Assembly (NCBI GenBank): GCA_963575655.1
Contig: CAUYTY010000239.1
Coordinates: 1 to 64,000 of the forward strand
Source of the DNA: Gammaproteobacteria bacterium
GTDB taxonomy: Bacteria > Pseudomonadota > Gammaproteobacteria > CAIRSR01
Length of the DNA stretch: 64,000 bases
Direction: 5' to 3'
The notes beneath the pieces are model-generated. The model worked only from the letters and a program-made list of their open reading frames with translations, was not told the DNA's origin and did no database searches. Positions within the stretch are counted from its first letter, which is position 1, and each line of letters opens with the position of its first letter. Shown here one piece after another: positions 1-64,000 of the stretch. A program made the translations under genes and the position numbers.

Positions 1-49
1 CAAATTATCCGTTAATTCCAGAATGTGACCCAGGCGTCGCAAACTCTGC

Positions 50-330
50 AAGAGAACCCCACCACCCCCCCCCAAAATTTTTTTCTCCGGGCGGGGGGGG
101 GGGGCGGGCCCCCCCCCGTGCCACCACCCCTCACAGCCCCCCAAAACGTTTTCCCCCCCGCTCGGGGGGGGGCTGGCCCTAGTCCGTGCCAACAGCCCTC
201 ACAGACGCTCCAAAATCGTTTTCTCCCGGCTCGGGGGGGGGGGCTGGCCCTAGCCCGTGCCAACAGCCCTCACAGACGCTCCAAAAACGTTTTCTCCCGG
301 CTCGGGGGGGGGGCGGGCCCCAGCCCGTGC
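50..330. repeat. Tandem ~70 bp G/C-homopolymer repeat, four units
   Basis: Four imperfect units follow each other. The anchor GTGCCA (GTGCCC in the last unit) recurs at 118, 186, 257 and 327, so the period is 68, 71 and 70 bp. Each unit has CTCACAG, a CCAAAA...GTTTTC stretch, a run of 7-11 G and a GGGC(T/G)GGCCC tail. The reading frames that cross it are low-complexity proline/glycine/arginine products and are not treated as genes. No spacers, so it is not a CRISPR array. Confidence 0.85.
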
Positions 331-483
331 CCAAACTCTCCTGTCATCGGCGCGAAGGTGGTTGTTCAGCGCAATGGGGGGGCGGGGGGACGACTTGTGC
401 TCTTTGATCTTGTGTTTTTCGTTTCTCACCTCCTTAGGCGCAACTTGGGTTAACTAGTTTTTTGCTGCCTAGTTTCCAGAGTC

Positions 484-658
484 CATTAGACATTATCGGA
501 AACCTCACCCCCCAGCCCCCTCTCCTTAACAGGAGAGGGGGAGAATTATTCCGTTGTTATGCTTAACTCCTCGACGGAACAGGCAAAAAATCTCCCTCTC
601 TCCTGTTAAGGAGAGAGGGTCGGGGGGTGAGGTTTTGGGTTTCCGATAATGTCTAATG
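484..658. mobile_element. MITE-like element, copy 1
   Basis: A 175 bp non-coding element bounded by a perfect 20 bp terminal inverted repeat (CATTAGACATTATCGGAAAC at 484-503, its complement at 639-658). Inside are two smaller hairpins built from CTCTCCTTAACAGGAGAG and CTCTCCTGTTAAGGAGAG. A second copy in the same orientation lies at 10959-11126. It has no reading frame, so it would need a transposase in trans. No clear target duplication was seen. Confidence 0.8.
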
Positions 659-809
659 ACTTCCGGCTTGTTCGCGATCCTCACCAATACGCGACGCAGG
701 AGCGTCGCGGGATGCGTTCAGTTACATCGTTCCCACGCTCCGCGTGGGAATGCATCCCGCGACGCTCCTGCGTCGCGTATTGGTGGGGATCACGAACAAG
801 CCGGAAGTC
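658..809. repeat. Long inverted repeat (58 bp arms)
   Basis: The left arm 658-715 (starting GACTTCCGGCTTGTTCG) and the right arm 752-809 are complementary with about two mismatches. The loop between them holds a further small palindrome (TTCCCACGC..GCGTGGGAA). It begins exactly where the MITE-like element ends. A related fragment (CGCGACGTGGGAGCGTCGCGGGATGCG) follows near 872. Probably a non-autonomous or palindromic repeat; no coding potential. Confidence 0.8.
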
Positions 810-960
810 ATCGCGCTATATGACCGTATGGAACGCAATCACCACAATGGATGTACCGTGTTTCGAGACACGCGACGTGGGAGCGTCGCGGGATGCGTTC
901 CCACGCGGAGCGTAGGAACGATGTAAATAAACAGTACCTGATCTAAAACCGTCTTTATTT

Positions 961-1209
961 TGCAACCCGGAGGGTTGCCAGCCATTAGCCGGGGGTTGAG
1001 CGAAGCGATACCCCCGGATCCTGTAGAAAGAATTCACGACCCCGTGGGGGTCGCAGGATTCTAAATAACCGTTCATATTCTCCTGGGAGTGCGGCCACCT
1101 TGACCGCACAAGAGCGGGCGAGACGCCCGCGCTCCCAGGAAGAAGCCACGATCCGGGGGTGTCGCTTCGCTCAACCCCCGGCTAATAGCTGGCAACCCTC
1201 CGGGTTGCA
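961..1209. repeat. Long inverted repeat (60 bp arms) with internal hairpins
   Basis: The left arm 961-1020 and right arm 1150-1209 are complementary over 60 bp with two mismatches (left begins TGCAACCCGGAGGGTTGCCA). The 129 bp between them contains further self-complementary blocks (ACCCCGTGGGGGT; CTGGGAG..CTCCCAG). No reading frame fits it. Together with the preceding repeats it makes 1-1320 a gene-free repeat field. The remaining piece, 1210-1320, shows only TTTGGCCAGGCACT at 1228-1241, which recurs at 11225-11238. Confidence 0.8.
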
Positions 1210-1320
1210 GAACACAAAACCGAGATTTTTGGCCAGGCACTAGATAGCCATCCGCAAGACGGATGGAAACGCCTGCCCTTCATCGGCATGTGTCGCGGGT
1301 TAAGTGGATAGCCTTTCAAC

Positions 1321-4300
1321 TCATGCCTCGCAGGTTATTCTGAAAATCATGTCCGCTAGCCAATTCCGGAAAGAATCATTGTCCTGGAATTGCTTGAAGA
1401 GCTGCGCGTCGTCTTTGAACATTGCGGTAATCACCTGTTTCAGGGCCTTGTCGTGCTCGATGCGGGCCGTGCTCGGCGTATTCTTCTTGGCATTTTGGTA
1501 GGCGAGGTTGTCGGCGACCTGGGGCGGGATTACTTCTAAAATGCGCTTTTCCACCGCTCGGGAATCAAGGAATAGTCCGCCATACAGGTCGTTAAATTGC
1601 TTGACGATGTTCGAGAGTTTGTCCAATTCCGGTTCGGCTTTTCGTCCGCTGCTTGAGGTTGGTACTGGTTCAATCTCCGCATTCGCATCGGGTAGGGCGA
1701 TGGCCATGGTCGCTTTCTTCTCGGCACGGTAGCTGTCCATATCGATAGCGTCGAGAATGCCTTTAGCGAGGTCTTCTTCGGTGGGGGCGGGTAGCTTGCT
1801 GATGAGAAAATTCAGAAAAATCGAGAGTTTCTCCCAATCAGGAATGCCATACGGGAGAATTGTGGCGAGAAAGTCGTAGGTGCGGGTGAAAGTCTTCGCC
1901 TTGCCTTTAAAATCCACCTGCTGGTCTTCGTCAAGGTCGTTCATATAGACGGCCACGCAGGTATCGAGGATTGGTTCGAATTTATCGCGGGTCGCGCCGT
2001 CCAGAAAAATATTCACCAGCGCGTCGATCTGCTCGGGTGTATAAACTTGATGCTGATCCAATTCTCCCTTGAGCGTGTGAAGCTTGTTCGGGTCGGTTTC
2101 GCTGCTCAGGATCGTGGTGCGGTAGTAATCAGCGAATGATTTCTCAATGGTCTCAGTGTCATTCTGGAAATCAAGGATAAACACATCACTTTTCTTCGGG
2201 TGTGCCCGATTTAAGCGAGAGAGTGTCTGTACGGCTTTGATGTTGGACAGCATCTTGTCCACATACATCGTGTGCAACAGCGGTTCATCGTAGCCAGTTT
2301 GGAACTTGTCCGCGCAGATTAGGAAGCGATAGGGATCTTCCTGAATCCGATTGGGAATGTCATTACTCGAAAATCCATTTAGCTTCGCCTCGCTTACCGG
2401 TTCGCCGTTGTATTCCGGTTCGCCGGAGAAGGCGACGATAGCCTGATAAGGGCTTTTTATTTCCGTGAGGTAGGCGCGAAAGGCGAAGAAATACTGGATC
2501 GCCCGCTGGATGCTCCCGGTCACCACCATTGCCCGCGCCTGTCCGCCGATCTTATGCTGACCAATTACCTGTTCGATAAAGTGATCCACCATGATCTCCG
2601 CCTTGTCGCGGATAGCCTTGCCGTGGCTTTCCACATAGACGCGTAGCTTCTTGCGGGCCTTCTTGGTGTCATATTCGGGGTCGCCCGCCACCGTTTTGGC
2701 GAGGCGGTAGTAACTCGCTACTGGGGTGTAATACTTCAGCACATCAAGGATGAAGCCCTCCTGAATTGCTTGCTTCATTGTGTAGCTGTGAAAGGGGCGA
2801 TGTTTTACCTCGTCGCCCTCGGAATAGGGCACGCCGAAAATCTCCAGCGTCTTATTTTTGGGTGTGGCGGTGAAGGCGAAATAGCTGGCATTCGGCAGCA
2901 GCTTGCGCGATTCGATAATGCGGTTGATCTTGTCCTCGCTGGTTTCGTCTTCCTGCTCCGTGCTGCTTTCGGAGAGCGCCATGTTCATCGCCGCCGCCGT
3001 GCGTCCGCCCTGGCTGGAGTGCGCCTCGTCAATAATGATGGCAAATCTCCCGCCGCGATGCGCCTCGCCAATGTCGTCGAGCACGAAGGGAAAAGTTTGC
3101 ACGGTGGAGATGATGATCTTTTTGCCGTCCTTGAGAAATTTTGCCAGTTGTTCTTTCTTGGAGCTGCCCGCGCCTGTCACCGTGCCGATGAGGCTGCTCA
3201 CTTGGGCGAAGCCTTTGATCGTTCGGCGGATTTGTTGGTCAAGTAGGCGGCGGTCGGTAATAACGATGATTGAGTCGAAGACCTCCACCCCATCTTTGCG
3301 TAGCCCGACCAACTGGTGCGCCAGCCATGCGATGGAATTCGATTTGCCGCTGCCCGCTGAATGCTGGATCAGGTAACGCCTGCCCACGCCGTGTTCCTGT
3401 ACATCTGCGCAGGTTTGCCGTACCACGTCGAGTTGATGGTAGCGCGGGAAAATCTGCACCTGTTTTTTCTTGCCGGTCTTCGAATTCACTTCCTCTACGA
3501 TCTGGGCGTAGTTCTCCAAAATCTCCGTCAGTCGCGCTGGGGTGAGGATGCGCTTCCAGAGGTAATCGGTCTTGAGTCCGTCCGGGTTTGGCGGATTGCC
3601 TGCGCCATCGTTCCAGCCCTGATTGAAGGGCAGAAACCACGAATCCTGCGCCATCCCCTTCGTGCCTTTGAGCGCACTACACATTCGCACCTCGCTATCG
3701 TCCACCGCGAAATGCACCAGGCAACGGCCAAAGGAAAATAGTGTCTCGTGGGGGTCGCGGTCGCGTTTGTATTGCTCTACCGCATCTTCGACCGTTTGTT
3801 TGGTCAGGCTGTTTTTCAGTTCAAAGGTGATCAGCGGCAGGCCATTGATAAAAGCGCACAAGTCCAACGACCGCTTGGTTTGCTCGCGACTGTAATGGAG
3901 CTGGCGGGTGATGCTGAAACGGTTGGTGGCATGACGGGCCGCCGCCTTAGCGTTCTCCGCCGAGGGCGTGCCGTAGAACAGGTCAAAACTCAGCGCTTCG
4001 TGTTTGATGCCCTTGCGGAGCACATCAATTACCCCGCGCCGGGTGATCTCCCCTTGCAGGCGGGCGAGGAACTTTTGCCGCGCCATGCTTTTCGTTTCGT
4101 GGTAATCGTTGATGCCGAGCTTGGCGTATTCCTTCGGCTGGCTGGTGTGGAGAAAGGTGAATAGCTGTTCGATATCTATCGCAAACTCGCGGTCATAGGC
4201 CGCCGCCGTCCCGGCAAACCAACCGCTGCCACCGTTGGCGGGTGCAGCTTCGGCCACGAACGTTGCCGCGTTGGAGGCCAGGCCATCCGTGCCGGTCATG

Positions 4301-4353
4301 TGACGCATGATGAGAGTTTCGAGCCCTTTTTCGCTGGTGTCGGTTTTGCTCAC
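1321..4353 (-). CDS. hsdR: Type I restriction enzyme, R subunit
   Basis: The ATP-dependent translocase and nuclease of a type I restriction-modification system, 1010 residues, a normal HsdR length. The N-terminal nuclease core shows the FELK motif (residues 177-180) preceded by Asp164. A superfamily 2 motor follows, with Walker A HSAGSGKS (331-338), DEAH (442-445), FTATP and a late motif VI region (QTLSRLNRA). The start is GTG, 16 bp after the yhaV stop, with only a weak ribosome site. It is the last gene of the minus-strand operon hsdM-yhcG-hsdS-prlF-yhaV-hsdR and should assemble with HsdM and HsdS. No disruption seen. Confidence 0.96.
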   Translation of the reverse strand: MSKTDTSEKGLETLIMRHMTGTDGLASNAATFVAEAAPANGGSGWFAGTAAAYDREFAIDIEQLFTFLHTSQPKEYAKLGINDYHETKSMARQKFLARLQGEITRRGVIDVLRKGIKHEALSFDLFYGTPSAENAKAAARHATNRFSITRQLHYSREQTKRSLDLCAFINGLPLITFELKNSLTKQTVEDAVEQYKRDRDPHETLFSFGRCLVHFAVDDSEVRMCSALKGTKGMAQDSWFLPFNQGWNDGAGNPPNPDGLKTDYLWKRILTPARLTEILENYAQIVEEVNSKTGKKKQVQIFPRYHQLDVVRQTCADVQEHGVGRRYLIQHSAGSGKSNSIAWLAHQLVGLRKDGVEVFDSIIVITDRRLLDQQIRRTIKGFAQVSSLIGTVTGAGSSKKEQLAKFLKDGKKIIISTVQTFPFVLDDIGEAHRGGRFAIIIDEAHSSQGGRTAAAMNMALSESSTEQEDETSEDKINRIIESRKLLPNASYFAFTATPKNKTLEIFGVPYSEGDEVKHRPFHSYTMKQAIQEGFILDVLKYYTPVASYYRLAKTVAGDPEYDTKKARKKLRVYVESHGKAIRDKAEIMVDHFIEQVIGQHKIGGQARAMVVTGSIQRAIQYFFAFRAYLTEIKSPYQAIVAFSGEPEYNGEPVSEAKLNGFSSNDIPNRIQEDPYRFLICADKFQTGYDEPLLHTMYVDKMLSNIKAVQTLSRLNRAHPKKSDVFILDFQNDTETIEKSFADYYRTTILSSETDPNKLHTLKGELDQHQVYTPEQIDALVNIFLDGATRDKFEPILDTCVAVYMNDLDEDQQVDFKGKAKTFTRTYDFLATILPYGIPDWEKLSIFLNFLISKLPAPTEEDLAKGILDAIDMDSYRAEKKATMAIALPDANAEIEPVPTSSSGRKAEPELDKLSNIVKQFNDLYGGLFLDSRAVEKRILEVIPPQVADNLAYQNAKKNTPSTARIEHDKALKQVITAMFKDDAQLFKQFQDNDSFRNWLADMIFRITCEA

Positions 4354-4368
4354 GTTTTTACTCGGTTT

Positions 4369-4854
4369 CTAGTGCGGGCTTTGTTTTAACGGCCGTTTGC
4401 ACTCGGCCAGTAGTTGCTTCCAATCGCCCGGAGGATGGCCGCTTTCCAGCATCTTGCGAAACACTCGATAGACGTCGTCACTGCTCTCGTAGGCGCGCTT
4501 GGTATCCTCGTCATTAACCCAGGCAAACACAATCACCCTGGCCTGAGCGTGGTAACGGAAGAACAACCGGTACTGCTGATAGAACTTAGCCCTGAGCCAA
4601 TGCTTATGTTCATCGCCAAGGGTGTTGCCTTGCCGGTATTCTGGTCGTGTTGGGTCTTGCGGGACGACATCGAATACCAGTTTGGCAATCGCCGCCAGTC
4701 GCTTGCTGGCGTTCTTTGTCACATAACCAACGGGATCCTTTTCCTTGATTCTCTCCACCTGCAAGGTCAAGGTTTCAAGCTGAGCAAGGAAAAGCGGATG
4801 AGCGAAAACTATCCAGCCATGGATAACCACCGGAAAAGGCGGACTGACGCTCAT
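4369..4854 (-). CDS. yhaV: YhaV-family ribonuclease toxin
   Basis: 161 residues, the usual size of the RelE-superfamily toxin YhaV, a ribosome-associated mRNA endonuclease neutralised by PrlF. The call rests on the overall sequence pattern (N-terminal WIVFAHPLF, central GNTLGDEHKHWLRAKF, QQYRLFFRYH and a VFAWVNDEDTKRAYESSDDVY block) and on the partner gene. Its ATG overlaps the stop of the upstream antitoxin gene by 4 bp (ATGA), implying translational coupling. The pair sits between hsdS and hsdR, so loss of the restriction locus would also remove the antidote. Confidence 0.88.
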   Translation of the reverse strand: MSVSPPFPVVIHGWIVFAHPLFLAQLETLTLQVERIKEKDPVGYVTKNASKRLAAIAKLVFDVVPQDPTRPEYRQGNTLGDEHKHWLRAKFYQQYRLFFRYHAQARVIVFAWVNDEDTKRAYESSDDVYRVFRKMLESGHPPGDWKQLLAECKRPLKQSPH

Positions 4855-5180
4855 TCATCGTCCGCCAACAGTGCGCCATCAAAATCGACCTCGATATCGC
4901 CGACCAGAGACTGAATGCGCTGCACAAATTTGGCATCAATGGCCTGCAAGTGTTCTGGATGATCGGCAAGATCCTTGGCCAGGAAGCTCAAGAACTGGCC
5001 GAGCACAGGATCTTGACGCTCGAAGGCATCGGCCCTGGTCAGCACGACTTCGCCATTGGGACGAATTGCATAGTGGATCTTGTCGCGCTTGCCGAGGTGG
5101 AGCGCACGGCGAACGGTCTCCGGCACCGTGGTTTGGTAGCGGTCGGTCAGTGTTGATTCAACTTCGAGGGTGGCTAGCAT
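4851..5180 (-). CDS. prlF: PrlF/SohA-family antitoxin
   Basis: A 109-residue AbrB/SpoVT-type DNA-binding antitoxin. The N-terminus ESTLTDRYQTTVPETVRRAL is the swapped-hairpin barrel typical of PrlF; an acidic C-terminus would bind the toxin. I chose the ATG at 5180 (MLATLEVES) because GGAG lies 6 bases upstream; an upstream TTG would add four residues. It precedes yhaV with a 4 bp overlap, the usual order antitoxin then toxin. By analogy with prlF-yhaV it probably represses its own promoter, perhaps in the 60 bp gap after hsdS. Confidence 0.88.
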   Translation of the reverse strand: MLATLEVESTLTDRYQTTVPETVRRALHLGKRDKIHYAIRPNGEVVLTRADAFERQDPVLGQFLSFLAKDLADHPEHLQAIDAKFVQRIQSLVGDIEVDFDGALLADDE

Positions 5181-5240
5181 GGCGCGCTCCAATATTCGCA
5201 GAGGTCGATACCGGCATGGTAATGCGCTTGCATTACCATT

Positions 5241-6677
5241 TCAAGCGTCCTCGGTTTCGGTGTCGTCCAGCACCTCATCAGTAAGGGCGGCGGAGTCGGT
5301 GGGCAGGTCGGGCAGCTTGGCGGCGGCTTCGCGCACGTCCAACTTGCCCGTCACGATGTCGGCGGTCAGGCGTGTGCGGTATTCCTGCATCAGGGCGATT
5401 TCGCGTTCGGTGCGGGCGATGGCGGCAATAACTGATTCAAGTCCCGTCACCAAACCCGCAAGGATTGAGTCCTGTTCGTTGAGCGGCGGCAGGAGCACTC
5501 GGAACTGTCCGATAGTCGTCTTGTTCGTTGATGCAAGATTTGTGGTTTGCTTCGCCGTCCTCAAAAAATAGAGCTTTGCATAATGAGATTCCAGGAGTGC
5601 TGAGAGGTATCGAGGCCGCATTTTCTTATGTGAAGGTCGAACAGCAAAGATGTGATTTTGGTGAACGCAGTTCGCCAATTCCCCATTCCAAACACAGCCC
5701 CGTCCCAACTTGTCGGGGTCGCCACCTTCAGTCATCAGGACATCACCGATTTGTAGCATTGAACGCGTCGCGTCCGAAGACGGAAGTCTCAGAGTTTTGA
5801 CGTTGGTCAGAGAAAGATGACCCGCTTGGACGTTCGCAACTCGGAGATAAGGAAAATTAGTCAGGTGCTGATCTGTGTATGTCTTTCCAAGAGTGATACC
5901 TGATTGAATGGTGCATACACCTTTCAGGGGAATAACCTCCCAATGCTTCGGAATCTCCCCCAGCCACGGAATCCCCGAATCCTTCAGCGGCACATCGGGG
6001 TCGAGGCCACGGGTGACGGCGCGGTGGATGATGGCCTGCTTCTGCTCATTCAGCAGCCCAATCAGCTTGCGCTTGGCGCGGATGAAGCCGTCGATCTTTC
6101 GGTTCGCGTGGTCCAGAAACCGCACGATGGCCGATTGTTCGTCAAGGGGCGGAAGAGGGATGGCTATTCCCTGTATCGCCCCATGTGACAGACCGTAGCG
6201 TGTAACTCCATTCGCCTCAATGTGAAACTGCGCTGCAATGAAATGACTTCCGAGAACCCGATGAAGAAACGAACCATGCAGGTCTGATCCCGAGCGAAGA
6301 ATCGCAAGGTGGTATCCACAAACTAAGTCTGGAGCCTCGAATTCAACTAATGCTGGCACACCGATATCATTCCACTGTTCCGAGTCTTTCGTAATGAGAA
6401 CATCACCTTTACGAAGGCCAAACCGGATGCGTTCGTCTTCACTCGCGGTTGCAGCCATGAAGCGCGTTGATTCACAGATTCGTTCGTTCTTGTAGACCTC
6501 TACATAGTTGCAAAGCCTAACTGGTGTCTCGCCCGGCTTCGTATGTTTATCGACGTTACTTACTCGCATGTCACACACATGCCGCAATCGGCGGGATTCC
6601 CAATGCTTAGGTACTTTCCCAATCCAAGGCAACCCCGACTCCTTGTATTCCGCATACGGTTTGAGCCCCTCGATCAT
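5241..6677 (-). CDS. hsdS: Type I restriction-modification specificity subunit
   Basis: 478 residues, the usual HsdS size, with two half-repeats. Each target-recognition domain opens with the same signature, SGLPWIGKVPKHWE (residues 14-27) and SGIPWLGEIPKHWE (235-248), and each ends with LPPL(D/N)EQ followed by a helical spacer (around 178 and later). The two variable domains read the two halves of a bipartite DNA site and the helices set the spacing. Its ATG overlaps the stop of the YhcG-like gene by 4 bp. The recognition sequence cannot be predicted from sequence alone. Confidence 0.95.
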   Translation of the reverse strand: MIEGLKPYAEYKESGLPWIGKVPKHWESRRLRHVCDMRVSNVDKHTKPGETPVRLCNYVEVYKNERICESTRFMAATASEDERIRFGLRKGDVLITKDSEQWNDIGVPALVEFEAPDLVCGYHLAILRSGSDLHGSFLHRVLGSHFIAAQFHIEANGVTRYGLSHGAIQGIAIPLPPLDEQSAIVRFLDHANRKIDGFIRAKRKLIGLLNEQKQAIIHRAVTRGLDPDVPLKDSGIPWLGEIPKHWEVIPLKGVCTIQSGITLGKTYTDQHLTNFPYLRVANVQAGHLSLTNVKTLRLPSSDATRSMLQIGDVLMTEGGDPDKLGRGCVWNGELANCVHQNHIFAVRPSHKKMRPRYLSALLESHYAKLYFLRTAKQTTNLASTNKTTIGQFRVLLPPLNEQDSILAGLVTGLESVIAAIARTEREIALMQEYRTRLTADIVTGKLDVREAAAKLPDLPTDSAALTDEVLDDTETEDA

Positions 6678-7753
6678 GGCTGGACTCCCTGCTCATCATC
6701 CCGTGTTTGTTCTTCCAACAACTGTTGCTCACGCACCAACTCGGCGCGTAGCGCCTCTTCGCTCGGCAGGATGAATTTGTATTTGGCGGCGAATAGCTGT
6801 TCGTTTCCATGAAGGACGGAGTAGCGGACAACCGATTTATCTTTTTGGGCACAGAGGATAATTCCAACGGTGGGATTGTCGTCGGGGCCGCGCCGTAGAT
6901 CGTCATACATGCGGACATACATATCCATTTGGCCAATATCTTGGTGGGTGAGTTCCCCTGTTTTAAGATCAAAAAGGACAAAACATTTCAGCAGATAGTT
7001 ATAAAAAACCATGTCGATATAGAAATCCTTGGATTCCGTGCTAATACGCTGTTGACGTGCGACAAAGGCAAAACCTTTCCCGAGTTCGAGGAGAAAGGAC
7101 TGGAGATTGCCGATCAGCGCGTCTTCGAGTTTTGATTCGAGGAGTTTTCCCGTATTGGGTAGACCGAGGAATTCCAACATCACCGGATCGTGGATAAAAT
7201 CTCGGGGTGTGAGCGCCATCGCACCAATTTGCGCGGCGGCCGCCTCTCGAACCGGCTGACGATCTTGGCTGGCCAAAAGGCATTCGTAGTATAACGTGTT
7301 GATTTGCCGATCCAGCGCACGAGTGTTCCAGTTCTGATTGGCGGCCTCGTTCATGTACCAGAGACGGGCTTCGGTATCCTCGACCCTAAGCAGGGAGCGA
7401 TAGTGGGTCCAGCTCAATTCGGAACGCAATGCGTTCCAATTCGGGAACACCATATAAAACGCTCGCATATGCCTCAAGTTCCGCTCGTCGAAGCCTTTGC
7501 CAAACTCAGCCGTGAGACCTTCGGCGAGGTCCGCGATCAGACGTTTTCCATAAGCGGCCCTGGTGGCTCCACCTTGCTCGAATTCGACGATATGCCGCCC
7601 TACGTTCCAGCAGGTGCGGACCTGCACGACATCCACCGTGCGCAGGGCTTGTTGGCGGGCGGTCTGGATAACTTCGCGGAGACTGGCAAGTAGACCGCTG
7701 ATTTCATGCGTTGGTACGGTGGCGGAAGCCGCCAGGTTATTGATGGTGCTCAT
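6674..7753 (-). CDS. YhcG/DUF1016 PDDEXK nuclease-domain protein
   Basis: 359 residues with the two-part layout of the YhcG family: an N-terminal helical domain (DUF1016_N, roughly 20-170) and a C-terminal PD-(D/E)xK nuclease fold. Likely catalytic residues are Asp247 (FYIDMVFYN) and Asp262/Lys264 (LFDLKTG). It overlaps hsdM upstream and hsdS downstream, 4 bp each, so it is translated as part of the restriction operon. The family often sits inside type I loci, but its exact task (accessory nuclease, Holliday-junction-resolvase-like activity, or control) is not settled; calling it an accessory defence nuclease is inference. Confidence 0.9.
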   Translation of the reverse strand: MSTINNLAASATVPTHEISGLLASLREVIQTARQQALRTVDVVQVRTCWNVGRHIVEFEQGGATRAAYGKRLIADLAEGLTAEFGKGFDERNLRHMRAFYMVFPNWNALRSELSWTHYRSLLRVEDTEARLWYMNEAANQNWNTRALDRQINTLYYECLLASQDRQPVREAAAAQIGAMALTPRDFIHDPVMLEFLGLPNTGKLLESKLEDALIGNLQSFLLELGKGFAFVARQQRISTESKDFYIDMVFYNYLLKCFVLFDLKTGELTHQDIGQMDMYVRMYDDLRRGPDDNPTVGIILCAQKDKSVVRYSVLHGNEQLFAAKYKFILPSEEALRAELVREQQLLEEQTRDDEQGVQP

Positions 7754-10089
7754 AAAGTTTGCGGCATGGTGCCTTTCGTAATTTCGCCCAGCAACCCTTC
7801 CGTTTCCTGCTCTAGTGCGAGGATATCGGCGCTGATCTCGGCGAGGGTGCGGAGCTGGGGCGGCTGGTAGAAGTGGCGGGTGAAGCTGATTTCGTAGCCG
7901 ATCTTGGTGTCGGCCTCGACGAACCAGGCATCGGGCGTATAGGGCAGGACTTCGCGGCGGAGAAAGGCTTCGATACCGCCGTCTTCGAGCAATGGGATTT
8001 GCTCAGAATCACGCAATTCGCTATCAGGCTCGTATTCAACGACGCAGATCTTGTCGTTGATCTTCACCTCGAATAGGCCGCGCAATGGATCGGACTGGAT
8101 CTTTCCGGACTTGTGGATCTTCTTGATAACGCGAGGAGCATCCTCCACGCGCCAACTGACGGCATTGATGATAAGTTTCAAATCAGCGGCGGTGGACTTT
8201 AGGCCGAGATTTTTGAGCGTTGCCTCGACCTGCTCAAGAAAAACGTTGTGGTCTTCTATAGGACCATTGCCGAGGGCTGCTTGGAGCTTGGTGGCGGCCT
8301 CGATGAGCTGGGCGTCGCGTTTCCAGGTCGCTTCGTTGAGCAGCTTCTTTTTCTTCTTGTCGGAAAGGCTCTTGCGCGGCGTCTCGGCTTCGCCTTCCTC
8401 GTCCTCCTCGTCGCTATCGCTTTTTCCCCAGTCGTTGACGAGTTGCTCCAGTTTTTCGCGGACAGCGGCGGGTTGCTCAAAGAGCGCGTCGCCGAGTTGG
8501 TCGTAGAGCGCAGCGCGGATGTCTTCGTCGCCAGAGGCGTAGCGTAAGGTTTCAATGCGCTGTCGGGTAAGCTGACTATGAAGGCGGAGTGGCCGCTCCA
8601 CCTTCACTTTCCAATAACCGAAGGCGGCATTGGGAAAGATTTTCGACTGTGGCGTCTCCTCGAACTTCAGAAAGGTGTCACAGATACGCTGAATGTCCTC
8701 AGCGGCGAGTTCACAGTTCTTTTTGCCCATGTTCTTGCGCAGTGGCTTGAACCATTGGGTAGCATCGATAAGCTGGACCTTTCCTTGGCGGTGCGCGGGC
8801 TTGCGGTTGGTCAGCACCCAGATGTAGGTGGCGATGCCGGTGTTGTAGAACAGGTTTAGGGGCAGGGCGACGATGGCCTCCAACCAGTCGTTCTCGATGA
8901 TCCAACGGCGGATGTTGCTCTCGCCCTGTCCGGCGTCGCCGGTGAAGAGGGACGAGCCGTTGTGGACCTCGGCGATGCGGCTGCCGAGTGGGGTATTGTG
9001 TTTCATCTTGCTCAACAGGTTGGCCAAAAAGAGCATCTGGCCGTCGCTGCTGCGAGTGATGAGGGAGTATTCGGCATCGCCGTCGTGTTGGATGACGAAG
9101 CGCGGGTCCTTGAGGTCTTTCTTGCCGCCCATGCGCTCCAGGTCGTTTTTCCAGCTTTTGCCATAGGGTGGATTGGCAAGCATGAAATCGAACTCACGGG
9201 AGCGGAAGGCGTCATTGGCGAGGGTGCTGTGCTCCGGGCCACCAACGATGTTATCCGCCGCGTCGCCATCGCCTTTGAGCAGTAGGTCGGCCTTGCAGAT
9301 GGCGTAGGTCTCGCCGTTGATTTCCTGGCCGTACAGGTGCGTGGCGACCTGCTTGCCGTGGTCTTTGGCGATCTTTTGGAGCGTCTCTTCGGCGACGGTC
9401 AACATGCCGCCGGTGCCGCAGGCGCAATCGTAGAGTAGGTAGGTGCCACTCTCGATCTTGTCGGCCACGGGCAGGAACATCAGATTCGCCATGAGCCGCA
9501 CGGCATCGCGAGGCGTCCAGTGCTCACCGGCCTCTTCGTTGTTGTCCTCGTTAAAGCGGCGGATAAGTTCCTCGAATAGCGTGCCCATCGAGTGGTTATC
9601 AAGGCCAGGCATTTCGCCAACGGCGTATGGGCTGATGTTGATGTCCTTATCAAGGAACTTTTCGATGAGCATTCCGAGCGCGTCGGCCTTCGAGAGGCGC
9701 GGGATCTGGTTGCGAAACTCGAAGTTGGTCAGGATGTCCTGCACGTTCGGCGAGAAGCCGTCGAGATAGACTTCGAAGTCGTCCTTGAGTTTCTGTTGAG
9801 TGGAACGGGCCTTGAGGTCGCGTAGCAGAAAGGGCGAGGTGTTGTAGAACGCTTGGCCAGAGGCGGCGCGGAGGGCGTTATCCTGATGGGTGATCCGTTC
9901 CTTATCGAGCGCGGCCTTCATTTCGAGGACGACCTTCTTGGTCGGTTCCAGCACCGCATCGAGACGGCGGAGAATGGTCATCGGCAGGATAACATCGCGG
10001 TATTTGCCGCGCACGTAGACATCGCGCAGAACATCGTCGGCGATGTTCCAGATGAAGTTGGTGAGCCAATTGAGTTGTGCTTGGTCCAT
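7750..10089 (-). CDS. hsdM: Type I restriction-modification DNA methyltransferase
   Basis: An N6-adenine methyltransferase subunit of 779 residues. It has the N-terminal HsdM helical domain (about 5-150), the SAM-binding motif DCACGTGGML (221-230) and the catalytic NPPY (306-309). At 779 residues it is longer than the usual ~500; the extra C-terminal third contains an acidic low-complexity stretch (SDEEDEEGEAE) and a lysine-rich segment and may be a further specificity or regulatory domain. It is first in the operon; the ribosome site is weak. The promoter should lie in 10090-10260, just before a palindromic element. Confidence 0.96.
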   Translation of the reverse strand: MDQAQLNWLTNFIWNIADDVLRDVYVRGKYRDVILPMTILRRLDAVLEPTKKVVLEMKAALDKERITHQDNALRAASGQAFYNTSPFLLRDLKARSTQQKLKDDFEVYLDGFSPNVQDILTNFEFRNQIPRLSKADALGMLIEKFLDKDINISPYAVGEMPGLDNHSMGTLFEELIRRFNEDNNEEAGEHWTPRDAVRLMANLMFLPVADKIESGTYLLYDCACGTGGMLTVAEETLQKIAKDHGKQVATHLYGQEINGETYAICKADLLLKGDGDAADNIVGGPEHSTLANDAFRSREFDFMLANPPYGKSWKNDLERMGGKKDLKDPRFVIQHDGDAEYSLITRSSDGQMLFLANLLSKMKHNTPLGSRIAEVHNGSSLFTGDAGQGESNIRRWIIENDWLEAIVALPLNLFYNTGIATYIWVLTNRKPAHRQGKVQLIDATQWFKPLRKNMGKKNCELAAEDIQRICDTFLKFEETPQSKIFPNAAFGYWKVKVERPLRLHSQLTRQRIETLRYASGDEDIRAALYDQLGDALFEQPAAVREKLEQLVNDWGKSDSDEEDEEGEAETPRKSLSDKKKKKLLNEATWKRDAQLIEAATKLQAALGNGPIEDHNVFLEQVEATLKNLGLKSTAADLKLIINAVSWRVEDAPRVIKKIHKSGKIQSDPLRGLFEVKINDKICVVEYEPDSELRDSEQIPLLEDGGIEAFLRREVLPYTPDAWFVEADTKIGYEISFTRHFYQPPQLRTLAEISADILALEQETEGLLGEITKGTMPQTL

Positions 10090-10262
10090 GAATGAGTTCC
10101 ATATCTCGGGTATTGGTCGCTATGGCCGTGAGGCTTACCGTCCATGGCGCCTGGATTTCGGCGTTCCCTGCTGGAATGGCGGTTAGATTACGGAGGGGGG
10201 GCAATAATAGACAACGCAAGGCAATTTGCACTCTGGCGAGTGCGTCCCTGCAACACAAAAGA

Positions 10263-10436
10263 ACGCGGGCATCACATCTCTGCCGAAATGGGAGTAATCG
10301 TTCACCCCCTCCCAACGGGAGGGGACAGCAGGGGGAGGGCGATCAATAAAATACAATCAATCGTTCGATGATTGAATCAGTAATTTTTTGATCGCCCTCC
10401 AGGGGGAGTCAACGATTACAAATGAGATGCCCGCGT
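10263..10436. repeat. Nested palindromic element between hsdM and rspA
   Basis: The outer arms ACGCGGGCATC (10263-10273) and its complement (10426-10436) enclose GTAATCGTT / AACGATTAC and then a 13 bp pair GGAGGGCGATCAA (10334-10346) / TTGATCGCCCTCC (10388-10400), with TCAATC..GATTGA at the centre. The whole 174 bp could fold into one long hairpin. It is MITE-like in size but unrelated in sequence to the 484-658 element. It may also act as a two-way transcription barrier, since rspA and hsdM are read in the same direction across it. Confidence 0.7.
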
Positions 10437-10448
10437 CTTACCAAATCC

Positions 10449-10787
10449 TTAATATCCACCCTTGGTCTTGGTCTCGGGTAGTCCTGCGATCTTCGGGGCC
10501 TGCTTGGCCGGACCTAGGGGGAATAGGGCGTAGACATCCTTGGTATCCAGCTTCTCTCCCCAAATATCCTCCAGGCCCTTGAGCATCTTGCGCATGTTGG
10601 GCTGTTCGCCATTGTGGTTGATATACAAGTCGCGAAGGTAATTCATTACGTCCCAATGGCGCTGGGTCAGGGTAATCCCATCCTGTTCCGCCAGTGCGGT
10701 AGCTACCTGCTCATTCCAATCATCGATATTGGCGAGATAGCCGTTTTTGCTGAGTTCGATCACTGCACCACCTACTTCAAGCGACAT
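10449..10787 (-). CDS. DsrC/TusE-family protein without cysteines (RspA-like)
   Basis: 112 residues that align along their whole length with the DsrC at 17438-17773 (NGYLANIDDWNE, LTQRHWDVMNYLRDLY, LFPLGPAKQAPKIAGLP). Both redox cysteines of DsrC are gone: Pro98 stands where the penultimate Cys would be, the C-terminus ends GGY, and there is no cysteine at all. It therefore cannot carry sulfur. Such DsrC relatives have been called RspA, with a proposed regulatory role. The start at 10787 (MSLEVGG) is chosen because AGAGGAAA lies just upstream; an upstream frame would add 15 residues. Confidence 0.85.
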   Translation of the reverse strand: MSLEVGGAVIELSKNGYLANIDDWNEQVATALAEQDGITLTQRHWDVMNYLRDLYINHNGEQPNMRKMLKGLEDIWGEKLDTKDVYALFPLGPAKQAPKIAGLPETKTKGGY

Positions 10788-10958
10788 CGTGGGGTTTCCT
10801 CTGGTTGGTTTTGTTTGACACCGTGGATACAACTTGCGTTTACAGCAGATTATCTTTTAGGTGTGAGGGAACATCGGGTTATGTTCTTCCTTACACGCAA
10901 AAGCCAAATCAATAGCACTCGGCCGAAAACCCTGAATTGTCCATAGGTCTCGAGATAT

Positions 10959-11126
10959 TAGACATTATCGGAAACCCAAAACCTCACCCCCGCCCCCCTC
11001 TCCTTAACAGGAGAGGGGGAGAATTATTCCGTTGTTATGCTTAACTCCTGAACGGAACAGGCAAAAAATCTCCCACTCTCCTGTTAAGGAGAGGGGGTTG
11101 GGGGGTGAGGTTTCCGATAATGTCTA
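10959..11126. mobile_element. MITE-like element, copy 2
   Basis: A 168 bp copy of the 484-658 element in the same orientation. The terminal inverted repeat TAGACATTATCGGAAAC (10959-10975) has its complement at 11110-11126. The interior is nearly the same (GAATTATTCCGTTGTTATGC is shared), including the paired CTCTCCT..AGGAGAG hairpins. The rest of the gap 10833-11253 holds no gene; TTTGGCCAGGCACT at 11225-11238 repeats 1228-1241. Confidence 0.8.
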
Positions 11127-11253
11127 TTGTAATCGTTTGCCTTTCTTCTCAGTAGAGAAGTTGGGGGAGGGTGGTCTCGGTCTTACACCGAATTACAGTA
11201 TCGTCCTGGTGAGGGCTGATGGTCTTTGGCCAGGCACTCAATAACCCGCGTTG

Positions 11254-11997
11254 CTATCTACTCATTCCATTAATTCCTGTTGAAACAATGGATTTATGAG
11301 GGACAAACAACCCACAACCCAGCGTTCGTCGTGGTCCGAGCCCTCGTCGCTGGAGTTCCAGTGCGTCTTCTGGGCGTAGCTCTGCTACCAGTAGGCTACG
11401 GGTGGTGCATGGTCCCTCGGGGGTCGTTAGAACCCCGGACTTCCCCGCCAACATCTTTTTGAACCGTACCGCCATCGCGCCGAGTTCCTGCGCGGCATTG
11501 GCGAGAAATATCCCCTCGTCAGCCGTGGGGCCGGTCACGACGTGGCGGGCGTAGAGCGCTGGGTGGTAGTTCAGCGGGCGTTTCACCGCTGTTCCCACGA
11601 CCAACGGATTACCTGCCACTTCCAAGGTTCGCCCCGTTAGGGACGATTGGGCATCGGCGATCCGGTGGTGGGGGAGACGCAAGACCAGGCGCACGCGCCG
11701 CGTTAAATACAGGGTGTCTTCCCTCCCCTCCGGGCGGTACCAGCCATTCCCTGATTCCCCGCCGTGGATGAGGTGCAATCCGGCCTGCGGTTCGTTCAGC
11801 CACCAGGGCAACGCCCCTTGGATAGCCTGAGACAAGGCCCAGGCATGGTCCAGAGGTAGGCTGCGGCAGGTGATGGCAAAGGCCAGATCCATCACGTCTC
11901 CAACAACCGGAATCGCCGGGACATCTTCCTGCCAGTACAGATTGTTCTGTCCACTAGAACCCACATCAGTTGTGTTGCTCATCCGTTTATGATTCAC
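11254..11997 (-). CDS. cas6: Orphan Cas6/Cmx6-family CRISPR RNA endoribonuclease
   Basis: About 247 residues. From DLAFAITCRSLPLDHAWALS (37-56) to the C-terminal glycine-rich loop GLGPRRTLGCGLFVP (219-233) it follows the pattern of the type I-MYXAN Cas6 (Cmx6) family, which cuts CRISPR repeat RNA. His51, His75 and His78 are candidates for general acid/base; this is inference. The start is a GTG, or the ATG at 11982 (MSNTTDV). It lies 6 bp after the helical-repeat-like gene, in a three-gene operon. No repeat array, no other cas gene and no adaptation genes are in the window, so its RNA substrate is unknown. Confidence 0.8.
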   Translation of the reverse strand: MNHKRMSNTTDVGSSGQNNLYWQEDVPAIPVVGDVMDLAFAITCRSLPLDHAWALSQAIQGALPWWLNEPQAGLHLIHGGESGNGWYRPEGREDTLYLTRRVRLVLRLPHHRIADAQSSLTGRTLEVAGNPLVVGTAVKRPLNYHPALYARHVVTGPTADEGIFLANAAQELGAMAVRFKKMLAGKSGVLTTPEGPCTTRSLLVAELRPEDALELQRRGLGPRRTLGCGLFVPHKSIVSTGINGMSR

Positions 11998-12003
11998 TCA
12001 CTA

Positions 12004-12714
12004 TCAATCATTTACAGGTAATTTGCGACGCAGGGCGTCGCGGTCGATCCACCAATCACCCTGTACTAGATTATCCACGGCCTCCGCCAGGCGCGGTAGG
12101 AAGCGGGCGGGCTCGTCCAATTCATTGCCAATCATCCACGCATCAAACTCGTCTTGCGTCTGTACGCCTCGATGGCGTCCGGCAACGAGTGCGAGTTGTA
12201 CCTGGGTGTAGTCGAGCAGATGTCTCCCCTCGTCACTATCTTCGACCCGCAATCCCGCTACGTAGTGGGATACCGCTGCGGCGATCGGGGGTACGTTCGA
12301 CTCTGGTGGAGTTTCTTCAATCAGATGCTGGAGGGTTACCACTGTCCAGGAGGCGGCGATTGGGTAGGTAACTGCCAGCCAGATCCCCTGACCGAGGGCA
12401 GCCATGGAACCGGGTTGGTTGGTACGAAACAGGATATCGCACGCCCGTACCACCTCTTCCCAGCGTTGGGCTGCAGCAAAGATAGTGAACGCCTCCCTGG
12501 CCTGGTCCCAGGCCTCTCGGTCCTGGTCTAGATCGGCGAGGCAATCCGCCAATTCCAAGAGGATCGTGGCGCGTGCTTCCGGGGAGTGGTCCGTAGGGAG
12601 GTTGGCCAGGCGTTCCCTCCATCGGTGTTGTTCCCGCTGTAGGTCGTCGACTGCGCCCTCTCGGTTGTCGCTAGCGTCCAGATCGACCAACGCATAGGGA
12701 TTGGCTTGCCTCAT
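12004..12714 (-). CDS. Helical-repeat (TPR-like) protein of the Cas6 operon, function unknown
   Basis: 236 residues, almost wholly predicted alpha-helical. The segment from about 35 to 130 (ARATILLELADCLADLDQDREAWDQAREAF, then AAQRWEEVVRACDILF) has the alternating small/large pattern of tetratricopeptide-like helix pairs; the rest is acidic and tryptophan-containing near the end (GDWWIDRDAL). I do not recognise a named family. It starts 12 bp after the small upstream gene and ends 6 bp before cas6, so the three are surely co-transcribed. A scaffold or RNA-protein partner for Cas6 is a guess from position only. Confidence 0.7.
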   Translation of the reverse strand: MRQANPYALVDLDASDNREGAVDDLQREQHRWRERLANLPTDHSPEARATILLELADCLADLDQDREAWDQAREAFTIFAAAQRWEEVVRACDILFRTNQPGSMAALGQGIWLAVTYPIAASWTVVTLQHLIEETPPESNVPPIAAAVSHYVAGLRVEDSDEGRHLLDYTQVQLALVAGRHRGVQTQDEFDAWMIGNELDEPARFLPRLAEAVDNLVQGDWWIDRDALRRKLPVND

Positions 12715-12726
12715 GGGGTCTGTTTC

Positions 12727-12906
12727 TCAGGTGAAGGCCGCTTCGAGACGGTCTTCCCAGTTTTCCGGGGTGTCGGGAAACGACGGTCGGACATCCATAC
12801 GAAAGAATCGTTCCCCCTGATGTGCCCGCTCTTGAATAAGGGGGATAATCTCATAGAAGGAACTTATTTCGTGGTATTGCAGCAGTATGTCACTCAAATA
12901 CAGCAT
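12727..12906 (-). CDS. Small 59-residue protein, first gene of the Cas6 operon
   Basis: The start at 12906 (MLYLSDILLQYHEI) is preceded by GGAG at 6 bases. An open frame runs further upstream to 13017 but has no ribosome site. The sequence is helix-rich at first (ISSFYEIIPLIQERAHQ) and ends in an acidic, proline-containing tail (PSFPDTPENWEDRLEAAF). There are no cysteines and no membrane segment. The tight spacing to the next two genes and the clear ribosome site argue that it is real. No family recognised. Confidence 0.55.
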   Translation of the reverse strand: MLYLSDILLQYHEISSFYEIIPLIQERAHQGERFFRMDVRPSFPDTPENWEDRLEAAFT

Positions 12907-13017
12907 GGAGCACTCCGGCGTGATTCGTAACACCCTCACCCTACTAGGAAGGTCGGTGGAGGAGGGGGATGCAAAGAGATTTCGGAACCTGATTATTATT
13001 TTGCTCAACCTTACCAT

Positions 13018-13634
13018 GCACTCCCTGTTTAAAAGGTCTTTCCTGCCTTAGATCACGGCAAAGGTGTAAGGTTGGTGTCGAAATGACGACAATGGTCACT
13101 TTTTACTCTCGCCTGAACACTTCCATCGATGGGTTTATCGTTATGGATTGGTCGCGTATCGGCAACGGGTTAATTTTCCCCAAGTTTGGCGTACAGATCC
13201 AGGGGGGGGCGTCTGCTACAGAATCAGGGATATCCAAACGATCTGGAAGGTGGACACTTTACTCGATTCTTTTGTAAGATGTCTTACATCTTGTTGCCAA
13301 TCGAATGCTTAGAGGATGCACAGGGCATCGTTTGAGTGAATATCCTGGTTGGAGTATGCGTCCCTTGGTATTGCTCCCCCGATGGATATGTGGCGACCTA
13401 GCGGACGGCTCACTACACTGGCCCCAGCCTTTTGGCACCTTATTGATTTTTCTCTCGTAATACCACGGATAATGAGAATTTCCGACCTCCGTCGTGTGGA
13501 TTGCGGATTTCTGTTTGTGGATTTCTTACCTGAGACTGCCAGTCGGATATGCGCCGAAATGATTGGGCGTTGGCTTACATAAGATTAATTTTTTATATTT
13601 TGAGAATCCCTTCACGTAAGGAGTAAAGATCGCC
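13018..13634. promoter_or_regulatory. Divergent control region between the Cas6 operon and dsrA
   Basis: A 617 bp gene-free stretch between the two divergent operons; frames inside it look accidental. It must hold the dsr promoter. The one clear site is a palindrome TGTAAGATGTCTTACA at 13273-13288 (7 bp arms, 2 bp centre), a plausible regulator-binding site about 350 bp before dsrA. A ribosome site AAGGAGT precedes the GTG start of dsrA. No confident -35/-10 pair could be fixed by eye. Confidence 0.4.
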
Positions 13635-14861
13635 GTGGCTAAACAGATGCATAACACCCCAATGCTCGATCAACTCGAGAGTGGGCCGTGGCCAAGCTTC
13701 ATTACTGGACTCAAGCGTTTGGCCCAAGACAACGATATGATGGTGGATCTCTTGGGGCAGCTTGAGCACTCCTATGAGACCCGCAAAGGTTTCTGGAAGG
13801 GTGGCACGGTTGGCGTGTTCGGTTACGGTGGGGGGATTATCCCGCGCTTCTCCGAGGTGGCCAGCAAGTTTCCCGAATCCGCTGAGTTTCACACCCTACG
13901 CATTCAGCCTCCGGCAGGAATGCATTACACCACCGATATCCTGCGCCAGATGTGCGACGTTTGGCAGAAGCATGGTTCGGGCCTGGTGGCATTTCATGGT
14001 CAGAGCGGCGATATCATGTTCCAAGGAATTCGCACGGACAAGGTACAGGCCGCCTTCGACGAATTCAATGAGATGGGGTTTGACCTGGGTGGTGCCGGTC
14101 CGGCGGTACGCACCAGTATGTCGTGCGTTGGTCATGCGCGTTGCGAGCAATCCTGCTACGACACCGCACGGACTCACCGTGAGATCGTCAATACCTTCCT
14201 GGACGATATGCATCGTCCGGCGTTGCCTTATAAGTTCAAATTTAAGTTCTCGGGCTGCCCCAATGACTGCATGAATTCGGTGCAGCGTGCGGATATGGCC
14301 GTGATCGGTACTTGGCGTGACGATATAGCGGTGGATCAGAAAGAGGTCCAGGCCTTTGTCGCCAACCGGGGCCGTCAGTACGTGGTGGATAATGTCCTCA
14401 CCCGTTGCCCGACCAAGTGCCTAAGCCTCAATAACGATGATACCCTTGCCGTTGACAATCGCAATTGCGTGCGCTGCATGCATTGCATTAACGTCATGAC
14501 CAAGGCCCTCAAGCCTGGTAAGGATCGTGGGGTCACCATCCTGATTGGCGGGAAGCGTACCCTCAAGATCGGTGACCTGTTTGGTACCGTGGTGGTGCCT
14601 TTCATGAAGCTTGATTCCGAAGAAGATATGGAGCGGCTGCGCGAACTCGCACAGAATACCATCGACTTCTTCGCGGAAAACGCCTTGGAGCACGAGCGTA
14701 CCGGTGAGATGATCGATCGCATCGGGCTCGTCAATTTCTTGGAGGGTATCGGCGTCGATGTCGATCCTCACATGATCGCCCATCCCCGCGTTAGTTCCTA
14801 TGTGCGCATGGACGGCTGGGACGAAGAAGCGGCCAAATGGAATGAGCGGAAGGCTGGTTAA
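13635..14861 (+). CDS. dsrA: Reverse-type dissimilatory sulfite reductase, alpha subunit
   Basis: 408 residues. In sulfur oxidisers, cytoplasmic DsrA2B2 oxidises DsrC-bound sulfane sulfur to sulfite. The siroheme/[4Fe-4S] cysteines are visible as Cys164 and Cys170 (SCVGHARC) and Cys208 and Cys212 (SGCPNDC). The inserted ferredoxin domain has CPTKC (258-262) and CVRCMHC (278-284). The start is GTG with AAGGAGT upstream. It opens a cluster in the Allochromatium vinosum order, with DsrEFH and DsrL, which marks the oxidative direction. Confidence 0.98.
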   Translation: MAKQMHNTPMLDQLESGPWPSFITGLKRLAQDNDMMVDLLGQLEHSYETRKGFWKGGTVGVFGYGGGIIPRFSEVASKFPESAEFHTLRIQPPAGMHYTTDILRQMCDVWQKHGSGLVAFHGQSGDIMFQGIRTDKVQAAFDEFNEMGFDLGGAGPAVRTSMSCVGHARCEQSCYDTARTHREIVNTFLDDMHRPALPYKFKFKFSGCPNDCMNSVQRADMAVIGTWRDDIAVDQKEVQAFVANRGRQYVVDNVLTRCPTKCLSLNNDDTLAVDNRNCVRCMHCINVMTKALKPGKDRGVTILIGGKRTLKIGDLFGTVVVPFMKLDSEEDMERLRELAQNTIDFFAENALEHERTGEMIDRIGLVNFLEGIGVDVDPHMIAHPRVSSYVRMDGWDEEAAKWNERKAG

Positions 14862-14917
14862 GCGCGTTGTGACCATTTTCGCTTGTACATTCCGTTGCGC
14901 TGGTTTTCGGAGACAGA

Positions 14918-14935
14918 GGATGAATTGTTTCATCC
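14918..14935 (+). terminator. Hairpin in the dsrA-dsrB spacer
   Basis: GGATGAA (14918-14924) pairs with TTCATCC (14929-14935) around a 4-base loop. There is no U-tract, so it is more likely an RNA processing or stabilising hairpin after dsrA than a full terminator. The dsrA-dsrB gap is 227 bp, wide for an operon whose products form a 1:1 complex. Confidence 0.4.
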
Positions 14936-14988
14936 GTGACGATTCTTCTTCTGTCTGTGAAGTCTAGTAGTGCGGAAAGGGAGTGATA

Positions 14989-15114
14989 ATGGTTACCATA
15001 GGCTGGTGGTTGTCGTGGGGAGGTCTGCGTGAGCAGGCCTTTGATTGGGGCAGAAAAGTTTTAATACACCCGAAATTTGGAGGTTACAATGGCCGAAATG
15101 CGTCCACCTATTGA
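14989..15114 (+). CDS. Possible 41-residue leader peptide before dsrB
   Basis: An ATG at 14989 has GGGAG 5 bases upstream and opens a 41-codon frame that ends inside dsrB in another frame. The product is tryptophan-rich (MVTIGWWLSWGGLREQAFDW...). The overlap with the dsrB start at 15089 would allow translational coupling. It could be a leader peptide or chance; there is no homology that I recognise. Confidence 0.3.
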   Translation: MVTIGWWLSWGGLREQAFDWGRKVLIHPKFGGYNGRNASTY

Positions 15115-16159
15115 GAGTGGCGTACCGGACCCCTTCCAGTATATGCATCCGGTATTGCGCCGGAACTATGGTCAGTGGAAGTGGCATGACCGCCCTCGTC
15201 CGGGGGTGTTGCACCATGTGGCGGAGAGTGGTGAAGAGGTTTGGACGGTACGTGCCGGTACCCAGCGCCAGATGGACCTCTACACCGTTCGTAAGTTGTG
15301 CGACATTGGTGATCAGTACGGTGAAGGCTACGTCCGCTTCACCATTCGCAGTAACATTGAATATTTGTTGGCGGATCAAAGTAAGGTTGCTCCGCTCATT
15401 GAGAAATTGCAGGCGGAAGGCTTCCCAGTAGGTGGTACGGGTAATTCGATCACCATGATCGCTCATACCCAGGGGTGGCTGCATTGCGATATTCCGGGCA
15501 CCGATGCCTCGGGCGTGGTCAAGGCCCTGATGGATGAGTTCCACGAGGAATTTATCCGCGAGGAGATGCCGAATCGCGTTCATATTACGACCTCGTGCTG
15601 TCAGATCAATTGCGGTGGTCAGGGCGATATCGCAATTAATGTTCAGCACACCAAGCCGCCCAAGATCAATCATGATCTGGTCTCCAATGTGTGTGAGCGC
15701 CCCACCGTCGTGGCCCGTTGCCCAGTAGCGGCGATTCGTCCGGCGATGGTGAATGGTAAGCCTTCACTCGAAGTAGACGAGAAGAAGTGTATCTGCTGCG
15801 GTGCCTGTTATCCGCCTTGCCCCCCCATGCAGATCAACGATCCAGAGCATTCCAAGCTGTCCATCTGGGTCGGTGGTAAGAATTCTAACGCCCGTGGTAA
15901 GCCCCAATTCCATAAGTTGGTGGCAGCAGGTCTGCCCAATAATCCTCCACGTTGGCCCGAGGTTGCGGCCGTCGTTAAGAAGATTTTGGGCGTCTACAAG
16001 CAGGATGCCAAAGACTGGGAGCGTCTTGCCGATTGGGTGGAGCGGATTGGTTGGTCGCGTTTCTTTGAACTGACTGAACTGCCCTTTACCAAATTCCACA
16101 TCGACAACTGGCGCGGCGCACGTAGCAGTTTGAACGCATCTACCCATATCCGCTTCTGA
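15089..16159 (+). CDS. dsrB: Reverse-type dissimilatory sulfite reductase, beta subunit
   Basis: 356 residues, partner of DsrA. Cofactor cysteines: CCQINC (170-175) with Cys133 upstream, and the ferredoxin-domain block CICCGACYPPC (234-244). The start is the ATG at 15089 (MAEMRPP) because GGAGG lies 5 bases upstream; an in-frame TTG would add four residues. It sits 227 bp after dsrA and 26 bp before dsrE. Confidence 0.98.
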   Translation: MAEMRPPIESGVPDPFQYMHPVLRRNYGQWKWHDRPRPGVLHHVAESGEEVWTVRAGTQRQMDLYTVRKLCDIGDQYGEGYVRFTIRSNIEYLLADQSKVAPLIEKLQAEGFPVGGTGNSITMIAHTQGWLHCDIPGTDASGVVKALMDEFHEEFIREEMPNRVHITTSCCQINCGGQGDIAINVQHTKPPKINHDLVSNVCERPTVVARCPVAAIRPAMVNGKPSLEVDEKKCICCGACYPPCPPMQINDPEHSKLSIWVGGKNSNARGKPQFHKLVAAGLPNNPPRWPEVAAVVKKILGVYKQDAKDWERLADWVERIGWSRFFELTELPFTKFHIDNWRGARSSLNASTHIRF

Positions 16160-16185
16160 GCGGGAGGGTGAAGGAAGAGCAGCAT

Positions 16186-16578
16186 ATGAAGTTCGGTATC
16201 ATGGTGAATGAAGGTCCCTACCAGCACCAGGCCTCTGATACGGCGTATCAGTTCGCCAAAGCGGTGTTGGCCAAGGGGCATGAGATCTACCGCGTGTTTT
16301 TCTATCACGACGGTGTCAACAACGGTACGCGCCTCACCGTCCCTCCCCAGGATGACCGTAATATCGTCAACCGCTGGTCGGAGCTTGGCGCCAAGCACAA
16401 CATTGATATGGTGGTGTGCGTGGCGGCTGCTCAGCGGCGCGGTATCTTGGACGAAAGCGAAGCCAAACGGCATGGCAAAGACGCCCACAACATTGCGGCG
16501 GGCTTCCGGATCTCGGGTCTGGGCCAGCTCGTCGAAGCGGGTATCCAGGCAGATCGCCTAGTCGTATTCGGTGACTGA
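16186..16578 (+). CDS. dsrE: Sulfurtransferase DsrE
   Basis: 130 residues, a TusD homologue. In the DsrE2F2H2 hexamer it accepts persulfide sulfur and hands it to DsrC. The active Cys78 (DMVVCVAAAQRRG) is at the same position as in A. vinosum DsrE. I chose the ATG at 16186 (MKFGIMVNEG), with GAAGGAAGAG upstream. The three-gene set dsrEFH is diagnostic for the oxidative Dsr pathway. Confidence 0.97.
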   Translation: MKFGIMVNEGPYQHQASDTAYQFAKAVLAKGHEIYRVFFYHDGVNNGTRLTVPPQDDRNIVNRWSELGAKHNIDMVVCVAAAQRRGILDESEAKRHGKDAHNIAAGFRISGLGQLVEAGIQADRLVVFGD

Positions 16579-16592
16579 CGGGGAGAATGAAA

Positions 16593-16970
16593 ATGGCGGA
16601 TGCAGGCGGGATCGTCAAGAAGTTTATGTTCGTCAACCGTAAGGCCCCTTACGGTACCATCTACGCCCTGGAGTCCTTGGAGGTGGTGTTGATTAGCGCC
16701 GCCTTCGACCAGGATGTAAGTCTGGCGTTTCTCGATGACGGTGTTTATGAACTGACCAAAGGCCAGAACACTAAGGGCATAGAGATGAAAGGCTTCTCCT
16801 CGACCTATCGGGCGCTGGAAGGCTATGACATCGAAAAGCTGTATGTAGCCCGGGAGTCATTGGAGGAGCGTGGCCTCTCCGAGGATGACCTGGTGGTCGA
16901 TGTGCAGGTTGTCAGCCGTGCCGAGATGGCAGACCTGATGGCCGAGCAGGATGTGGTCTTGAGTTTCTGA
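16593..16970 (+). CDS. dsrF: DsrF subunit of the DsrEFH sulfurtransferase
   Basis: 125 residues, a TusC homologue. The N-terminal KFMFVNRKAPYGTIYALESL and the FLDDGVYEL segment are typical. DsrF lacks the catalytic cysteine of DsrE and is structural within the hexamer. Two ATGs compete: 16587 and 16593; GGGGAG ends only one base before the first but 7 bases before the second, so 16593 (MADAGG) is preferred. It lies 14 bp after dsrE. Confidence 0.96.
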   Translation: MADAGGIVKKFMFVNRKAPYGTIYALESLEVVLISAAFDQDVSLAFLDDGVYELTKGQNTKGIEMKGFSSTYRALEGYDIEKLYVARESLEERGLSEDDLVVDVQVVSRAEMADLMAEQDVVLSF

Positions 16971-16980
16971 GGAAATTGCG

Positions 16981-17280
16981 ATGCTGCATACGGTCAACAA
17001 ATCGCCGTTCGAGCGCAACACCCTGAAAAGCTGTTTGGCCCATGCCAAACCCGGCGATGCGGTTTTGCTTATCGAAGACGGTGTCTATGCCGCTTTGGCG
17101 GATACTACGACCTCGGCCTTGGTCCAAGAGGCCATGACGCAGGTATCCGTTTACACCCTCGCTCCCGATTTGGAAGCCCGTGGTGTGGCGAAGCGGGTTA
17201 TCGATGGAATTAAGCTCATCGACTATGCGGGGTTTGTCGACCTGGTGGTCGAGCATCCCGCTACCCAGTCTTGGCTGTAA
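16981..17280 (+). CDS. dsrH: DsrH subunit of the DsrEFH sulfurtransferase
   Basis: 99 residues, a TusB homologue. The conserved cysteine is Cys18 (LKSCLAHAKPGDAVLLIEDGVY); the equivalent in A. vinosum is one of the two cysteines of the hexamer and is not essential for sulfur transfer from DsrE. It lies 10 bp after dsrF. The gene is followed by a 157 bp spacer with a long hairpin before dsrC. Confidence 0.96.
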   Translation: MLHTVNKSPFERNTLKSCLAHAKPGDAVLLIEDGVYAALADTTTSALVQEAMTQVSVYTLAPDLEARGVAKRVIDGIKLIDYAGFVDLVVEHPATQSWL

Positions 17281-17313
17281 GTCAGTTCAGCCTCCTTACC
17301 AAAATGGCTCATC

Positions 17314-17382
17314 CTCGGGAGATAAATGAGATACTGGCGTGCCTGATCGGCACTGTCGCCACGGTCTCGCTTGTCTCCCGAG
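17314..17382 (+). promoter_or_regulatory. Long-range RNA hairpin upstream of dsrC
   Basis: CTCGGGAGA (17314-17322) is complementary to TCTCCCGAG (17374-17382), a 9 bp stem closing a 51 base loop that itself contains GATCGGC/GTCGCC-type pairing. It may stabilise or process the dsrC message; dsrC is known in A. vinosum to have its own promoter and high abundance, which would fit. Mechanism here is inference. Confidence 0.4.
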
Positions 17383-17437
17383 ATGCGCATAACCCAGCCT
17401 ACGTGTATCCCAACCCTCCTTGGAGCTAAAGAAAACC

Positions 17438-17773
17438 ATGGCAACTATCGATGTTAATGGAAAGTCGGTCGAAGTGGATGAAGAAGGCTATCTCATCAAT
17501 CTGGCCGAGTGGAATGAAGATATCGCGGAACGGTTTGCAGGGGACGACAATACTCAGCTTACCCAAAACCATTGGGAAGTCATCACCTTCCTCCGTGAAT
17601 ATTACAACGATTATCAAATTGCGCCTGCGGTGCGCGTATTGACCAAGGCCATCGGCAAGAAACTGGGGCCAGAGAAGGGCAACAGCAAATATCTCTATGA
17701 GCTGTTCCCTTACGGTCCCGCCAAGCAGGCGTGCCGTTACGCTGGTCTGCCGAAGCCGACTGGCTGTATCTAA
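17438..17773 (+). CDS. dsrC: Sulfur carrier DsrC
   Basis: 111 residues, the soluble carrier that brings persulfide sulfur to DsrAB and whose trisulfide/disulfide forms are handled by DsrMKJOP. The two redox cysteines of a true DsrC are present: Cys99 (KQACRYAGLP) and the penultimate Cys110 (PTGCI). The start at 17438 (MATIDVNGK) has GGAG upstream; an in-frame TTG would add six residues. It is followed by an intrinsic terminator. Compare the cysteine-free paralogue at 10449-10787. Confidence 0.98.
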   Translation: MATIDVNGKSVEVDEEGYLINLAEWNEDIAERFAGDDNTQLTQNHWEVITFLREYYNDYQIAPAVRVLTKAIGKKLGPEKGNSKYLYELFPYGPAKQACRYAGLPKPTGCI

Positions 17774-17780
17774 GGTTGTG

Positions 17781-17809
17781 CGGGGTCTCGAGTTACGGGA
17801 CCCCGTTTT
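17781..17809 (+). terminator. Rho-independent terminator after dsrC
   Basis: CGGGGTC (17781-17787) pairs with GACCCCG (17799-17805), followed directly by TTTT. It lies 8 bases past the dsrC stop and would give a short dsrC-rich transcript while letting part of transcription run into dsrM. Confidence 0.7.
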
Positions 17810-17885
17810 GATGTATTTTCCGTTAGCCTCGCGGCTAATATTTTATGTGGCTATTTGGCCGAGGTCTTTTTAAGGAATACCGAGC

Positions 17886-18614
17886 ATGACTGTGGTGACG
17901 GTGCTGTACGCGCTGCTCTTCTATGCGGCGGCGGCAATCTTGGTGATCGGTGTCCTCCGCCGTATCGTGATCTACGCCCGGGTTCCTGCGCCGTTGCGGA
18001 TTACCACAATGCCGGCACCGCTTTCTCGCGCCGGAGTGGTTCTGCGGATGGTGCGGGAGGTGTTTTTCTTCGAGAGCTTGTTTAAGTCGACCAAATGGAC
18101 GTGGCTATTCGGTTGGCTCTTCCACATCTGTATGGCCGTGGTGTTGTTGCGCCATCTGCGTTATTTCCAGCAACCGGTGTGGTGGGGCGTTGAGTTTATC
18201 CAATTCTTCGGTAAGTATGCTGCCTTCGGTATGGTGGCGGGTCTCGGCGGCTTGCTGGCACGGCGGCTGTATGTAGATCGCGTACGCTATATCTCGGCAC
18301 CTTCCGACCATCTCATGTTGATCCTATTGCTGGCTATTGCGCTCTCCGGGCTGACGATGACCTTTGTGGTCCACACCGATATCGTGGCACTGAAGGCCTT
18401 CTTCTTGGGATTGATGCGTTTTGCCTGGCAACCTTTGCCGCCGGATCCGATCTTACTGCTGCATCTGACCCTGGTGATTACCTTGATGGTCATCTTCCCC
18501 ATCTCTAAGCTATTGCATGTCCCCGGGATTTTCTTTAGTCCTACCCGTAATCAGGTGGACGATGCCCGTGAGCGGCGGCATGTAGCGGCATGGGCGCGGG
18601 ATGATGCTGCCTAA
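17886..18614 (+). CDS. dsrM: DsrM, cytochrome b subunit of the DsrMKJOP complex
   Basis: 242 residues with about five membrane helices, of the NarI-like b-type cytochrome kind. Histidine-bearing helices (LFHICMAVVLLRHLRYF; LTMTFVVHTDIV; LLHLTLVITLMVIFPISKLLH) would hold haems b. It passes electrons between the quinone pool and DsrK. TAAGGAATA precedes the ATG. It lies 112 bp downstream of dsrC with a terminator between them. Confidence 0.96.
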   Translation: MTVVTVLYALLFYAAAAILVIGVLRRIVIYARVPAPLRITTMPAPLSRAGVVLRMVREVFFFESLFKSTKWTWLFGWLFHICMAVVLLRHLRYFQQPVWWGVEFIQFFGKYAAFGMVAGLGGLLARRLYVDRVRYISAPSDHLMLILLLAIALSGLTMTFVVHTDIVALKAFFLGLMRFAWQPLPPDPILLLHLTLVITLMVIFPISKLLHVPGIFFSPTRNQVDDARERRHVAAWARDDAA

Positions 18615-18650
18615 TCTTAAAGATACGACTCAAAATTATTGACTAAGGTG

Positions 18651-18669
18651 GACCAGAAAGTTTCTGGTC
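18651..18669 (+). promoter_or_regulatory. Perfect palindrome in the dsrM-dsrK spacer
   Basis: GACCAGAAAGTTTCTGGTC, 9 bp arms around one base, in a 153 bp spacer. A second hairpin CCAGGA(18728)..TCCTGG(18744) lies just before dsrK. They are probably mRNA processing or stabilising hairpins rather than terminators, since no U-tract follows. Confidence 0.4.
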
Positions 18670-18767
18670 GTGACCGGGGTGGGCTTTAGTTTATCCTTTG
18701 GTCTTAGACGTTAGACGAGTAGTAGGGCCAGGACAATCTCCTGGTGTGGGCTTAGTGGAGGAATCGC

Positions 18768-20267
18768 GTGGCAGCTTTTGATGTTCCGGTGTTGGGTGAC
18801 TATCCGATTTGCCCGGTACCTGCGATTAAACCGGATACGATGAAGAGCGTTAAGCCCTTCGTCGTTAATAACCCCATGCACAACACCGACCTTGGTTTCC
18901 CAGGGGCCTTGGTGGATAACTGGCAGGAGGTTGCTATCGCCAAGATTGGCGACCTTCTGGGGAAATATCGCTCGTTCCAAGTGTTCTTGGATTCCTGCGT
19001 GAAGTGCGGTTCGTGTACCGACAAGTGCCATTATTTCCTCGGCACCGCAGATCCACGTAACATGCCAGTAGCGCGTCAAGATCTGCTTCGTCAGGTATAC
19101 CGCCGTTACTTTACCTTCGCAGGGAAGTATTTCCCGGCGTTGGTGGGTGCGAAGGATCTGACGCGGGAGGTTTTGGACGACTGGTATAGCTATTACCACC
19201 AGTGTTCCCAGTGTCGGCGTTGTTCTGTCTATTGTCCCTACGGTATTGATACCGCTGAGATCTCGATGGCTGCTCGCGAGATCATGGATTCCGTGGGGCT
19301 TGGCCAGAAATATACCAACGAGATTTTGGGTAAGAACATCAAAATTGGTAATAATCTGGGCCTCCCGCCTGCGGCCATTCGTAATACCTTGGAGGGACTC
19401 GAGGAGGATGTGGTCGATGCGACCGGTGTGACGGTACGTTACCCCCTGGATGAAAAAGGGGCTGAGGTATTACTGGTCACCCCGTCGGCGGATTTCTTCG
19501 CTGAACCGCATGTTGATGGCCTAATTGGCTATGGCAAGGTGTTCCATCAAGCGGGAATTTCCTGGACTCTCTCCTCTAAAGCCTCCGAGGCGGCCAATTT
19601 CGCCATGTTCATTGGCTCTTACGCCAATATGAAGAAGGCGGCCATGCGTATTCGTGAGGCGGCCCTGGAGCTTGGCGTTAAGCGTATTGTCGTGGGTGAG
19701 TGTGGACATGCGTGGCGCGTGGCTTATAGCTTCTGGAATACTCTGATTGGCCCGTTCGATTTTCTTGACCCCAAGTATCCGGTACCACAACATATCTGTG
19801 AGTTTACCCATGATTTGATCCAGCGTGGGGCATTGAATCTGGATAAGTCGGCCAATGATCATCGCATTGTTACCTTCCATGATTCCTGTAATGTGGCGCG
19901 TGCCTCGCGTATGGGTAATATGCCGGGCGGGCAGTACATTATTCCGCGGGAGGTGATCAAGGCAACCTGTAATCACTTCGTGGATATGCATCCCTATACT
20001 ATTCATGACCAGACTTACTGTTGCGGTGGTGGCGGTGGTCTGCTTACCGACGACCTGATGGAGGTACGTGTAAAGGGTGCCTATCCGCGCATGCAGGCCC
20101 TGCGTCAGGTAACGGAGGGACACGGTGTCAATTATCTTGCCGCGATCTGCGCCATCTGTAAGAGCCAGTTCACTAAGGTGTTGCCGTATTACAAGTTCGA
20201 CCGGGACATGATCGGGGGTATACATCAACTGGTCAGTGCGGCTATTCAACTTGGGACGAAAGAATGA
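18768..20267 (+). CDS. dsrK: DsrK, heterodisulfide-reductase-like catalytic subunit
   Basis: 499 residues, related to HdrD. Two [4Fe-4S] ferredoxin motifs are visible (CVKCGSCTDKC and CSQCRRCSVYC), then the CCG-type domains (GECGHAW.. and YCCGGGGGLL) that bind the special catalytic cluster thought to act on the DsrC trisulfide. It is cytoplasmic and anchored by DsrM. The start is GTG with GGAGGAA upstream. Confidence 0.97.
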   Translation: MAAFDVPVLGDYPICPVPAIKPDTMKSVKPFVVNNPMHNTDLGFPGALVDNWQEVAIAKIGDLLGKYRSFQVFLDSCVKCGSCTDKCHYFLGTADPRNMPVARQDLLRQVYRRYFTFAGKYFPALVGAKDLTREVLDDWYSYYHQCSQCRRCSVYCPYGIDTAEISMAAREIMDSVGLGQKYTNEILGKNIKIGNNLGLPPAAIRNTLEGLEEDVVDATGVTVRYPLDEKGAEVLLVTPSADFFAEPHVDGLIGYGKVFHQAGISWTLSSKASEAANFAMFIGSYANMKKAAMRIREAALELGVKRIVVGECGHAWRVAYSFWNTLIGPFDFLDPKYPVPQHICEFTHDLIQRGALNLDKSANDHRIVTFHDSCNVARASRMGNMPGGQYIIPREVIKATCNHFVDMHPYTIHDQTYCCGGGGGLLTDDLMEVRVKGAYPRMQALRQVTEGHGVNYLAAICAICKSQFTKVLPYYKFDRDMIGGIHQLVSAAIQLGTKE

Positions 20268-20645
20268 GCGTAACTACTCGGGTGTCTTGCCAAACCTGCG
20301 AATTGGCAGATTAGGTTAAGAGGTGCCCTGGGAGGGACCCTGAAAAAGTCCGGTAACCGTTCCCCCTATCCAAAAGAAGGGGGGGCAGTTGTGGAGTTTG
20401 TTTTTACAAAATGCTGACATACGGGGTTTTCTGCGCGACGATGTGCCGTATGTAGTACCTGAGTGGTTGCGAAAAAGCGTTTTCGGTATCCCTTTTGGGC
20501 AATCTCCTGGTAATATCTGCATCGATGTTCTCGAAGATTGTCGTACACACGGTGAATAGACTGACTGTTCCGTGGGGATTCCGATAATCGCTGTTATCTA
20601 CCGTATTCCATCCAAGAAACTGTCTCCTGGTGGAGGAGAATTGCC
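20268..20645. other. Gene-free 378 bp dsrK-dsrL spacer
   Basis: No convincing gene on either strand; minus-strand frames here lack ribosome sites. It contains a C/G-rich imperfect hairpin (TTCCCCCTATCC..GAAGGGGGGG, about 20360-20385) and a strong ribosome site (GGAGGAGAA) at its end for dsrL. The first half looks like an intergenic repeat, but no second copy is in this window. Confidence 0.4.
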
Positions 20646-22593
20646 ATGGCGATAACCAAAGAAGAGATGGGCAGTCGGGCCGAAGGGTTTACCTTCCGTC
20701 GTTACAAAGACGGCGATGATCAATGGCACCGCATGACGGATCGCATTTTTAGTGGGGATGCGTCGCATAAGTGTCCTACCTATGTCCATCGTACCCCCCC
20801 CCTGTCAGGGGAGCTGTCCTGCGGGTGAGGATATTCGTGGTTGGCTTGACATTGTGCGGGGCCTCGAAAAACCACCGAAGGGCATGAGCATGCAGGAGTA
20901 CGCCTTCCGGCGTTCGACCAATGCCAATCCCTTCCCCTCGGTGATGGGGCGGGTTTGTCCCGCTCCTTGTGAGGATGGTTGTAATCGCAACCAGCTTGAG
21001 GACCACGTCGGTATCAATTCGGTTGAACAATATATTGGTGATTCCGCTCTCAAGGCCGGTTTCAAGTTTGTTGCGGGTCCCGATACGGGTAAGCGAGTCG
21101 CAGTTGTGGGTGGTGGTCCCGCTGGTTTAGCTGCGGCCTACCAGCTACGTCGCCGCGGTCATGCCTGCACCATCTTCGATGACCATTCCCAACTGGGTGG
21201 CATGATGATGTGGGGGATTCCGGGCTATCGTATGCCGCGCGATGTTCTCAACGGTGAGATCAATCGTATCGTTGATATGGGTGTGGAGGTTCGCCTCAAC
21301 ACGCGGATCGGGCGTGATGTCGCACTGACCGATCTGGAGCGTGACTATGATGCCATCCTGATTGCCATCGGCGCTCATCGTGGTCAGGCCCTGCCTATCC
21401 CCGGTGCCGATGCCCCGAATTGCTTGAGTGGTGTGGGCTTCCTCGACGCCTTTAATGATGGACGGCTCAGGGCCGTGACCGGTCGGGTGATCGTCATCGG
21501 TGGTGGTGATACTTCCGTAGACGTGGCGACCGTAGCTCGTCGTCTGGGGCGCATCACTGAGGTTCGCGAGAAGGACCGCCCCGAACACATCATCATCAAT
21601 CAGACAGCCCACGACGTTATCGAGACCGCTGCCCGCACCGGTGCGGATGTCCTACTCCTCGCACGCTCGCCTATTCACAAGATGAACGCGGCCAAGCACG
21701 AGGTTGAGGATGCCCTGCGTGAAGGTGTGGAAATTCAGGGCAGTATGGGGCCGGTTGAAGTCATCAAGGGACCTGATGGTCGTGCCACTCACCTGCGGGT
21801 GCAGCGTCTGACTGAAAAGACCAAGACTCCCATCCCAGGTACTGAAATTGATCTGGAATGCGACATTATCGTCGCAGCCATCGGTCAATCCGCAAATCTT
21901 GCCGGGTTTGAGTCTTTTGACAATGGTCGCGGACTTATCAATGCCGACCGCCACTTCCAGGTACCAAATCGACGCGGCTATTTCGTGGTCGGTGATGTTG
22001 TCAGACCTCACCTGCTGACGACGGTCATCGGTCAGGCTACGGTTGCCGTCGAGTCCATCAGCAAATATCTGGCAGGGGTTGACCTCGGCAAGCGTCCCAA
22101 GGTGGATGTGCGCCACTTCGACCTGATGAATAAGCTGCGTGAGACTGGTCTCCAACCCGAAGACTACAACCACGAGCAGGTGTGGGGTACCTCCGAGGCC
22201 AAGTTTGCGGTTCACAACTATGAGGACCGAGCCACTCAGGAGATCATTCCCGCCGATATGTTGTTCCTGGGGCATTTCAAATACACGGAGCGTAATAAGC
22301 GTGGCTACCACCAGGTAGATAGCACGAACATTATCGGTAATTTCATGGAGCGCATGATCCCACTCCCCGATGCTGCGGTGGTGGACGAGGCCAAGCGTTG
22401 CATGAGCTGTGGAATGTGTTTTGAGTGCGATAACTGCGTGATCTTCTGCCCCCAGGAGGCGGTCAAGAAGACCCCGAAGAATCAATCCACCACTGGTCGT
22501 TACGTCTACACCGACTATGCCCGTTGCGTTGGCTGTCACATTTGTGCTGAGGTTTGCCCCACAGGTTACATCCAGATGGGGATGGGCGAGTAA
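20646..22593 (+). CDS. dsrL: DsrL, NAD(P)H-linked iron-sulfur flavoprotein (one-base frameshift)
   Basis: Reading 20646 onward gives the DsrL N-terminus (MAITKEEMGSRAEGFTF, then DASHKCPTYVHRTPP) but stops at 20828. The rest is in another frame, open from 20752 to 22593. Joining at the C9 run (20794-20802) with one C removed restores RTPPCQGSCPAGEDIRGWLD and a protein of about 648 residues, the family norm. It then shows the FAD site VVGGGPAGLAAAY, the pyridine-nucleotide site VIGGGDTSVDVA and C-terminal ferredoxin cysteines (CMSCGMC, CVGCHICAEVC). DsrL is the electron partner of DsrAB. Sequencing error in the homopolymer is the simplest cause. Confidence 0.93.
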
Positions 22594-22607
22594 CGTTAGG
22601 AGAGAGT

Positions 22608-23003
22608 ATGTCGAGCACCCGTTTGCGGGTGGTTGGGCTGGTAATGGTGGGAGTGCTATTAGGCACTTCCGCCATGACTGGTGCCTGCCAAGTTCCACTT
22701 CCCGCGCATCCTGAAGGGCGCGGTGGTCAGTGTGTGAGGGATACCGAGTTCATGCGGCGCAACCACATGGAACTGATCCTTCACAAACGCGACCAGACCA
22801 TGCACGAAGGCATTCGTACCTCTGAGTACAGCCTCAAAGAGTGTGTGAAATGCCACGCTGAACAGCGGCCCGATGGCAGTTATGTTCCGATCAATGACCC
22901 TGGCCAGTTTTGCCAGAGTTGTCATAGCTACGCTGGCATTCAGCCAGACTGTTTCGAGTGTCACGCCACCACACCGGCGATCCCGCCGGCCAGCAAGCCA
23001 TGA
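22608..23003 (+). CDS. dsrJ: DsrJ, periplasmic trihaem cytochrome c
   Basis: 131 residues with an N-terminal signal/anchor (RVVGLVMVGVLLGTSAM) and exactly three CxxCH haem sites (CVKCH, CQSCH, CFECH). It is the periplasmic electron-transfer subunit of DsrMKJOP. The start at 22608 (MSSTRLR) follows TTAGGAGAG; an upstream in-frame start has no ribosome site. It overlaps or abuts dsrO. Confidence 0.96.
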   Translation: MSSTRLRVVGLVMVGVLLGTSAMTGACQVPLPAHPEGRGGQCVRDTEFMRRNHMELILHKRDQTMHEGIRTSEYSLKECVKCHAEQRPDGSYVPINDPGQFCQSCHSYAGIQPDCFECHATTPAIPPASKP

Positions 23004-23011
23004 GGACAGCA

Positions 23012-23749
23012 ATGAGGAATGAACCTACTGACCAAGGGCGGCGCGATTTTCTCGGCGCAGCAACGGCCACGGCGGTTGGTCTCACTGCCGTCCCCGGTCT
23101 TTCTCTGGTTGCCTTGGCCCGGTCGCCCGAGGTCGCGGTAAACGACAAGTCGCGCTGGGGCCTGTTGATTGATACCGCCAAGTGCAGTGCAGATTGCAAT
23201 GCCTGTACTACCGCCTGTAGTACCGAGAATGGCCTTACCGGCCATGGTCGGCCCGCCAGCGACGCGCAGTGGCTGCGTAAGGTCCAGCTCAAGGAAAAGG
23301 CTACCGGTCGTGCGGTGTCCCTGCCTGTCGGTTGCCAGCATTGTGAACGGCCGCCTTGTGTGAATGTTTGTCCGACGGGGGCGTCGTTTCGCCGTGCCGA
23401 TGGCATCGTTTTGGTGGACAAGCACATCTGTATCGGTTGCCGCTACTGCATGATGGCTTGTCCCTACAAGGCACGTTCCTTCGGTCATGAGGAAATGCAC
23501 GACCAGAAGCCGTATTCCCCACGTGGCAAAGGTACTGTCGAGGCCTGTACCCTCTGCGTCCATCGTGTGGATGCAGGTCGGCTTCCGGCCTGCGTGGAAG
23601 CGTGTCAGCAAGATGGTCATCAGGCGATCCTCTTCGGCGACCTGAAAGACCCCGATAGTGCCATTGCCAAGCGTCTCGCCACAGAACCTACTCGCCAATT
23701 GCGTGAGGCACTGAACCTGAATACCGGTGTTCGTTATCAGGGTGTCTAG
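23012..23749 (+). CDS. dsrO: DsrO, periplasmic ferredoxin-like subunit
   Basis: 245 residues with a twin-arginine signal (RRDFLGAATATAVGL, Arg10-Arg11), so it is folded with its clusters before export. Four ferredoxin-type cysteine groups follow (CSADCNACTTAC, CQHCERPPCVNVC, CIGCRYCMMAC, CTLCVHRVDAGRLPAC). It links DsrJ to the membrane subunit DsrP. The ATG at 23012 has GAGG five bases upstream; an ATG at 23000 overlapping the dsrJ stop is the alternative. Confidence 0.95.
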   Translation: MRNEPTDQGRRDFLGAATATAVGLTAVPGLSLVALARSPEVAVNDKSRWGLLIDTAKCSADCNACTTACSTENGLTGHGRPASDAQWLRKVQLKEKATGRAVSLPVGCQHCERPPCVNVCPTGASFRRADGIVLVDKHICIGCRYCMMACPYKARSFGHEEMHDQKPYSPRGKGTVEACTLCVHRVDAGRLPACVEACQQDGHQAILFGDLKDPDSAIAKRLATEPTRQLREALNLNTGVRYQGV

Positions 23750-23991
23750 GGTACGTTTTGTCTGATCGTGACTGTTCACTCCCCCTCCTGTTGGGAGTGG
23801 GGTGGCCGGTTGCGTTTGATCGAGGTAAAAGCGGGAAGTCAGAGTAGCGAAGATATTTTTCTTGGCAACGTATAAGACGAAGTCTTCAACATTTCGACTT
23901 TTCGGTTCTTGGGGAGCTAGCTATTTATGACGCTTGCCCCAGTGGGTTTTGTGTTCTTGCCATACCAAGCGAGATAGCAGGATATCTAACG

Positions 23992-25224
23992 ATGAAAAAC
24001 GTTTGCTTTCGCGAGATGAAAGAAACCGGCCGAGGTTATTGGTTGGTGCAGGGGCTGCTTACTGTAATCATTCTGCTGGGACTGGTTGCGGTTCATCACA
24101 TGGAGAGTGAGGGGCATTGGGTCACCGGAATGAATAATCAGATTGTGTGGGGCTTGCCCCATGTCTTCGCGGTGTTCTTGATCGTCACGGCCGCAGGTGA
24201 GTTGAATTTGGCCTCAATTGCCTCGGTTTTCGGCAAGGCGCCCTATAAACCGCTGTCACGTCTTTCCGCTTTGGTGGCGATTGCTCACTTGGTGGGGGGA
24301 TTGATGATCCTGGTCTTGGATCTGGGTCGTCCGGAGCGTCTTACGGTGGCGATGCTCCATTTCAATCTTACGTCCATTTTTACCTGGAACATTGTGCTCT
24401 ACACGGGCTTTATCGTCTTGGCGGTAGTCTATTTGTGGACCATGATGGAGCATCGCTTAAATCCCTACACCAAAGCTGCAGGCCTGGGGGTGTTCATCTG
24501 GCGGACTGTCCTTACGACCGGAACCGGCTCTATCTTCGGTTTCTTGGTCTCTCGTGATGCCTATAATGCCGCTATCATGGCGCCGATGTTCATTATTCTG
24601 TCCTTTTCCTACGGAACCGCCATCTATTTGATGACCCTGGAGACGCTTGCTTATTGGGGCAACCGACCGATTGGTCTGGTGCTGATTACTCGACTCAAAA
24701 ACCTCCTGGGGATCTTTGTCGGCGCGGCGTTTTACTTCTTCTTGGCCTATCACCTGACCAATCTGTACATTGCCCAGCGGCAGGGTGTTGAGTATTTCCT
24801 GTTGGGTGGGGAGAGTCTTTATTCCCAGATATTCTGGGTTGGGCAGATCCTCATCGGTACCGTACTGCCCTTGGCATTGCTCTACGGTCCGTTTGCCCAC
24901 CGGCGGAGGGTTGTCTATGCGGCCTGTATATTGGTGGTCATTGGTGGATTAGCCCAGATGTATGTGACAATTATCGGGGGGCAGGCCTATCCGCTTACCA
25001 TCTTCCCAGGATACGAGGTGAGTAGCAGTTTCTTTGACGGCCAGGTAGGAAACTACGTACCGACTATCTATGAGGCCATGTTGGGGATCAGTGGTTTTGC
25101 CGTTGGGGCTTTCCTAGTGATTTTGGTTACGCGGGTATTGCCGCTTATTCCTGATAGCTTGGCCGACGGCGATATTGACGAGCGCTTGGTTGCTAAGGAG
25201 CCCAAGGAGGCATTGGCCGTTTAG
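23992..25224 (+). CDS. dsrP: DsrP, NrfD-like integral membrane quinone-interacting subunit
   Basis: 410 residues, about ten membrane helices, NrfD/PsrC family. It couples DsrO to the quinone pool. The N-terminal EMKETGRGYWLVQGLLTVI and the helix GLPHVFAVFLIVTAAGELN are typical. It lies 242 bp after dsrO; that gap holds small hairpins (AAGAC GAA GTCTT near 23875) but no gene. Confidence 0.95.
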   Translation: MKNVCFREMKETGRGYWLVQGLLTVIILLGLVAVHHMESEGHWVTGMNNQIVWGLPHVFAVFLIVTAAGELNLASIASVFGKAPYKPLSRLSALVAIAHLVGGLMILVLDLGRPERLTVAMLHFNLTSIFTWNIVLYTGFIVLAVVYLWTMMEHRLNPYTKAAGLGVFIWRTVLTTGTGSIFGFLVSRDAYNAAIMAPMFIILSFSYGTAIYLMTLETLAYWGNRPIGLVLITRLKNLLGIFVGAAFYFFLAYHLTNLYIAQRQGVEYFLLGGESLYSQIFWVGQILIGTVLPLALLYGPFAHRRRVVYAACILVVIGGLAQMYVTIIGGQAYPLTIFPGYEVSSSFFDGQVGNYVPTIYEAMLGISGFAVGAFLVILVTRVLPLIPDSLADGDIDERLVAKEPKEALAV

Positions 25225-25316
25225 TCCGCTTTATTTTGTTTTGGTCGCTTAAAGGATTTTCGCTAACGATTATTCTCTTAGGCGGTAAAAACAATCCATC
25301 CCCATGCGGAGACACC

Positions 25317-26684
25317 ATGGCCCACTTGATGATCTCCGCAGCGCATAAATCCTCTGGTAAAACGACAATCACTCTCGGCTTGTGTGCCGCCTTGCGCGCA
25401 CGGGGGGTGGTTGTCGCTCCTTTCAAGAAAGGCCCCGATTATATCGACCCGCTGTGGCTTACTTTGGCGAGTGGTCGGCCTTGCTATAACCTGGATTTCT
25501 GGACGATGGAGCCCGATGAAATTCGGGAGAATTTCACCCGCCACTCGGCGGAGAGTGAATTGGCGTTGCTGGAAGGGAATAAAGGACTCTACGATGGGGT
25601 TGACCTGGAAGGCAGCAACAGTAATGCGGCCCTTGCCAAGTTGCTAGAAACTCCAGTAATCCTGGTTATCGATACACAGGGTATTACTCGGGGGATTGCC
25701 CCGTTGGTCCTCGGTTATCGCGCTTTTGACCCCATGGTGCGAATTGCTGGCGTCATCCTTAATAAGGTAGGAGGGGCGCGCCACGAGGGTAAGCTGCGTG
25801 AAGTGCTTGCGCGCTATACCGACGTGCCGGTGATTGGGTCGGTAGCGAGGGACGAACGTTTAACCATCGTCGAGCGTCATCTGGGTTTGGTACCGAGCAA
25901 TGAAATGGCTGCTGCCCTGAAACGGGTAGATGAGATCGGCGCGTTGGTGGGTGCTCAGGTAGACCTAGATGCTTTGCAAATAGTGGCGCGCACTGCCTCT
26001 CCCTTTCCTCCATTGATTCCCAATTCACCTTTGTCTAGTGAGCCATGCGTGCGTATTGGTGTCCCTCGCGATGCAGCCTTTGCCTTCTATTATCCTGATG
26101 ACCTGGAGGCTTTGCGTTCCGTTGGGGCAGAATTGGTGTTTTTCGATTCCTTACGCGACCACCTGCCCGAGGTGGATGGACTATTTATCGGTGGAGGTTT
26201 TCCCGAGGTCCAGATGGAGACATTGGAGGCGAATGCCTCACTGAGATCTGAGATTCGTGCCGCTGTGGAAAATGGGATGCCCGTTTATGCCGAATGTGGT
26301 GGGCTGATGTACCTTTCGCGGTGTATTCGGTGGGGTGGCCATTCTCGTGCGATGGTGGGTGCGCTACCCGCCGATGTGGTTATGACTGAGAAACCTGTAG
26401 GGCGTGGCTATATCCGCCTACAAGAGACTACCGCCCATCCTTGGCCGGTAAATGGTTTAACGATTGAGTTTTCTGGACACGAGTTTCATTATTCTCACTT
26501 GGAAAATCTAGGCGCCGACGTGAATTTCGCTTATCAAGTTCGACGTGGCACCGGCATTGATGGTTACAACGATGGTATTGTCTATCGCAATGTCTTGGCG
26601 TGCTATGCACATCAGCGCAATACGCGCGCCAATCCCTGGGCGGCAAGGTTCGTTGCCTTTGTGAAGGAACACAGGAATAAATAG
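25317..26684 (+). CDS. dsrN: DsrN, siroheme amidase (CobB/CbiA-like)
   Basis: 455 residues, homologous to cobyrinate a,c-diamide synthase; in the Dsr pathway it amidates siroheme to siro(haem)amide for DsrAB. The P-loop is at the N-terminus (AAHKSSGKTTITLGL, residues 8-22). The C-terminal glutamine amidotransferase domain has the nucleophile in VYAECGGLMYL. The start at 25317 (MAHLMISAAHK) has GGAG 5 bases upstream; the frame is open 27 codons earlier without a ribosome site. It is the last dsr gene here; dsrR and dsrS do not follow. Confidence 0.95.
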   Translation: MAHLMISAAHKSSGKTTITLGLCAALRARGVVVAPFKKGPDYIDPLWLTLASGRPCYNLDFWTMEPDEIRENFTRHSAESELALLEGNKGLYDGVDLEGSNSNAALAKLLETPVILVIDTQGITRGIAPLVLGYRAFDPMVRIAGVILNKVGGARHEGKLREVLARYTDVPVIGSVARDERLTIVERHLGLVPSNEMAAALKRVDEIGALVGAQVDLDALQIVARTASPFPPLIPNSPLSSEPCVRIGVPRDAAFAFYYPDDLEALRSVGAELVFFDSLRDHLPEVDGLFIGGGFPEVQMETLEANASLRSEIRAAVENGMPVYAECGGLMYLSRCIRWGGHSRAMVGALPADVVMTEKPVGRGYIRLQETTAHPWPVNGLTIEFSGHEFHYSHLENLGADVNFAYQVRRGTGIDGYNDGIVYRNVLACYAHQRNTRANPWAARFVAFVKEHRNK

Positions 26685-26815
26685 AAATGGTAACTAACCC
26701 AATTGCCACCTATACGGCGAGAGACGAGGAGGGTCCCCTCTCAACGAGAGGGAGAATGAACACTTACGATGGTCGCTGATTATTTTTCAAATATTCCATT
26801 AATTAGGAGGTTGTA

Positions 26816-27130
26816 ATGAAAGCAGCATGGCGTGTTGTGGTAATGGCGGTGGTTCTGTGCTGTTTGCAGTTTTCAGGTACGGCACTGGCCGATGATAAGG
26901 TATTGGTAAAAGGAAAGATCAGTGAGTACGACGTAGAAAAGAAGAGTTTGGTGATTGCTATTGATGGTGGTAAGAATATGACGTTTTTGGTTCAGGACAG
27001 TAAAGCGTTAGGGATGTTGGACGATCAGCTGTTTGCGGGGGATGAGGTAAAGGTTCGTTATGTTGCTAAGGATGGCAAAAATGTTATTGACGATTCTAGT
27101 GGTCTAAAGAGTGCGCGGCCTGGTTGTTAG
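26816..27130 (+). CDS. Small exported protein, ExtJ-like
   Basis: 104 residues with a clear signal peptide (WRVVVMAVVLCCLQFSGTALA, cleaved near 25). The mature part is about 79 residues with alternating strands (VKGKISEYDVEKKSLVIAIDGG...DEVKVRYVAKDGKNVIDD), like a small beta-barrel. It resembles the small protein named ExtJ in selenite/tellurite-reduction operons and precedes a DUF3373 porin as there. AGGAGG lies upstream of the ATG. Function unknown. Confidence 0.65.
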   Translation: MKAAWRVVVMAVVLCCLQFSGTALADDKVLVKGKISEYDVEKKSLVIAIDGGKNMTFLVQDSKALGMLDDQLFAGDEVKVRYVAKDGKNVIDDSSGLKSARPGC

Positions 27131-27260
27131 TCGTCTGATTAAATATCTCTTTTGGTTACGATAGTTGTACTTTCTTTGATGGAACATGCTTGCCTTGGTG
27201 GTTTAGTATATTGACGGTTGTAGACTTTTCGAAACCGCAAATTTCTACGTAAGGAAATGT

Positions 27261-28925
27261 ATGATGAAGTTATCACTCAGAGCATTGTTTGCCACCACGG
27301 GTATTATGGTGTGTGGCCTTGGGTTCGTTCTACCGCTTCCCGCACTGGCTGCTGATCAAACAGTGTTAATGAAGAAGATCGAGTCCCTTTCCCAACAGTT
27401 GGATGAACTCAAAAAGCAGATGCAGGAATTGCGGCAACAGGAATCCTCAAAGGATGAATGGGTTGCCAAGGTTGAAAAGAAGGCGCAGGACGCGGAAAAG
27501 AAGGTACAAATAGTAGAAAAGAAGACTCATGAAGCAGCGAAATCTTCCGCATTGGAGATTAGTGGCGATTATCGGTTTCGCGTTGACCGTCTGAAGGGAG
27601 AAACACCTGCTTATTACAACTTCAACGATGTGCTTCCCTGGATGCTTGGTAGAATGGTTGGCGCACCACCAGCGGTGCGCCCGGCACAGGAGTATCGGAA
27701 TAACTCCTTGCTTACCAACCGTCTGGGTTTGAATCTCAAAGCGAAGGCTACTGAGGATATTGCAGTAAAGGCCAGATTGGTGATGTATAAAGGTTGGGGG
27801 GAAGAAACTTATGCCTCATCACCGTTCTTTGCGGATAGATTCTATTCTTTTGATGGTAATGCGGGTCATACTCCCCAGGACAATATCTTACGTGTAGATC
27901 AGGCCTATGCGACCTGGTCGGGTATTGGTGGCGCACCGGTTTGGTTCTCCGTGGGTCGTAGACCCTCCACTGGCGGTATTCCTACCAACCTGCGGCAGAA
28001 TATCGAGAAAAATAGCTCAGACACGGCGGGTGTCCCAGGTCTGCTCGTTGATTACGCATTTGATGGGGCTACGGTTGGGGTTGCTCCCGATATTTCGATG
28101 CTCCCTGGAGCCTATGCAAAATTCTGCTATGGTCGGGGATTCGAAAGCGGTTTTACTCCTGCTACATCCTCGGTTAATACACTTAAAGATGTTCATTTCG
28201 TTGGGGTCAATCTTGTTCCTTATGCGACCGATAACCTGCGTGTTGAGTTACAATGGGACCGTGGCTACAACATCTTTGCCTTTCCTGAAAGCGAGACACT
28301 TTTCGCCCTTCCAGGCTTTCATAATGCAAATCTAGGTAACATTGATCAATATATGATCGGGGTGTCGGGTAAGGTTGAAAACCTGGGACCTGGTGACCTG
28401 AATCTCTTTGCAAGTAGTGGTATGAGTAAAACTCACCCCAACGGTAATCAATTAACTTTTAACGCAGGTACTGCGGCAGCGCCTGTGATGGTGCCAATAG
28501 CAGGGCTTATGTACGATGGCTTAGTTCCAACCAGTACGACTGGGACTGCCTTCTATCTGGGTGGAAGATACGATATCAAGTCGATGGGGACCAAGCTGGG
28601 ATTAGAATACAACCATGGCTCGAAGAATTGGGTTTCCTTTGCACCGGCCTCAGACGATATGTGGACTGCCAAACAGGGTGTCCATGGCAATGTGTATGAG
28701 GCCTACCTGATCCATGAGATCAATTCCAGGCCAGTCTCAAAGTTCGGGAAGGCACAATTCCGACTTGGCTATCAGTACTACGATTTCAAATACACCGGCA
28801 GCAATAATTGGGTGGGTGCGCCTAGGAACATAGCTGATCTAGCGCTTACCCCGGCAAATGCCCAAATGCTGATTCCTTTGAAAAATGCACGCAATATCTA
28901 TCTGACCTTTGATGTTGCGTTCTGA
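27261..28925 (+). CDS. DUF3373-type outer-membrane porin-like protein (ExtI-like)
   Basis: 554 residues. A signal peptide (to about residue 30, ALAADQ) is followed by a charged coiled coil (30-95: KKIESLSQQLDELKKQMQEL, with AEKK repeats), as in S-layer-homology/porin proteins. A long beta-barrel-like region ends in phenylalanine (TFDVAF), typical for outer-membrane proteins. It matches DUF3373 proteins, some called ExtI in selenite/tellurite operons. Likely an outer-membrane channel; substrate unknown. It follows the ExtJ-like gene by 130 bp. Confidence 0.8.
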   Translation: MMKLSLRALFATTGIMVCGLGFVLPLPALAADQTVLMKKIESLSQQLDELKKQMQELRQQESSKDEWVAKVEKKAQDAEKKVQIVEKKTHEAAKSSALEISGDYRFRVDRLKGETPAYYNFNDVLPWMLGRMVGAPPAVRPAQEYRNNSLLTNRLGLNLKAKATEDIAVKARLVMYKGWGEETYASSPFFADRFYSFDGNAGHTPQDNILRVDQAYATWSGIGGAPVWFSVGRRPSTGGIPTNLRQNIEKNSSDTAGVPGLLVDYAFDGATVGVAPDISMLPGAYAKFCYGRGFESGFTPATSSVNTLKDVHFVGVNLVPYATDNLRVELQWDRGYNIFAFPESETLFALPGFHNANLGNIDQYMIGVSGKVENLGPGDLNLFASSGMSKTHPNGNQLTFNAGTAAAPVMVPIAGLMYDGLVPTSTTGTAFYLGGRYDIKSMGTKLGLEYNHGSKNWVSFAPASDDMWTAKQGVHGNVYEAYLIHEINSRPVSKFGKAQFRLGYQYYDFKYTGSNNWVGAPRNIADLALTPANAQMLIPLKNARNIYLTFDVAF

Positions 28926-29020
28926 TGAGCCAGTTGTTTTCCAAGGGGGGGGCCGCGAGGTTCTCCCTTTTTTCTGTGGGATGATCGGAAAGATTGGGAA
29001 AGTAGCCTTTGCGAGTTAGC

Positions 29021-29602
29021 ATGAACATTACTGGGTGGCAATGGGGGCTGGTGTTTTGGTTAGGTTTGTGGGGAGAGGTTGCTTTGTCCCAGGATGCGGA
29101 TATGCCAGTGACTCCGAATATTGAGGGGGTTATTTCTAGCGCTGCCCCGGCTACGAAAAGCGGTCTTCTCGCGGGCGCAGCGGCGGCCACAACGGTGGCT
29201 ACGATATTTGCGGGTATCAATCCGACGGTGGCGGCGGTCGTTATCGGAGGAGGATTGGGAGCGGTGAGTCGTTATGCGGTGTCACAGGGTGTGAATCGTT
29301 GGGTTGAGGGTAGCTTTTATGGCACGATGGCGGTTAACATAACCGGGTCTTTTGCTTTTGGTACGGTGAGTGGGTGGGTGGCGCGTAGTGGCAGTTGGAT
29401 AGCGGGTACGGCGTGGCTCGATTTGATGACGACGGGGTTCCTAGGTGGTTTTACTACCTTTTCGACCTTCGCCAATGACACGGTGCAGATTGCCCGCCGG
29501 GGGGGTGTTCTATTTTCATCGCTCTATATTGGTTTTTCGGTAGCGGTGTCAGTGATGGGGGTATTGGCTGGTGAATTTATAGGCACTGCACTATTGCCAT
29601 AG
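29021..29602 (+). CDS. crcB: CrcB/Fluc-family fluoride channel with N-terminal extension
   Basis: 193 residues. The channel core is unmistakable: GGGLGAVSRYAVS, GTMAVNITGSFAFG and GFLGGFTTFSTFANDT, with four membrane segments. The core begins near residue 70; the first 65 or so residues form an unusual extension with a signal-like segment (WGLVFWLGLWGEVALSQ). A start further in is possible, but I see no strong ribosome site. Exports fluoride as a dimer. Confidence 0.88.
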   Translation: MNITGWQWGLVFWLGLWGEVALSQDADMPVTPNIEGVISSAAPATKSGLLAGAAAATTVATIFAGINPTVAAVVIGGGLGAVSRYAVSQGVNRWVEGSFYGTMAVNITGSFAFGTVSGWVARSGSWIAGTAWLDLMTTGFLGGFTTFSTFANDTVQIARRGGVLFSSLYIGFSVAVSVMGVLAGEFIGTALLP

Positions 29603-29821
29603 AAGTTTTAGAAACGGTGTCTTGATTTAGAGACAATAAAGGTTAAATCCACCTTACTAAAACGAACTGGGTACCTCCGATCGAGACCCAACCAGGATAG
29701 ACCGACAAACCCAGCAACGGAGAGAGAAATGTCTAATAGTCTGGATGTTCAGGTTTGTTCAGGTTTTTAGAAGTAGTAGTGACATTAAGTGTTTTTGTTG
29801 TGACAGTGTTTCATTCAGGGC

Positions 29822-29894
29822 GCCGGGTTAGCTCAGTTGGTAGAGCAACCGCCTTGTAAGCGGTAGGTCGTCGGTTCGATTCCGACACCCGGCA
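29822..29894 (+). tRNA. tRNA-Thr (TGT anticodon)
   Basis: Full cloverleaf: acceptor GCCGGGT/ACCCGGC, D-stem GCTC/GAGC, anticodon stem ACCGC/GCGGT with loop CTTGTAA (anticodon TGT), T-arm GTCGG TTCGATT CCGAC, discriminator A. The CCA end is not encoded. It serves as the integration site of the adjacent prophage, whose integrase starts 152 bp downstream. Confidence 0.97.
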
Positions 29895-30046
29895 CATCCA
29901 CACCGTTAACTAGATGTATATATTTGTAACTATATTAGATAAATCATCTAGTTGACACAGTTTATCAGTAGCAGGATGTTGCTATATCTATCACGATGTT
30001 GCTAGGCTGTGCCCCACTACTGCCCCAGTGAGTGTCCCAGTCTCGT
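29870..30046. other. Probable attL and integrase arm sites
   Basis: The integrase gene follows the tRNA-Thr 3' end directly, so attL should include the T-arm and 3' end of the tRNA. The 152 bp beyond holds AACTAGATG (29908-29916) with its complement CATCTAGTT (29945-29953), and a direct repeat GATGTTGCTA at 29975 and 29995, candidate arm-type binding sites. attR is outside the window, so the core cannot be fixed. Confidence 0.55.
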
Positions 30047-31081
30047 ATGGCAACTATCGAAAAGCGTGGAGCGCGTTGGCGCGTCAGGGTCCGCAAGGAT
30101 GGCGTTGACCTGTCTGAGTCGTTCAGGCTCAAAAGTGAGGCACAGGCATGGGCATCGCAACGAGAGGCTGACATCTCGGCAGGCAAACTAGGAAGGGCGG
30201 TTGACAAGACCTTCGGCGACCTGCTCCGCAGATATCGTGATGATGTGTCAGTATCAAAAGATGGGGCGGAATGGGAACAGGCAAGAATTAATAGGCTTAT
30301 TGGCGCTCCTGCCCACAACATCCCTCGCCAGCCTGATCCCCTCTCTCTAGTCAGACTCCCCAATCTAGGCCCAGAACATTTCGCGGCTTGGCGTGACCGC
30401 CGTATGGCCGAGGTCACGGCAGCCACGGTGTTGCGCGAGTGGAACCTGCTATCGGCAGCGTGCTCAAAAGCGGTAAAGGAGTGGCGTTGGCTTCCGCGCT
30501 CCCCGTTGACCGGTGTCAAACTACCCTCGCCCCCCCCCCCTCCTCGCACTCGCCGAATCTCTCAGGACGAGATTGACCGTATTATCGTCTGCTGTGGCTA
30601 TTCGCCAGGGGACAGACTGGAGGCAATGCAGGCCAGGGTTGGAGCGGCGTTTCTGTTCGCTATCGAGACAGCAATGCGTGCAGGTGAGATATGCGCATTG
30701 CGCTGGGGGGATGTAGACATAGAGCACAGAGTGGCGCACGTCCGTGCTATCGAGAAAGGGGCACGCAAGACCAAAACATCTCGAATCGTCCCCCTCTCGC
30801 TAGAAGCCATCAGAATAATTGAGCAGTTGCGCGGAGTAGATCCCGATAAAGTATTCATGATCCAATCATCGTTACTCGACGCACTTTTCCGCAAAGCAAA
30901 GAAAAGGGCGATGGTAGATGACCTCCATTTTCACGATTCCCGTGCCGAGGCGCTCACGCGATTATCAAAAAAGCTGGATATAATGCAGTTGGCGAGGATG
31001 TCAGGGCACAAGGATCTCAAAATACTATTTGAGGTGTACTATCGTGAGAAAATGGAGGACATTGCCCACAGGCTAGATTGA
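30047..31081 (+). CDS. int: Phage tyrosine-recombinase integrase
   Basis: 344 residues. The N-terminus (MATIEKRGARWRVRVRKDG) is an arm-binding-like domain. Catalytic residues fit the family: Arg in ETAMRAGEICALRWGDV, HxxR in LHFHDSRAEAL, His in MSGHKD and the nucleophile Tyr in FEVYYRE. An upstream GTG would add five residues. The tRNA-proximal position and outward reading mark the left prophage end. The C10 run at about 30530 keeps frame (PPPPP). Confidence 0.95.
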   Translation: MATIEKRGARWRVRVRKDGVDLSESFRLKSEAQAWASQREADISAGKLGRAVDKTFGDLLRRYRDDVSVSKDGAEWEQARINRLIGAPAHNIPRQPDPLSLVRLPNLGPEHFAAWRDRRMAEVTAATVLREWNLLSAACSKAVKEWRWLPRSPLTGVKLPSPPPPPRTRRISQDEIDRIIVCCGYSPGDRLEAMQARVGAAFLFAIETAMRAGEICALRWGDVDIEHRVAHVRAIEKGARKTKTSRIVPLSLEAIRIIEQLRGVDPDKVFMIQSSLLDALFRKAKKRAMVDDLHFHDSRAEALTRLSKKLDIMQLARMSGHKDLKILFEVYYREKMEDIAHRLD

Positions 31082-31387
31082 TCGCTTCTGCATTTCTGCC
31101 CACTTTCTTATGTCTTCTGGAATCCATCTCCTCATGGCTTTTGGACCTTTCCCCATTATTCTGGCCTCCGGGAATCCAGGTCTGTATGCCCACCGGTTCC
31201 TCACCGTTGACGCGGCGACGTTCAGATACCTCCCTACCTCTTCAGCATCCCATAATTGATCATTATTAGCCGACCCGGATAAAATCTTCGCCGTTTCTGC
31301 CGCAGCCGCGTGCGCGGCGCGTCTAATCATCTCTTCGAGTTCTGCCCTGGTTATCAGTGCCATGGGTTCTGTCGTTGCGTACGCCAT
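31073..31387 (-). CDS. Excisionase-like helix-turn-helix protein
   Basis: 104 residues. The C-terminal half has the AlpA/MerR-like winged helix pattern (LWDAEEVGRYLNVAASTVRN, then RRWIPEDIRKWAE). GAGGGG lies 5 bases before the ATG at 31387. It overlaps the 3' end of the integrase gene tail to tail by 9 bp, a common int/xis arrangement. Could also be a transcription regulator. Confidence 0.65.
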   Translation of the reverse strand: MAYATTEPMALITRAELEEMIRRAAHAAAAETAKILSGSANNDQLWDAEEVGRYLNVAASTVRNRWAYRPGFPEARIMGKGPKAMRRWIPEDIRKWAEMQKRSI

Positions 31388-31520
31388 TTTGTCCCCTCTA
31401 GGTGGCCCGTGCTACCGATTTACGTGTAGCCTATTGAACTCTCCCATAACTTGCCTACCAATAATTATTGGTGTCTAAGTAGGCCCTAGTTCATTTGTTG
31501 ATTCTCGTTCTGGGATGGCG

Positions 31521-32150
31521 TCACATCTCCCCGCCTAAAGATTTTATATTCATAGCAGCCAGGCACCCTACTGATCCGTTAATTTCAAAATATATGCGGG
31601 GGGATCCACTATCGTCAACTGACGATAAATAACTTCCCCCCGAATTCATTATTTTTCTTAGATATTTGTTAGAAAAGTTATACCCCCCTATCGAGATAGG
31701 AATGATTTCTTCCAACTTACCGTCCCCCTCGCACAATCCACAAGCCATTGGTGATGGGCCACCATAACCCGGATTGTAGGGTTCAATTAGTTCTCCTTTG
31801 CAGGTTTTGCATGTGACCTCGTAGTCATTAAAACCGCTACTCACAAAAAAAACTTCGTCCCCACCGCATTCCCGACACGGCATAAGGTTACCGGTCCCCT
31901 CACACATTTTGCATACAGTCATTTTTGGGTCCTTTACTATATCTCCTATCCTGTACTTTTCATCATAAAGAACGTGACTAAATATCTTATCAATATTCGA
32001 AAATTTCGGTATAGATCCGTCAATAAAATCACCTTCTCCACTGTATTCGTGCCTGACTATAATTGTGCCGTCAGTGAAATATAAAAAATTTTCTCGCTTA
32101 ATTGGCCGATCATGCCGGCCTCCGCAAAATGACATTAGGCTAGGAAACAT
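31521..32150 (-). CDS. Phage protein with DnaJ-like zinc-finger repeats, unknown function
   Basis: 209 residues. A central cluster of CxxC pairs (CKMCEGTG, PCRECGG, CKTCKGE, CGLCEGDG) resembles the zinc-binding CxxCxGxG repeats of DnaJ, but there is no J domain. The flanks look globular. Base composition is lower in G+C than the dsr region, as in the neighbouring accessory genes. Confidence 0.55.
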   Translation of the reverse strand: MFPSLMSFCGGRHDRPIKRENFLYFTDGTIIVRHEYSGEGDFIDGSIPKFSNIDKIFSHVLYDEKYRIGDIVKDPKMTVCKMCEGTGNLMPCRECGGDEVFFVSSGFNDYEVTCKTCKGELIEPYNPGYGGPSPMACGLCEGDGKLEEIIPISIGGYNFSNKYLRKIMNSGGSYLSSVDDSGSPRIYFEINGSVGCLAAMNIKSLGGEM

Positions 32151-32217
32151 GTTATTTATCCCATGATTGGATATCCCCCGACCGCATGAGTCGGGATGGC
32201 GCTAATTCTCGCGATGC

Positions 32218-32511
32218 CTAAGATGTCTCACCATGGGCGAGTGGGGATGGTGCATAGAAGGATAGGATTACTGACATATCTTCAATGGGGCCATAATTGA
32301 CTGCCGCTCCATTGAGCACGTCACATTTAATGGCTACCACTGCTAGAACGAATTCAGCATTATCATCAGAGCCGATACTAAAGAGGCTACTGACGGCCTC
32401 TATGAGGTTACTTCTGACGATAACGTCACCATCCTTTCTGACAAACCGAATGGCAGTTTCTGGGTGTAGCGTGGTGGGGGCGGTCGGGGTGCTGCTGGCG
32501 GGGGTGGTCAT
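32218..32511 (-). CDS. Hypothetical phage protein
   Basis: 97 residues with a Thr/Pro-rich start (PASSTPTAPTT) and a compact remainder. GGAG lies 9 bases before the ATG at 32511. No family recognised. The following stretch 32512-32854 holds no gene I can support. Confidence 0.5.
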   Translation of the reverse strand: MTTPASSTPTAPTTLHPETAIRFVRKDGDVIVRSNLIEAVSSLFSIGSDDNAEFVLAVVAIKCDVLNGAAVNYGPIEDMSVILSFYAPSPLAHGETS

Positions 32512-32854
32512 CGGTCTATCTCCGGTGGTGGTTACGTGGGGGAGAGTATGGCGTTCTGAACCTGGCGTGTCAAGTTATCCATACATTGCGAGCAAAAAAA
32601 ATACCGAGGCAATCTCGGTGTATTATCACTAATAAGGTAAGCCTATTGCTGTTCGCTTGTTAAAATGGTGTGCATTCGAACCTGGCTACGTCGTGAGGAA
32701 GATATTTTTTATGGACGCCACGGAATGGTCGTAAAAATTACGCAATCCCGGCCAAATTCCCTCCATGGTATTGCAATGTACCTCCCTTATACACATCGTC
32801 ATCGTGTGTGTGCTCATTCCGGGAATGACGCACCGTTCCTTGTTATATGCTTCG

Positions 32855-33373
32855 TTACAGTTTCTGCTTCTGTAAGAAAACAGATTTATCGATTTTTGAG
32901 AAAATATTTTGATAGGTCATGGTATCCTGGACTGGTTGTGACCAAATAACGCCACCAGAATTTGAAAGTGCTTTTTCAATAATATTGATTCTAAGGCTAA
33001 TTACTCTTTCATGTTCTGTTGTTGTGACGGACGCCTCAAATCGTTTCGTTGTTTGATATGTGCCTATACCGGCACCGTACATGAATCGAACATGATTCTT
33101 AAGTTCAGTGTCCTCTTCTCTTCTTTCCATTGCAGCCGTAATCAACCCTAATCTTTCATTTACATTTGAGATAATGTATCCCTCATCCTGAAGAGCGGCA
33201 ATTATAGATTTCATAACATTTATTGGTTCGGCTCCAGTATAATCGCGCGTTTGGAGTTGGCGAGTTTCAAGTTGCGTCATTTGTCGTATAGACGGTGGCT
33301 CCAGAGGATGTATTATACAGCCATCAAGCGTTAAGGCTGTAATAACTAAACTAATTTTAGAAACTACTTGCAT
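32855..33373 (-). CDS. Phage-borne lipoprotein (moron-like)
   Basis: About 172 residues from the Met at 33373. The N-terminus is a lipoprotein signal with lipobox TLDGC. The mature protein is mixed alpha/beta (VMKSIIAALQDEGYIISNVNE...). It overlaps the end of the next lipoprotein gene by 17 bp, so they are a pair. Such membrane lipoproteins near phage control genes often act in superinfection exclusion, but that is only inference. Confidence 0.55.
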   Translation of the reverse strand: MQVVSKISLVITALTLDGCIIHPLEPPSIRQMTQLETRQLQTRDYTGAEPINVMKSIIAALQDEGYIISNVNERLGLITAAMERREEDTELKNHVRFMYGAGIGTYQTTKRFEASVTTTEHERVISLRINIIEKALSNSGGVIWSQPVQDTMTYQNIFSKIDKSVFLQKQKL

Positions 33374-33797
33374 GATATGAAAGCTCATCGACAATTCCTT
33401 CTCTAAATTTTATGATGACTGTCAACGTTCGTTGAGTCGTGGTTGCTGCCCCACTCGAAGCAGAATAGTTAGGAAAAACACCGGATGCAACACCTCCACC
33501 TATGCCAAGCATTAGTGCTTGCGTTCCACCATAATCGGCTGAATACGCCGATTCAGTTGCAATCTTGTCATAAATCCACGTTTCTTTATGTTCGCCGTCA
33601 TAAGTCACGATGTTCGGCGACCCTAGATACTCGGCAACTGCATTTTGTGATATGCCTTTCCGTATTTCTTTTTGAACGATGCCTACCGTCAGCTTTCTCT
33701 CCTGTGGTGATGGGAGGGCTGCATAATGTTCAGATGCAGTCATGCATCCGCTCAATATAATGATACCCGGCAAAGCTATCATAGGAAATTTTATCAT
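33357..33797 (-). CDS. BamE/SmpA-like small lipoprotein
   Basis: 146 residues with a signal and lipobox (IIILSGC). The segment IRKGISQNAVAEYLGSPNIV...KETWIYDK has the pattern of the BamE/SmpA (OmlA) fold: helix, GxP, strand with a tryptophan. It precedes and overlaps the previous lipoprotein gene, so they are co-expressed. Function in the phage unknown. Confidence 0.6.
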   Translation of the reverse strand: MIKFPMIALPGIIILSGCMTASEHYAALPSPQERKLTVGIVQKEIRKGISQNAVAEYLGSPNIVTYDGEHKETWIYDKIATESAYSADYGGTQALMLGIGGGVASGVFPNYSASSGAATTTQRTLTVIIKFREGIVDELSYHASSF

Positions 33798-33884
33798 TCA
33801 TTGGCTCCTTAATGAGGGGTAGTAAGACGAGCAAGTGTCCTTTTTTTTTGCTCGTCAGTGATATCGACTACGTGAGCCGCATCC

Positions 33885-34658
33885 TTATGCGCCTTTAATT
33901 GGTTTGTAATAACCTGTCATCGCACCTAATACCTGATCGCCATCGGCGAGTAGTTGATGGGTTGGTGATGGCCAGCGATTGTTAAACGCTGTCAGTACTG
34001 GAGTGCCATCTCCGCAGTCATAGCGCCGTAAAATTGCTTGTTTGTTAGACAGAGATACGAGAACTATATCCCCATAATCGATAGATGATTCTGGGTCAAT
34101 GAAAGCTTCGACTCCGCACGGGATGGCGGTATTAGTCCCGTCATCCATAGCTTCATTTGGCACTTTCCAAATAAACCCCTTACTCCCGACACCGCCGAAA
34201 TTCGGTCGGTGGGTGGTCAATTTCTCGCGTTGCTTTTCATCAGTTGACATATATGACTCCATGAATGCCGAGGGTTCGGCGTTCATGGGGATAACGGGGA
34301 TTAGTCTGCCGCAACTTTCAACGAGTACTCCAGTAGTGGGGGTGGGGGTAGATGGTGTGGAGCCCTTCGGTTCAACCCACTTGACCCTGCTAGGGCTACC
34401 GCGGGCTAGCCACTCTGGCGTTACGCCTAGCTCTCTAGCGACATCAAACAATTTGTCGCCTTTGAGTTCCGCTGTTCTGCCGTGCAACCAGTCTCCAACT
34501 GTCGCGCGAGTGACTCCTACCCTCCTCCCGAACTCTGCGAGGTTGGTTATTTTTCTCACAAAAAAGACGGCTTTTAGTCTGTCAGCCAGTATGGTCATCT
34601 GGACATTTTTGGTCACTTCGGGTACGGATTGTTTGACAACGTTGGTACGAACATCCAT
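33885..34658 (-). CDS. CI-like repressor with S24 (LexA-type) domain
   Basis: About 257 residues from the Met at 34658. An N-terminal helix-turn-helix (LAEFGRRVGVTRATVGDWLHG) is followed by a linker and an S24 peptidase-like domain (GDIVLVSLSNKQAILRRYDCGDG) that would allow SOS-induced self-cleavage. GAGG lies six bases before the chosen ATG; a shorter form from 34601 is possible, as the frame is open upstream to 34760. The start lies only about 10 bp from the divergent Cro-like start. Confidence 0.85.
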   Translation of the reverse strand: MDVRTNVVKQSVPEVTKNVQMTILADRLKAVFFVRKITNLAEFGRRVGVTRATVGDWLHGRTAELKGDKLFDVARELGVTPEWLARGSPSRVKWVEPKGSTPSTPTPTTGVLVESCGRLIPVIPMNAEPSAFMESYMSTDEKQREKLTTHRPNFGGVGSKGFIWKVPNEAMDDGTNTAIPCGVEAFIDPESSIDYGDIVLVSLSNKQAILRRYDCGDGTPVLTAFNNRWPSPTHQLLADGDQVLGAMTGYYKPIKGA

Positions 34659-34668
34659 ACTAGGCCTC

Positions 34669-34875
34669 ATGTGCGAATTAGACCCTAAAATTTCTATCAG
34701 ATATGCGCTGTCTGTTTTTGGGGGGAACCAGGCGGCCCTCGGTCGTGCCGTTTTCGTCAAGCGGGCTGCTGTGAATGAATGGGTTAGGAGTGGGAGGGAA
34801 TTTCTCCCTGCTCTACCCGCCCATCGATTTGTGAACAGGTTTGGAGCCGGTCCTACTGAAAACGTATCCGCATAA
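34669..34875 (+). CDS. Cro/YdaS-like repressor
   Basis: 68 residues, read divergently from the CI-like gene. The sequence YALSVFGGNQAALGRAVFVK followed by RAAVNEWVRSG is the YdaS/Cro helix-turn-helix. No good ribosome site precedes the ATG at 34669, so it may be leaderless or start differently. With the CI gene it forms the lysis/lysogeny switch. Confidence 0.75.
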   Translation: MCELDPKISIRYALSVFGGNQAALGRAVFVKRAAVNEWVRSGREFLPALPAHRFVNRFGAGPTENVSA

Positions 34876-34895
34876 CTATAGTGCTTATCGATGAT

Positions 34896-34907
34896 TTATG
34901 CGCATAA
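34896..34907. promoter_or_regulatory. Palindrome TTATGCGCATAA after cro
   Basis: A perfect 12 bp palindrome. Half-sites CGCATAA (34869-34875) and ATATGCGC (near 34700) occur nearby, which suggests operators of the CI/Cro pair. Confidence 0.4.
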
Positions 34908-35012
34908 GAAGAGTGACTATTAATGTCTCTCAATGTGTAATATTTACAAGCATTATGGAAATTAATCGAGAACGCTGATTTTTGCTAACCATTCGTTGTG
35001 GGGAAAGTGTAG

Positions 35013-35288
35013 ATGCTGTGGATCTCTCCTGGTTTGTGGAGTCACCGTACCGGTACGAAATTCGTGCATCGGCGCATCTTTATTGGTGGTTGGGTGTGGA
35101 CTCCATTCGTTTGGTCGTCGCGGCGCGGTTGCGAAATCAATCACGGATTAGTATCCCCGGATGACGTGCTGTACGAATTTGCTGCCTGGCGGGTGCGGCA
35201 GGGTAGTGACAGTGAAACGCATAACGCCCTCCTCGCGGATATCTACAGTTACCTATTAACGCGCCGTGGCGTGGACTATCACGCATGA
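35013..35288 (+). CDS. Hypothetical phage protein
   Basis: 91 codons, with GGGGA upstream of the ATG. The second half (SPDDVLYEFAAWRVRQGSD, then HNALLADIYSYLLTRRG) looks like real protein, while the first half is arginine/tryptophan-rich and may be out of frame. A competing frame covers 34982-35164. Low certainty. Confidence 0.35.
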   Translation: MLWISPGLWSHRTGTKFVHRRIFIGGWVWTPFVWSSRRGCEINHGLVSPDDVLYEFAAWRVRQGSDSETHNALLADIYSYLLTRRGVDYHA

Positions 35289-35334
35289 CCGGATATTCTG
35301 CCGAAATAGATGCGGCAGGATGAGAGGAATGATG

Positions 35335-35661
35335 ATGAAGCATAACCCCTTGCATGACGCCAATTGCCCCGTTCAAAACGGAGGGGAGTGTCAATGTCTT
35401 TTGACCAATCCGTATTTAACAGAACGGGCAATACGAGAAATTCAAGAAGCGGATGCGCGGTGGAAAGCAAGCGGAGCTGACGCTCGTGCGGAGCGTTTCG
35501 ATAACTTGCCTGAACCACTTAGATCTTTTTTTCTACCATCGCCCGATACTTGTCAAGCTCCTCGCGGAGAGCGGGTGACATTCTTCCTGTTTCACGTAGC
35601 GTATCGAAACGTGAAAGCAGTGCTGGCTTATCTGGGTGCGAGGATAGGATGGCCCAAATGA
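35335..35661 (+). CDS. Hypothetical cysteine-containing phage protein
   Basis: 108 residues from the third of three consecutive ATGs, 7 bases after AGAGG. The first 65 residues (HDANCPVQNGGECQCLLTNP, then TERAIREIQEADARWKA) look genuine. The last third overlaps the convergent 35519-35707 gene and may be read-through. Confidence 0.45.
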   Translation: MKHNPLHDANCPVQNGGECQCLLTNPYLTERAIREIQEADARWKASGADARAERFDNLPEPLRSFFLPSPDTCQAPRGERVTFFLFHVAYRNVKAVLAYLGARIGWPK

Positions 35662-35707
35662 CAAATTGGATGGCGCTAAGCTCTATGTCTGGATTGTGTG
35701 TGGCCAT
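35519..35707 (-). CDS. Small helical phage protein
   Basis: 62 residues, with GGAG nine bases before the ATG. The sequence is helical (IQFVIWAILSSHPDKPALLS, then SPALREELDKYRAMVEK). No family recognised. It converges with and overlaps the preceding plus-strand frame. Confidence 0.45.
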   Translation of the reverse strand: MATHNPDIELSAIQFVIWAILSSHPDKPALLSRFDTLRETGRMSPALREELDKYRAMVEKKI

Positions 35708-35834
35708 GAATGATTTCTCCGGGTAGCGTCGGCAACGCGATTATTCTCAAAGATATAGGGTGATATTTTTGGTAAATTTTTCCGTATCGGAAAGTGATTT
35801 TTCTCCTATCTTACTTAGGAAGTAATGTCAACTA

Positions 35835-36204
35835 CCCCGCCCTAAAGGGCGAGGCTTGTGAAAGCGAGTCTTGAAGTTGACCAGCTCCGTCGCTTTGCGA
35901 CGAGACCTTATCGTGGAATCCGCGCAAGCGGTGCAATAGGCACTCCGGGATGCTTCCTCAGTTCCGGACACTGCGGTCAGTGGTTAAACAGGCATACGGG
36001 GTCGAAGCCAGTGCTGCTGCCAAGGATGGACCCGAAAGGGTACAAAAACCCACGAATAAGCGAGCGAGGGGAGCCACACCGCAAGGTGTGCGTCACTAGG
36101 CCCTTACGGGCTGACAGCCGGGAAAGACCGGCAACTTTAAAGATTTTGCTATCCAACGGGGCGGAAAAAACCGTCCCCTTTCCTCCCCGCCCTGAAGGGC
36201 GAGG
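35835..36204. mobile_element. Structured ~370 bp element with IS200/IS605-like hairpin ends
   Basis: CCCCGCCCTAAAGGGCGAGG (35835-35854) and CCCCGCCCTGAAGGGCGAGG (36185-36204) are near-identical hairpins placed as direct repeats 350 bp apart. The interior is rich in small stems (GTCGCTTTGCGAC; CACCGCAAGGTGTG; GCCCTTACGGGC; GCCGGGAAAGACCGGC) and has no gene. This is how a tnpB-less relic of an IS200/IS605-type element, possibly with its omega RNA part, would look. It lies directly before the helicase start at 36221. Family call is inference. Confidence 0.5.
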
Positions 36205-36418
36205 TTTCTCGGGGACACTGATGACTGGGTACGCGCTCCGTGATTACCAGCAACAGGCCGTGGCCGATACCCGCGCCGCGTACCGCTCGGGTCATAGGGC
36301 GGTGCTGCTGGTGATGCCCACGGGCGCGGGCAAAACCGTGGTCTTTTCCCATATCGCACACAATGGCGCATTGAAGGGAAAGAAAATTCTGTTGGTGGCG
36401 CATCGCAAGGAATTGATA

Positions 36419-37271
36419 TAGCAAAGCCACCATAAAATGATTACGCATAATTTGCGAAGACTTCCTCGGTAGTACGGCGTTCTCTTTTGTCAATCGCCTT
36501 TAATTGCGCCCACTTATGTTCGATGGGATTGAAATCTGGTGAATAAGGTGGTAAATATTCCAGAATATGGCCCGCATTTTTGATGGATTTTTGAATTGGA
36601 AAGTTGCGTTATCCATCACAAGAACGCAATTGGGAGGAAGTTTTGGGAGTAAATCTTGGGTGATCCAAGAGTAAAACACATTACTATTGATGGTTCCGGT
36701 AAAGAGCGTTACACATACCAATCAACGCTCCAATGGCGTTCACTCGCCCTTTAGCATTCCAATCTTGCTTGCCAACGCAACGCTTGCCAATCGGCGCGTA
36801 GCCATTGCGGCGTGGCATATCCACCGCGAATCCAGCCTCATCGACAAAAACTATGCTTCTCCCTTCTGCTTCATATACTTCCATTCGCTCTTGAAAGGCT
36901 GTTCTCTTCTCTTCATTTGCTTTTGGGTGTGATAGTGTTTTTTTCTTATAGCTGATTCTCATGCGTTTTAATGCTTGACCAATGCCGCTCCTACTCACCC
37001 CTAAACGTTTAGCTCGCTCGAATTGATAGGCGTCAGGGTGCATTTCAGCATCACGCGCCAGCGATTCCCTATTAATTTTCGTGGCGGGTTTGTCTCGAGT
37101 TAGTTTTGGCTCCAGGCGTGAACGCCAACGCGTCAAAGTGGCAATCCCAATTCCAAAGCGGCTTGCGATTTCTGCGTAGGTGAGCTGTTCTTGTTCTTGT
37201 ATGGCGAGCACTTTGCGACGGAAATCAATTGAATATGTCATGGGTTTAATCACTTTATAATGGCTTTGCTA
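36419..37271 (-). mobile_element. IS630-family insertion sequence
   Basis: About 853 bp. The ends TAGCAAAGCCACCATAAAATG and, inverted, TAGCAAAGCCATTATAAAGTG are complementary over about 25 bp with three mismatches. It is flanked by TA on both sides (36417-36418 and 37272-37273), the IS630 target duplication. Inside is a transposase read on the minus strand. Confidence 0.9.
36425..37253 (-). pseudogene. IS630-type transposase, in three frames
   Basis: The first part (37253-36684) has the helix-turn-helix (LTYAEIASRFGIGIATLTRW) and the first DDE aspartate (IVFVDEAGFAVDMPR). The second frame (36721-36500) carries FTGTINSNVFYSW and the second aspartate VLVMDNATF. The third, minus one at an AAAAA run near 36575, carries the end (LPPYSPDFNPIEHKWAQLKA) with the final Glu. 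IS630 elements often need one programmed frameshift; two breaks suggest the gene is decayed. Confidence 0.85.
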
Positions 37272-38511
37272 TACAACAAATCTCGGCGGCACTCACCCAC
37301 TGGGAAGTGACCCACGGCATCATTTCTCCTGATCACCCCACAACGAATCACGGGGTGCAAGTGGCCTCGGTGCAAACCTTGGCGCGGCGCATCGCCATCG
37401 ATAAGGCTGGGCGCTATCGTTTCGATCTGGTGATTATCGACGAGGCCCATCACGCAGTAACGGATTCCATGTGGGGGAGAATTTTGGCACACAGTGCGAA
37501 TGCGCATTGGTTGGGCGTGACAGCAACTCCGCTACGCCTCGATGGAAAAGGCCTGGGGAAGTTTTCCGGTGGAATGTTCGACCACTTGGTGGTGGGTCCT
37601 TCCGTTATGGACTTGATTGACGTGGGCTATCTGGCAAAACCGGTGGTATACGCGCCTCATGAAAAGCTAGACCTCTCGGGAGTGCGTACCCGTGGCGGCG
37701 ATTACGTACCCGGCGAATTAGCCAAGGTGATGGACAAAACACCGCTGACGGGAAACGCTGTAGAACATTATCGGCGTCATTGTGACGGCGCTCCCGCGAT
37801 TGCTTTTGCGGTCACGGTCGCGCACGCCGCGCATGTCGCTGACCAATTCAAGACGGCTGGTTATCAAGCCGCGATGCTTTCCGGGTCCACGCCCGACAAA
37901 CTACGGGGGCGGCTAATCCGCGACCTCGGGCGCGGTGAACTCAATGTACTCACGTCGTGTGACACGGTTTCAGAGGGCACGGATATCCCGGTGGTAGCCG
38001 CCGCCATTCTGTTGCGCCCCACGGAATCGGTGGGCCTGGCAATGCAACAAATGGGGCGGTCACTGCGTATCTATCCAGGAAAAGATCGCGCCATCATTCT
38101 CGACCACGCTGGAAACACCCTAAAACACGGCCTCCCCACGCAAGAACGCGAGTGGTCGTTGTCCGGTGGACATCGGAAGTCAAAACAGGCTGTCTCGGAA
38201 TCGCCAGTGAAACAATGTCCCGGATGCGGGCTAATGGTTGCCATTTCTGTAGCGAGTTGCCCAGAGTGTAAACACGGTTTCTTCGCCGCCACGCGGGAGT
38301 TTGTCGAGACCCCCGGAAAACTCGAAGAGATTGACGCGGTAGCGGTCGAGGCCGCACGACGCACCCGGCTACGCGAACAGGCAAAGGCGAATACCTACGA
38401 AGAATTGGTATCCCTGGGAGCGAGTCGTGGATATAAAAACCCAGCAGGATGGGCGAAACATTTGATCGAATCCAGGCAGAGAAACAGTTCCCAGCAAATA
38501 AGAGGCGCGCA

Positions 38512-38935
38512 ATGATTAGCAGTCGTAGCATTAATGACCTTCACCCAGTCGTAAGGAAACTATGCCGTCAATTTGTTCAGAAATGCTCGGATAATGGAAT
38601 CAGTATGATCATTACCTGCGCCTATCGTGACCATGCCGCACAGCTTGCGCTCTTCAATCAAGGGCGTACCACTCCCGGCAAGATAGTCACTAAGGCGCGC
38701 CCAGGGGAAAGTTTCCATAATTTCAAAGTAGCATTCGATTTCGTACCCAGCCTCAATGGTAAGCCTGTCTGGAATGATGTTGAGTTATTTAAGCGTTGCG
38801 GTGAGATTGCCGAATCCGTTGGAATGGGCAGGTCGATGGAAAACTTTTAGGGAGTTGGCGCATTGTCAATACACCGGTGGTTGGACCTTGCTTGATTTTC
38901 ACAGATGGGCAACCCCTTCGGAGAAGAAACATTGA
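38512..38935 (+). pseudogene. M15-type L,D/D,D-peptidase endolysin, frameshifted
   Basis: From the ATG at 38512 (ATGA overlap with the helicase stop) the frame has the endolysin core: MIITCAYRDHAAQLALFNQG and SFHNFKVAFDF, the zinc-binding His and Asp. It stops at 38850 after VGMGRSMENF. The neighbouring frame continues with LEWAGRWKTFRELAHCQY, the expected end with the second zinc His (AHCQY), stopping at 38935. A one-base deletion (or equivalent) near 38815 explains it. As given the protein would lack its last metal ligand. Confidence 0.8.
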
Positions 38936-39096
38936 TCAATCTTATCGCTCGGATAATCTTGAAAATCTTGTCGGATACTTGTGTTGCGGATCTGGTTATC
39001 AGGCTACTACGCCACGCGGCCGCCCAAACCAACAACAAAGTCGATGATGCCCTGGTCGAAGCAGTCGCCAAGGCATGGCTCGCGGAGATTCGCTAA
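38905..39096 (+). CDS. Small phage protein, unknown
   Basis: 63 residues, helical (ETLINLIARIILKILSDTCV, then AAAQTNNKVDDALVEAVAKAWL). It overlaps the restored endolysin end and its stop overlaps the next start (TAATG). The position beside the endolysin suggests a lysis-cassette role, but there is no clear membrane helix. Weak ribosome site. Confidence 0.5.
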   Translation: MGNPFGEETLINLIARIILKILSDTCVADLVIRLLRHAAAQTNNKVDDALVEAVAKAWLAEIR

Positions 39097-39413
39097 TGGC
39101 TATGACCAGTTTGAAGATGGATGACTCGCGTGATGACTACGAATATAAGCGTAATCAATACGGTTACGGCCTGGAACTTTCACTCTATCCCGAACAGTGC
39201 GCCAAGCTCGGAATTGACAAGCAACCTCACGCTGGGCAAGCGGTTACGGTTAAGGCTATTGGGGTAGTATCGAGTGCCGATGAATCTCTGGATGCAACCG
39301 CCGATGGTGGTAGCAATGTCTCGCTACGAATTCAGATTACCGATATCGAACTAAAGATGGACGGCCCCGCTAATGCCATAAAAGCCGCTGAAATGCTCTA
39401 CGGTACTAATTAA
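39096..39413 (+). CDS. Capsid staple-like protein
   Basis: 105 residues starting MAMTSLKMDDSRDD. The pattern (YGYGLELSLYPEQCAKLGID, GQAVTVKAIGVVSSADES and an end strand RIQITDIELK) fits the small capsid staple proteins annotated in siphovirus and podovirus prophages. It is far from the capsid module but close to the lysis genes. The start overlaps the previous stop. Confidence 0.65.
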   Translation: MAMTSLKMDDSRDDYEYKRNQYGYGLELSLYPEQCAKLGIDKQPHAGQAVTVKAIGVVSSADESLDATADGGSNVSLRIQITDIELKMDGPANAIKAAEMLYGTN

Positions 39414-39466
39414 TCATTATATGAATATAAATGAGTCTTATAAGCATAAAAAACAGGAAGATTAGG

Positions 39467-39493
39467 CAGTTATCCGGAATTTCCGGATAACTG
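39467..39493. promoter_or_regulatory. 27 bp perfect palindrome
   Basis: CAGTTATCCGGAA (39467-39479) and its complement TTCCGGATAACTG (39481-39493) surround one T. It lies 54 bp after the capsid staple-like gene. No U-tract follows on the plus strand, so it could be a two-way transcription barrier or a protein-binding site. Confidence 0.5.
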
Positions 39494-39641
39494 ACTCCGG
39501 CTGCTGAAGGTCAGAATGGGCATGATGAATTTTGGTGGACGCATTACGCGGAGACTGTTGCTTACGAATTAAGGGAGATTGCGCAAGGATTAAACCCAAC
39601 GTGTTTTAATAGTAAAATGTACCCCTATATTGAGAAAAAAG

Positions 39642-39998
39642 ATGAACGAACTCCCCGTGCCTGAGGTAATTTATAATGATTTACTTACGGGGGTTCTTTG
39701 GTGGCTGGGTAGAGGTAATCAGTTTGAAAAAATTCTTAAGCGCGCAGACGGTGTAAATTTTGTTGTTGGGGAAATGATTGAAGATGGAGACCTTGAGCCT
39801 ATTGGAATATCGAAAAATGGAGAAAAAGTTTGGTATCTGAATGGAGATTTTTTCTCAAGCACCGAAGAGAGCCCTTATGCAAAACGGTTACCAAGGGATG
39901 AGGTAACCATTACCTACCAAGTAAACGAAAAGTTAGCGGAGCGGCTACCAGTTTTGATGGCCTTCAAGGCGGTACAGGTCTCACCAAGCTCTTCGTGA
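39642..39998 (+). CDS. Hypothetical phage protein
   Basis: 118 residues from the ATG at 39642 (MNELPVPEVIYND); a TTG upstream would add four. It is acidic and globular (ADGVNFVVGEMIEDGDLEPI), with no motif I recognise. The following 39999-40294 holds no supported gene. Confidence 0.5.
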   Translation: MNELPVPEVIYNDLLTGVLWWLGRGNQFEKILKRADGVNFVVGEMIEDGDLEPIGISKNGEKVWYLNGDFFSSTEESPYAKRLPRDEVTITYQVNEKLAERLPVLMAFKAVQVSPSSS

Positions 39999-40294
39999 TT
40001 GCTGTCGATGATACGCATGATGAAGTATTTATATGCAGAATGCCGCCAAGATTCATCAGCATGAATGATTCTTCTACGCGATAGATATATTAGGAATGAT
40101 GGCTGTATGAACTGCCCCGCCTCCACCAATTCGCGCAATACCTCCGAGTGGCGTTCCCGTGCGCCCCCCAATGCCGCGCCATGTACCGTTTTGCAGGCGC
40201 GGCAAAAGTCCGTGGGATTTCGATGCGAGGGTGTAGAAAATGCGCGCCCGTGTGCCGATGTCCAGGGGGCGAAATGACACTGGGCACGTTTTCC

Positions 40295-40594
40295 TCACGC
40301 GGCCTGGGCCACCAACTTGACCCCCAGGGCCGCGCAAACTCGGCTAACCGTGTCAAACCGCGGTTGCGCGCCTGGCCGCAATGCTTTGTACAAAGCCTCG
40401 CGGGTAATGCCGGATGCCTTGGCGATTTCGCTCATGCCACGAGCGCGGGCAATGGTGCCCAACGCATCGGCCAATGCCGCCGGATCGTTTTCCTCAAGCA
40501 CAACGTTCAGGTATTCAGCAATCGCCTGTTCGTCGGGCAAATGCTCGGCCATGTCGAACTCCGGCAGGTCGGAAATCTTGATCTTCTCGGTCAT
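40295..40594 (-). CDS. HigA-like antitoxin (addiction module antidote)
   Basis: 99 residues. The helix-turn-helix is at about 50-75 (GMSEIAKASGITREALYKAL), and the N-terminus FDMAEHLPDEQAIAEYLNVV is typical for the putative addiction-module antidote family. The gene lies 3 bp after its toxin gene; toxin-first order is typical for HigBA. It should repress the shared promoter before 40894. Confidence 0.88.
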   Translation of the reverse strand: MTEKIKISDLPEFDMAEHLPDEQAIAEYLNVVLEENDPAALADALGTIARARGMSEIAKASGITREALYKALRPGAQPRFDTVSRVCAALGVKLVAQAA

Positions 40595-40597
40595 AGC

Positions 40598-40894
40598 TTA
40601 ATCTTCCAGGGTAGCGGCCAGCTTGATAGCCCTAGCAATATCGGTGGTCTGCGTGGATTTGTCGCCACCACCCAGCATCACGATCAGCACCGCACCACGC
40701 TGGACGTAGTACATGCGCCAGCCCGGCCCGAAATGTTCGCGCATCTCGAACACGCCCTCTCCGACCGGCTTTACATCGCCCAGAGCGCCATTTTTGGCCT
40801 TTTCCAGACGGCGAGCCAAGCGGCGGTGCGTCATGCCGTCCTTGAGATTGGACAGCCAGGCAGCGAATTCGGGGAGTTGGCGAATCGAGAACAT
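40598..40894 (-). CDS. RelE/HigB-like toxin
   Basis: 98 residues of the RelE/ParE fold: LPEFAAWLSNLKD, then RLARRLEKAKNGALGDVKPVGEGVFEMREHFGPGWRMYYV, a pattern typical for the phage-derived Gp49/HigB-type toxins. It likely cuts mRNA on the ribosome. It is paired with the antitoxin gene 3 bp downstream. Confidence 0.88.
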   Translation of the reverse strand: MFSIRQLPEFAAWLSNLKDGMTHRRLARRLEKAKNGALGDVKPVGEGVFEMREHFGPGWRMYYVQRGAVLIVMLGGGDKSTQTTDIARAIKLAATLED

Positions 40895-40939
40895 GACGTT
40901 ATTGTAGTCGAACGATTACATAAAATCCACCCCTTGACA

Positions 40940-41045
40940 TCCCCGCGCCATCCGTGCCAGTCTCCCCCTGCCGCTCAACAAAAAGCGGTACGGGTTCGCA
41001 GCCCGGAATTACGATGGCGCACAGCCGCGCCCGACGCGGCTTTTT
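40940..41045 (+). ncRNA. C4-like antisense RNA, copy A
   Basis: It lies upstream of an antirepressor gene, like the C4 RNA of phages P1/P7. The element CGGGTTCGCAG (40991-41001) is complementary to CTGCGAACCCG in the downstream leader (41124-41134), and ACGATGG (41011-41017) to CCATCGT (41110-41116). It ends with a terminator: GCCGCG/CGCGGC (41024-41040) and TTTTT. The exact 5' end is uncertain; a TTGACA at 40934 and a TAAAAT at 40921 are both promoter candidates. A paralogue lies at 42275-42382. Confidence 0.65.
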
Positions 41046-41108
41046 CGTGCGCGCTCGGTCTTGCTCCAGTTTTAGGGGCCGAGCGGGAGGGGGAAACCCC
41101 TGCCGGTT

Positions 41109-41190
41109 TCCATCGTTTCCGGTCTGCGAACCCGCTCGGTTCCACCATTCCTTTCGCAGGGGATGGTGGTACTCGCACCCTAACGATGGA
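41109..41190 (+). promoter_or_regulatory. Antirepressor leader with sequestered ribosome site, copy A
   Basis: TCCATCGTT (41109-41117) is complementary to AACGATGGA (41182-41190), which includes most of the rha Shine-Dalgarno sequence GGAG. CTGCGAA (41124-41130) can also pair with TTCGCAG (41153-41159), and CCACCAT with ATGGTGG. The same pairings, with different bases, exist in copy B, so the structure is conserved. Confidence 0.6.
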
Positions 41191-41199
41191 GTACCTGTC

Positions 41200-41643
41200 A
41201 TGAGCACCCTCGCCTCAGGCGCGCTCGCGCCCGTCCTCGCCATCGTCGATGGCACTGTTACTACCACTTCCCTGGATGTTGCTAAGTTTTTTGGCAAGCG
41301 GCACGACCATGTCATCCGCGACATCCGAAACATCATTTCTTCGATTCCTTCCGAGTGGCTCCCCAATTTTGGGGACAGCACCTATTTAGGTGAGGATAAT
41401 ATTCCTCAGCCTTGCTACCGCCTAACCCGCGACGCATTCACCTTGCTTGCCATGGGCTTCACCGGCAAGCGCGCGCTCATGTTCAAACTCGCCTACATCG
41501 CGGAGTTCAACCGGATGGATGCGGCACTGAATGGTAGGGCGCAGGCCGCGCCGCCCCTTCCCGCACCGCGTAAACCAGCGTTCTCCGTGGAATTCAGCGA
41601 CGGAACCGCCTTTCACTTCGGCTCGGTACCGTGCCATGAATAA
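41200..41643 (+). CDS. Rha-family phage regulatory protein (antirepressor-like)
   Basis: 147 residues. The Rha core is clear: TTSLDVAKFFGKRHDHVIRDI, then CYRLTRDAFTLLAMGFTGKRALMFKLAYIAEFN. GGAG lies 8 bases before the ATG at 41200. The reading frame is open upstream in frame with an Icd/Ash-like leader from 41014 (MAHSRARRGFFVRARS), so a longer fusion could be made. Controlled, by inference, by the C4-like RNA. Confidence 0.85.
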   Translation: MSTLASGALAPVLAIVDGTVTTTSLDVAKFFGKRHDHVIRDIRNIISSIPSEWLPNFGDSTYLGEDNIPQPCYRLTRDAFTLLAMGFTGKRALMFKLAYIAEFNRMDAALNGRAQAAPPLPAPRKPAFSVEFSDGTAFHFGSVPCHE

Positions 41644-41658
41644 CGGTCCCGCCCTCTT

Positions 41659-41994
41659 TCAGTGTGATTTAACCCACTCACGCATTGCCTCGTTGACTCG
41701 TGTTTGCCAACCAACGCCGGTAGCCTTTAACGCGGTGAGAACGTCTGGATCGAAACGGATAGTGGTTGGAACCTTCCTTGGGGCTTTTTGCGACCCGCGT
41801 CGTCTCCGTTCAGCCAGTTTGATGCGTAATTCCGGTAACGAACGGCTATCAATCGCGTTGTCCCAGTCTTCCGGGGTTGTGCGTGGATTATCGGTATCCT
41901 GGACTGGCTCATCGGGAGCGGCGGCCAACGCGGCCGCCATCTGTTCAGGGCTAAAGAAACTTTTTGAAGTAGCGTTCGGTTTCACGTTTGTCAC
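41659..41994 (-). CDS. brnA: BrnA-family antitoxin
   Basis: 111 residues. The C-terminal ribbon-helix-helix part (KVPTTIRFDPDVLTALKATGVGWQTRVNEAMREW) is diagnostic of BrnA. It starts with GTG and overlaps the end of brnT by 44 bp. It binds the toxin and represses the promoter; see the inverted repeat before brnT. Confidence 0.9.
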   Translation of the reverse strand: MTNVKPNATSKSFFSPEQMAAALAAAPDEPVQDTDNPRTTPEDWDNAIDSRSLPELRIKLAERRRRGSQKAPRKVPTTIRFDPDVLTALKATGVGWQTRVNEAMREWVKSH

Positions 41995-42220
41995 CGTATC
42001 GGCAAGAAATCAGGTGTGGCCCAGTCTCACGATCCGTCCACACCAGTACCGCCACCCGGCCATTAAGCCAACACAAGCTCTTGAGTCGCTGTTCTCCATA
42101 CGGCTCGCTGGTGTCCTCCTCGGTCAGCAGGGGCGCATCGAAAACGCATTCACAATCAGCCAAATCAATCTCGTGCTTCTTCAGGTTGGCTTGGCGTTTC
42201 GGAGGATCGTGGGTAATCAT
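41951..42220 (-). CDS. brnT: BrnT-family ribonuclease toxin
   Basis: 89 residues from the ATG at 42220 (MITHDPPKRQANLKKHEIDL). The segment DPPKRQANLKKHEIDLADCECVF and the end ISCRYGDKRETERYF fit BrnT, a RelE-like ribonuclease. The frame extends upstream into the C4 region, but that part has no coding signal. Toxin first, antitoxin second, as usual for BrnTA. Confidence 0.9.
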   Translation of the reverse strand: MITHDPPKRQANLKKHEIDLADCECVFDAPLLTEEDTSEPYGEQRLKSLCWLNGRVAVLVWTDRETGPHLISCRYGDKRETERYFKKFL

Positions 42221-42223
42221 AAG

Positions 42224-42243
42224 CAAATTGTACAAACAATTTG
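42224..42243. promoter_or_regulatory. Inverted repeat upstream of brnTA
   Basis: CAAATTGT (42224-42231) and ACAATTTG (42236-42243), 8 bp arms with a 4 bp centre, 4 bases before the brnT start. Placed as expected for autorepression by BrnA. Confidence 0.5.
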
Positions 42244-42274
42244 CCGTAAAAACGATCTTTCCACCCCCTTGACA

Positions 42275-42382
42275 TCCCCGCGCCATCCGTGCCAGTCTCC
42301 TCCTGCCGCTCAACAAAAAGCGGTCGGGGTTGAGAGCCCGGATGGCAAAGGCGCACAACATGCGCCATGACGCGGTTTTTTT
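42275..42382 (+). ncRNA. C4-like antisense RNA, copy B
   Basis: A paralogue of copy A. GGGTTGAGAG (42327-42336) is complementary to CTCTCAACCC (42460-42469) and GCAAAGG (42345-42351) to CCTTTGC (42447-42453). These bases differ from copy A, but the pairing is kept. GCCATCCG near 42282 pairs with CGGATGGC near 42340 as a closing stem. It ends with a short stem and seven T (42376-42382). Confidence 0.65.
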
Positions 42383-42539
42383 GTGCGCACGCTCGGCATT
42401 CCTACGATTTCCGGGGCCGAGCGGGAGGGGGCAACCCCTGCCGGTCCCTTTGCTCCGGTCTCTCAACCCGCTCGGTTCCACCACCCTTTTGAGAGGGGGT
42501 GGTGGTACTCAAACCCCTAGCAAAGGAATATCGCAATGA
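42342..42539 (+). CDS. Possible Icd/Ash-like leader peptide
   Basis: 65 codons from MAKAHNMRHDAVFLCARSAF, reading through the leader and stopping at an ATGA overlap with the antirepressor start. In P1, the small icd gene lies between c4 and ant in the same way. Copy A has the matching start (MAHSRARRGFFVRARS), but in frame with rha. Coding is plausible, not proven. Confidence 0.4.
   Translation: MAKAHNMRHDAVFLCARSAFLRFPGPSGRGQPLPVPLLRSLNPLGSTTLLRGGGGTQTPSKGISQ
42445..42527 (+). promoter_or_regulatory. Antirepressor leader with sequestered ribosome site, copy B
   Basis: CCTTTGCT (42447-42454) is complementary to AGCAAAGG (42519-42526), the ribosome site of the downstream gene. CTCTCAA (42460-42466) can pair with TTGAGAG and CCACCACCC with GGGTGGTGG further on. 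These match the copy A helices with compensatory changes. Confidence 0.6.
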
Positions 42540-43144
42540 ATCCCCTCGCTCAAGGCGCGCCCGCGCTCGTCCCCGTTATTTTCCGCGATACCACACTTTT
42601 CCTCGTTGAACACGAAGGTCAGCCTTACGTCCCAATGCGTCCTGTTGTCGAAGGGATGGGGATGAGTTGGGCTGCGCAAACCGTCAAGCTAAATTCAAAC
42701 AAAGAACGTTGGGGTGTTTCGATTATCGAAACCCCTTCTGAAGGTGGGCTTCAACAACACCTTTGCATTCTCCTCCGTAAGTTGCCGGGATGGATGGCGA
42801 ACATCCACCCCAACAAGGTGGACCCGTCCATCCGCCCCAAAGTCATCGCCTATCAGAACGAGTGCGATGACGTGCTCTGGCGGCATTGGAGCGGGCAGCG
42901 CCAGGCGGAGCCGTCCATCCCCGCGCAGGCACCGGTGCTGCCTCGGGTGCGGGTGATGTTCACTATCGATAACGGCAAGGTGGTGGACACCTGTCAGTTC
43001 ACTGGTGACCACTTCGTGCTGCGCGTGGACGAGCTCGCGGGCTTGGTGTCGGAGATTGGGCTGAATCACGTAGCGGACATCATACAGGCCTGCTCGCGAC
43101 GCATGTTGATAGCGACGAATAGTGTCGTCCGGGGGTTGAAATGA
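42536..43144 (+). CDS. Phage antirepressor (P22 AR N-terminal domain-like)
   Basis: 202 residues. The N-terminal domain VIFRDTTLFLVEHEGQPYVPMRPVVEGMGMSWAAQ and the block GWMANIHPNKVDPSIRPKVIAYQNECDDVLWRHW are the standard phage antirepressor N-terminus. AAGGA lies 8 bases before the ATG. The C-terminal part is not a domain I recognise. Expected to antagonise the CI repressor; its translation is probably under C4-like RNA control. Confidence 0.88.
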   Translation: MNPLAQGAPALVPVIFRDTTLFLVEHEGQPYVPMRPVVEGMGMSWAAQTVKLNSNKERWGVSIIETPSEGGLQQHLCILLRKLPGWMANIHPNKVDPSIRPKVIAYQNECDDVLWRHWSGQRQAEPSIPAQAPVLPRVRVMFTIDNGKVVDTCQFTGDHFVLRVDELAGLVSEIGLNHVADIIQACSRRMLIATNSVVRGLK

Positions 43145-43160
43145 CCTCGGGAGCGGTGAG

Positions 43161-45698
43161 ATGAGGCACGGGAACGCGATGTCCGACCAAAAAAACACAC
43201 CTCTGGGTACCCAACCGCGTGCCTTGCGGGCGGCGTTAATCTACGCCTCATGGGGTTGGCATGTGCTCCCCATTCACGCGCTTCGCGAGGGTAAGTGCTC
43301 GTGCGGATTGGAGAAATGTACCTCTCCCGGCAAGCACCCGCTGACCCGTAATGGTGTTCTGTCGGCCACCTTGGACCGAAAAATTATCGAGCAGTGGTAT
43401 CGCCAATGGCCCTGGGCCAACCTGGCTATCGCTACTGGGCGGTGCTCTAGTTTGTTTGTTTTGGATATCGACCCCCGGCATAGCGGCGACGACTCCCTCT
43501 CCGACTTGATCAGTCGGCACCAGGGCGGGCTCCCGCATACCGTGGAATGCCTCACAGGAGGAGGCGGGAACCACCTGTATTTCAGTTATCCAGCAACTGG
43601 TGAGGTGATAAGGAATTCGGCTGGAAAAGTTGGGCCAGGCATCGACGTGCGGGGCGATGGGGGCTATGTGTTAGCTCCCCCGTCATGTCATGCCTCTGGG
43701 CGCAATTATGAATGGGAGGTTTCCTCCATTCCGGATCCGCATGCTGGTAATGCCAATGCCCGGGAGGGCGGGATCTGGTTGGCGGGTGCCCCTGGCTGGT
43801 TACTCCAGACCATGGGGACGTCACCCGTCGGTACCACGGATGCCCCGAGGCGATCATCGCGATCCACGGGGACGTCATCTGTGAAGGGGAATGCGTCATC
43901 TGCGGATAGGGATCGCGCGCATCACGAGTCTGGCACCGTCTCGGAAGGCGGCCGTAATAACCATTTGACCAGCCTCGCTGGTTCGATGCGTCGGCGTGGA
44001 ATGACTGAACAGGCAATACTCGCGGCCCTCCGCGAGGAGAACACCCTACGTTGCCTGCCGCCTCTCGATGAACGAGAGGTCGCGGTAATCGCTGAGAGTG
44101 TTGGGAAGTATGCACCTTCTGCAGGGGTGTATACGACTTCCGCATCTGTATCGGCTGAGCCTAGTCCCATAGCCAACATCGAGGCAGCCCGTAGTCGTAA
44201 GGAGTTTGAAAAGAGAATTGAAGACGCTGATGACTTTGATGTACTGACCCACATACTTGCCCAACAGGTCTCCTCCTCGGAGGTCCTCTCTTCGGCAGCT
44301 AAGAAGTTTCTGCTCAAGGCCATCGCCAAGAAAGCTGGCGTATCCCTCGACACCCTCACTGGAGGAAAAGGAAACCCCCCCAGTGAAAACTCCACCATGG
44401 GTGGTTTCGGCGAGGACCCCAAGGACTTTGTCAAGGAACTCAACGAGAAACACGCGATAGTCACCGTGGGCGGAAAGGTTCTGGTCATGAACCGCGAGTT
44501 TGATCCCGCCCTCAATCGGCCGATGATCACCTATTCGGGGCCAGATGGATTTAAGTTGCGCTACCTCAACCGTCGGTCCGCGCAGACCGGGAAGGATATT
44601 GGTGGCGATTGGTTGGAATCACCAGGCCGCCAGGAGTATGAAGGCGTGGTGTTCTCTCCCGGTATTGATGTCCCCGGCTATTACAATCTGTTCCGGGGGT
44701 GGGGCGTCCAACCAGGCCCGGGCAGTTGCGCCAAATGGCTGGCCTTCGTTTGGGAGGTCATTTGCTCACAGAATGAAGTCCTGTATCGCTATGTGATGGC
44801 GTGGACGGCACACATTTTCCAGTATCCGATGATTCTCCCTGAAACGGCTATTGTTTTACGGGGCGACGAGGGGATTGGTAAGAACAAGTTCGTCGAGGCA
44901 ATCGGTTTCTTGGTGGGGGGTCACTATATACAAGTCGGTAGTATGAAATTGATCACTGGCCAGTTTAGTGAGCATCTGCGCGACGTTTTGTTGGTGTTTG
45001 CCAACGAAGCGGTTTGGGGGGGCGACCGGCAGGCCGAAGGTGTGTTGAAGATGATGATATCCGACAGCATCGGTGTTGTGGAGAAAAAAGGCGTGGATGC
45101 CGCGCCCACCCGCAACCTCAAGCGCGTGATATGCGCCTCCAATCGCACCTGGGTTGTCCCGCGCGGGATGCGCGACCGGCGTATGGTCGTCATCGATGTC
45201 CCCGACATTCGCAAAGAAGACCATGCCTATTTCGCCGCCATTCAGAAGGAACTAGAGGAAGAGAACGGCTACGCGGCACTGCTTCAGTATTTCCTAGATT
45301 ACCCACTCGATGGATGGCATCCACGGGCCATCCCTGATGTGCTTAAAGAAACCGGTTGGGACATGAAGCTGGAAACCGCCGATTCTCACGTCAAGTGGTG
45401 GATGGAGCGGTTGAGTCTCGGGATTGTTCTCCACCAGGCGGAAATCTGGTCAGTAGTCCTCAGTAAGAAAGCGGTTTATGCGGACTACACCATCTGGTGT
45501 AAGGCGCACGGGATCAACTACCCCACCAATTTGGAGATGTTTTCAAAATCGATGTTGGAGTGGAGCGCCACGATTACCCGCCCACGCGACACGGAAAATG
45601 GCGGTCAGCAGGTGCCAAGCTGGAAGTTTCCCCCTTTGGATGAGGCTCGTGCGCGGATGAGTTCATTAATGGGTATTCCTGCGAATTACTGGGAATAG
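43161..45698 (+). CDS. Prim-Pol primase fused to D5-like SF3 helicase
   Basis: 845 residues. The N-terminal bifunctional primase/polymerase domain (about 20-210) has FVLDIDPRH and GGGGNHLYF. A linker with basic and serine-rich stretches follows. The C-terminal helicase has Walker A RGDEGIGKNKF and Walker B-like VLLVFANEA. The start at 43161 has GGGAG 7 bases upstream; a start at 43179 is the alternative. It is the replication initiator of the prophage, placed directly before a palindrome-rich gap that may be the origin. Confidence 0.9.
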   Translation: MRHGNAMSDQKNTPLGTQPRALRAALIYASWGWHVLPIHALREGKCSCGLEKCTSPGKHPLTRNGVLSATLDRKIIEQWYRQWPWANLAIATGRCSSLFVLDIDPRHSGDDSLSDLISRHQGGLPHTVECLTGGGGNHLYFSYPATGEVIRNSAGKVGPGIDVRGDGGYVLAPPSCHASGRNYEWEVSSIPDPHAGNANAREGGIWLAGAPGWLLQTMGTSPVGTTDAPRRSSRSTGTSSVKGNASSADRDRAHHESGTVSEGGRNNHLTSLAGSMRRRGMTEQAILAALREENTLRCLPPLDEREVAVIAESVGKYAPSAGVYTTSASVSAEPSPIANIEAARSRKEFEKRIEDADDFDVLTHILAQQVSSSEVLSSAAKKFLLKAIAKKAGVSLDTLTGGKGNPPSENSTMGGFGEDPKDFVKELNEKHAIVTVGGKVLVMNREFDPALNRPMITYSGPDGFKLRYLNRRSAQTGKDIGGDWLESPGRQEYEGVVFSPGIDVPGYYNLFRGWGVQPGPGSCAKWLAFVWEVICSQNEVLYRYVMAWTAHIFQYPMILPETAIVLRGDEGIGKNKFVEAIGFLVGGHYIQVGSMKLITGQFSEHLRDVLLVFANEAVWGGDRQAEGVLKMMISDSIGVVEKKGVDAAPTRNLKRVICASNRTWVVPRGMRDRRMVVIDVPDIRKEDHAYFAAIQKELEEENGYAALLQYFLDYPLDGWHPRAIPDVLKETGWDMKLETADSHVKWWMERLSLGIVLHQAEIWSVVLSKKAVYADYTIWCKAHGINYPTNLEMFSKSMLEWSATITRPRDTENGGQQVPSWKFPPLDEARARMSSLMGIPANYWE

Positions 45699-45701
45699 GG
45701 T

Positions 45702-46010
45702 TGAGATGGGCAAGTTAGGTAGGTACGTTTAAAAAAAGGTGTATCCCATCTCAGTAAAACGCCTTATCAGCCAATAAGTTGGAGGCGTTGAGCTGGGTGA
45801 GTTGGGTGAGATTGGCTAAAAAATCGCTGGCGGAGAATTACGCCTGTCCCTAGCGCGGGACGCCTAGGGACACACACGATTCTCTGCTAATTAACCATTT
45901 TATAGTCATCTCACTCAACTCACTCAACTCAACCTATATCTGGTGCGGCTTTCAAAGGAACTGATACGTTAACTCAAAAGCTAGCCAAGCCAACTTGCCC
46001 ATCTCAGACA
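45702..46010. other. Nested inverted repeats after the primase gene, possible phage origin
   Basis: The outer TTGAGATGGGCAAGTTAGG (45702-45720) is matched by CCAACTTGCCCATCTCAGAC (45989-46008). The inner GTTGAGCTGGGTGAGTTGGG (45788-45807, continuing to 45813) is matched by ATCTCACTCAACTCACTCAA (45909-45928). A central hairpin TGTCCCTAG..CTAGGGACA lies near 45845. CCCATCTCAG recurs near 45747 and 45998. No gene fits this gap. Confidence 0.55.
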
Positions 46011-46105
46011 TGCGCTAACAGGGGTTATATGCACGAACATGTGAGTAAATGCGGGAAAATCCCGTATTAAGAACCAGCCGGGCGCGTGCTGATAGGGCCG
46101 GGAGA

Positions 46106-46179
46106 GTGCTGGTAGAAAAGGGGTTTGTGCTGGTAGAAAAGGGGTTTGTGCTGGTAGAAAAGGGGTTTGTGCTGGTAGA
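46106..46179. repeat. Three and a half 21 bp direct repeats
   Basis: GTGCTGGTAGAAAAGGGGTTT at 46106, 46127 and 46148, identical, and an 11-base partial from 46169. Spacing is two helical turns, like iterons. A frame across it reads VLVEKGF repeats but has no ribosome site. There are no spacers, so it is not CRISPR. Confidence 0.8.
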
Positions 46180-46220
46180 CGTATTATTTTCTTTTGTGTG
46201 GGTTTGTTTTTGGGGGGCTT

Positions 46221-46427
46221 ATGTTCGAACAGGCAAGTAGATACAACCTTCGCGGTAATCGAGTCGGTGAGGGGCACCCTCGTTCCAAACTGACCACTAG
46301 CGACGTGTCACAGGTGCGGGAGCTGCACCTCCTGGGTGCTACCTACCAGGAAATCTCCGTGCGGTTTGGGGTGCATCACAAGCATGTCGCGCGGATTTGT
46401 CGGTTTGAGTCTCGACCAGAAGAGTAG
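46221..46427 (+). CDS. Small helix-turn-helix phage protein
   Basis: 68 residues from the ATG at 46221 (MFEQASRYNLRG). The core HPRSKLTTSDVSQVRELHLL and GATYQEISVRFGVHHKHVARI is a resolvase-type helix-turn-helix of the kind found in homing-endonuclease and phage proteins. It lies just after the 21 bp repeats, which it may bind (inference). Confidence 0.6.
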   Translation: MFEQASRYNLRGNRVGEGHPRSKLTTSDVSQVRELHLLGATYQEISVRFGVHHKHVARICRFESRPEE

Positions 46428-46570
46428 TTGGGTCTCCGGGATTTTGTCCCCAATTGGGGACTCAGCAAGAGATAGAAGTACAGGCGATTGATTTCTGATT
46501 TCTGATTCAGGGGGAATCAGAATAGTAATCGGTCGGAATCATTGGGCAATCAGAGGAAGGAGGAGGAATC

Positions 46571-46981
46571 ATGGCGCGTGGGGGGTATCGGCCTGGCGCA
46601 GGTAGAAAGAAGGGTACCAAGTCGGTCAAAACGCTGGAAAGGATTTCTGTGGTAGTACAGGCGGCGGAAGAGGGGGTAACTCCCCTCGTGGTTATCCTGG
46701 AGGCCATGCACGCTGCTCGGAAAGGGAAGGACTTGGAATCAGCGGCAAAGTATGCGGTTATGGCCGCGCCGTATGTCCACCCGCGGCTGGCGGCGGTTGC
46801 GGTTGCAACTGATGGTGGCGGACTGGTCAATCTCTCGGACCGTGAAATGGACGAGCTCGGGGCCAGACAACTGGCGCTCGTAGAACAGAGCAAGCAATTA
46901 GGTTTTTTTGATGATAACAGCACAAGACCTGCAGAGAATTTTGCCCATGCTTTCTCCGAAAGAGCAGAAAGAGTTTCGTGA
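46571..46981 (+). CDS. Terminase small subunit-like protein
   Basis: 136 residues with a basic N-terminus (ARGGYRPGAGRKKGTKS) typical of phage small-terminase-like proteins, then helices (ESAAKYAVMAAPYVHPRLAAV). GGAGGAGGAATC precedes the ATG. Its end overlaps the large terminase gene by 71 bp in another frame. Confidence 0.75.
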   Translation: MARGGYRPGAGRKKGTKSVKTLERISVVVQAAEEGVTPLVVILEAMHAARKGKDLESAAKYAVMAAPYVHPRLAAVAVATDGGGLVNLSDREMDELGARQLALVEQSKQLGFFDDNSTRPAENFAHAFSERAERVS

Positions 46982-48509
46982 TTACGTAAAGCGGCTATTC
47001 TGGGTTCCACTGGAAGGTCCGCAAACCCTGGCTTACTTGAGCAAGGCTGATATCATCGGCTATGGCGGTGCGGCTGGGGGTGGTAAAACGGACCTCATTA
47101 TCGGCATGGCGATCACCAGTCATAAACAAGTGCTCGTCATTCGGCGCGAGAAGGCGCAAAACGAGGGCATCGTCCAGCGTGTTGCAAAAATCATTGGAAG
47201 CAATCGTGGGTTCAACGGACAGAAATCTGCGTGGAATATACCGGTTCGCAACTGCCCGCTGATTGAGTTCGGGGGGCTCGACCGCCCGGGCGATGAACGC
47301 CGTTGGCAGGGGCGTCCCCACGACATGATCGCGTTCGACGAAGTTACCGAAATGCGTGAAGACCAAGTCCGGTTCATCATGGGCTGGACGCGCAGTGAGG
47401 AGGAAAAGCGACGCCAGCGGGTGGTGATGACCTTCAACCCACCGACCACCGTAGAAGGACGGTGGGTCATCAAGTTCTTCGCGCCGTGGCTCGACAAGAA
47501 ACATCCTCGGCCCGCGGTCCCCGGTGAGCTCAGATGGTTCACCACGATTGGCAGTAACCACGACTGCGAAATTCCTGACGCACGTCCATTCGTCCTCTCG
47601 GGGGAGGAGCGGGTTTATGAATTCGACCCAAAAGACTATCCCCCCGAAAAGATTATCAAACCGAAGAGTCGTACCTTCATCCCTGCGCGAGTTACCGATA
47701 ACTCCTACTACATGAAGAGTGGGTATATCTCGCAACTGCAATCTCTCCCCGAACCTTTACGCTCCCAAATGCTCTACGGTGACTTCTCTGCGGGAATAAC
47801 TGACTCGCGGTGGCAAGTAATACCAACCGCCTGGGTCGAGGCCGCTCAAGCGCGCTGGAAACGCCCCGACCGACTCTTACCGATGGATTCGATGGGCGTC
47901 GATGTGGCACGCGGGGGAAAAGATTTAACGGTCATCGCGCGACGCCATGGGATGTGGTTCGATGTCCCGTTGTCCTATCCAGGTCGAGACACCCCGGACG
48001 GGCCAGGAGTTCTTGGCTACGTGATGACGGCGCTCCGCGACCAGGCGGTCATCCATATTGATGTCATTGGGGTTGGGTCATCGCCCTACGATTTCATCTC
48101 TCAAGCCAACCAACAGGTCATTGGCGTCAACGTAAGTGAAAGGGCGCTAGGTGTAGACAAATCCGGGCGTCTCACCTTCAAGAACCAGCGTTCGGAACTC
48201 TGGTGGCGAATGCGCGAAGCCTTGGACCCCGCGCACAATTCAGGAGTCGCCCTTCCGCCAGACCCGCGCTTGCTTGCTGACCTATGCGCCCCCACTTGGA
48301 AAATGGAGGGGGCATCCATTCAAGTGGCCAGTCGTGAGGATATTGTGAAGAAGACCGGTCGCTCACCAGACTTCGGAAGTGCCTACATCTTGGCGTTAAT
48401 GGATACCCCAAAGCGTGGGTTGTTCCAGCAATTCGGGGGTGGCGGCCAGCAGAGAATAGACTACGACCCCTACTCTTACGGCCACGCCAATCAACGTAGA
48501 TATGGGTAG
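46911..48509 (+). CDS. terL: Terminase large subunit
   Basis: 532 residues, the packaging motor and nuclease. The ATPase has Walker A GGAAGGGKT (about residue 53-61) and Walker B MIAFDEVTEM. The C-terminal RNase H-like nuclease has MGVDVARGGKD, HIDVIGVGSSPYD and a final DFGSAYILAL. The start is ATG at 46911, with TTAGG upstream. It heads the late module. Confidence 0.95.
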   Translation: MITAQDLQRILPMLSPKEQKEFRDYVKRLFWVPLEGPQTLAYLSKADIIGYGGAAGGGKTDLIIGMAITSHKQVLVIRREKAQNEGIVQRVAKIIGSNRGFNGQKSAWNIPVRNCPLIEFGGLDRPGDERRWQGRPHDMIAFDEVTEMREDQVRFIMGWTRSEEEKRRQRVVMTFNPPTTVEGRWVIKFFAPWLDKKHPRPAVPGELRWFTTIGSNHDCEIPDARPFVLSGEERVYEFDPKDYPPEKIIKPKSRTFIPARVTDNSYYMKSGYISQLQSLPEPLRSQMLYGDFSAGITDSRWQVIPTAWVEAAQARWKRPDRLLPMDSMGVDVARGGKDLTVIARRHGMWFDVPLSYPGRDTPDGPGVLGYVMTALRDQAVIHIDVIGVGSSPYDFISQANQQVIGVNVSERALGVDKSGRLTFKNQRSELWWRMREALDPAHNSGVALPPDPRLLADLCAPTWKMEGASIQVASREDIVKKTGRSPDFGSAYILALMDTPKRGLFQQFGGGGQQRIDYDPYSYGHANQRRYG

Positions 48510-48616
48510 CACACCCATCACAAAAGGGAGCATTGAGGGAACATTGAAGGAGCATTGATACTTTCCTGCCTGCCTTATAATCGCTATGAACTGGTCCAAC
48601 CATTGGATTCATAGCG

Positions 48617-49102
48617 ATGTCCTTGCCAGCCTGCATTACCACTACCCCGCGCTACCAAATCCGCGAATCTACTGTGGACGAGATTGCTCGTGCTGAAAAT
48701 CTGCTCAGAGAATATTTCGAGGAGAGCATCAGTGATGAGGCCCTGAGAAGTGCTGGCATTAATCCCGACTTAGACCGGTATCATGCGCTGGAGAACAGTG
48801 GGGAATTGTTCGCGCTCGCGGCTCATCACAACGATGGCATCGTTGGATATTCCATTAATATCGTCATTCCACATCATCGCAGTTCTAGTCTGATAGTCTC
48901 CGTCAACGACCTGATATTTGTTTCCAAGCGACATCGGAATGGGGGTCCTGGTCTGGCACTTATCCGGGCCACGGAAAAGATGGCCAAGAATCGTGGAGCG
49001 ATGACGATTATGTGGTGTGCAAAACCCACAAGCCCAATTATCCCTATTCTGGAGAGCATGAAATATGGCATGGGTGATATGATTTTCAGTAAGGTGATAT
49101 GA
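48617..49102 (+). CDS. GNAT-type acetyltransferase-like phage protein
   Basis: 161 residues with the GNAT pattern: strand, the acetyl-CoA loop region VSKRHRNGGPGLALIRATEKMAKN and a final ESMKYGMGDMIFSK. Phages of the BPP-1/N4-like type often carry one between terminase and portal genes. Substrate unknown. Confidence 0.75.
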   Translation: MSLPACITTTPRYQIRESTVDEIARAENLLREYFEESISDEALRSAGINPDLDRYHALENSGELFALAAHHNDGIVGYSINIVIPHHRSSSLIVSVNDLIFVSKRHRNGGPGLALIRATEKMAKNRGAMTIMWCAKPTSPIIPILESMKYGMGDMIFSKVI

Positions 49103-49103
49103 A

Positions 49104-49406
49104 ATGGGAACATTTGCGACACCAATAATGGCGGCGGCCCTGGCAGGTTCTACATACGTAGCTTACCAAGGCAACCAGCAAGCAAAGTCTTCTGCTCAAC
49201 AGGCCCAGCAAAATGCGCAAAGACAAGCCTTACTTGCCGAACAGGACATGAATCGGGCCAACCAGAAGAAACCAAACTATAACGCCTTGCTCTCGGCAGC
49301 TCTGCAAGCTGGGAAAGCTGGCCAATCGGGAACGATGCTTACGGGGCCACAGGGGGTAGACCCTGGGTCGTTAACGCTTGGCAAAAATACGCTTCTGGGG
49401 CAATAG
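49104..49406 (+). CDS. Small alanine/glutamine-rich virion protein candidate
   Basis: 100 residues. The N-terminal hydrophobic stretch (FATPIMAAALAGSTYVAY) is followed by a Gln/Ala helix (SAQQAQQNAQRQALLAEQDMN). It ends three bases before the portal gene. Similar small proteins occur at this place in related podoviruses; function unknown. Confidence 0.6.
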   Translation: MGTFATPIMAAALAGSTYVAYQGNQQAKSSAQQAQQNAQRQALLAEQDMNRANQKKPNYNALLSAALQAGKAGQSGTMLTGPQGVDPGSLTLGKNTLLGQ

Positions 49407-49409
49407 CCG

Positions 49410-51077
49410 ATGGACGCCAACGAACATAAGAGACTGCATCAGCGCCTGGCCAGATTAAAGAATGAGCGGTCTAGTTGGGATTCTCATTGGAAAGAACTCA
49501 GTGATTTGATTCTCCCCCGGTCGGGCAGATTCTTTGCGGATGACCGTGACAGAGGAGAGAAGCGACACAACAACATCTACGATTCCACGGCAACGCGGGC
49601 AGTGCGTGTCCTGGCTGCGGGGATGATGTCAGGGATGACCTCACCGGCGCGGCCCTGGTTTAAGTTGGGCACGGTAGATCAAGGGCTACAAAAGTTTGGA
49701 CCAGTGAAACTATGGCTGGATGATGTAACAAGAATCATGCTCGCCATCTTCCAGCGTTCTAATACCTATCGAACACTGCATTCGATGTACGAAGAGCTGG
49801 CGGTATTTGGTACATCCGCCTCGTTGATAGCCAGTGATTACGAAAATGTGATTCACCATTTTCCCTTGACGATTGGCTCCTATTGTATTGCCACCAATTA
49901 CAAGGGAGAGGTAACCACCGTATATCGAGAATTTCAGAAGACGGTCTATGAAATTATTGAAGAATTTGGAATCGACCAGGTAAGTGCCACGGTGAAGGGT
50001 CTCTACGACCGAGGCAGTTATGACGAATGGGTAACCATCATTCATGCCATTGAACCACGCGCTGTCCGTGACCCATCGAAGCTAGATGATAAGAGCATGG
50101 CGTGGCGTTCGATATTCTTTGAGGTAGGCGCGCCCCCTGACAAATATCTACGGGAATCTGGCTTTAAACGGTTTCCGGTCCTCTGCCCGCGTTGGTCGGT
50201 GTCAGGTGAGGATATTTACGGGTCATGCCCTGGGATGGAAGCGTTGGGAGACATTCGGCAATTACAGGCACAACAGATTGCTAAGGGTAAGATAATTGCC
50301 CTTCAAGCCGACCCGCCCATTCAGTTACCCACCTCCGCGAAACATGGAAGTATTAATCTGCTTCCCGGTGGGATTAGTTTTATTGATTCTCCCGGTCAGG
50401 GACCTACTGCACGTAATGTTATTGATTCGCGGGCAGATTTAAACCACCTAGTCCTGGACATTCAGGAAACGCAACGCCGCGTTGAGAGTATGTTCTACGT
50501 GGATGTGTTCCTGATGATATCTGGTCAGGTGATTAACAACATGACCGCCACCGAGGTGGCCGAACGTCACGAAGAAAAATTGTTGTTGCTGGGTCCAGTG
50601 TTAGAGCGGTTACAAAACGAATTGCTGAATCCCCTGATTGAAATCACTTTTGATAAAATCATGGAGGCGGGTATTGCTCCACCGATTCCGCAGGAATTGC
50701 GCGGGACTGGCTTAAATATTGAACTGGTAAGCATGATTTCCCAGGCACAACGAGCCGTAGGAAGCAATAGTATTTTCAGGCTGTTATCGGTAGTCGAGGG
50801 AGCAGCAAGAATAGATAACGGTGTCGTAGATAAGATTAATTTCGACAGGTTGATTGATGTATACGCTGAGGATTCCGGCATTCCTCCTGCGCTCATTGAG
50901 TCTGATGAGAATGTCCAACTCAAACGACAACAACGTGCCCAGGCACAGCAGGCCGCCAATCAGGCCGCCATCACCAATCAGGGTGCGGATACCGTGCAGA
51001 AACTAGCGGCGGCTAAAACAGTAGAACCCAACGCACTCAGCAATATTATTGGTTCGTTATCTGGGGGTAGGCAATGA
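49410..51077 (+). CDS. Portal (head-to-tail connector) protein
   Basis: 555 residues of the podovirus head-tail connector family: LNERSSWD-type start (RLKNERSSWDSHWKELSDLI), LPRSGRF, YDSTATRAVRVLAAGMMSGMTSPARPWFKL and a C-terminal MTATEVAERHEEKLLLLGPV. The C-terminus is Gln/Ala-rich. It forms the dodecameric portal. Confidence 0.95.
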   Translation: MDANEHKRLHQRLARLKNERSSWDSHWKELSDLILPRSGRFFADDRDRGEKRHNNIYDSTATRAVRVLAAGMMSGMTSPARPWFKLGTVDQGLQKFGPVKLWLDDVTRIMLAIFQRSNTYRTLHSMYEELAVFGTSASLIASDYENVIHHFPLTIGSYCIATNYKGEVTTVYREFQKTVYEIIEEFGIDQVSATVKGLYDRGSYDEWVTIIHAIEPRAVRDPSKLDDKSMAWRSIFFEVGAPPDKYLRESGFKRFPVLCPRWSVSGEDIYGSCPGMEALGDIRQLQAQQIAKGKIIALQADPPIQLPTSAKHGSINLLPGGISFIDSPGQGPTARNVIDSRADLNHLVLDIQETQRRVESMFYVDVFLMISGQVINNMTATEVAERHEEKLLLLGPVLERLQNELLNPLIEITFDKIMEAGIAPPIPQELRGTGLNIELVSMISQAQRAVGSNSIFRLLSVVEGAARIDNGVVDKINFDRLIDVYAEDSGIPPALIESDENVQLKRQQRAQAQQAANQAAITNQGADTVQKLAAAKTVEPNALSNIIGSLSGGRQ

Positions 51078-51331
51078 GCAAAAACCAGGGTGATAGTTAT
51101 TCTGAGAAAGAAGATTTAGTAGCAGTGATGAGCGACAAATCCGGTAGGCGGTTTGTCTGTCGGTTACTGGAGGAGACCGGTATCTGGCGACTGTCGTTTT
51201 CCCCGGACCCTTTGGTGATGGCGTTTAACGAAGGGGGAAGAAACATAGGTCTGCGTTTGCTTTCCGATTTACAAGAACACTGTCCAGGCTCGTATCAAAA
51301 AATGATTGAGGAGGTTAATACCAATGGCTGA
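51074..51331 (+). CDS. Bbp19-like phage protein
   Basis: 85 residues. The motif MSDKSGRRFVCRLLEETGIWRLSF, then GGRNIGLRLLSDLQEHCPGSYQKM, is that of the Bbp19 family named from Bordetella phage BPP-1. It overlaps portal by 4 bp (ATGA) and the scaffold gene by 8 bp. Confidence 0.8.
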   Translation: MSKNQGDSYSEKEDLVAVMSDKSGRRFVCRLLEETGIWRLSFSPDPLVMAFNEGGRNIGLRLLSDLQEHCPGSYQKMIEEVNTNG

Positions 51332-51974
51332 TTCACCAGCCACGCCGGCCGCGCCAGCGGCATCATCCGCCCCGGTAGCGTCCAACAGTTCGTTGTTGGG
51401 TTCTGCTCCAACCCCGGCTCCAGCCGCTTCGGTAACTCCGGCAGCGTCCAGCAGCTCGTTGTTGGGTTCCGCGCCAACCCCGGAAACGCCAGCAACGCCA
51501 CCAGCGGAACCAGCCCCTGGCGCGGTGCCTGAGAAGTACGAGTTAAAGTCTCCCGAGGACAACCCTTATGACCCTGAGGTGTTGGGGGCGTTCTCCGAGG
51601 TATCCAAGGATTTGAAGCTGAGTCAGGACTCTGCCCAGAAAATATTGGACAAGGTTGCCCCGGTGATTAAGAACCGGCAGATGGAGATGTTATCCACGGC
51701 AATCCAGGAATGGGGCGATACCTCCAAGGCAGATAAAGAATTCGGTGGAGAGCGGTTTGATGCGAATCTGGCCATTGCTCAAAAGGGCATAGCTAAGTTT
51801 GGCACCCCGGCATTGATTTCCCTGCTGAATCAAACCGGTCTCGGAAACCATCCCGAGGTAATCCGTGCTTTTTATCGTGCGGGTAAATCCATCAGTGAGG
51901 ATACCCCGGTTGCTGGAAAAGCATCACCCAAAAAAGGCAAGACCATTGCCGAACGTCTCTATACAGGTAATTAG
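51324..51974 (+). CDS. Putative capsid scaffolding protein
   Basis: 216 residues from MADSPATP, with GAGGAGG upstream. The first 70 residues are Ala/Pro/Ser-rich and contain SSLLGSAPTP twice. The remainder is charged and helical (EVSKDLKLSQDSAQKILDKV, then KGKTIAERLYTG). Placed between portal and capsid, as scaffolds are. Confidence 0.75.
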   Translation: MADSPATPAAPAASSAPVASNSSLLGSAPTPAPAASVTPAASSSSLLGSAPTPETPATPPAEPAPGAVPEKYELKSPEDNPYDPEVLGAFSEVSKDLKLSQDSAQKILDKVAPVIKNRQMEMLSTAIQEWGDTSKADKEFGGERFDANLAIAQKGIAKFGTPALISLLNQTGLGNHPEVIRAFYRAGKSISEDTPVAGKASPKKGKTIAERLYTGN

Positions 51975-51989
51975 TAGAGGAGCCATTCA

Positions 51990-53003
51990 ATGGCTGCATT
52001 ATCCAATAACGACTTAACCCTGGCCGATTGGGCGCAACGTATCGACCCACAAGGCAAGACTCCGGTAGTTGCAGAGCTACTATCTCAGACGAATGAAGTT
52101 CTTGACGACGCCGTTTTCATTGTGGGGAATCTGCCTACGGGTCATCGGTCGATGATCCGGATAGGACTACCTGAGGTCTACTGGCGGAAGTTAAACAGCG
52201 GTGTCCCAACCTCGAAAAGTACCACGGTTGCGGTAACCGAAACTGTTGGAATGCTGGAGGCGTATTCACGCACCGATAAGGATATTGCTGAACTTGGTGA
52301 GAATGTAAATGGTTTCCGGCTTTCCGAGGACAAAGCATTTCTTGAAGCCATGAATCAGGCGCAGGCAAGGGCATTGTTTTATGGTGATCCGGGTGTTGAC
52401 CCCAACCAGTATCTCGGTCTGTCTCATCGTTACAGTTCCAGTACTGCGGGGAATGCACAGAATATTATTGATGGCGGTAGTGACACGGAAGGTGTGAATA
52501 CCTCAATCTATGTGGTGGTCTGGGGAGAAAATTCGATTCACTGTATTTTTCCTAAGGGTAGTAAGGCAGGACTTTCTCATAGGGATTTGAATGAGCAAGT
52601 CGTATATGACGAAAATGGGAACCCCTATCAGGCATACCTTACTCACTATCAATGGAAGAGCGGTTTGGTTGTGAAAGATTGGCGCTACGCGGTACGTATT
52701 TGCAACATCAACACCAACCTATTGCTAACCAATGGCACTGGGCACGCTGATATCATCAAACTACTGAGTCGGTCCCTGGACCGAATCCCAAATTTCAATA
52801 TGGGCCGCGCCGCGATCTACATGAACCGAACCATCCATTCGATGTTGCGCCTCCAGGCATTAGAGAAGGTAACGCCGGGTGGTTTGGGCATCGAGAAGGG
52901 GTTGAACCAATTTGGTACTCCGCAAGCGTGGACCACCTTCGGTGGGATACCGTTGCGGCGCGTAGACCAAATCTCGAACACGGAAAGTCTGGTAGCTTTT
53001 TAA
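51990..53003 (+). CDS. Major capsid protein
   Basis: 337 residues of the BPP-1-like podovirus capsid family: start ALSNNDLTLADWAQRIDPQG, central VAVTETVGMLEAYSRTDKDIAEL and the end AWTTFGGIPLRRVDQI. AGAGGAG precedes the ATG. HK97-like fold expected from the family. Confidence 0.9.
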   Translation: MAALSNNDLTLADWAQRIDPQGKTPVVAELLSQTNEVLDDAVFIVGNLPTGHRSMIRIGLPEVYWRKLNSGVPTSKSTTVAVTETVGMLEAYSRTDKDIAELGENVNGFRLSEDKAFLEAMNQAQARALFYGDPGVDPNQYLGLSHRYSSSTAGNAQNIIDGGSDTEGVNTSIYVVVWGENSIHCIFPKGSKAGLSHRDLNEQVVYDENGNPYQAYLTHYQWKSGLVVKDWRYAVRICNINTNLLLTNGTGHADIIKLLSRSLDRIPNFNMGRAAIYMNRTIHSMLRLQALEKVTPGGLGIEKGLNQFGTPQAWTTFGGIPLRRVDQISNTESLVAF

Positions 53004-53037
53004 ATCAGGTCGTGACTAAATCATCTAGGAAATCGCA

Positions 53038-53847
53038 ATGATACAAGATGCCATAACTACACTTTCTAGTGGACAGCAGGTACTAAAAACTGCTGTTTCT
53101 ACAAAATCTCTGCCGCTCAATGTGGCGATGGATATGGGGAGTGGTACCGATTTAAATGTCATGATTACCGTGGACCAGAATTTCACCGTTAACACGAACA
53201 CCGAGAACGTGTCCTTGGTGGATTGCTGGATGGTTCCCCAGATCGTAATCGCTAGCAATGCGGGACTCGTTAGCCCAAAGGTTATTTCTCAGGGCTATCC
53301 GGTTCGTATCAGTACTCTCAAGGTTGGGATGAATCCAATCTTCGTGAAGCTGGGAACTTTTAACCAGAAGACAACGCAGACTTACCTCGGAATGCGCTAC
53401 AAGATTTATTCCGAGGGAGGTGGGCCGCTCTTTAATAAACCAAACGCGGCCGATATTGCGTATTTCGTGGGAGCAGGAATTACTGCGGGGACTATTTCCG
53501 GGGGGACCTACAATGGTAAAGCCATTACCGCCGGAAAGATTACCAACGGTGTGCTGTCGGGGCTTGCCTGGCCAACGGGTGGGGAAGGGAATACGACATT
53601 TCATAGCCCAATTACAGGCGCGGGGCTAACCCACGGCGAGATTTCCGATGCGGTAATCACAGGGATATCCGGTACTAAGGAGCTGACGGGCATGTCTATT
53701 ACTGGTGTTAGCTTCACATTCGCTTTGACGGTTCCCGGTGAATATTCCGTTCCGCTGAACCTGACTGCGGGGAAACTGTCGGCGGCGATAGTGCTGGATA
53801 ATATCTCTCCGTATATGTACTACCGGTCTGGGTTTGAAGTTCTATAG
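53038..53847 (+). CDS. Bbp16-like capsid cement protein with C-terminal extension
   Basis: 269 residues. The first 130 match Bbp16-type cement proteins (MIQDAITTLSSGQQVLKTAV, VAMDMGSGTDLNVMITVDQN). The remaining 140 are glycine/threonine-rich beta repeats (GITAGTISGGTYNGKAITAG, then ITGAGLTHGEISDAVITGIS), an added surface domain that the usual ~130-residue protein lacks. Confidence 0.8.
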   Translation: MIQDAITTLSSGQQVLKTAVSTKSLPLNVAMDMGSGTDLNVMITVDQNFTVNTNTENVSLVDCWMVPQIVIASNAGLVSPKVISQGYPVRISTLKVGMNPIFVKLGTFNQKTTQTYLGMRYKIYSEGGGPLFNKPNAADIAYFVGAGITAGTISGGTYNGKAITAGKITNGVLSGLAWPTGGEGNTTFHSPITGAGLTHGEISDAVITGISGTKELTGMSITGVSFTFALTVPGEYSVPLNLTAGKLSAAIVLDNISPYMYYRSGFEVL

Positions 53848-53884
53848 GGCGTCGGCCGGGTATGTGGTATGGGTGGGAGGGTCC

Positions 53885-54283
53885 ATGGCTACGGTAGTAG
53901 ATATTTGCAATCTGGCGCTCGGTAATTTAGGTAGCGCGAGTATTGAGAGCGTTGATGATGGCTCTATCGAGGCCAAATATTGTTCACGGTACTACCCCGT
54001 AGCGCGTGATGCCCTGTTGGAGATGCACAATTGGAGTTTTGTCAATCGTGCATCTCCAACACCACCCGCTGTAACAGAGTTTTCCAGTATTTTTGTGGTA
54101 ACGCTTTCTTGGTATCTGGCGAGTCAGTTGGCGGGTCAATTAATTAAGGGAAAGGAGGGGGTAGCCAGCGCAAATAAATGTTTGGAACAGGTGGTTGCGC
54201 ATATCGAACTGGATAGAATGCCGCGTATTGAAATGACCCGAATATCGGGAATGGTCGATTACAATCCATGGAAAAGGGGCTAG
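53885..54283 (+). CDS. Short tail tubular protein A-like head-tail adaptor
   Basis: 132 residues from MATVVDICNLALGNLGSASI, with GGGAGGG upstream. It has the usual start and end (YYPVARDALLEMHNWSF; SWYLASQLAGQLIKGKEG), but the central beta-rich 60-70 residues usual for this family are missing, joined in frame. Either a compact variant or an internal deletion. Confidence 0.75.
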   Translation: MATVVDICNLALGNLGSASIESVDDGSIEAKYCSRYYPVARDALLEMHNWSFVNRASPTPPAVTEFSSIFVVTLSWYLASQLAGQLIKGKEGVASANKCLEQVVAHIELDRMPRIEMTRISGMVDYNPWKRG

Positions 54284-54286
54284 CCC

Positions 54287-56839
54287 ATGGCGATTCGCAC
54301 TCTACAATATTCATTCGCTGGCGGCGAGTTGACCAATGAGTTTTTCGGGCGCATTGATGATGCAAAATACCGGTCCGGCCTAGCCAGATGTCGTAATTTT
54401 ATAGTGAAACCGCATGGTCCTGTCGAGAACCGTGCGGGATTCGCTTTTGTGCGCGAGGGGAAATACTCGGATAAGAATTTTAGGTTAATCCCCTTTACCT
54501 ACTTAACCACGCAAACGATGATCATCGAGATGGGTGAGGGATATTTCCGTTTTCACACGGAAGGTAAAACATTGCTCTATGGTGGCGCACCCTACGAGAT
54601 TACCAATCCCTACCTAGAATCAGAACTCCCTGATATTCGTTACGTCCAATCTGCGGATGTGTTGACCCTGGTTCATTGGAACCAGGCACCGCGTGAACTC
54701 CGTAGATACGGTGCCAAAGACTGGCGTCTTTCTGTAATCTCTTTTATTCCTACGATTACCCCACCGGTTACTTTATCCCTTCAAGTTTCCCACGATGATG
54801 TTAACGATTACGAATATTCTTATGGGGTGACGGCGATTACCAAGAATAGACTGGGAGAGTCAGAGTTAAGTACCCCAGTAAAACATAAGAACAATCTGTT
54901 TGCCACCGGGCATTGGAATAAAATAAGTTGGGATGCGGTAACAGGGGCAGGGTACTACCGGGTCTATAAACTGCAATCAGGGGTGTATGGGTATATTGGG
55001 GAAACTGCCGACCTGGAATTGGTAGATGATAATATTTCCGCCGATATCGGAATTACCCCGCCCCTCTACGATAAGACATTTACGTATGGCGGGATAAGTT
55101 CCGTTGCGGTAGTGAATGGAGGTCACGACTATGGCTTGGCCGGTAATGGCATCCTAGCCGTGGATGTACTTAGCTACGGATCTTACATTGGATTAGATAT
55201 TGCAGGGACAAGCGATAATGATTACAGCATTGTAATAACTGATGATGGTGATGGGGATGGCGCATCACTCGGAATAAATTGGCAACTTGATGAATCAGGA
55301 AACCGCATCGGTTATTCAATTACTGTTGTAGACCAGGGGGCCTCATACCACACACCGACGATAACTCTGCGGTTGAATGGGGTGGATATTAATAGCGATT
55401 TCTCGGTACATCTTAGAGAAGAATCGACTAATCCAACGTTGAAAGTGGTTGACAGCACCGGTAGCGGCGCTGAACTATCCACCATCGTAGAAAACGGGGT
55501 AATCGTCGGTGTGAATGTTATTAACCCAGGGATTGGTTATACGGAACCGACGGTGGAGATTGATGATGACATGGGCGGGGATGGGGCAATCTTCGAGGTA
55601 GAGGAATTGGTTGAGGTTTGCCACCCGGGGGCGGTTTCCTATTTTGAGCAGCGGCGGTGTTTTGCAGGAGCGCGTAACTTTCCTCAAAATATCTGGATGA
55701 CCAAGAGCGGTACCGAATCGAATATGAGCTATTCGCTACCAGTGCGCGATGATGATCGCATCTCATTTCGGGTAGCGGCTCGTGAGGCGAATACGATTCT
55801 TCATATTGTGCCGCTCGGGCAGCTTGTTTTATTGACGGCGGCGGCGGAGTGGCTAGTTACCTCTGTAAATTCGGATGCCATCACCCCTACGAGTATTAGT
55901 GTACGTCCTCAATCGTATGTGGGGGCCTCTAATGTGCAGCCGGTGATTGTCAATAACAGTCTCATTTATGGCGCAGCTCGTGGTGGGCATGTCCGTGAAA
56001 TGGCCTATTCGTGGCAGGCGGGCGGGTTCATTACTGGCGACCTATCGCTCCGTGCCCCACATTTATTCGATGGGTACACTATCCGTGACCTTGCCTATGC
56101 CAAGGCCCCGCAACCGCTTATCTGGATGGTGAGAAGTGATGGGAAATTGCTGGGGTTGACCTATATACCGGAACAACAAGTAGGCGCATGGCATCAGCAC
56201 GATACCGTTGGGGGTAGTTTCGAGTCCTGCGCGGTAGTGGCTGAGGGAGACGATGACATTCTTTACGTGGTCGTGAAACGCACGATCAACGGGCAGGTAA
56301 AGCGTTATATCGAACGCCTGGTTCCTAGAAGATTCGATGCGCAGAGGCAAGCGTTCTTTGTGGATTGTGGGGCCACGTATTCGGGGGCTCCTGCCACCAT
56401 CATCAGTGGCCTGGATCATTTAGAAGGCAAGACGGTCAGTATTCTCGCTGATGGTCTGGTTCATCCCCATCGAACAGTTCATAACGGCAGGATCACCCTG
56501 CAATCTTCCGCAAGCAAGGTTCAGGTAGGTCTCCCCATTACCTCGGAACTCCAAACGCTCCCGGTCGCGGTGCAATTGGATGGAAGCCTCGGCCAGGGGC
56601 ATACCAAGAACGTTAACAAGGCGTGGCTACGGGTGTACCGGTCGGGGGGAATTGCCATTGGACCCGATACCGAGCATTTGACCGAGGCAAAATGGCGCTC
56701 CACATCGCTCGAAAGCGAGGAAATCCAGGTCAGTTTGCCGCCCTCTTGGGGGAATAGCGGTCAGATTTTTGTGCGACAAACGGACCCACTCCCACTCACT
56801 ATCTTGAATCTCACCCTTGAAGTAGCCGTGGGTGGGTAA
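54287..56839 (+). CDS. Tail tubular protein B-like / Bbp14-like protein
   Basis: 850 residues. The start (LQYSFAGGELTNEFFGRIDDAKYRSGLARCRNF) and VENRAGFAFV are characteristic of this tail-tube nozzle family. A fibronectin-like insert (ITPPVTLSLQVSHDDVND..) and glycine-rich beta domains lie at 160-450. The C-terminal half has the beta-propeller-like pattern (MAYSWQAGGFITGDLSLRAP). Confidence 0.85.
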   Translation: MAIRTLQYSFAGGELTNEFFGRIDDAKYRSGLARCRNFIVKPHGPVENRAGFAFVREGKYSDKNFRLIPFTYLTTQTMIIEMGEGYFRFHTEGKTLLYGGAPYEITNPYLESELPDIRYVQSADVLTLVHWNQAPRELRRYGAKDWRLSVISFIPTITPPVTLSLQVSHDDVNDYEYSYGVTAITKNRLGESELSTPVKHKNNLFATGHWNKISWDAVTGAGYYRVYKLQSGVYGYIGETADLELVDDNISADIGITPPLYDKTFTYGGISSVAVVNGGHDYGLAGNGILAVDVLSYGSYIGLDIAGTSDNDYSIVITDDGDGDGASLGINWQLDESGNRIGYSITVVDQGASYHTPTITLRLNGVDINSDFSVHLREESTNPTLKVVDSTGSGAELSTIVENGVIVGVNVINPGIGYTEPTVEIDDDMGGDGAIFEVEELVEVCHPGAVSYFEQRRCFAGARNFPQNIWMTKSGTESNMSYSLPVRDDDRISFRVAAREANTILHIVPLGQLVLLTAAAEWLVTSVNSDAITPTSISVRPQSYVGASNVQPVIVNNSLIYGAARGGHVREMAYSWQAGGFITGDLSLRAPHLFDGYTIRDLAYAKAPQPLIWMVRSDGKLLGLTYIPEQQVGAWHQHDTVGGSFESCAVVAEGDDDILYVVVKRTINGQVKRYIERLVPRRFDAQRQAFFVDCGATYSGAPATIISGLDHLEGKTVSILADGLVHPHRTVHNGRITLQSSASKVQVGLPITSELQTLPVAVQLDGSLGQGHTKNVNKAWLRVYRSGGIAIGPDTEHLTEAKWRSTSLESEEIQVSLPPSWGNSGQIFVRQTDPLPLTILNLTLEVAVGG

Positions 56840-56857
56840 TGTTGGAAGGATTTAATC

Positions 56858-57472
56858 ATGATTGTTATTAATAATTCTGGAGCGGCTTTTGCGAATGACG
56901 GATCGGTGGGGGCCTTGGGAGGTGCCGCTGGTTTGGGGTCGCTGGGCATGTTGGGGCTTATTGGCGGGGGGATTACCTCGGCCATTGGCAGCTACTTCAC
57001 AGCGGATTCACAAAAGACACTGCTGGATTCCCAAGCGGCAATTGCCGAGGTCAATGCCCGCATCGCTGAATTGGGCGCGCAATCGGCCTTATACCAGGGC
57101 CAGCAGCAGGTCGCAGAACTCACTTTGAAGGCGGGAAAACTCAAGAGTAGCCAGCGGGTGGCGATGGCGGCCAATGGTATCGACCTTGGCGTAGGTAGTG
57201 CGGCTGAGGTCCAGGCATCGACCGACCTCATGAAGGAAATCGACAAGAATACCCTGGAGCAAAACGCAGTTCGGGCCGCGTGGGGATATCGTACCCAGGG
57301 CGTCAATTACCGTAATGATGCCCTGATGAAACGTGCTGGTGCTGATTCCATCAATCCTTTGGTATCGGCGACCAGTTCGTTGCTGGGGAGTACGGGGAAT
57401 GTGGCAAGTTCTTGGTACGTACTGAATAGAATGGGGGCGCTGGATGGCTCCATGGTTTCACGGGGAGGATAG
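56858..57472 (+). CDS. Internal virion core protein (T7 gp14-like)
   Basis: 204 residues. A glycine-rich hydrophobic segment (GLGSLGMLGLIGGGITSAIG) is followed by a long helix (LLDSQAAIAEVNARIAELGA) and the block SSQRVAMAANGIDLGVGSAAEV, which is typical of these ejection proteins. It precedes the transglycosylase gene as in T7-like phages. Confidence 0.8.
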   Translation: MIVINNSGAAFANDGSVGALGGAAGLGSLGMLGLIGGGITSAIGSYFTADSQKTLLDSQAAIAEVNARIAELGAQSALYQGQQQVAELTLKAGKLKSSQRVAMAANGIDLGVGSAAEVQASTDLMKEIDKNTLEQNAVRAAWGYRTQGVNYRNDALMKRAGADSINPLVSATSSLLGSTGNVASSWYVLNRMGALDGSMVSRGG

Positions 57473-57477
57473 GCAAA

Positions 57478-59610
57478 ATGGCTATGCGTGTCCCGACCTA
57501 CGATAGTTTCCAGGCTACACCAAGTGTTCTCCCTCAGGAGAAAATGACCGCGCCAGATATGGTAGACAGCGGTCAGGCTGCCACAAAAATGGGGACCGCT
57601 CTGGAATCGGCGGGGCAAGGGATGGGAAGGATTGCCCTAGATATGCAGCATCAGGCCAATCAGGTATTGGTCACCTATGGCCTCAACCAGGCGCGCCAGA
57701 AATACCTGGACCTGAAGTTTGACAAGAACGAAGGTTTTCTGGCGAAGTCAGAATTGGACGCCCTAAAACGACCGAGTGGGATGCCGCTGGATGAGGAGTA
57801 TACCAATAAATTTCGGGAGGCAATCGGCGGTATCTCCAGCCAGTTGGGCAATGATGAGCAGCGTAGAATCTTCAACGAACATGCGGACGCCCTCCTCGGC
57901 CACTTCCAAAGCGAAGTGGGGCAACATATGTTCAATGAGCACAACAAATTCAGCCTGTCCGTAAATAATGGTGCGGTCAAGTTGGGGGCTGACGCGGCGC
58001 TACTCCATTGGAACGACTCCAACGCAGTGGACTCAGAAATCAAAATAATCGAGGCATCGGTAAATGAGGTCGGACGGATTAACGGAACATCCGCCAATGA
58101 GGTATCCGCGAATACGAAAGCCATCACTAGCGGCATTCGTCTGGGAGTCATCAAGGCCGCACTCCAGAATAATAAACCAGGTTACGCTGAGGAGTACCTG
58201 ACAAAGTACGCCTCGCAAATGAATGCGGAGGATGTACTGGCGGTGCGGGGGCATATCACGAAGGAGCGAGATTCCCAGGTCAGTATGTTGGCAGCAAGAG
58301 ACACCATGGGTCAGTTTCAGAACCGCATCCACCCAACGGATAATGATCGCGCATTTAATATAGCCATTGGCCAGGAATCGGGGGGTAGACAATTCGCAGC
58401 CAATGGTCAACCTCTCACCAGCAGTAAAGGCGCGCTGGGTATCGCGCAAGTAATGCCTAGTACTGGTCCAGAAGCGGCAAAACTAGCCGGGGTGGAATGG
58501 GATGAACAAAGATTTCGGACGGATGAGAAATATAATCTTGCCTTGGGTAAGGCATACTTCAACCATCAATTAGTAACCCATGGCGGTAGATTAGAAGAGG
58601 CCTACGCGGCTTATAACGCTGGAGCCGGTCGTGTGAGTGATGCAAAAAACCAGGCATGGCTAAAAGGGAATGAAGATAAATGGCTGGATTTTATGCCAGA
58701 GGAGACCAGAAACTATGTCACGAAAAATATGAAGGTGTACAATCTTGGGCAAGGTACTCCTCCCCGCCCAACGTTTCAGGAAGTAGACGCTGCGTTGCGG
58801 GATGACCCCCGATTGGCAGATAACCCAGCACGCTACAAACAGGCACGAATGGAAGCGGAAACCCTCTTTAATGAGCAAAGCCAGGCCATCAAACAGCGCG
58901 AAGAGGAATCGGTAGCTACTGCCATGCGTGGCCTCATTCAGAATGGGGGGCACTATTCGGAACTTCCTGTAGACATCCGCTCTACCATTCCCCCCCGCGA
59001 GGTGGCCGGTGTGATGGGATTTGCGCAGAGGGTCGCCCGAGGAGATGACTCTACGAGTCCTGCGGTTTACAACAAGTTAACGAGCCATCCTGAAGAGTTG
59101 GCGAAGATGACGGATAATCAATTTCTCATTTTACAGGGAGACCTTTCAGAGAATGATTTCAAACATTTTAGCCAGGTTCGTGCCGGTCTCATGGGTAACG
59201 GGAGCAATGGGATTGGTGACCTTAACTCCACGGCTATCAAGCAGCATCTCGATATACGGCTTCGTCTCTTGGGTATCGACCCAACCCCGAAAGAGACCGC
59301 CACGGCTGAAACAGCGCGGCTAGGCGGAATTCGCAAATTCGTGAACGATTATTTCACCGCTGCCCAAAAGGAAGAAGGCAAGAAATTCAATGATGCCGAG
59401 GTTGAAAAACGGTTGGATGGATTATTCGCAAAACAGGTGGTGGTGGAAAACTTGTTTAGTAGTCCCTCGGTGCCAATGTTATCGATGAAGATTGGTGATA
59501 TCCGACATCTTGATAAGAGTAAAATTATCGCAGAGTATAATCGACGGGGCATCAGCAAACCGACGGATACACAAATTATGGATTCCTATTGGAGATTGAG
59601 GGTACGTTAA
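57478..59610 (+). CDS. Internal virion protein with lytic transglycosylase domain
   Basis: 710 residues. The lysozyme-like domain lies around 285-410: catalytic Glu in NIAIGQESGGRQF, then GALGIAQVMPSTGPEAA and EEAYAAYNAGAGRV. The flanks are helical. It would open the cell wall at DNA injection. The stop overlaps the next start (TAATG). Confidence 0.9.
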   Translation: MAMRVPTYDSFQATPSVLPQEKMTAPDMVDSGQAATKMGTALESAGQGMGRIALDMQHQANQVLVTYGLNQARQKYLDLKFDKNEGFLAKSELDALKRPSGMPLDEEYTNKFREAIGGISSQLGNDEQRRIFNEHADALLGHFQSEVGQHMFNEHNKFSLSVNNGAVKLGADAALLHWNDSNAVDSEIKIIEASVNEVGRINGTSANEVSANTKAITSGIRLGVIKAALQNNKPGYAEEYLTKYASQMNAEDVLAVRGHITKERDSQVSMLAARDTMGQFQNRIHPTDNDRAFNIAIGQESGGRQFAANGQPLTSSKGALGIAQVMPSTGPEAAKLAGVEWDEQRFRTDEKYNLALGKAYFNHQLVTHGGRLEEAYAAYNAGAGRVSDAKNQAWLKGNEDKWLDFMPEETRNYVTKNMKVYNLGQGTPPRPTFQEVDAALRDDPRLADNPARYKQARMEAETLFNEQSQAIKQREEESVATAMRGLIQNGGHYSELPVDIRSTIPPREVAGVMGFAQRVARGDDSTSPAVYNKLTSHPEELAKMTDNQFLILQGDLSENDFKHFSQVRAGLMGNGSNGIGDLNSTAIKQHLDIRLRLLGIDPTPKETATAETARLGGIRKFVNDYFTAAQKEEGKKFNDAEVEKRLDGLFAKQVVVENLFSSPSVPMLSMKIGDIRHLDKSKIIAEYNRRGISKPTDTQIMDSYWRLRVR

Positions 59611-62600
59611 TGAATAGAGATTTCTCAGACGATGATTATGCTGCGGCGGTAGAGGAAAGCCTGCAACCTCAATTGTCAGCGCAATCACGACCGACTTCAT
59701 TGGTGAGAGAGAATAGAGAATTTTCAGACGATGACTATGCAGCGGCAGTAGTAGAAAGCCTGCAACCCCAGTCTCCAAAACCAGTAACGCCTTCCTTGGC
59801 GCAATCGGCACGTGCGGGATTTGTCCAAGCGGTGGGTACTAATCCTGATGCCTATGCCGAAGCACAGCGTGTTGCCAAACGGGTGGGGGTTCCGGTAACT
59901 ACTGCGGTTTCCATGCCGAGTGAAATCAATCTCCAGGACAGGGTACGAAGTGTTGACTTCGATACCCTTGCGCATATGTCTCCTGCTACGGCGGCATTGT
60001 TTTCCGACCTAGAAAAGGCCAAGGTGGCCCATGACGATATCAACAATCTAAGTACCATTGAATCCAAATTGCGCGCAACCGGTCCCAAGGAAGGAGGCGT
60101 GATGGATAATTTGTGGCATTTTGCGCAATCCGTAGCGCGAGCGCCCGAGGGAATTGCCAGGAATATAGCGGCGGGTTTTGTCCCAGGATTTAATGCGCGG
60201 GCCTGGGGGGTGATAGAAGGAGCAGGCGCATTGGGTTCTCAATATGTCGAGCGTCCTCTTGGGGTCAATGAGGGCAATGGGGCGTTCGGGTGGCTCCAGG
60301 CCAAGGCCGGGGAGTACCGAAGATTGCAAGAGGAAATGATGAGGGAGTGGACGGGGGATTATGCCTCGCGCGGGGATATTGAGAAAGGGATAGCGTCTGG
60401 TGGGCAATCTTTGGGAATGATGGCCCCCGGTCTGCTTTTGGCTATCGCTACAGGTAATCCGAAGTTTGCCATTGGATTAGGCGCGGCCCAGCAAGGGAGT
60501 GAATCCGTCACCAAGGCGTTGGATCAGGGGGCTTCGGCGGCAACGGCGCTTACTTTGGGTATAGAAGACGCCGGGGCGGAATGGGCCACCGAGATGTTGC
60601 CCATGGGGAAATTTATCTCTGATCTGAAGGTGGGCGCACCTTTTTTAAAGTTGTTGGGGAACCAGATGGTTCGGGAGGTTCCGAGCGAATTGGCGGCGAC
60701 TGCTTGGCAGAATTTCAACGAGTGGGCCAATCTGCATCCAGAAAAGAATATCAGTCAGTATCTCAAAGAGCTTGTCCCCGACGAAGCTCAAACTGTCATT
60801 GCCACTATTACCCAAACATTTCTCACTGCGGGTCTAGGTCACACCGTCAACAGCTTTGCTACTCGCGCGGAAAAGGCCGCAACCGCTGAAACCAACGCAC
60901 CCCAGTTGGAGAACATCGCCAAATTATCAGCAGCCAGTAAAACCCGCCAACGTGACCCGGAAACTTTCGAGCAGTTTGTAAAGGAAGGGGTCAAGGATAG
61001 GCCGGTCGATACTACCTTTATCGATGCCAACACTTTGTTTCAGTTAGGGATAGCCGAAGAGGTTGCCAATATTTCGCCTTCCGTTGCGGAACAGTTAACC
61101 ACTGCGCGTGCCACGGGTGGGTTGATTGCCATTCCGACCGAGGAATACCTAACTCGTATTGCCCCCACGGAATTCTCGGGACCATTGTTGGACCATGTTA
61201 AGTTCGACCCGGATGGCTACACCCGTGCCGAATCTGCGGACTTCCTCAAGAACCACGCCGAGGAATTACAGGCAGAGGTCGAGCAGGTGCTGAAGGAAAG
61301 GCCAGGCGCTGAAATATTTCGAGAGAGTCAGGAGCGAGTAAAGCAACGCATCTTGGATGAATTGAATACTACCAATCGATTTCCCCAAGAGGTTAACCAC
61401 CTATATGCAACCCTACCGGCTGCCTATGCGGCGACCCGTGCCGCGAAGATGGGTATCACCCCGGAACAGTTCTTTGATCGGAACCCGTTACGGGTGGTGG
61501 AGAAGAGTTTGGGTGGCGATGAGTATGGGCAGAAAGGACATGGACCTTTTGGGCCATCGCTTACGGACTACCACCATGATGCCCAGGGGGCCATCAGTAG
61601 GCTGATGGAAATGAAAACCGGTGAGGCTATCGGGGCGCTGCATCACCCGGACATCGGCGATATTGATCTGGTTTGGGGGGCGGAGGGGACAGGAGCGAGT
61701 GATGGCTATGGACTCGCAAAACTAGTGAAGTGGCACCCTGAAGTTATTTCAGATTTGCAAGGAATTCTGTCTGAAATGAAAGTGCATTCGCGTAGTGAGA
61801 ACCGGGTTCAGCTTGAATCAGAAAAACATAAGGGCGGGGTGCGATTGCAATGGGACGGGGAATCAAAGCACTGGCTGCTTACTGCGTATGAAAAAAGAGG
61901 CGATGTGGTCACGAGGACGGACACTGACCACACTCAGGGTGAGGGTGACACAGCTCGCCCCACCGTCGCCTCCGAAGACATTGTAGACAAAGCCATCCAG
62001 GAATTCTACCAGGGGCAAGCCGTTCTCCGTGGTGCCTACAACCCCCTCGCCAACACCATTGTTCTGCTCCAGGACGCCGATCTGAGCACGTTTCTGCATG
62101 AGTTGGGTCATTATTTCTTCGAGAATGATATCCAGTTGGCAGGGGAGCTGCTGTTAAAGGAGCGAACCGAGACATTGAGTGCCGGTGAACAGGAGATCCT
62201 GGACGATGTTCACAAGCTGATGAACTCGCACGGCATCAGCGGGGGGCTCGATGAACAGGTGATGACCTGGGAACACCTCAGTCCAGAAGAACGACGCGCC
62301 CATCACGAAAAAACAGCGGAGTCGTTTGAACGCTACCTCATCGAAGGGAAGGCCCCCAGCATCGAATTGCACGGTGTTTTTCAGCGGTTCAGAGGTTTTC
62401 TTCTGAACGTGTACACCTCGCTTAAAAATTTCCTGAAGGGACATCCAGCTGCGGGCGAACTTTCCGACGAGGTGCGCGGAGTGTTTGATCGGATGCTGGC
62501 CACCAATGAGCAGATTGCATTGGCGGAAAAGGGGCGGTCGATGATGCCGCTCTTCACCGATTGGATCCAAGCAGAGAAAGCGGGGATAACATTGCAGGAG

Positions 62601-64000
62601 TTTGCGGACTATCACGCCCAGGACGCTAATGCCACCAATGATGCCATTCAGGAATTACAGGGGCGCGGGCTACGCGACATGCAATGGTCTTCGAATAAGC
62701 GGGGACGCATTATCAAGCAGCTTCAAAAGAAAGCGGATCAAGAACGGCGCATCACCCGTGTTGAAGCACGTCGTGAGGTGATGAGTCAACCTGTCTATCA
62801 GGCGTGGGATAAATTAGACCGAGGAGAACTGATAGAGGGAATGGAAACGAAAAAGAAAAGCGATCCCGATGTAGTCGATCCGTCGATGGATTCGCTGCTG
62901 ACCGCAATGGCTAAGTTGGGGGGGCTGGACCGTGCAGAGGTCGAAGCGGATGGTTGGATTGACCCGAAAGAAAAATCTCCGATGCCGCTCTTCGGGAAGC
63001 CATCACTGCGGAAAACCGGGGGGTTGTCCGTCGATGCCATGAGTGAGGCACTGAGCCAGTATGGTTACCTGCGCCTGGATGAGCACGGGAAATGGGAGGT
63101 GGCCGAGTTGGAAGATAAAGTCAGGGACGAGTTAGCGGGTACTCCGCGCTACTCCAACGCGGTCGATCCGGATAGATTGGGGAGTCGTCTACTCAAAACT
63201 GGCGCCAAGGGGCGGTTAGATCGCGGCGGGTTGTTGGATATTGGGCTCTCCGAAGAACAAATATATGAGTTGGATAAGAAAGGGGTTACAGCGGCGGATG
63301 GAATCCATCCCGACCTAGCAGCGGAACGCCTGGGATTTTCTTCAGGGGATGAACTGGCGCGGGCCTTGATTGCAGCAGAACCGCCCAAATGGGCGATTGA
63401 GAAGCTCACAGATTTCAACATGCTGATTCGCCATGGGGAATTGGCTACACCGGAGGCGATTGAACGGGCCGCCGATCAGGCCATCCACACCGAGGTGCGG
63501 GCGCGTTTTGTGGCAACGGAAGAAGCTATCCTGGCGAAAGCGGTGGGTAAGCGCGGGGTGTTATTGAGTGCGGCCCGTGAGTTTGCCCATAAGATGATTA
63601 GTCAGCTCAAGGTCCGCGATGTCCGCCCCAGTCGATACTCCTCTGCTGGGGAGCGTGCGGCGCGTGTCGCAGTGAATGCGGAACGCAACGGTGATATAGC
63701 TACCGCTGCCGCTGAGAAGCGCAACCAGGTGATCAATATCCAGGCTGCGCGTGCCGCGCATTCGGCGCGTGAGGAGATAGAGGCAACCGTCAAATACCTG
63801 CGCGGATTTGCCAAGCCCACCATCCGCAAGAAACTTTCCAACGAGTATTTGGATCGGATAGACCGATTACTGGAAAATGTGGATCTCGCTAACCGGTCTC
63901 TCAAGCAGATTGATAGTGATAACAGTCTGCGCGGCTGGGTGGAGGCCAAGCTAAGTGAAGGCGAAGACCCAAGTATTTCCGAGGCGTTGTTATCGAAAGA
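59610..64000 (+). CDS. Very large phage polyvalent protein, 3' end outside window
   Basis: One frame stays open from the ATG at 59610 to the window end, at least 1463 residues. The N-terminus holds a duplicated motif (DFSDDDYAAAVEESLQPQ, then EFSDDDYAAAVVESLQPQ). A membrane-like segment lies near 260 (SLGMMAPGLLLAIATG). At 830-834 is HELGH within NTIVLLQDADLSTFLHELGH, the metallopeptidase-like domain of phage polyvalent proteins. Charged helical regions follow. It stands where T7 has gp16, so it is probably ejected with DNA. Confidence 0.85.
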   Translation, partial: MNRDFSDDDYAAAVEESLQPQLSAQSRPTSLVRENREFSDDDYAAAVVESLQPQSPKPVTPSLAQSARAGFVQAVGTNPDAYAEAQRVAKRVGVPVTTAVSMPSEINLQDRVRSVDFDTLAHMSPATAALFSDLEKAKVAHDDINNLSTIESKLRATGPKEGGVMDNLWHFAQSVARAPEGIARNIAAGFVPGFNARAWGVIEGAGALGSQYVERPLGVNEGNGAFGWLQAKAGEYRRLQEEMMREWTGDYASRGDIEKGIASGGQSLGMMAPGLLLAIATGNPKFAIGLGAAQQGSESVTKALDQGASAATALTLGIEDAGAEWATEMLPMGKFISDLKVGAPFLKLLGNQMVREVPSELAATAWQNFNEWANLHPEKNISQYLKELVPDEAQTVIATITQTFLTAGLGHTVNSFATRAEKAATAETNAPQLENIAKLSAASKTRQRDPETFEQFVKEGVKDRPVDTTFIDANTLFQLGIAEEVANISPSVAEQLTTARATGGLIAIPTEEYLTRIAPTEFSGPLLDHVKFDPDGYTRAESADFLKNHAEELQAEVEQVLKERPGAEIFRESQERVKQRILDELNTTNRFPQEVNHLYATLPAAYAATRAAKMGITPEQFFDRNPLRVVEKSLGGDEYGQKGHGPFGPSLTDYHHDAQGAISRLMEMKTGEAIGALHHPDIGDIDLVWGAEGTGASDGYGLAKLVKWHPEVISDLQGILSEMKVHSRSENRVQLESEKHKGGVRLQWDGESKHWLLTAYEKRGDVVTRTDTDHTQGEGDTARPTVASEDIVDKAIQEFYQGQAVLRGAYNPLANTIVLLQDADLSTFLHELGHYFFENDIQLAGELLLKERTETLSAGEQEILDDVHKLMNSHGISGGLDEQVMTWEHLSPEERRAHHEKTAESFERYLIEGKAPSIELHGVFQRFRGFLLNVYTSLKNFLKGHPAAGELSDEVRGVFDRMLATNEQIALAEKGRSMMPLFTDWIQAEKAGITLQEFADYHAQDANATNDAIQELQGRGLRDMQWSSNKRGRIIKQLQKKADQERRITRVEARREVMSQPVYQAWDKLDRGELIEGMETKKKSDPDVVDPSMDSLLTAMAKLGGLDRAEVEADGWIDPKEKSPMPLFGKPSLRKTGGLSVDAMSEALSQYGYLRLDEHGKWEVAELEDKVRDELAGTPRYSNAVDPDRLGSRLLKTGAKGRLDRGGLLDIGLSEEQIYELDKKGVTAADGIHPDLAAERLGFSSGDELARALIAAEPPKWAIEKLTDFNMLIRHGELATPEAIERAADQAIHTEVRARFVATEEAILAKAVGKRGVLLSAAREFAHKMISQLKVRDVRPSRYSSAGERAARVAVNAERNGDIATAAAEKRNQVINIQAARAAHSAREEIEATVKYLRGFAKPTIRKKLSNEYLDRIDRLLENVDLANRSLKQIDSDNSLRGWVEAKLSEGEDPSISEALLSK

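Follow-up and report, generated by a model that had tools for sequence, protein, structure and literature searches.

A Cas6-family gene cluster at the dsr locus of Gammaproteobacteria and its possible role in host RNA metabolism

What does a Cas6-family protein do at a locus that possesses no CRISPR array and adjoins a dsr operon? The question arises from a 64,000-nucleotide stretch of DNA, here called the window (GCA_963575655.1, contig CAUYTY010000239.1, positions 1–64,000), from a Gammaproteobacteria bacterium (CAIRSR01). A first-pass annotation of the window had described an orphan operon comprising a Cmx6-type Cas6 and two unrecognised partners, and had proposed that the Cas6 might act on a host RNA or serve a remote array. 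The three minus-strand open reading frames are indeed present, with gaps of 6 bp between cas6 and the gene for a 236-aa protein and 12 bp between the latter and the gene for a 59-aa protein. The features relevant to this study are as follows.

11254–11997, minus strand: Cas6-family protein (PF09559/TIGR02807) of the dsr-linked clade, with an invariant His51
12004–12714, minus strand: 236-aa all-helical TPR-like protein, single copy, almost confined to genomes with the Cas6-like gene
12727–12906, minus strand: 59-aa protein with the conserved tail F-x-x-D-V-K-P-P-F-x-D-T-P-x-N-W-E-D-x-L-E-x-A-F
10449–10787, minus strand: DsrC-like protein (PF04358) lacking C-terminal cysteines and ending KQAPKIAGLPETKTKGGY; downstream member of the cluster
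12907–13634, no strand: divergent intergenic region between the 59-aa gene and dsrA
13635–20267, plus strand: start of the dsr operon (dsrA, dsrB, dsrE, dsrF, dsrH, dsrC, dsrM, dsrK), given as context
14862–15076, plus strand: dsrA–dsrB intergenic region, often containing a strong stem-loop in relatives; candidate RNA target
17774–17885, plus strand: dsrC–dsrM intergenic region, often containing a strong stem-loop in relatives; candidate RNA target

The assignment of the Cas6-like protein as Cmx6-type was borne out by matches to PF09559 (E=6e-58) and to TIGR02807 (cas6_cmx6; 112.4 bits against a cut-off of 98.85). Its gene is listed with a GTG start, and the true start is possibly farther downstream. 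Neither the 236-aa nor the 59-aa protein has an accepted family in Pfam, NCBIfam or PADLOC, in agreement with the initial description of both as unrecognised. No CRISPR array was found at the window locus, as had been noted, nor at the first 13 relatives examined, and a search of Rfam returned no known RNA at the cas6 locus. Between cas6 and the DsrC-like gene lies a REP-like palindromic repeat (10959–11126), the arms of which are 88% complementary over 42 nt. Elsewhere in the window, Rfam identified a HEARO RNA (RF02033, 111 bits; 35827–36079), a type of RNA paired with IscB; no IscB-like ORF directly adjoins it, and it sits at a helicase gene that is seemingly split by an IS. Two matches to C4 antisense RNA (RF01695; 41070–41149 and 42407–42488) suggest phage-derived DNA.

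A conserved gene cluster divergent from dsrA

The same genes were found in the same order beside dsrA in the first relatives searched, and the 59aa-236aa-cas6 block recurs in unrelated families far beyond chance; the partners are thus conserved beside cas6 in other genomes, and no CRISPR locus, of type I or otherwise, adjoins it in relatives. The conserved order is [TauD-like oxygenase]-59aa-[236aa]-cas6-[DsrC-like protein without C-terminal cysteines], divergent from dsrA, which starts at position 13635 in the window. A total of 102 cas6 loci, including one CRISPR-linked cyanobacterial control, were surveyed for these genes. The 59-aa gene, the product of which has a strongly conserved tail among relatives, was present in 86 of them, and a TauD/TfdA-like 2-oxoglutarate oxygenase gene (PF02668) in 73; in most relatives the latter lies between the 59-aa gene and dsrA, and it is absent at the window locus. 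The 236-aa gene is the least constant member, being located inside the cluster in 41 of the 102 loci, while many other genomes encode it away from the cluster. Among the 100 loci with enough downstream sequence, 78 contain a DsrC-like gene 3' of cas6. The initial description of a three-gene unit overlooked that the 236-aa gene is its most variable member and that the DsrC-like and TauD-like genes also belong. The neighbours of cas6 are these cluster genes and the dsr genes, with no other cas genes.

In the window, the DsrC-like protein matched PF04358 with E=1.5e-31 and has a tail without Cys. The same holds for most cas6-adjacent copies, 74 of 78 of which have no C-terminal Cys. By contrast, of the 73 other dsrC genes in the surveyed loci, mostly those of the dsr operon, 70 encode both C-terminal Cys residues. 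Judged by this tail, the cysteine-less protein would be unable to carry sulfur and may be a sensor or mimic. In some relatives a methionine-R-sulfoxide reductase (SelR/MsrB) gene was observed just past the DsrC-like gene (L024, 2027–2425; L026, 11363–11782), and downstream of the cas6/DsrC-like pair, Burkholderiales-like loci encode a double-domain TusA-like protein or a rhodanese (L188, 2017–2490, and L189, 1440–2291, in dsrA-forward orientation).

A profile of the 236-aa protein detected it in 94 genomes, nearly always as a single copy, and in 92 of these genomes the Cas6-like gene is present as well (p=7e-60). Of the other two, G125 has a fragment next to dsrA where the contig ends, and G286 is a genome of 72% completeness. 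The association with the Cas6-like gene thus holds even for unlinked copies of the 236-aa gene. No further gene was common to the neighbourhoods of the unlinked copies, and a plasmid search returned no relative. AlphaFold predicted an all-helical repeat (pLDDT 93) for which the best PDB matches were TPR-like, none with E below 0.001.

In oxidative dsr loci outside the Gammaproteobacteria (L176, L177 and L178), TauD-like and 59-aa genes lie divergent from dsrA without Cas6 and adjoin a siroheme synthase (CysG-like) gene. This arrangement suggests that the TauD-like and 59-aa genes are the older core, to which Cas6 was added later, and it fits enzyme maturation as well as it fits RNA, such that the cluster may have a role in protein maturation. 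Under such an interpretation, the Cas6 fold would have lost its nuclease function and the protein would act as a protein- or RNA-binding scaffold in Dsr maturation, where it would work alongside the TauD-like oxygenase and the cysteine-less DsrC in the handling of siroheme, DsrAB or DsrC. Besides the Cas6-less loci at which the TauD-like and 59-aa genes accompany dsrA and the siroheme synthase gene, the rhodanese or TusA-like genes 3' of the DsrC-like gene in Burkholderiales-like loci and the TPR-like nature of the 236-aa protein, as is common in protein-protein scaffolds, speak for it. What speaks against it is the retention of His51 in 101 of 101 sequences and of the C-terminal glycines in no fewer than 97, features that would be superfluous in a pure scaffold. 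We regard this reading as a serious possibility, albeit one that is probably not correct.

Co-inheritance with dsr and not with CRISPR

PF09559, true dsrA and Cas1 were scored in 369 Gammaproteobacteria genomes. PF09559 was present in 118 and true dsrA in 119, with 111 genomes carrying both (odds ratio 482, Fisher p=7e-75). The surveyed genomes share ancestry and the p-values consequently overstate the evidence; despite this kinship, the conclusion that the Cas6-like gene follows dsr and not CRISPR is safe, because it draws on many families and on physical linkage. When cas6 and dsrA were located on one contig, 81 of 83 pairs were divergent and 0.66–4.5 kb apart. All seven carriers without dsrA (G070, G096, G129, G188, G300, G318 and G319) are draft assemblies; in each of them cas6 is accompanied by one or more further cluster genes, and several of these loci end at a contig edge. 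Three genomes (G271, G285 and G136) contain neither the Cas6-like gene nor dsrA while members of their families have both, and this co-absence likewise indicates that the gene follows dsr. A phylum-wide sample of 47 further dsrA genomes was additionally searched for Cas6. In all four from Gammaproteobacteria, PF09559 was encoded just upstream of dsrA in divergent orientation, and in the 43 others, all non-gammaproteobacterial dsr genomes, it was absent. The initial description of the operon as an orphan missed that cas6 is a dsr-locus gene of Gammaproteobacteria.

No association with Cas1 was detected, Cas1 being present in 51 of the 118 carriers versus 85 of the 251 non-carriers (p=0.08), and 67 carriers lack it. 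In 16 Cas1-free carriers, several of which are complete genomes, no RAMP effector was found. These results bear on the possibility that the protein is an ordinary Cas6 that processes pre-crRNA from arrays encoded elsewhere, as the TIGR02807 match above cut-off and the presence of arrays in the genome of the window might indicate. Such arrays were sought in the stretches of the assembly that were retrieved, and they were located only on contigs other than that of the cas6-236aa-59aa locus. These contigs hold a type III locus that encodes Cas10, RAMP and a Cas6 belonging to a different family (PF10040), another locus with RAMP and PF10040, an I-F locus (Csy3, Cas1 and array), and a further Cas1 with an array (L034 on C221, L035 on C250, L036 on C192 and L037 on C199). 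The type III machinery of this genome is thus supplied with a distinct Cas6 by its own locus and can do without the dsr-linked protein. Together with the high proportion of carriers without Cas1, the lack of RAMP effectors in the Cas1-free carriers and the tracking of dsrA, this makes service to a remote array exceedingly improbable. Remote CRISPR service was rejected on the lack of Cas1 association and of RAMP genes, and a host RNA is the better reading of the two originally offered.

PF09559 always occurred as one copy per carrier genome, even at a genome size of 1.0–1.1 Mb. This is also difficult to reconcile with an anti-phage defence or toxin-antitoxin module that sits at the dsr locus by chance, given that defence genes are patchy and multi-copy and the present gene is single-copy and strictly dsr-linked across many families; moreover, the partners have no PADLOC family. 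Such a module would account for the RNase fold, the small partner protein and the type I restriction-like modification gene that adjoins the cluster at 7750–10089 (recognised from sequence only), and yet we consider it very unlikely.

Fold, conserved residues and candidate RNA targets

The predicted structure of the Cas6-like protein (pLDDT 87.8) displayed a double ferredoxin-like fold, and its PDB matches were almost all Cas6, the best being 8fcu_B, the Cas6 of a type I-B CAST (TM 0.72, E=1e-16), followed by archaeal Cas6 and Cse3. Among 101 sequences, His51, Trp22, Gly85, Trp86, Arg101, Arg107 and Gly229 are invariant, and G219, G221 and G229 of the C-terminal G-rich loop are each kept in at least 97. 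The catalytic histidine of Cas6 enzymes sits in the N-terminal region. Since His51 occupies the same region, it is likely to be that residue; a His is also present at this position in six of the eight CRISPR-linked Cmx6 sequences compared. Of the four Burkholderiales-like copies, one carries Tyr instead, which counts against RNA cleavage. Trp22, the insert with Trp86, Arg101, Glu161, Gly185 and Lys235 distinguish most members of the dsr group from the CRISPR group. A scan of genome contigs yielded only one distant relative, and CRISPR-linked Cas6 sequences from cyanobacteria, found in the plasmid search, were used as the outgroup for a tree in which dsr-linked and CRISPR-linked sequences are split by a long branch (support 0.995).

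A candidate RNA target was sought in the gaps of the dsr region. Fold scores in gammaproteobacterial dsr loci revealed that two gaps are unusually structured (mean z −2.3 for dsrA–dsrB and −3.0 for dsrC–dsrM, against −0.6 to −1.0 elsewhere), with little structure in the divergent leader, in dsrB-E and dsrM-K, upstream of dsrC, or between cas6 and the DsrC-like gene. Strong stem-loops, with near-perfect stems of about 8–15 bp, were found in 39 of 67 dsrA–dsrB and 48 of 63 dsrC–dsrM gaps; they are GC-rich (in the window, L024, L107, L112, L117, L118 and others) and seldom followed by a T-run. These observations are what would be expected if the Cas6-like protein processed the polycistronic dsr mRNA at the two stem-loops and thereby set the relative amounts of the Dsr proteins, which would be one specific form of the explanation that we favour below. 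However, pairing is kept while the stem sequence changes completely within genera, which is not typical of Cas6 sites; dsr loci without Cas6 contain similar stem-loops, and many carriers have none. The stem-loops may therefore be ordinary mRNA hairpins, and a stabilising or attenuating function would explain them. They were demoted as the specific target on account of the sequence drift and of their presence without Cas6; hairpins in dsr mRNA are weak candidate targets of the Cas6-like protein, and the search yielded no specific one. We consider this specific form improbable.

A proposed role and comparison with known systems

We consider it somewhat probable that a Cas6-family endoribonuclease left CRISPR and was fixed in Gammaproteobacteria as an accessory to the oxidative dsr pathway, with a role in host RNA. 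This proposal draws directly on the linkage to dsrA, the single-copy co-inheritance, the lack of association with Cas1, the composition of the cluster, the Cas6 fold, His51 with the G-rich loop, and the separate clade. Given this lack of a CRISPR link, the protein probably cuts or binds the cell's own RNA for sulfur metabolism. We infer that the exapted Cas6 would still bind, and probably cleave, a structured host RNA, most likely one transcribed from the dsr region or belonging in some other way to the sulfur-oxidation programme. In that case the 236-aa protein, being TPR-like, could be a scaffold or adaptor and the 59-aa protein a small subunit, while the cysteine-less DsrC-like protein might be a DsrC mimic that carries no sulfur and acts as a sensor or adaptor, such that RNA processing would track the sulfur or redox state. 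A bolder and distinctly tentative version holds that a Cas6 recruited permanently from CRISPR may run a metabolic RNA switch which cleaves host RNA according to sulfur or redox state and thereby governs dissimilatory sulfur oxidation in the majority of Gammaproteobacteria with dsr genes; its components would be the helical scaffold, the 59-residue subunit, the 2-oxoglutarate oxygenase and the DsrC mimic unable to carry sulfur.

If this is true, a Cas6 would have a place in core metabolism without any CRISPR. CRISPR surveys are affected too, since gammaproteobacterial matches to PF09559/TIGR02807 frequently carry a mistaken CRISPR annotation. The dsr pathway, which is central to sulfur cycling in oceans, sediments and symbionts, gains a conserved cluster of genes that had been overlooked; RNA-level control of sulfur oxidation becomes testable, and the function of the cluster can be tested by deletion.

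We know of no system with a TauD-like/59aa/236aa/Cas6/DsrC-like composition. In the literature searched, no link between Cas6 and the dsr locus was found and neither PF09559 nor TIGR02807 was mentioned; many subscription papers lie outside that search, and an earlier mention is hence possible. In the passages searched, neither a 2024 study of Dsr evolution (PMC11406059) nor the Allochromatium vinosum genome paper (PMC3368242) describes the cluster or includes the Cas6-like gene among the dsr genes. Of the CRISPR features tested, homology, fold and putative active site are the only ones present, and the cluster is a CRISPR-independent and dsr-specific Cas6 cluster with the proposed function given above.

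Several known systems share parts of it. The dsr accessory genes dsrR, dsrS, dsrL and dsrN are likewise found only in Dsr organisms and encoded at the dsr locus; in contrast, the Cas6 cluster is upstream and divergent, outside dsrABEFHCMKLJOPNRS. TPR and other helical-repeat adaptors (sNASP, kinesin light chain, Rap) have the all-helical repeat fold of the 236-aa protein, which differs from them in having no sequence family, no PDB match below E=0.001, and a distribution restricted to genomes with the Cas6-like gene. The DsrC/TusE family without C-terminal cysteines shares PF04358 with the DsrC-like cluster member, and in the Solemya velum symbiont additional DsrC homologues without these cysteines were noted outside the dsr operon (PMC4287430); here, by comparison, 74 of 100 loci specifically pair such a protein with a Cas6-family gene. 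Closest of all are Cmx6 of type I-MYXAN and the type I-B CAST Cas6 (PDB 8fcj, 8fcu), which have in common with the dsr-linked protein PF09559, the double ferredoxin-like fold (TM 0.72), the C-terminal G-rich loop and, in six of eight CRISPR-linked sequences, the equivalent of His51. The dsr-linked protein differs from them in having neither array nor cas genes, in its independence of Cas1 and its linkage to dsrA, in an identity of about 22–27% that accompanies a separate clade (0.995), and in carrying an extra N-terminal W-x-E, an S-G-N-G-W-x-R-P insert, R101, E161, G185 and K235.
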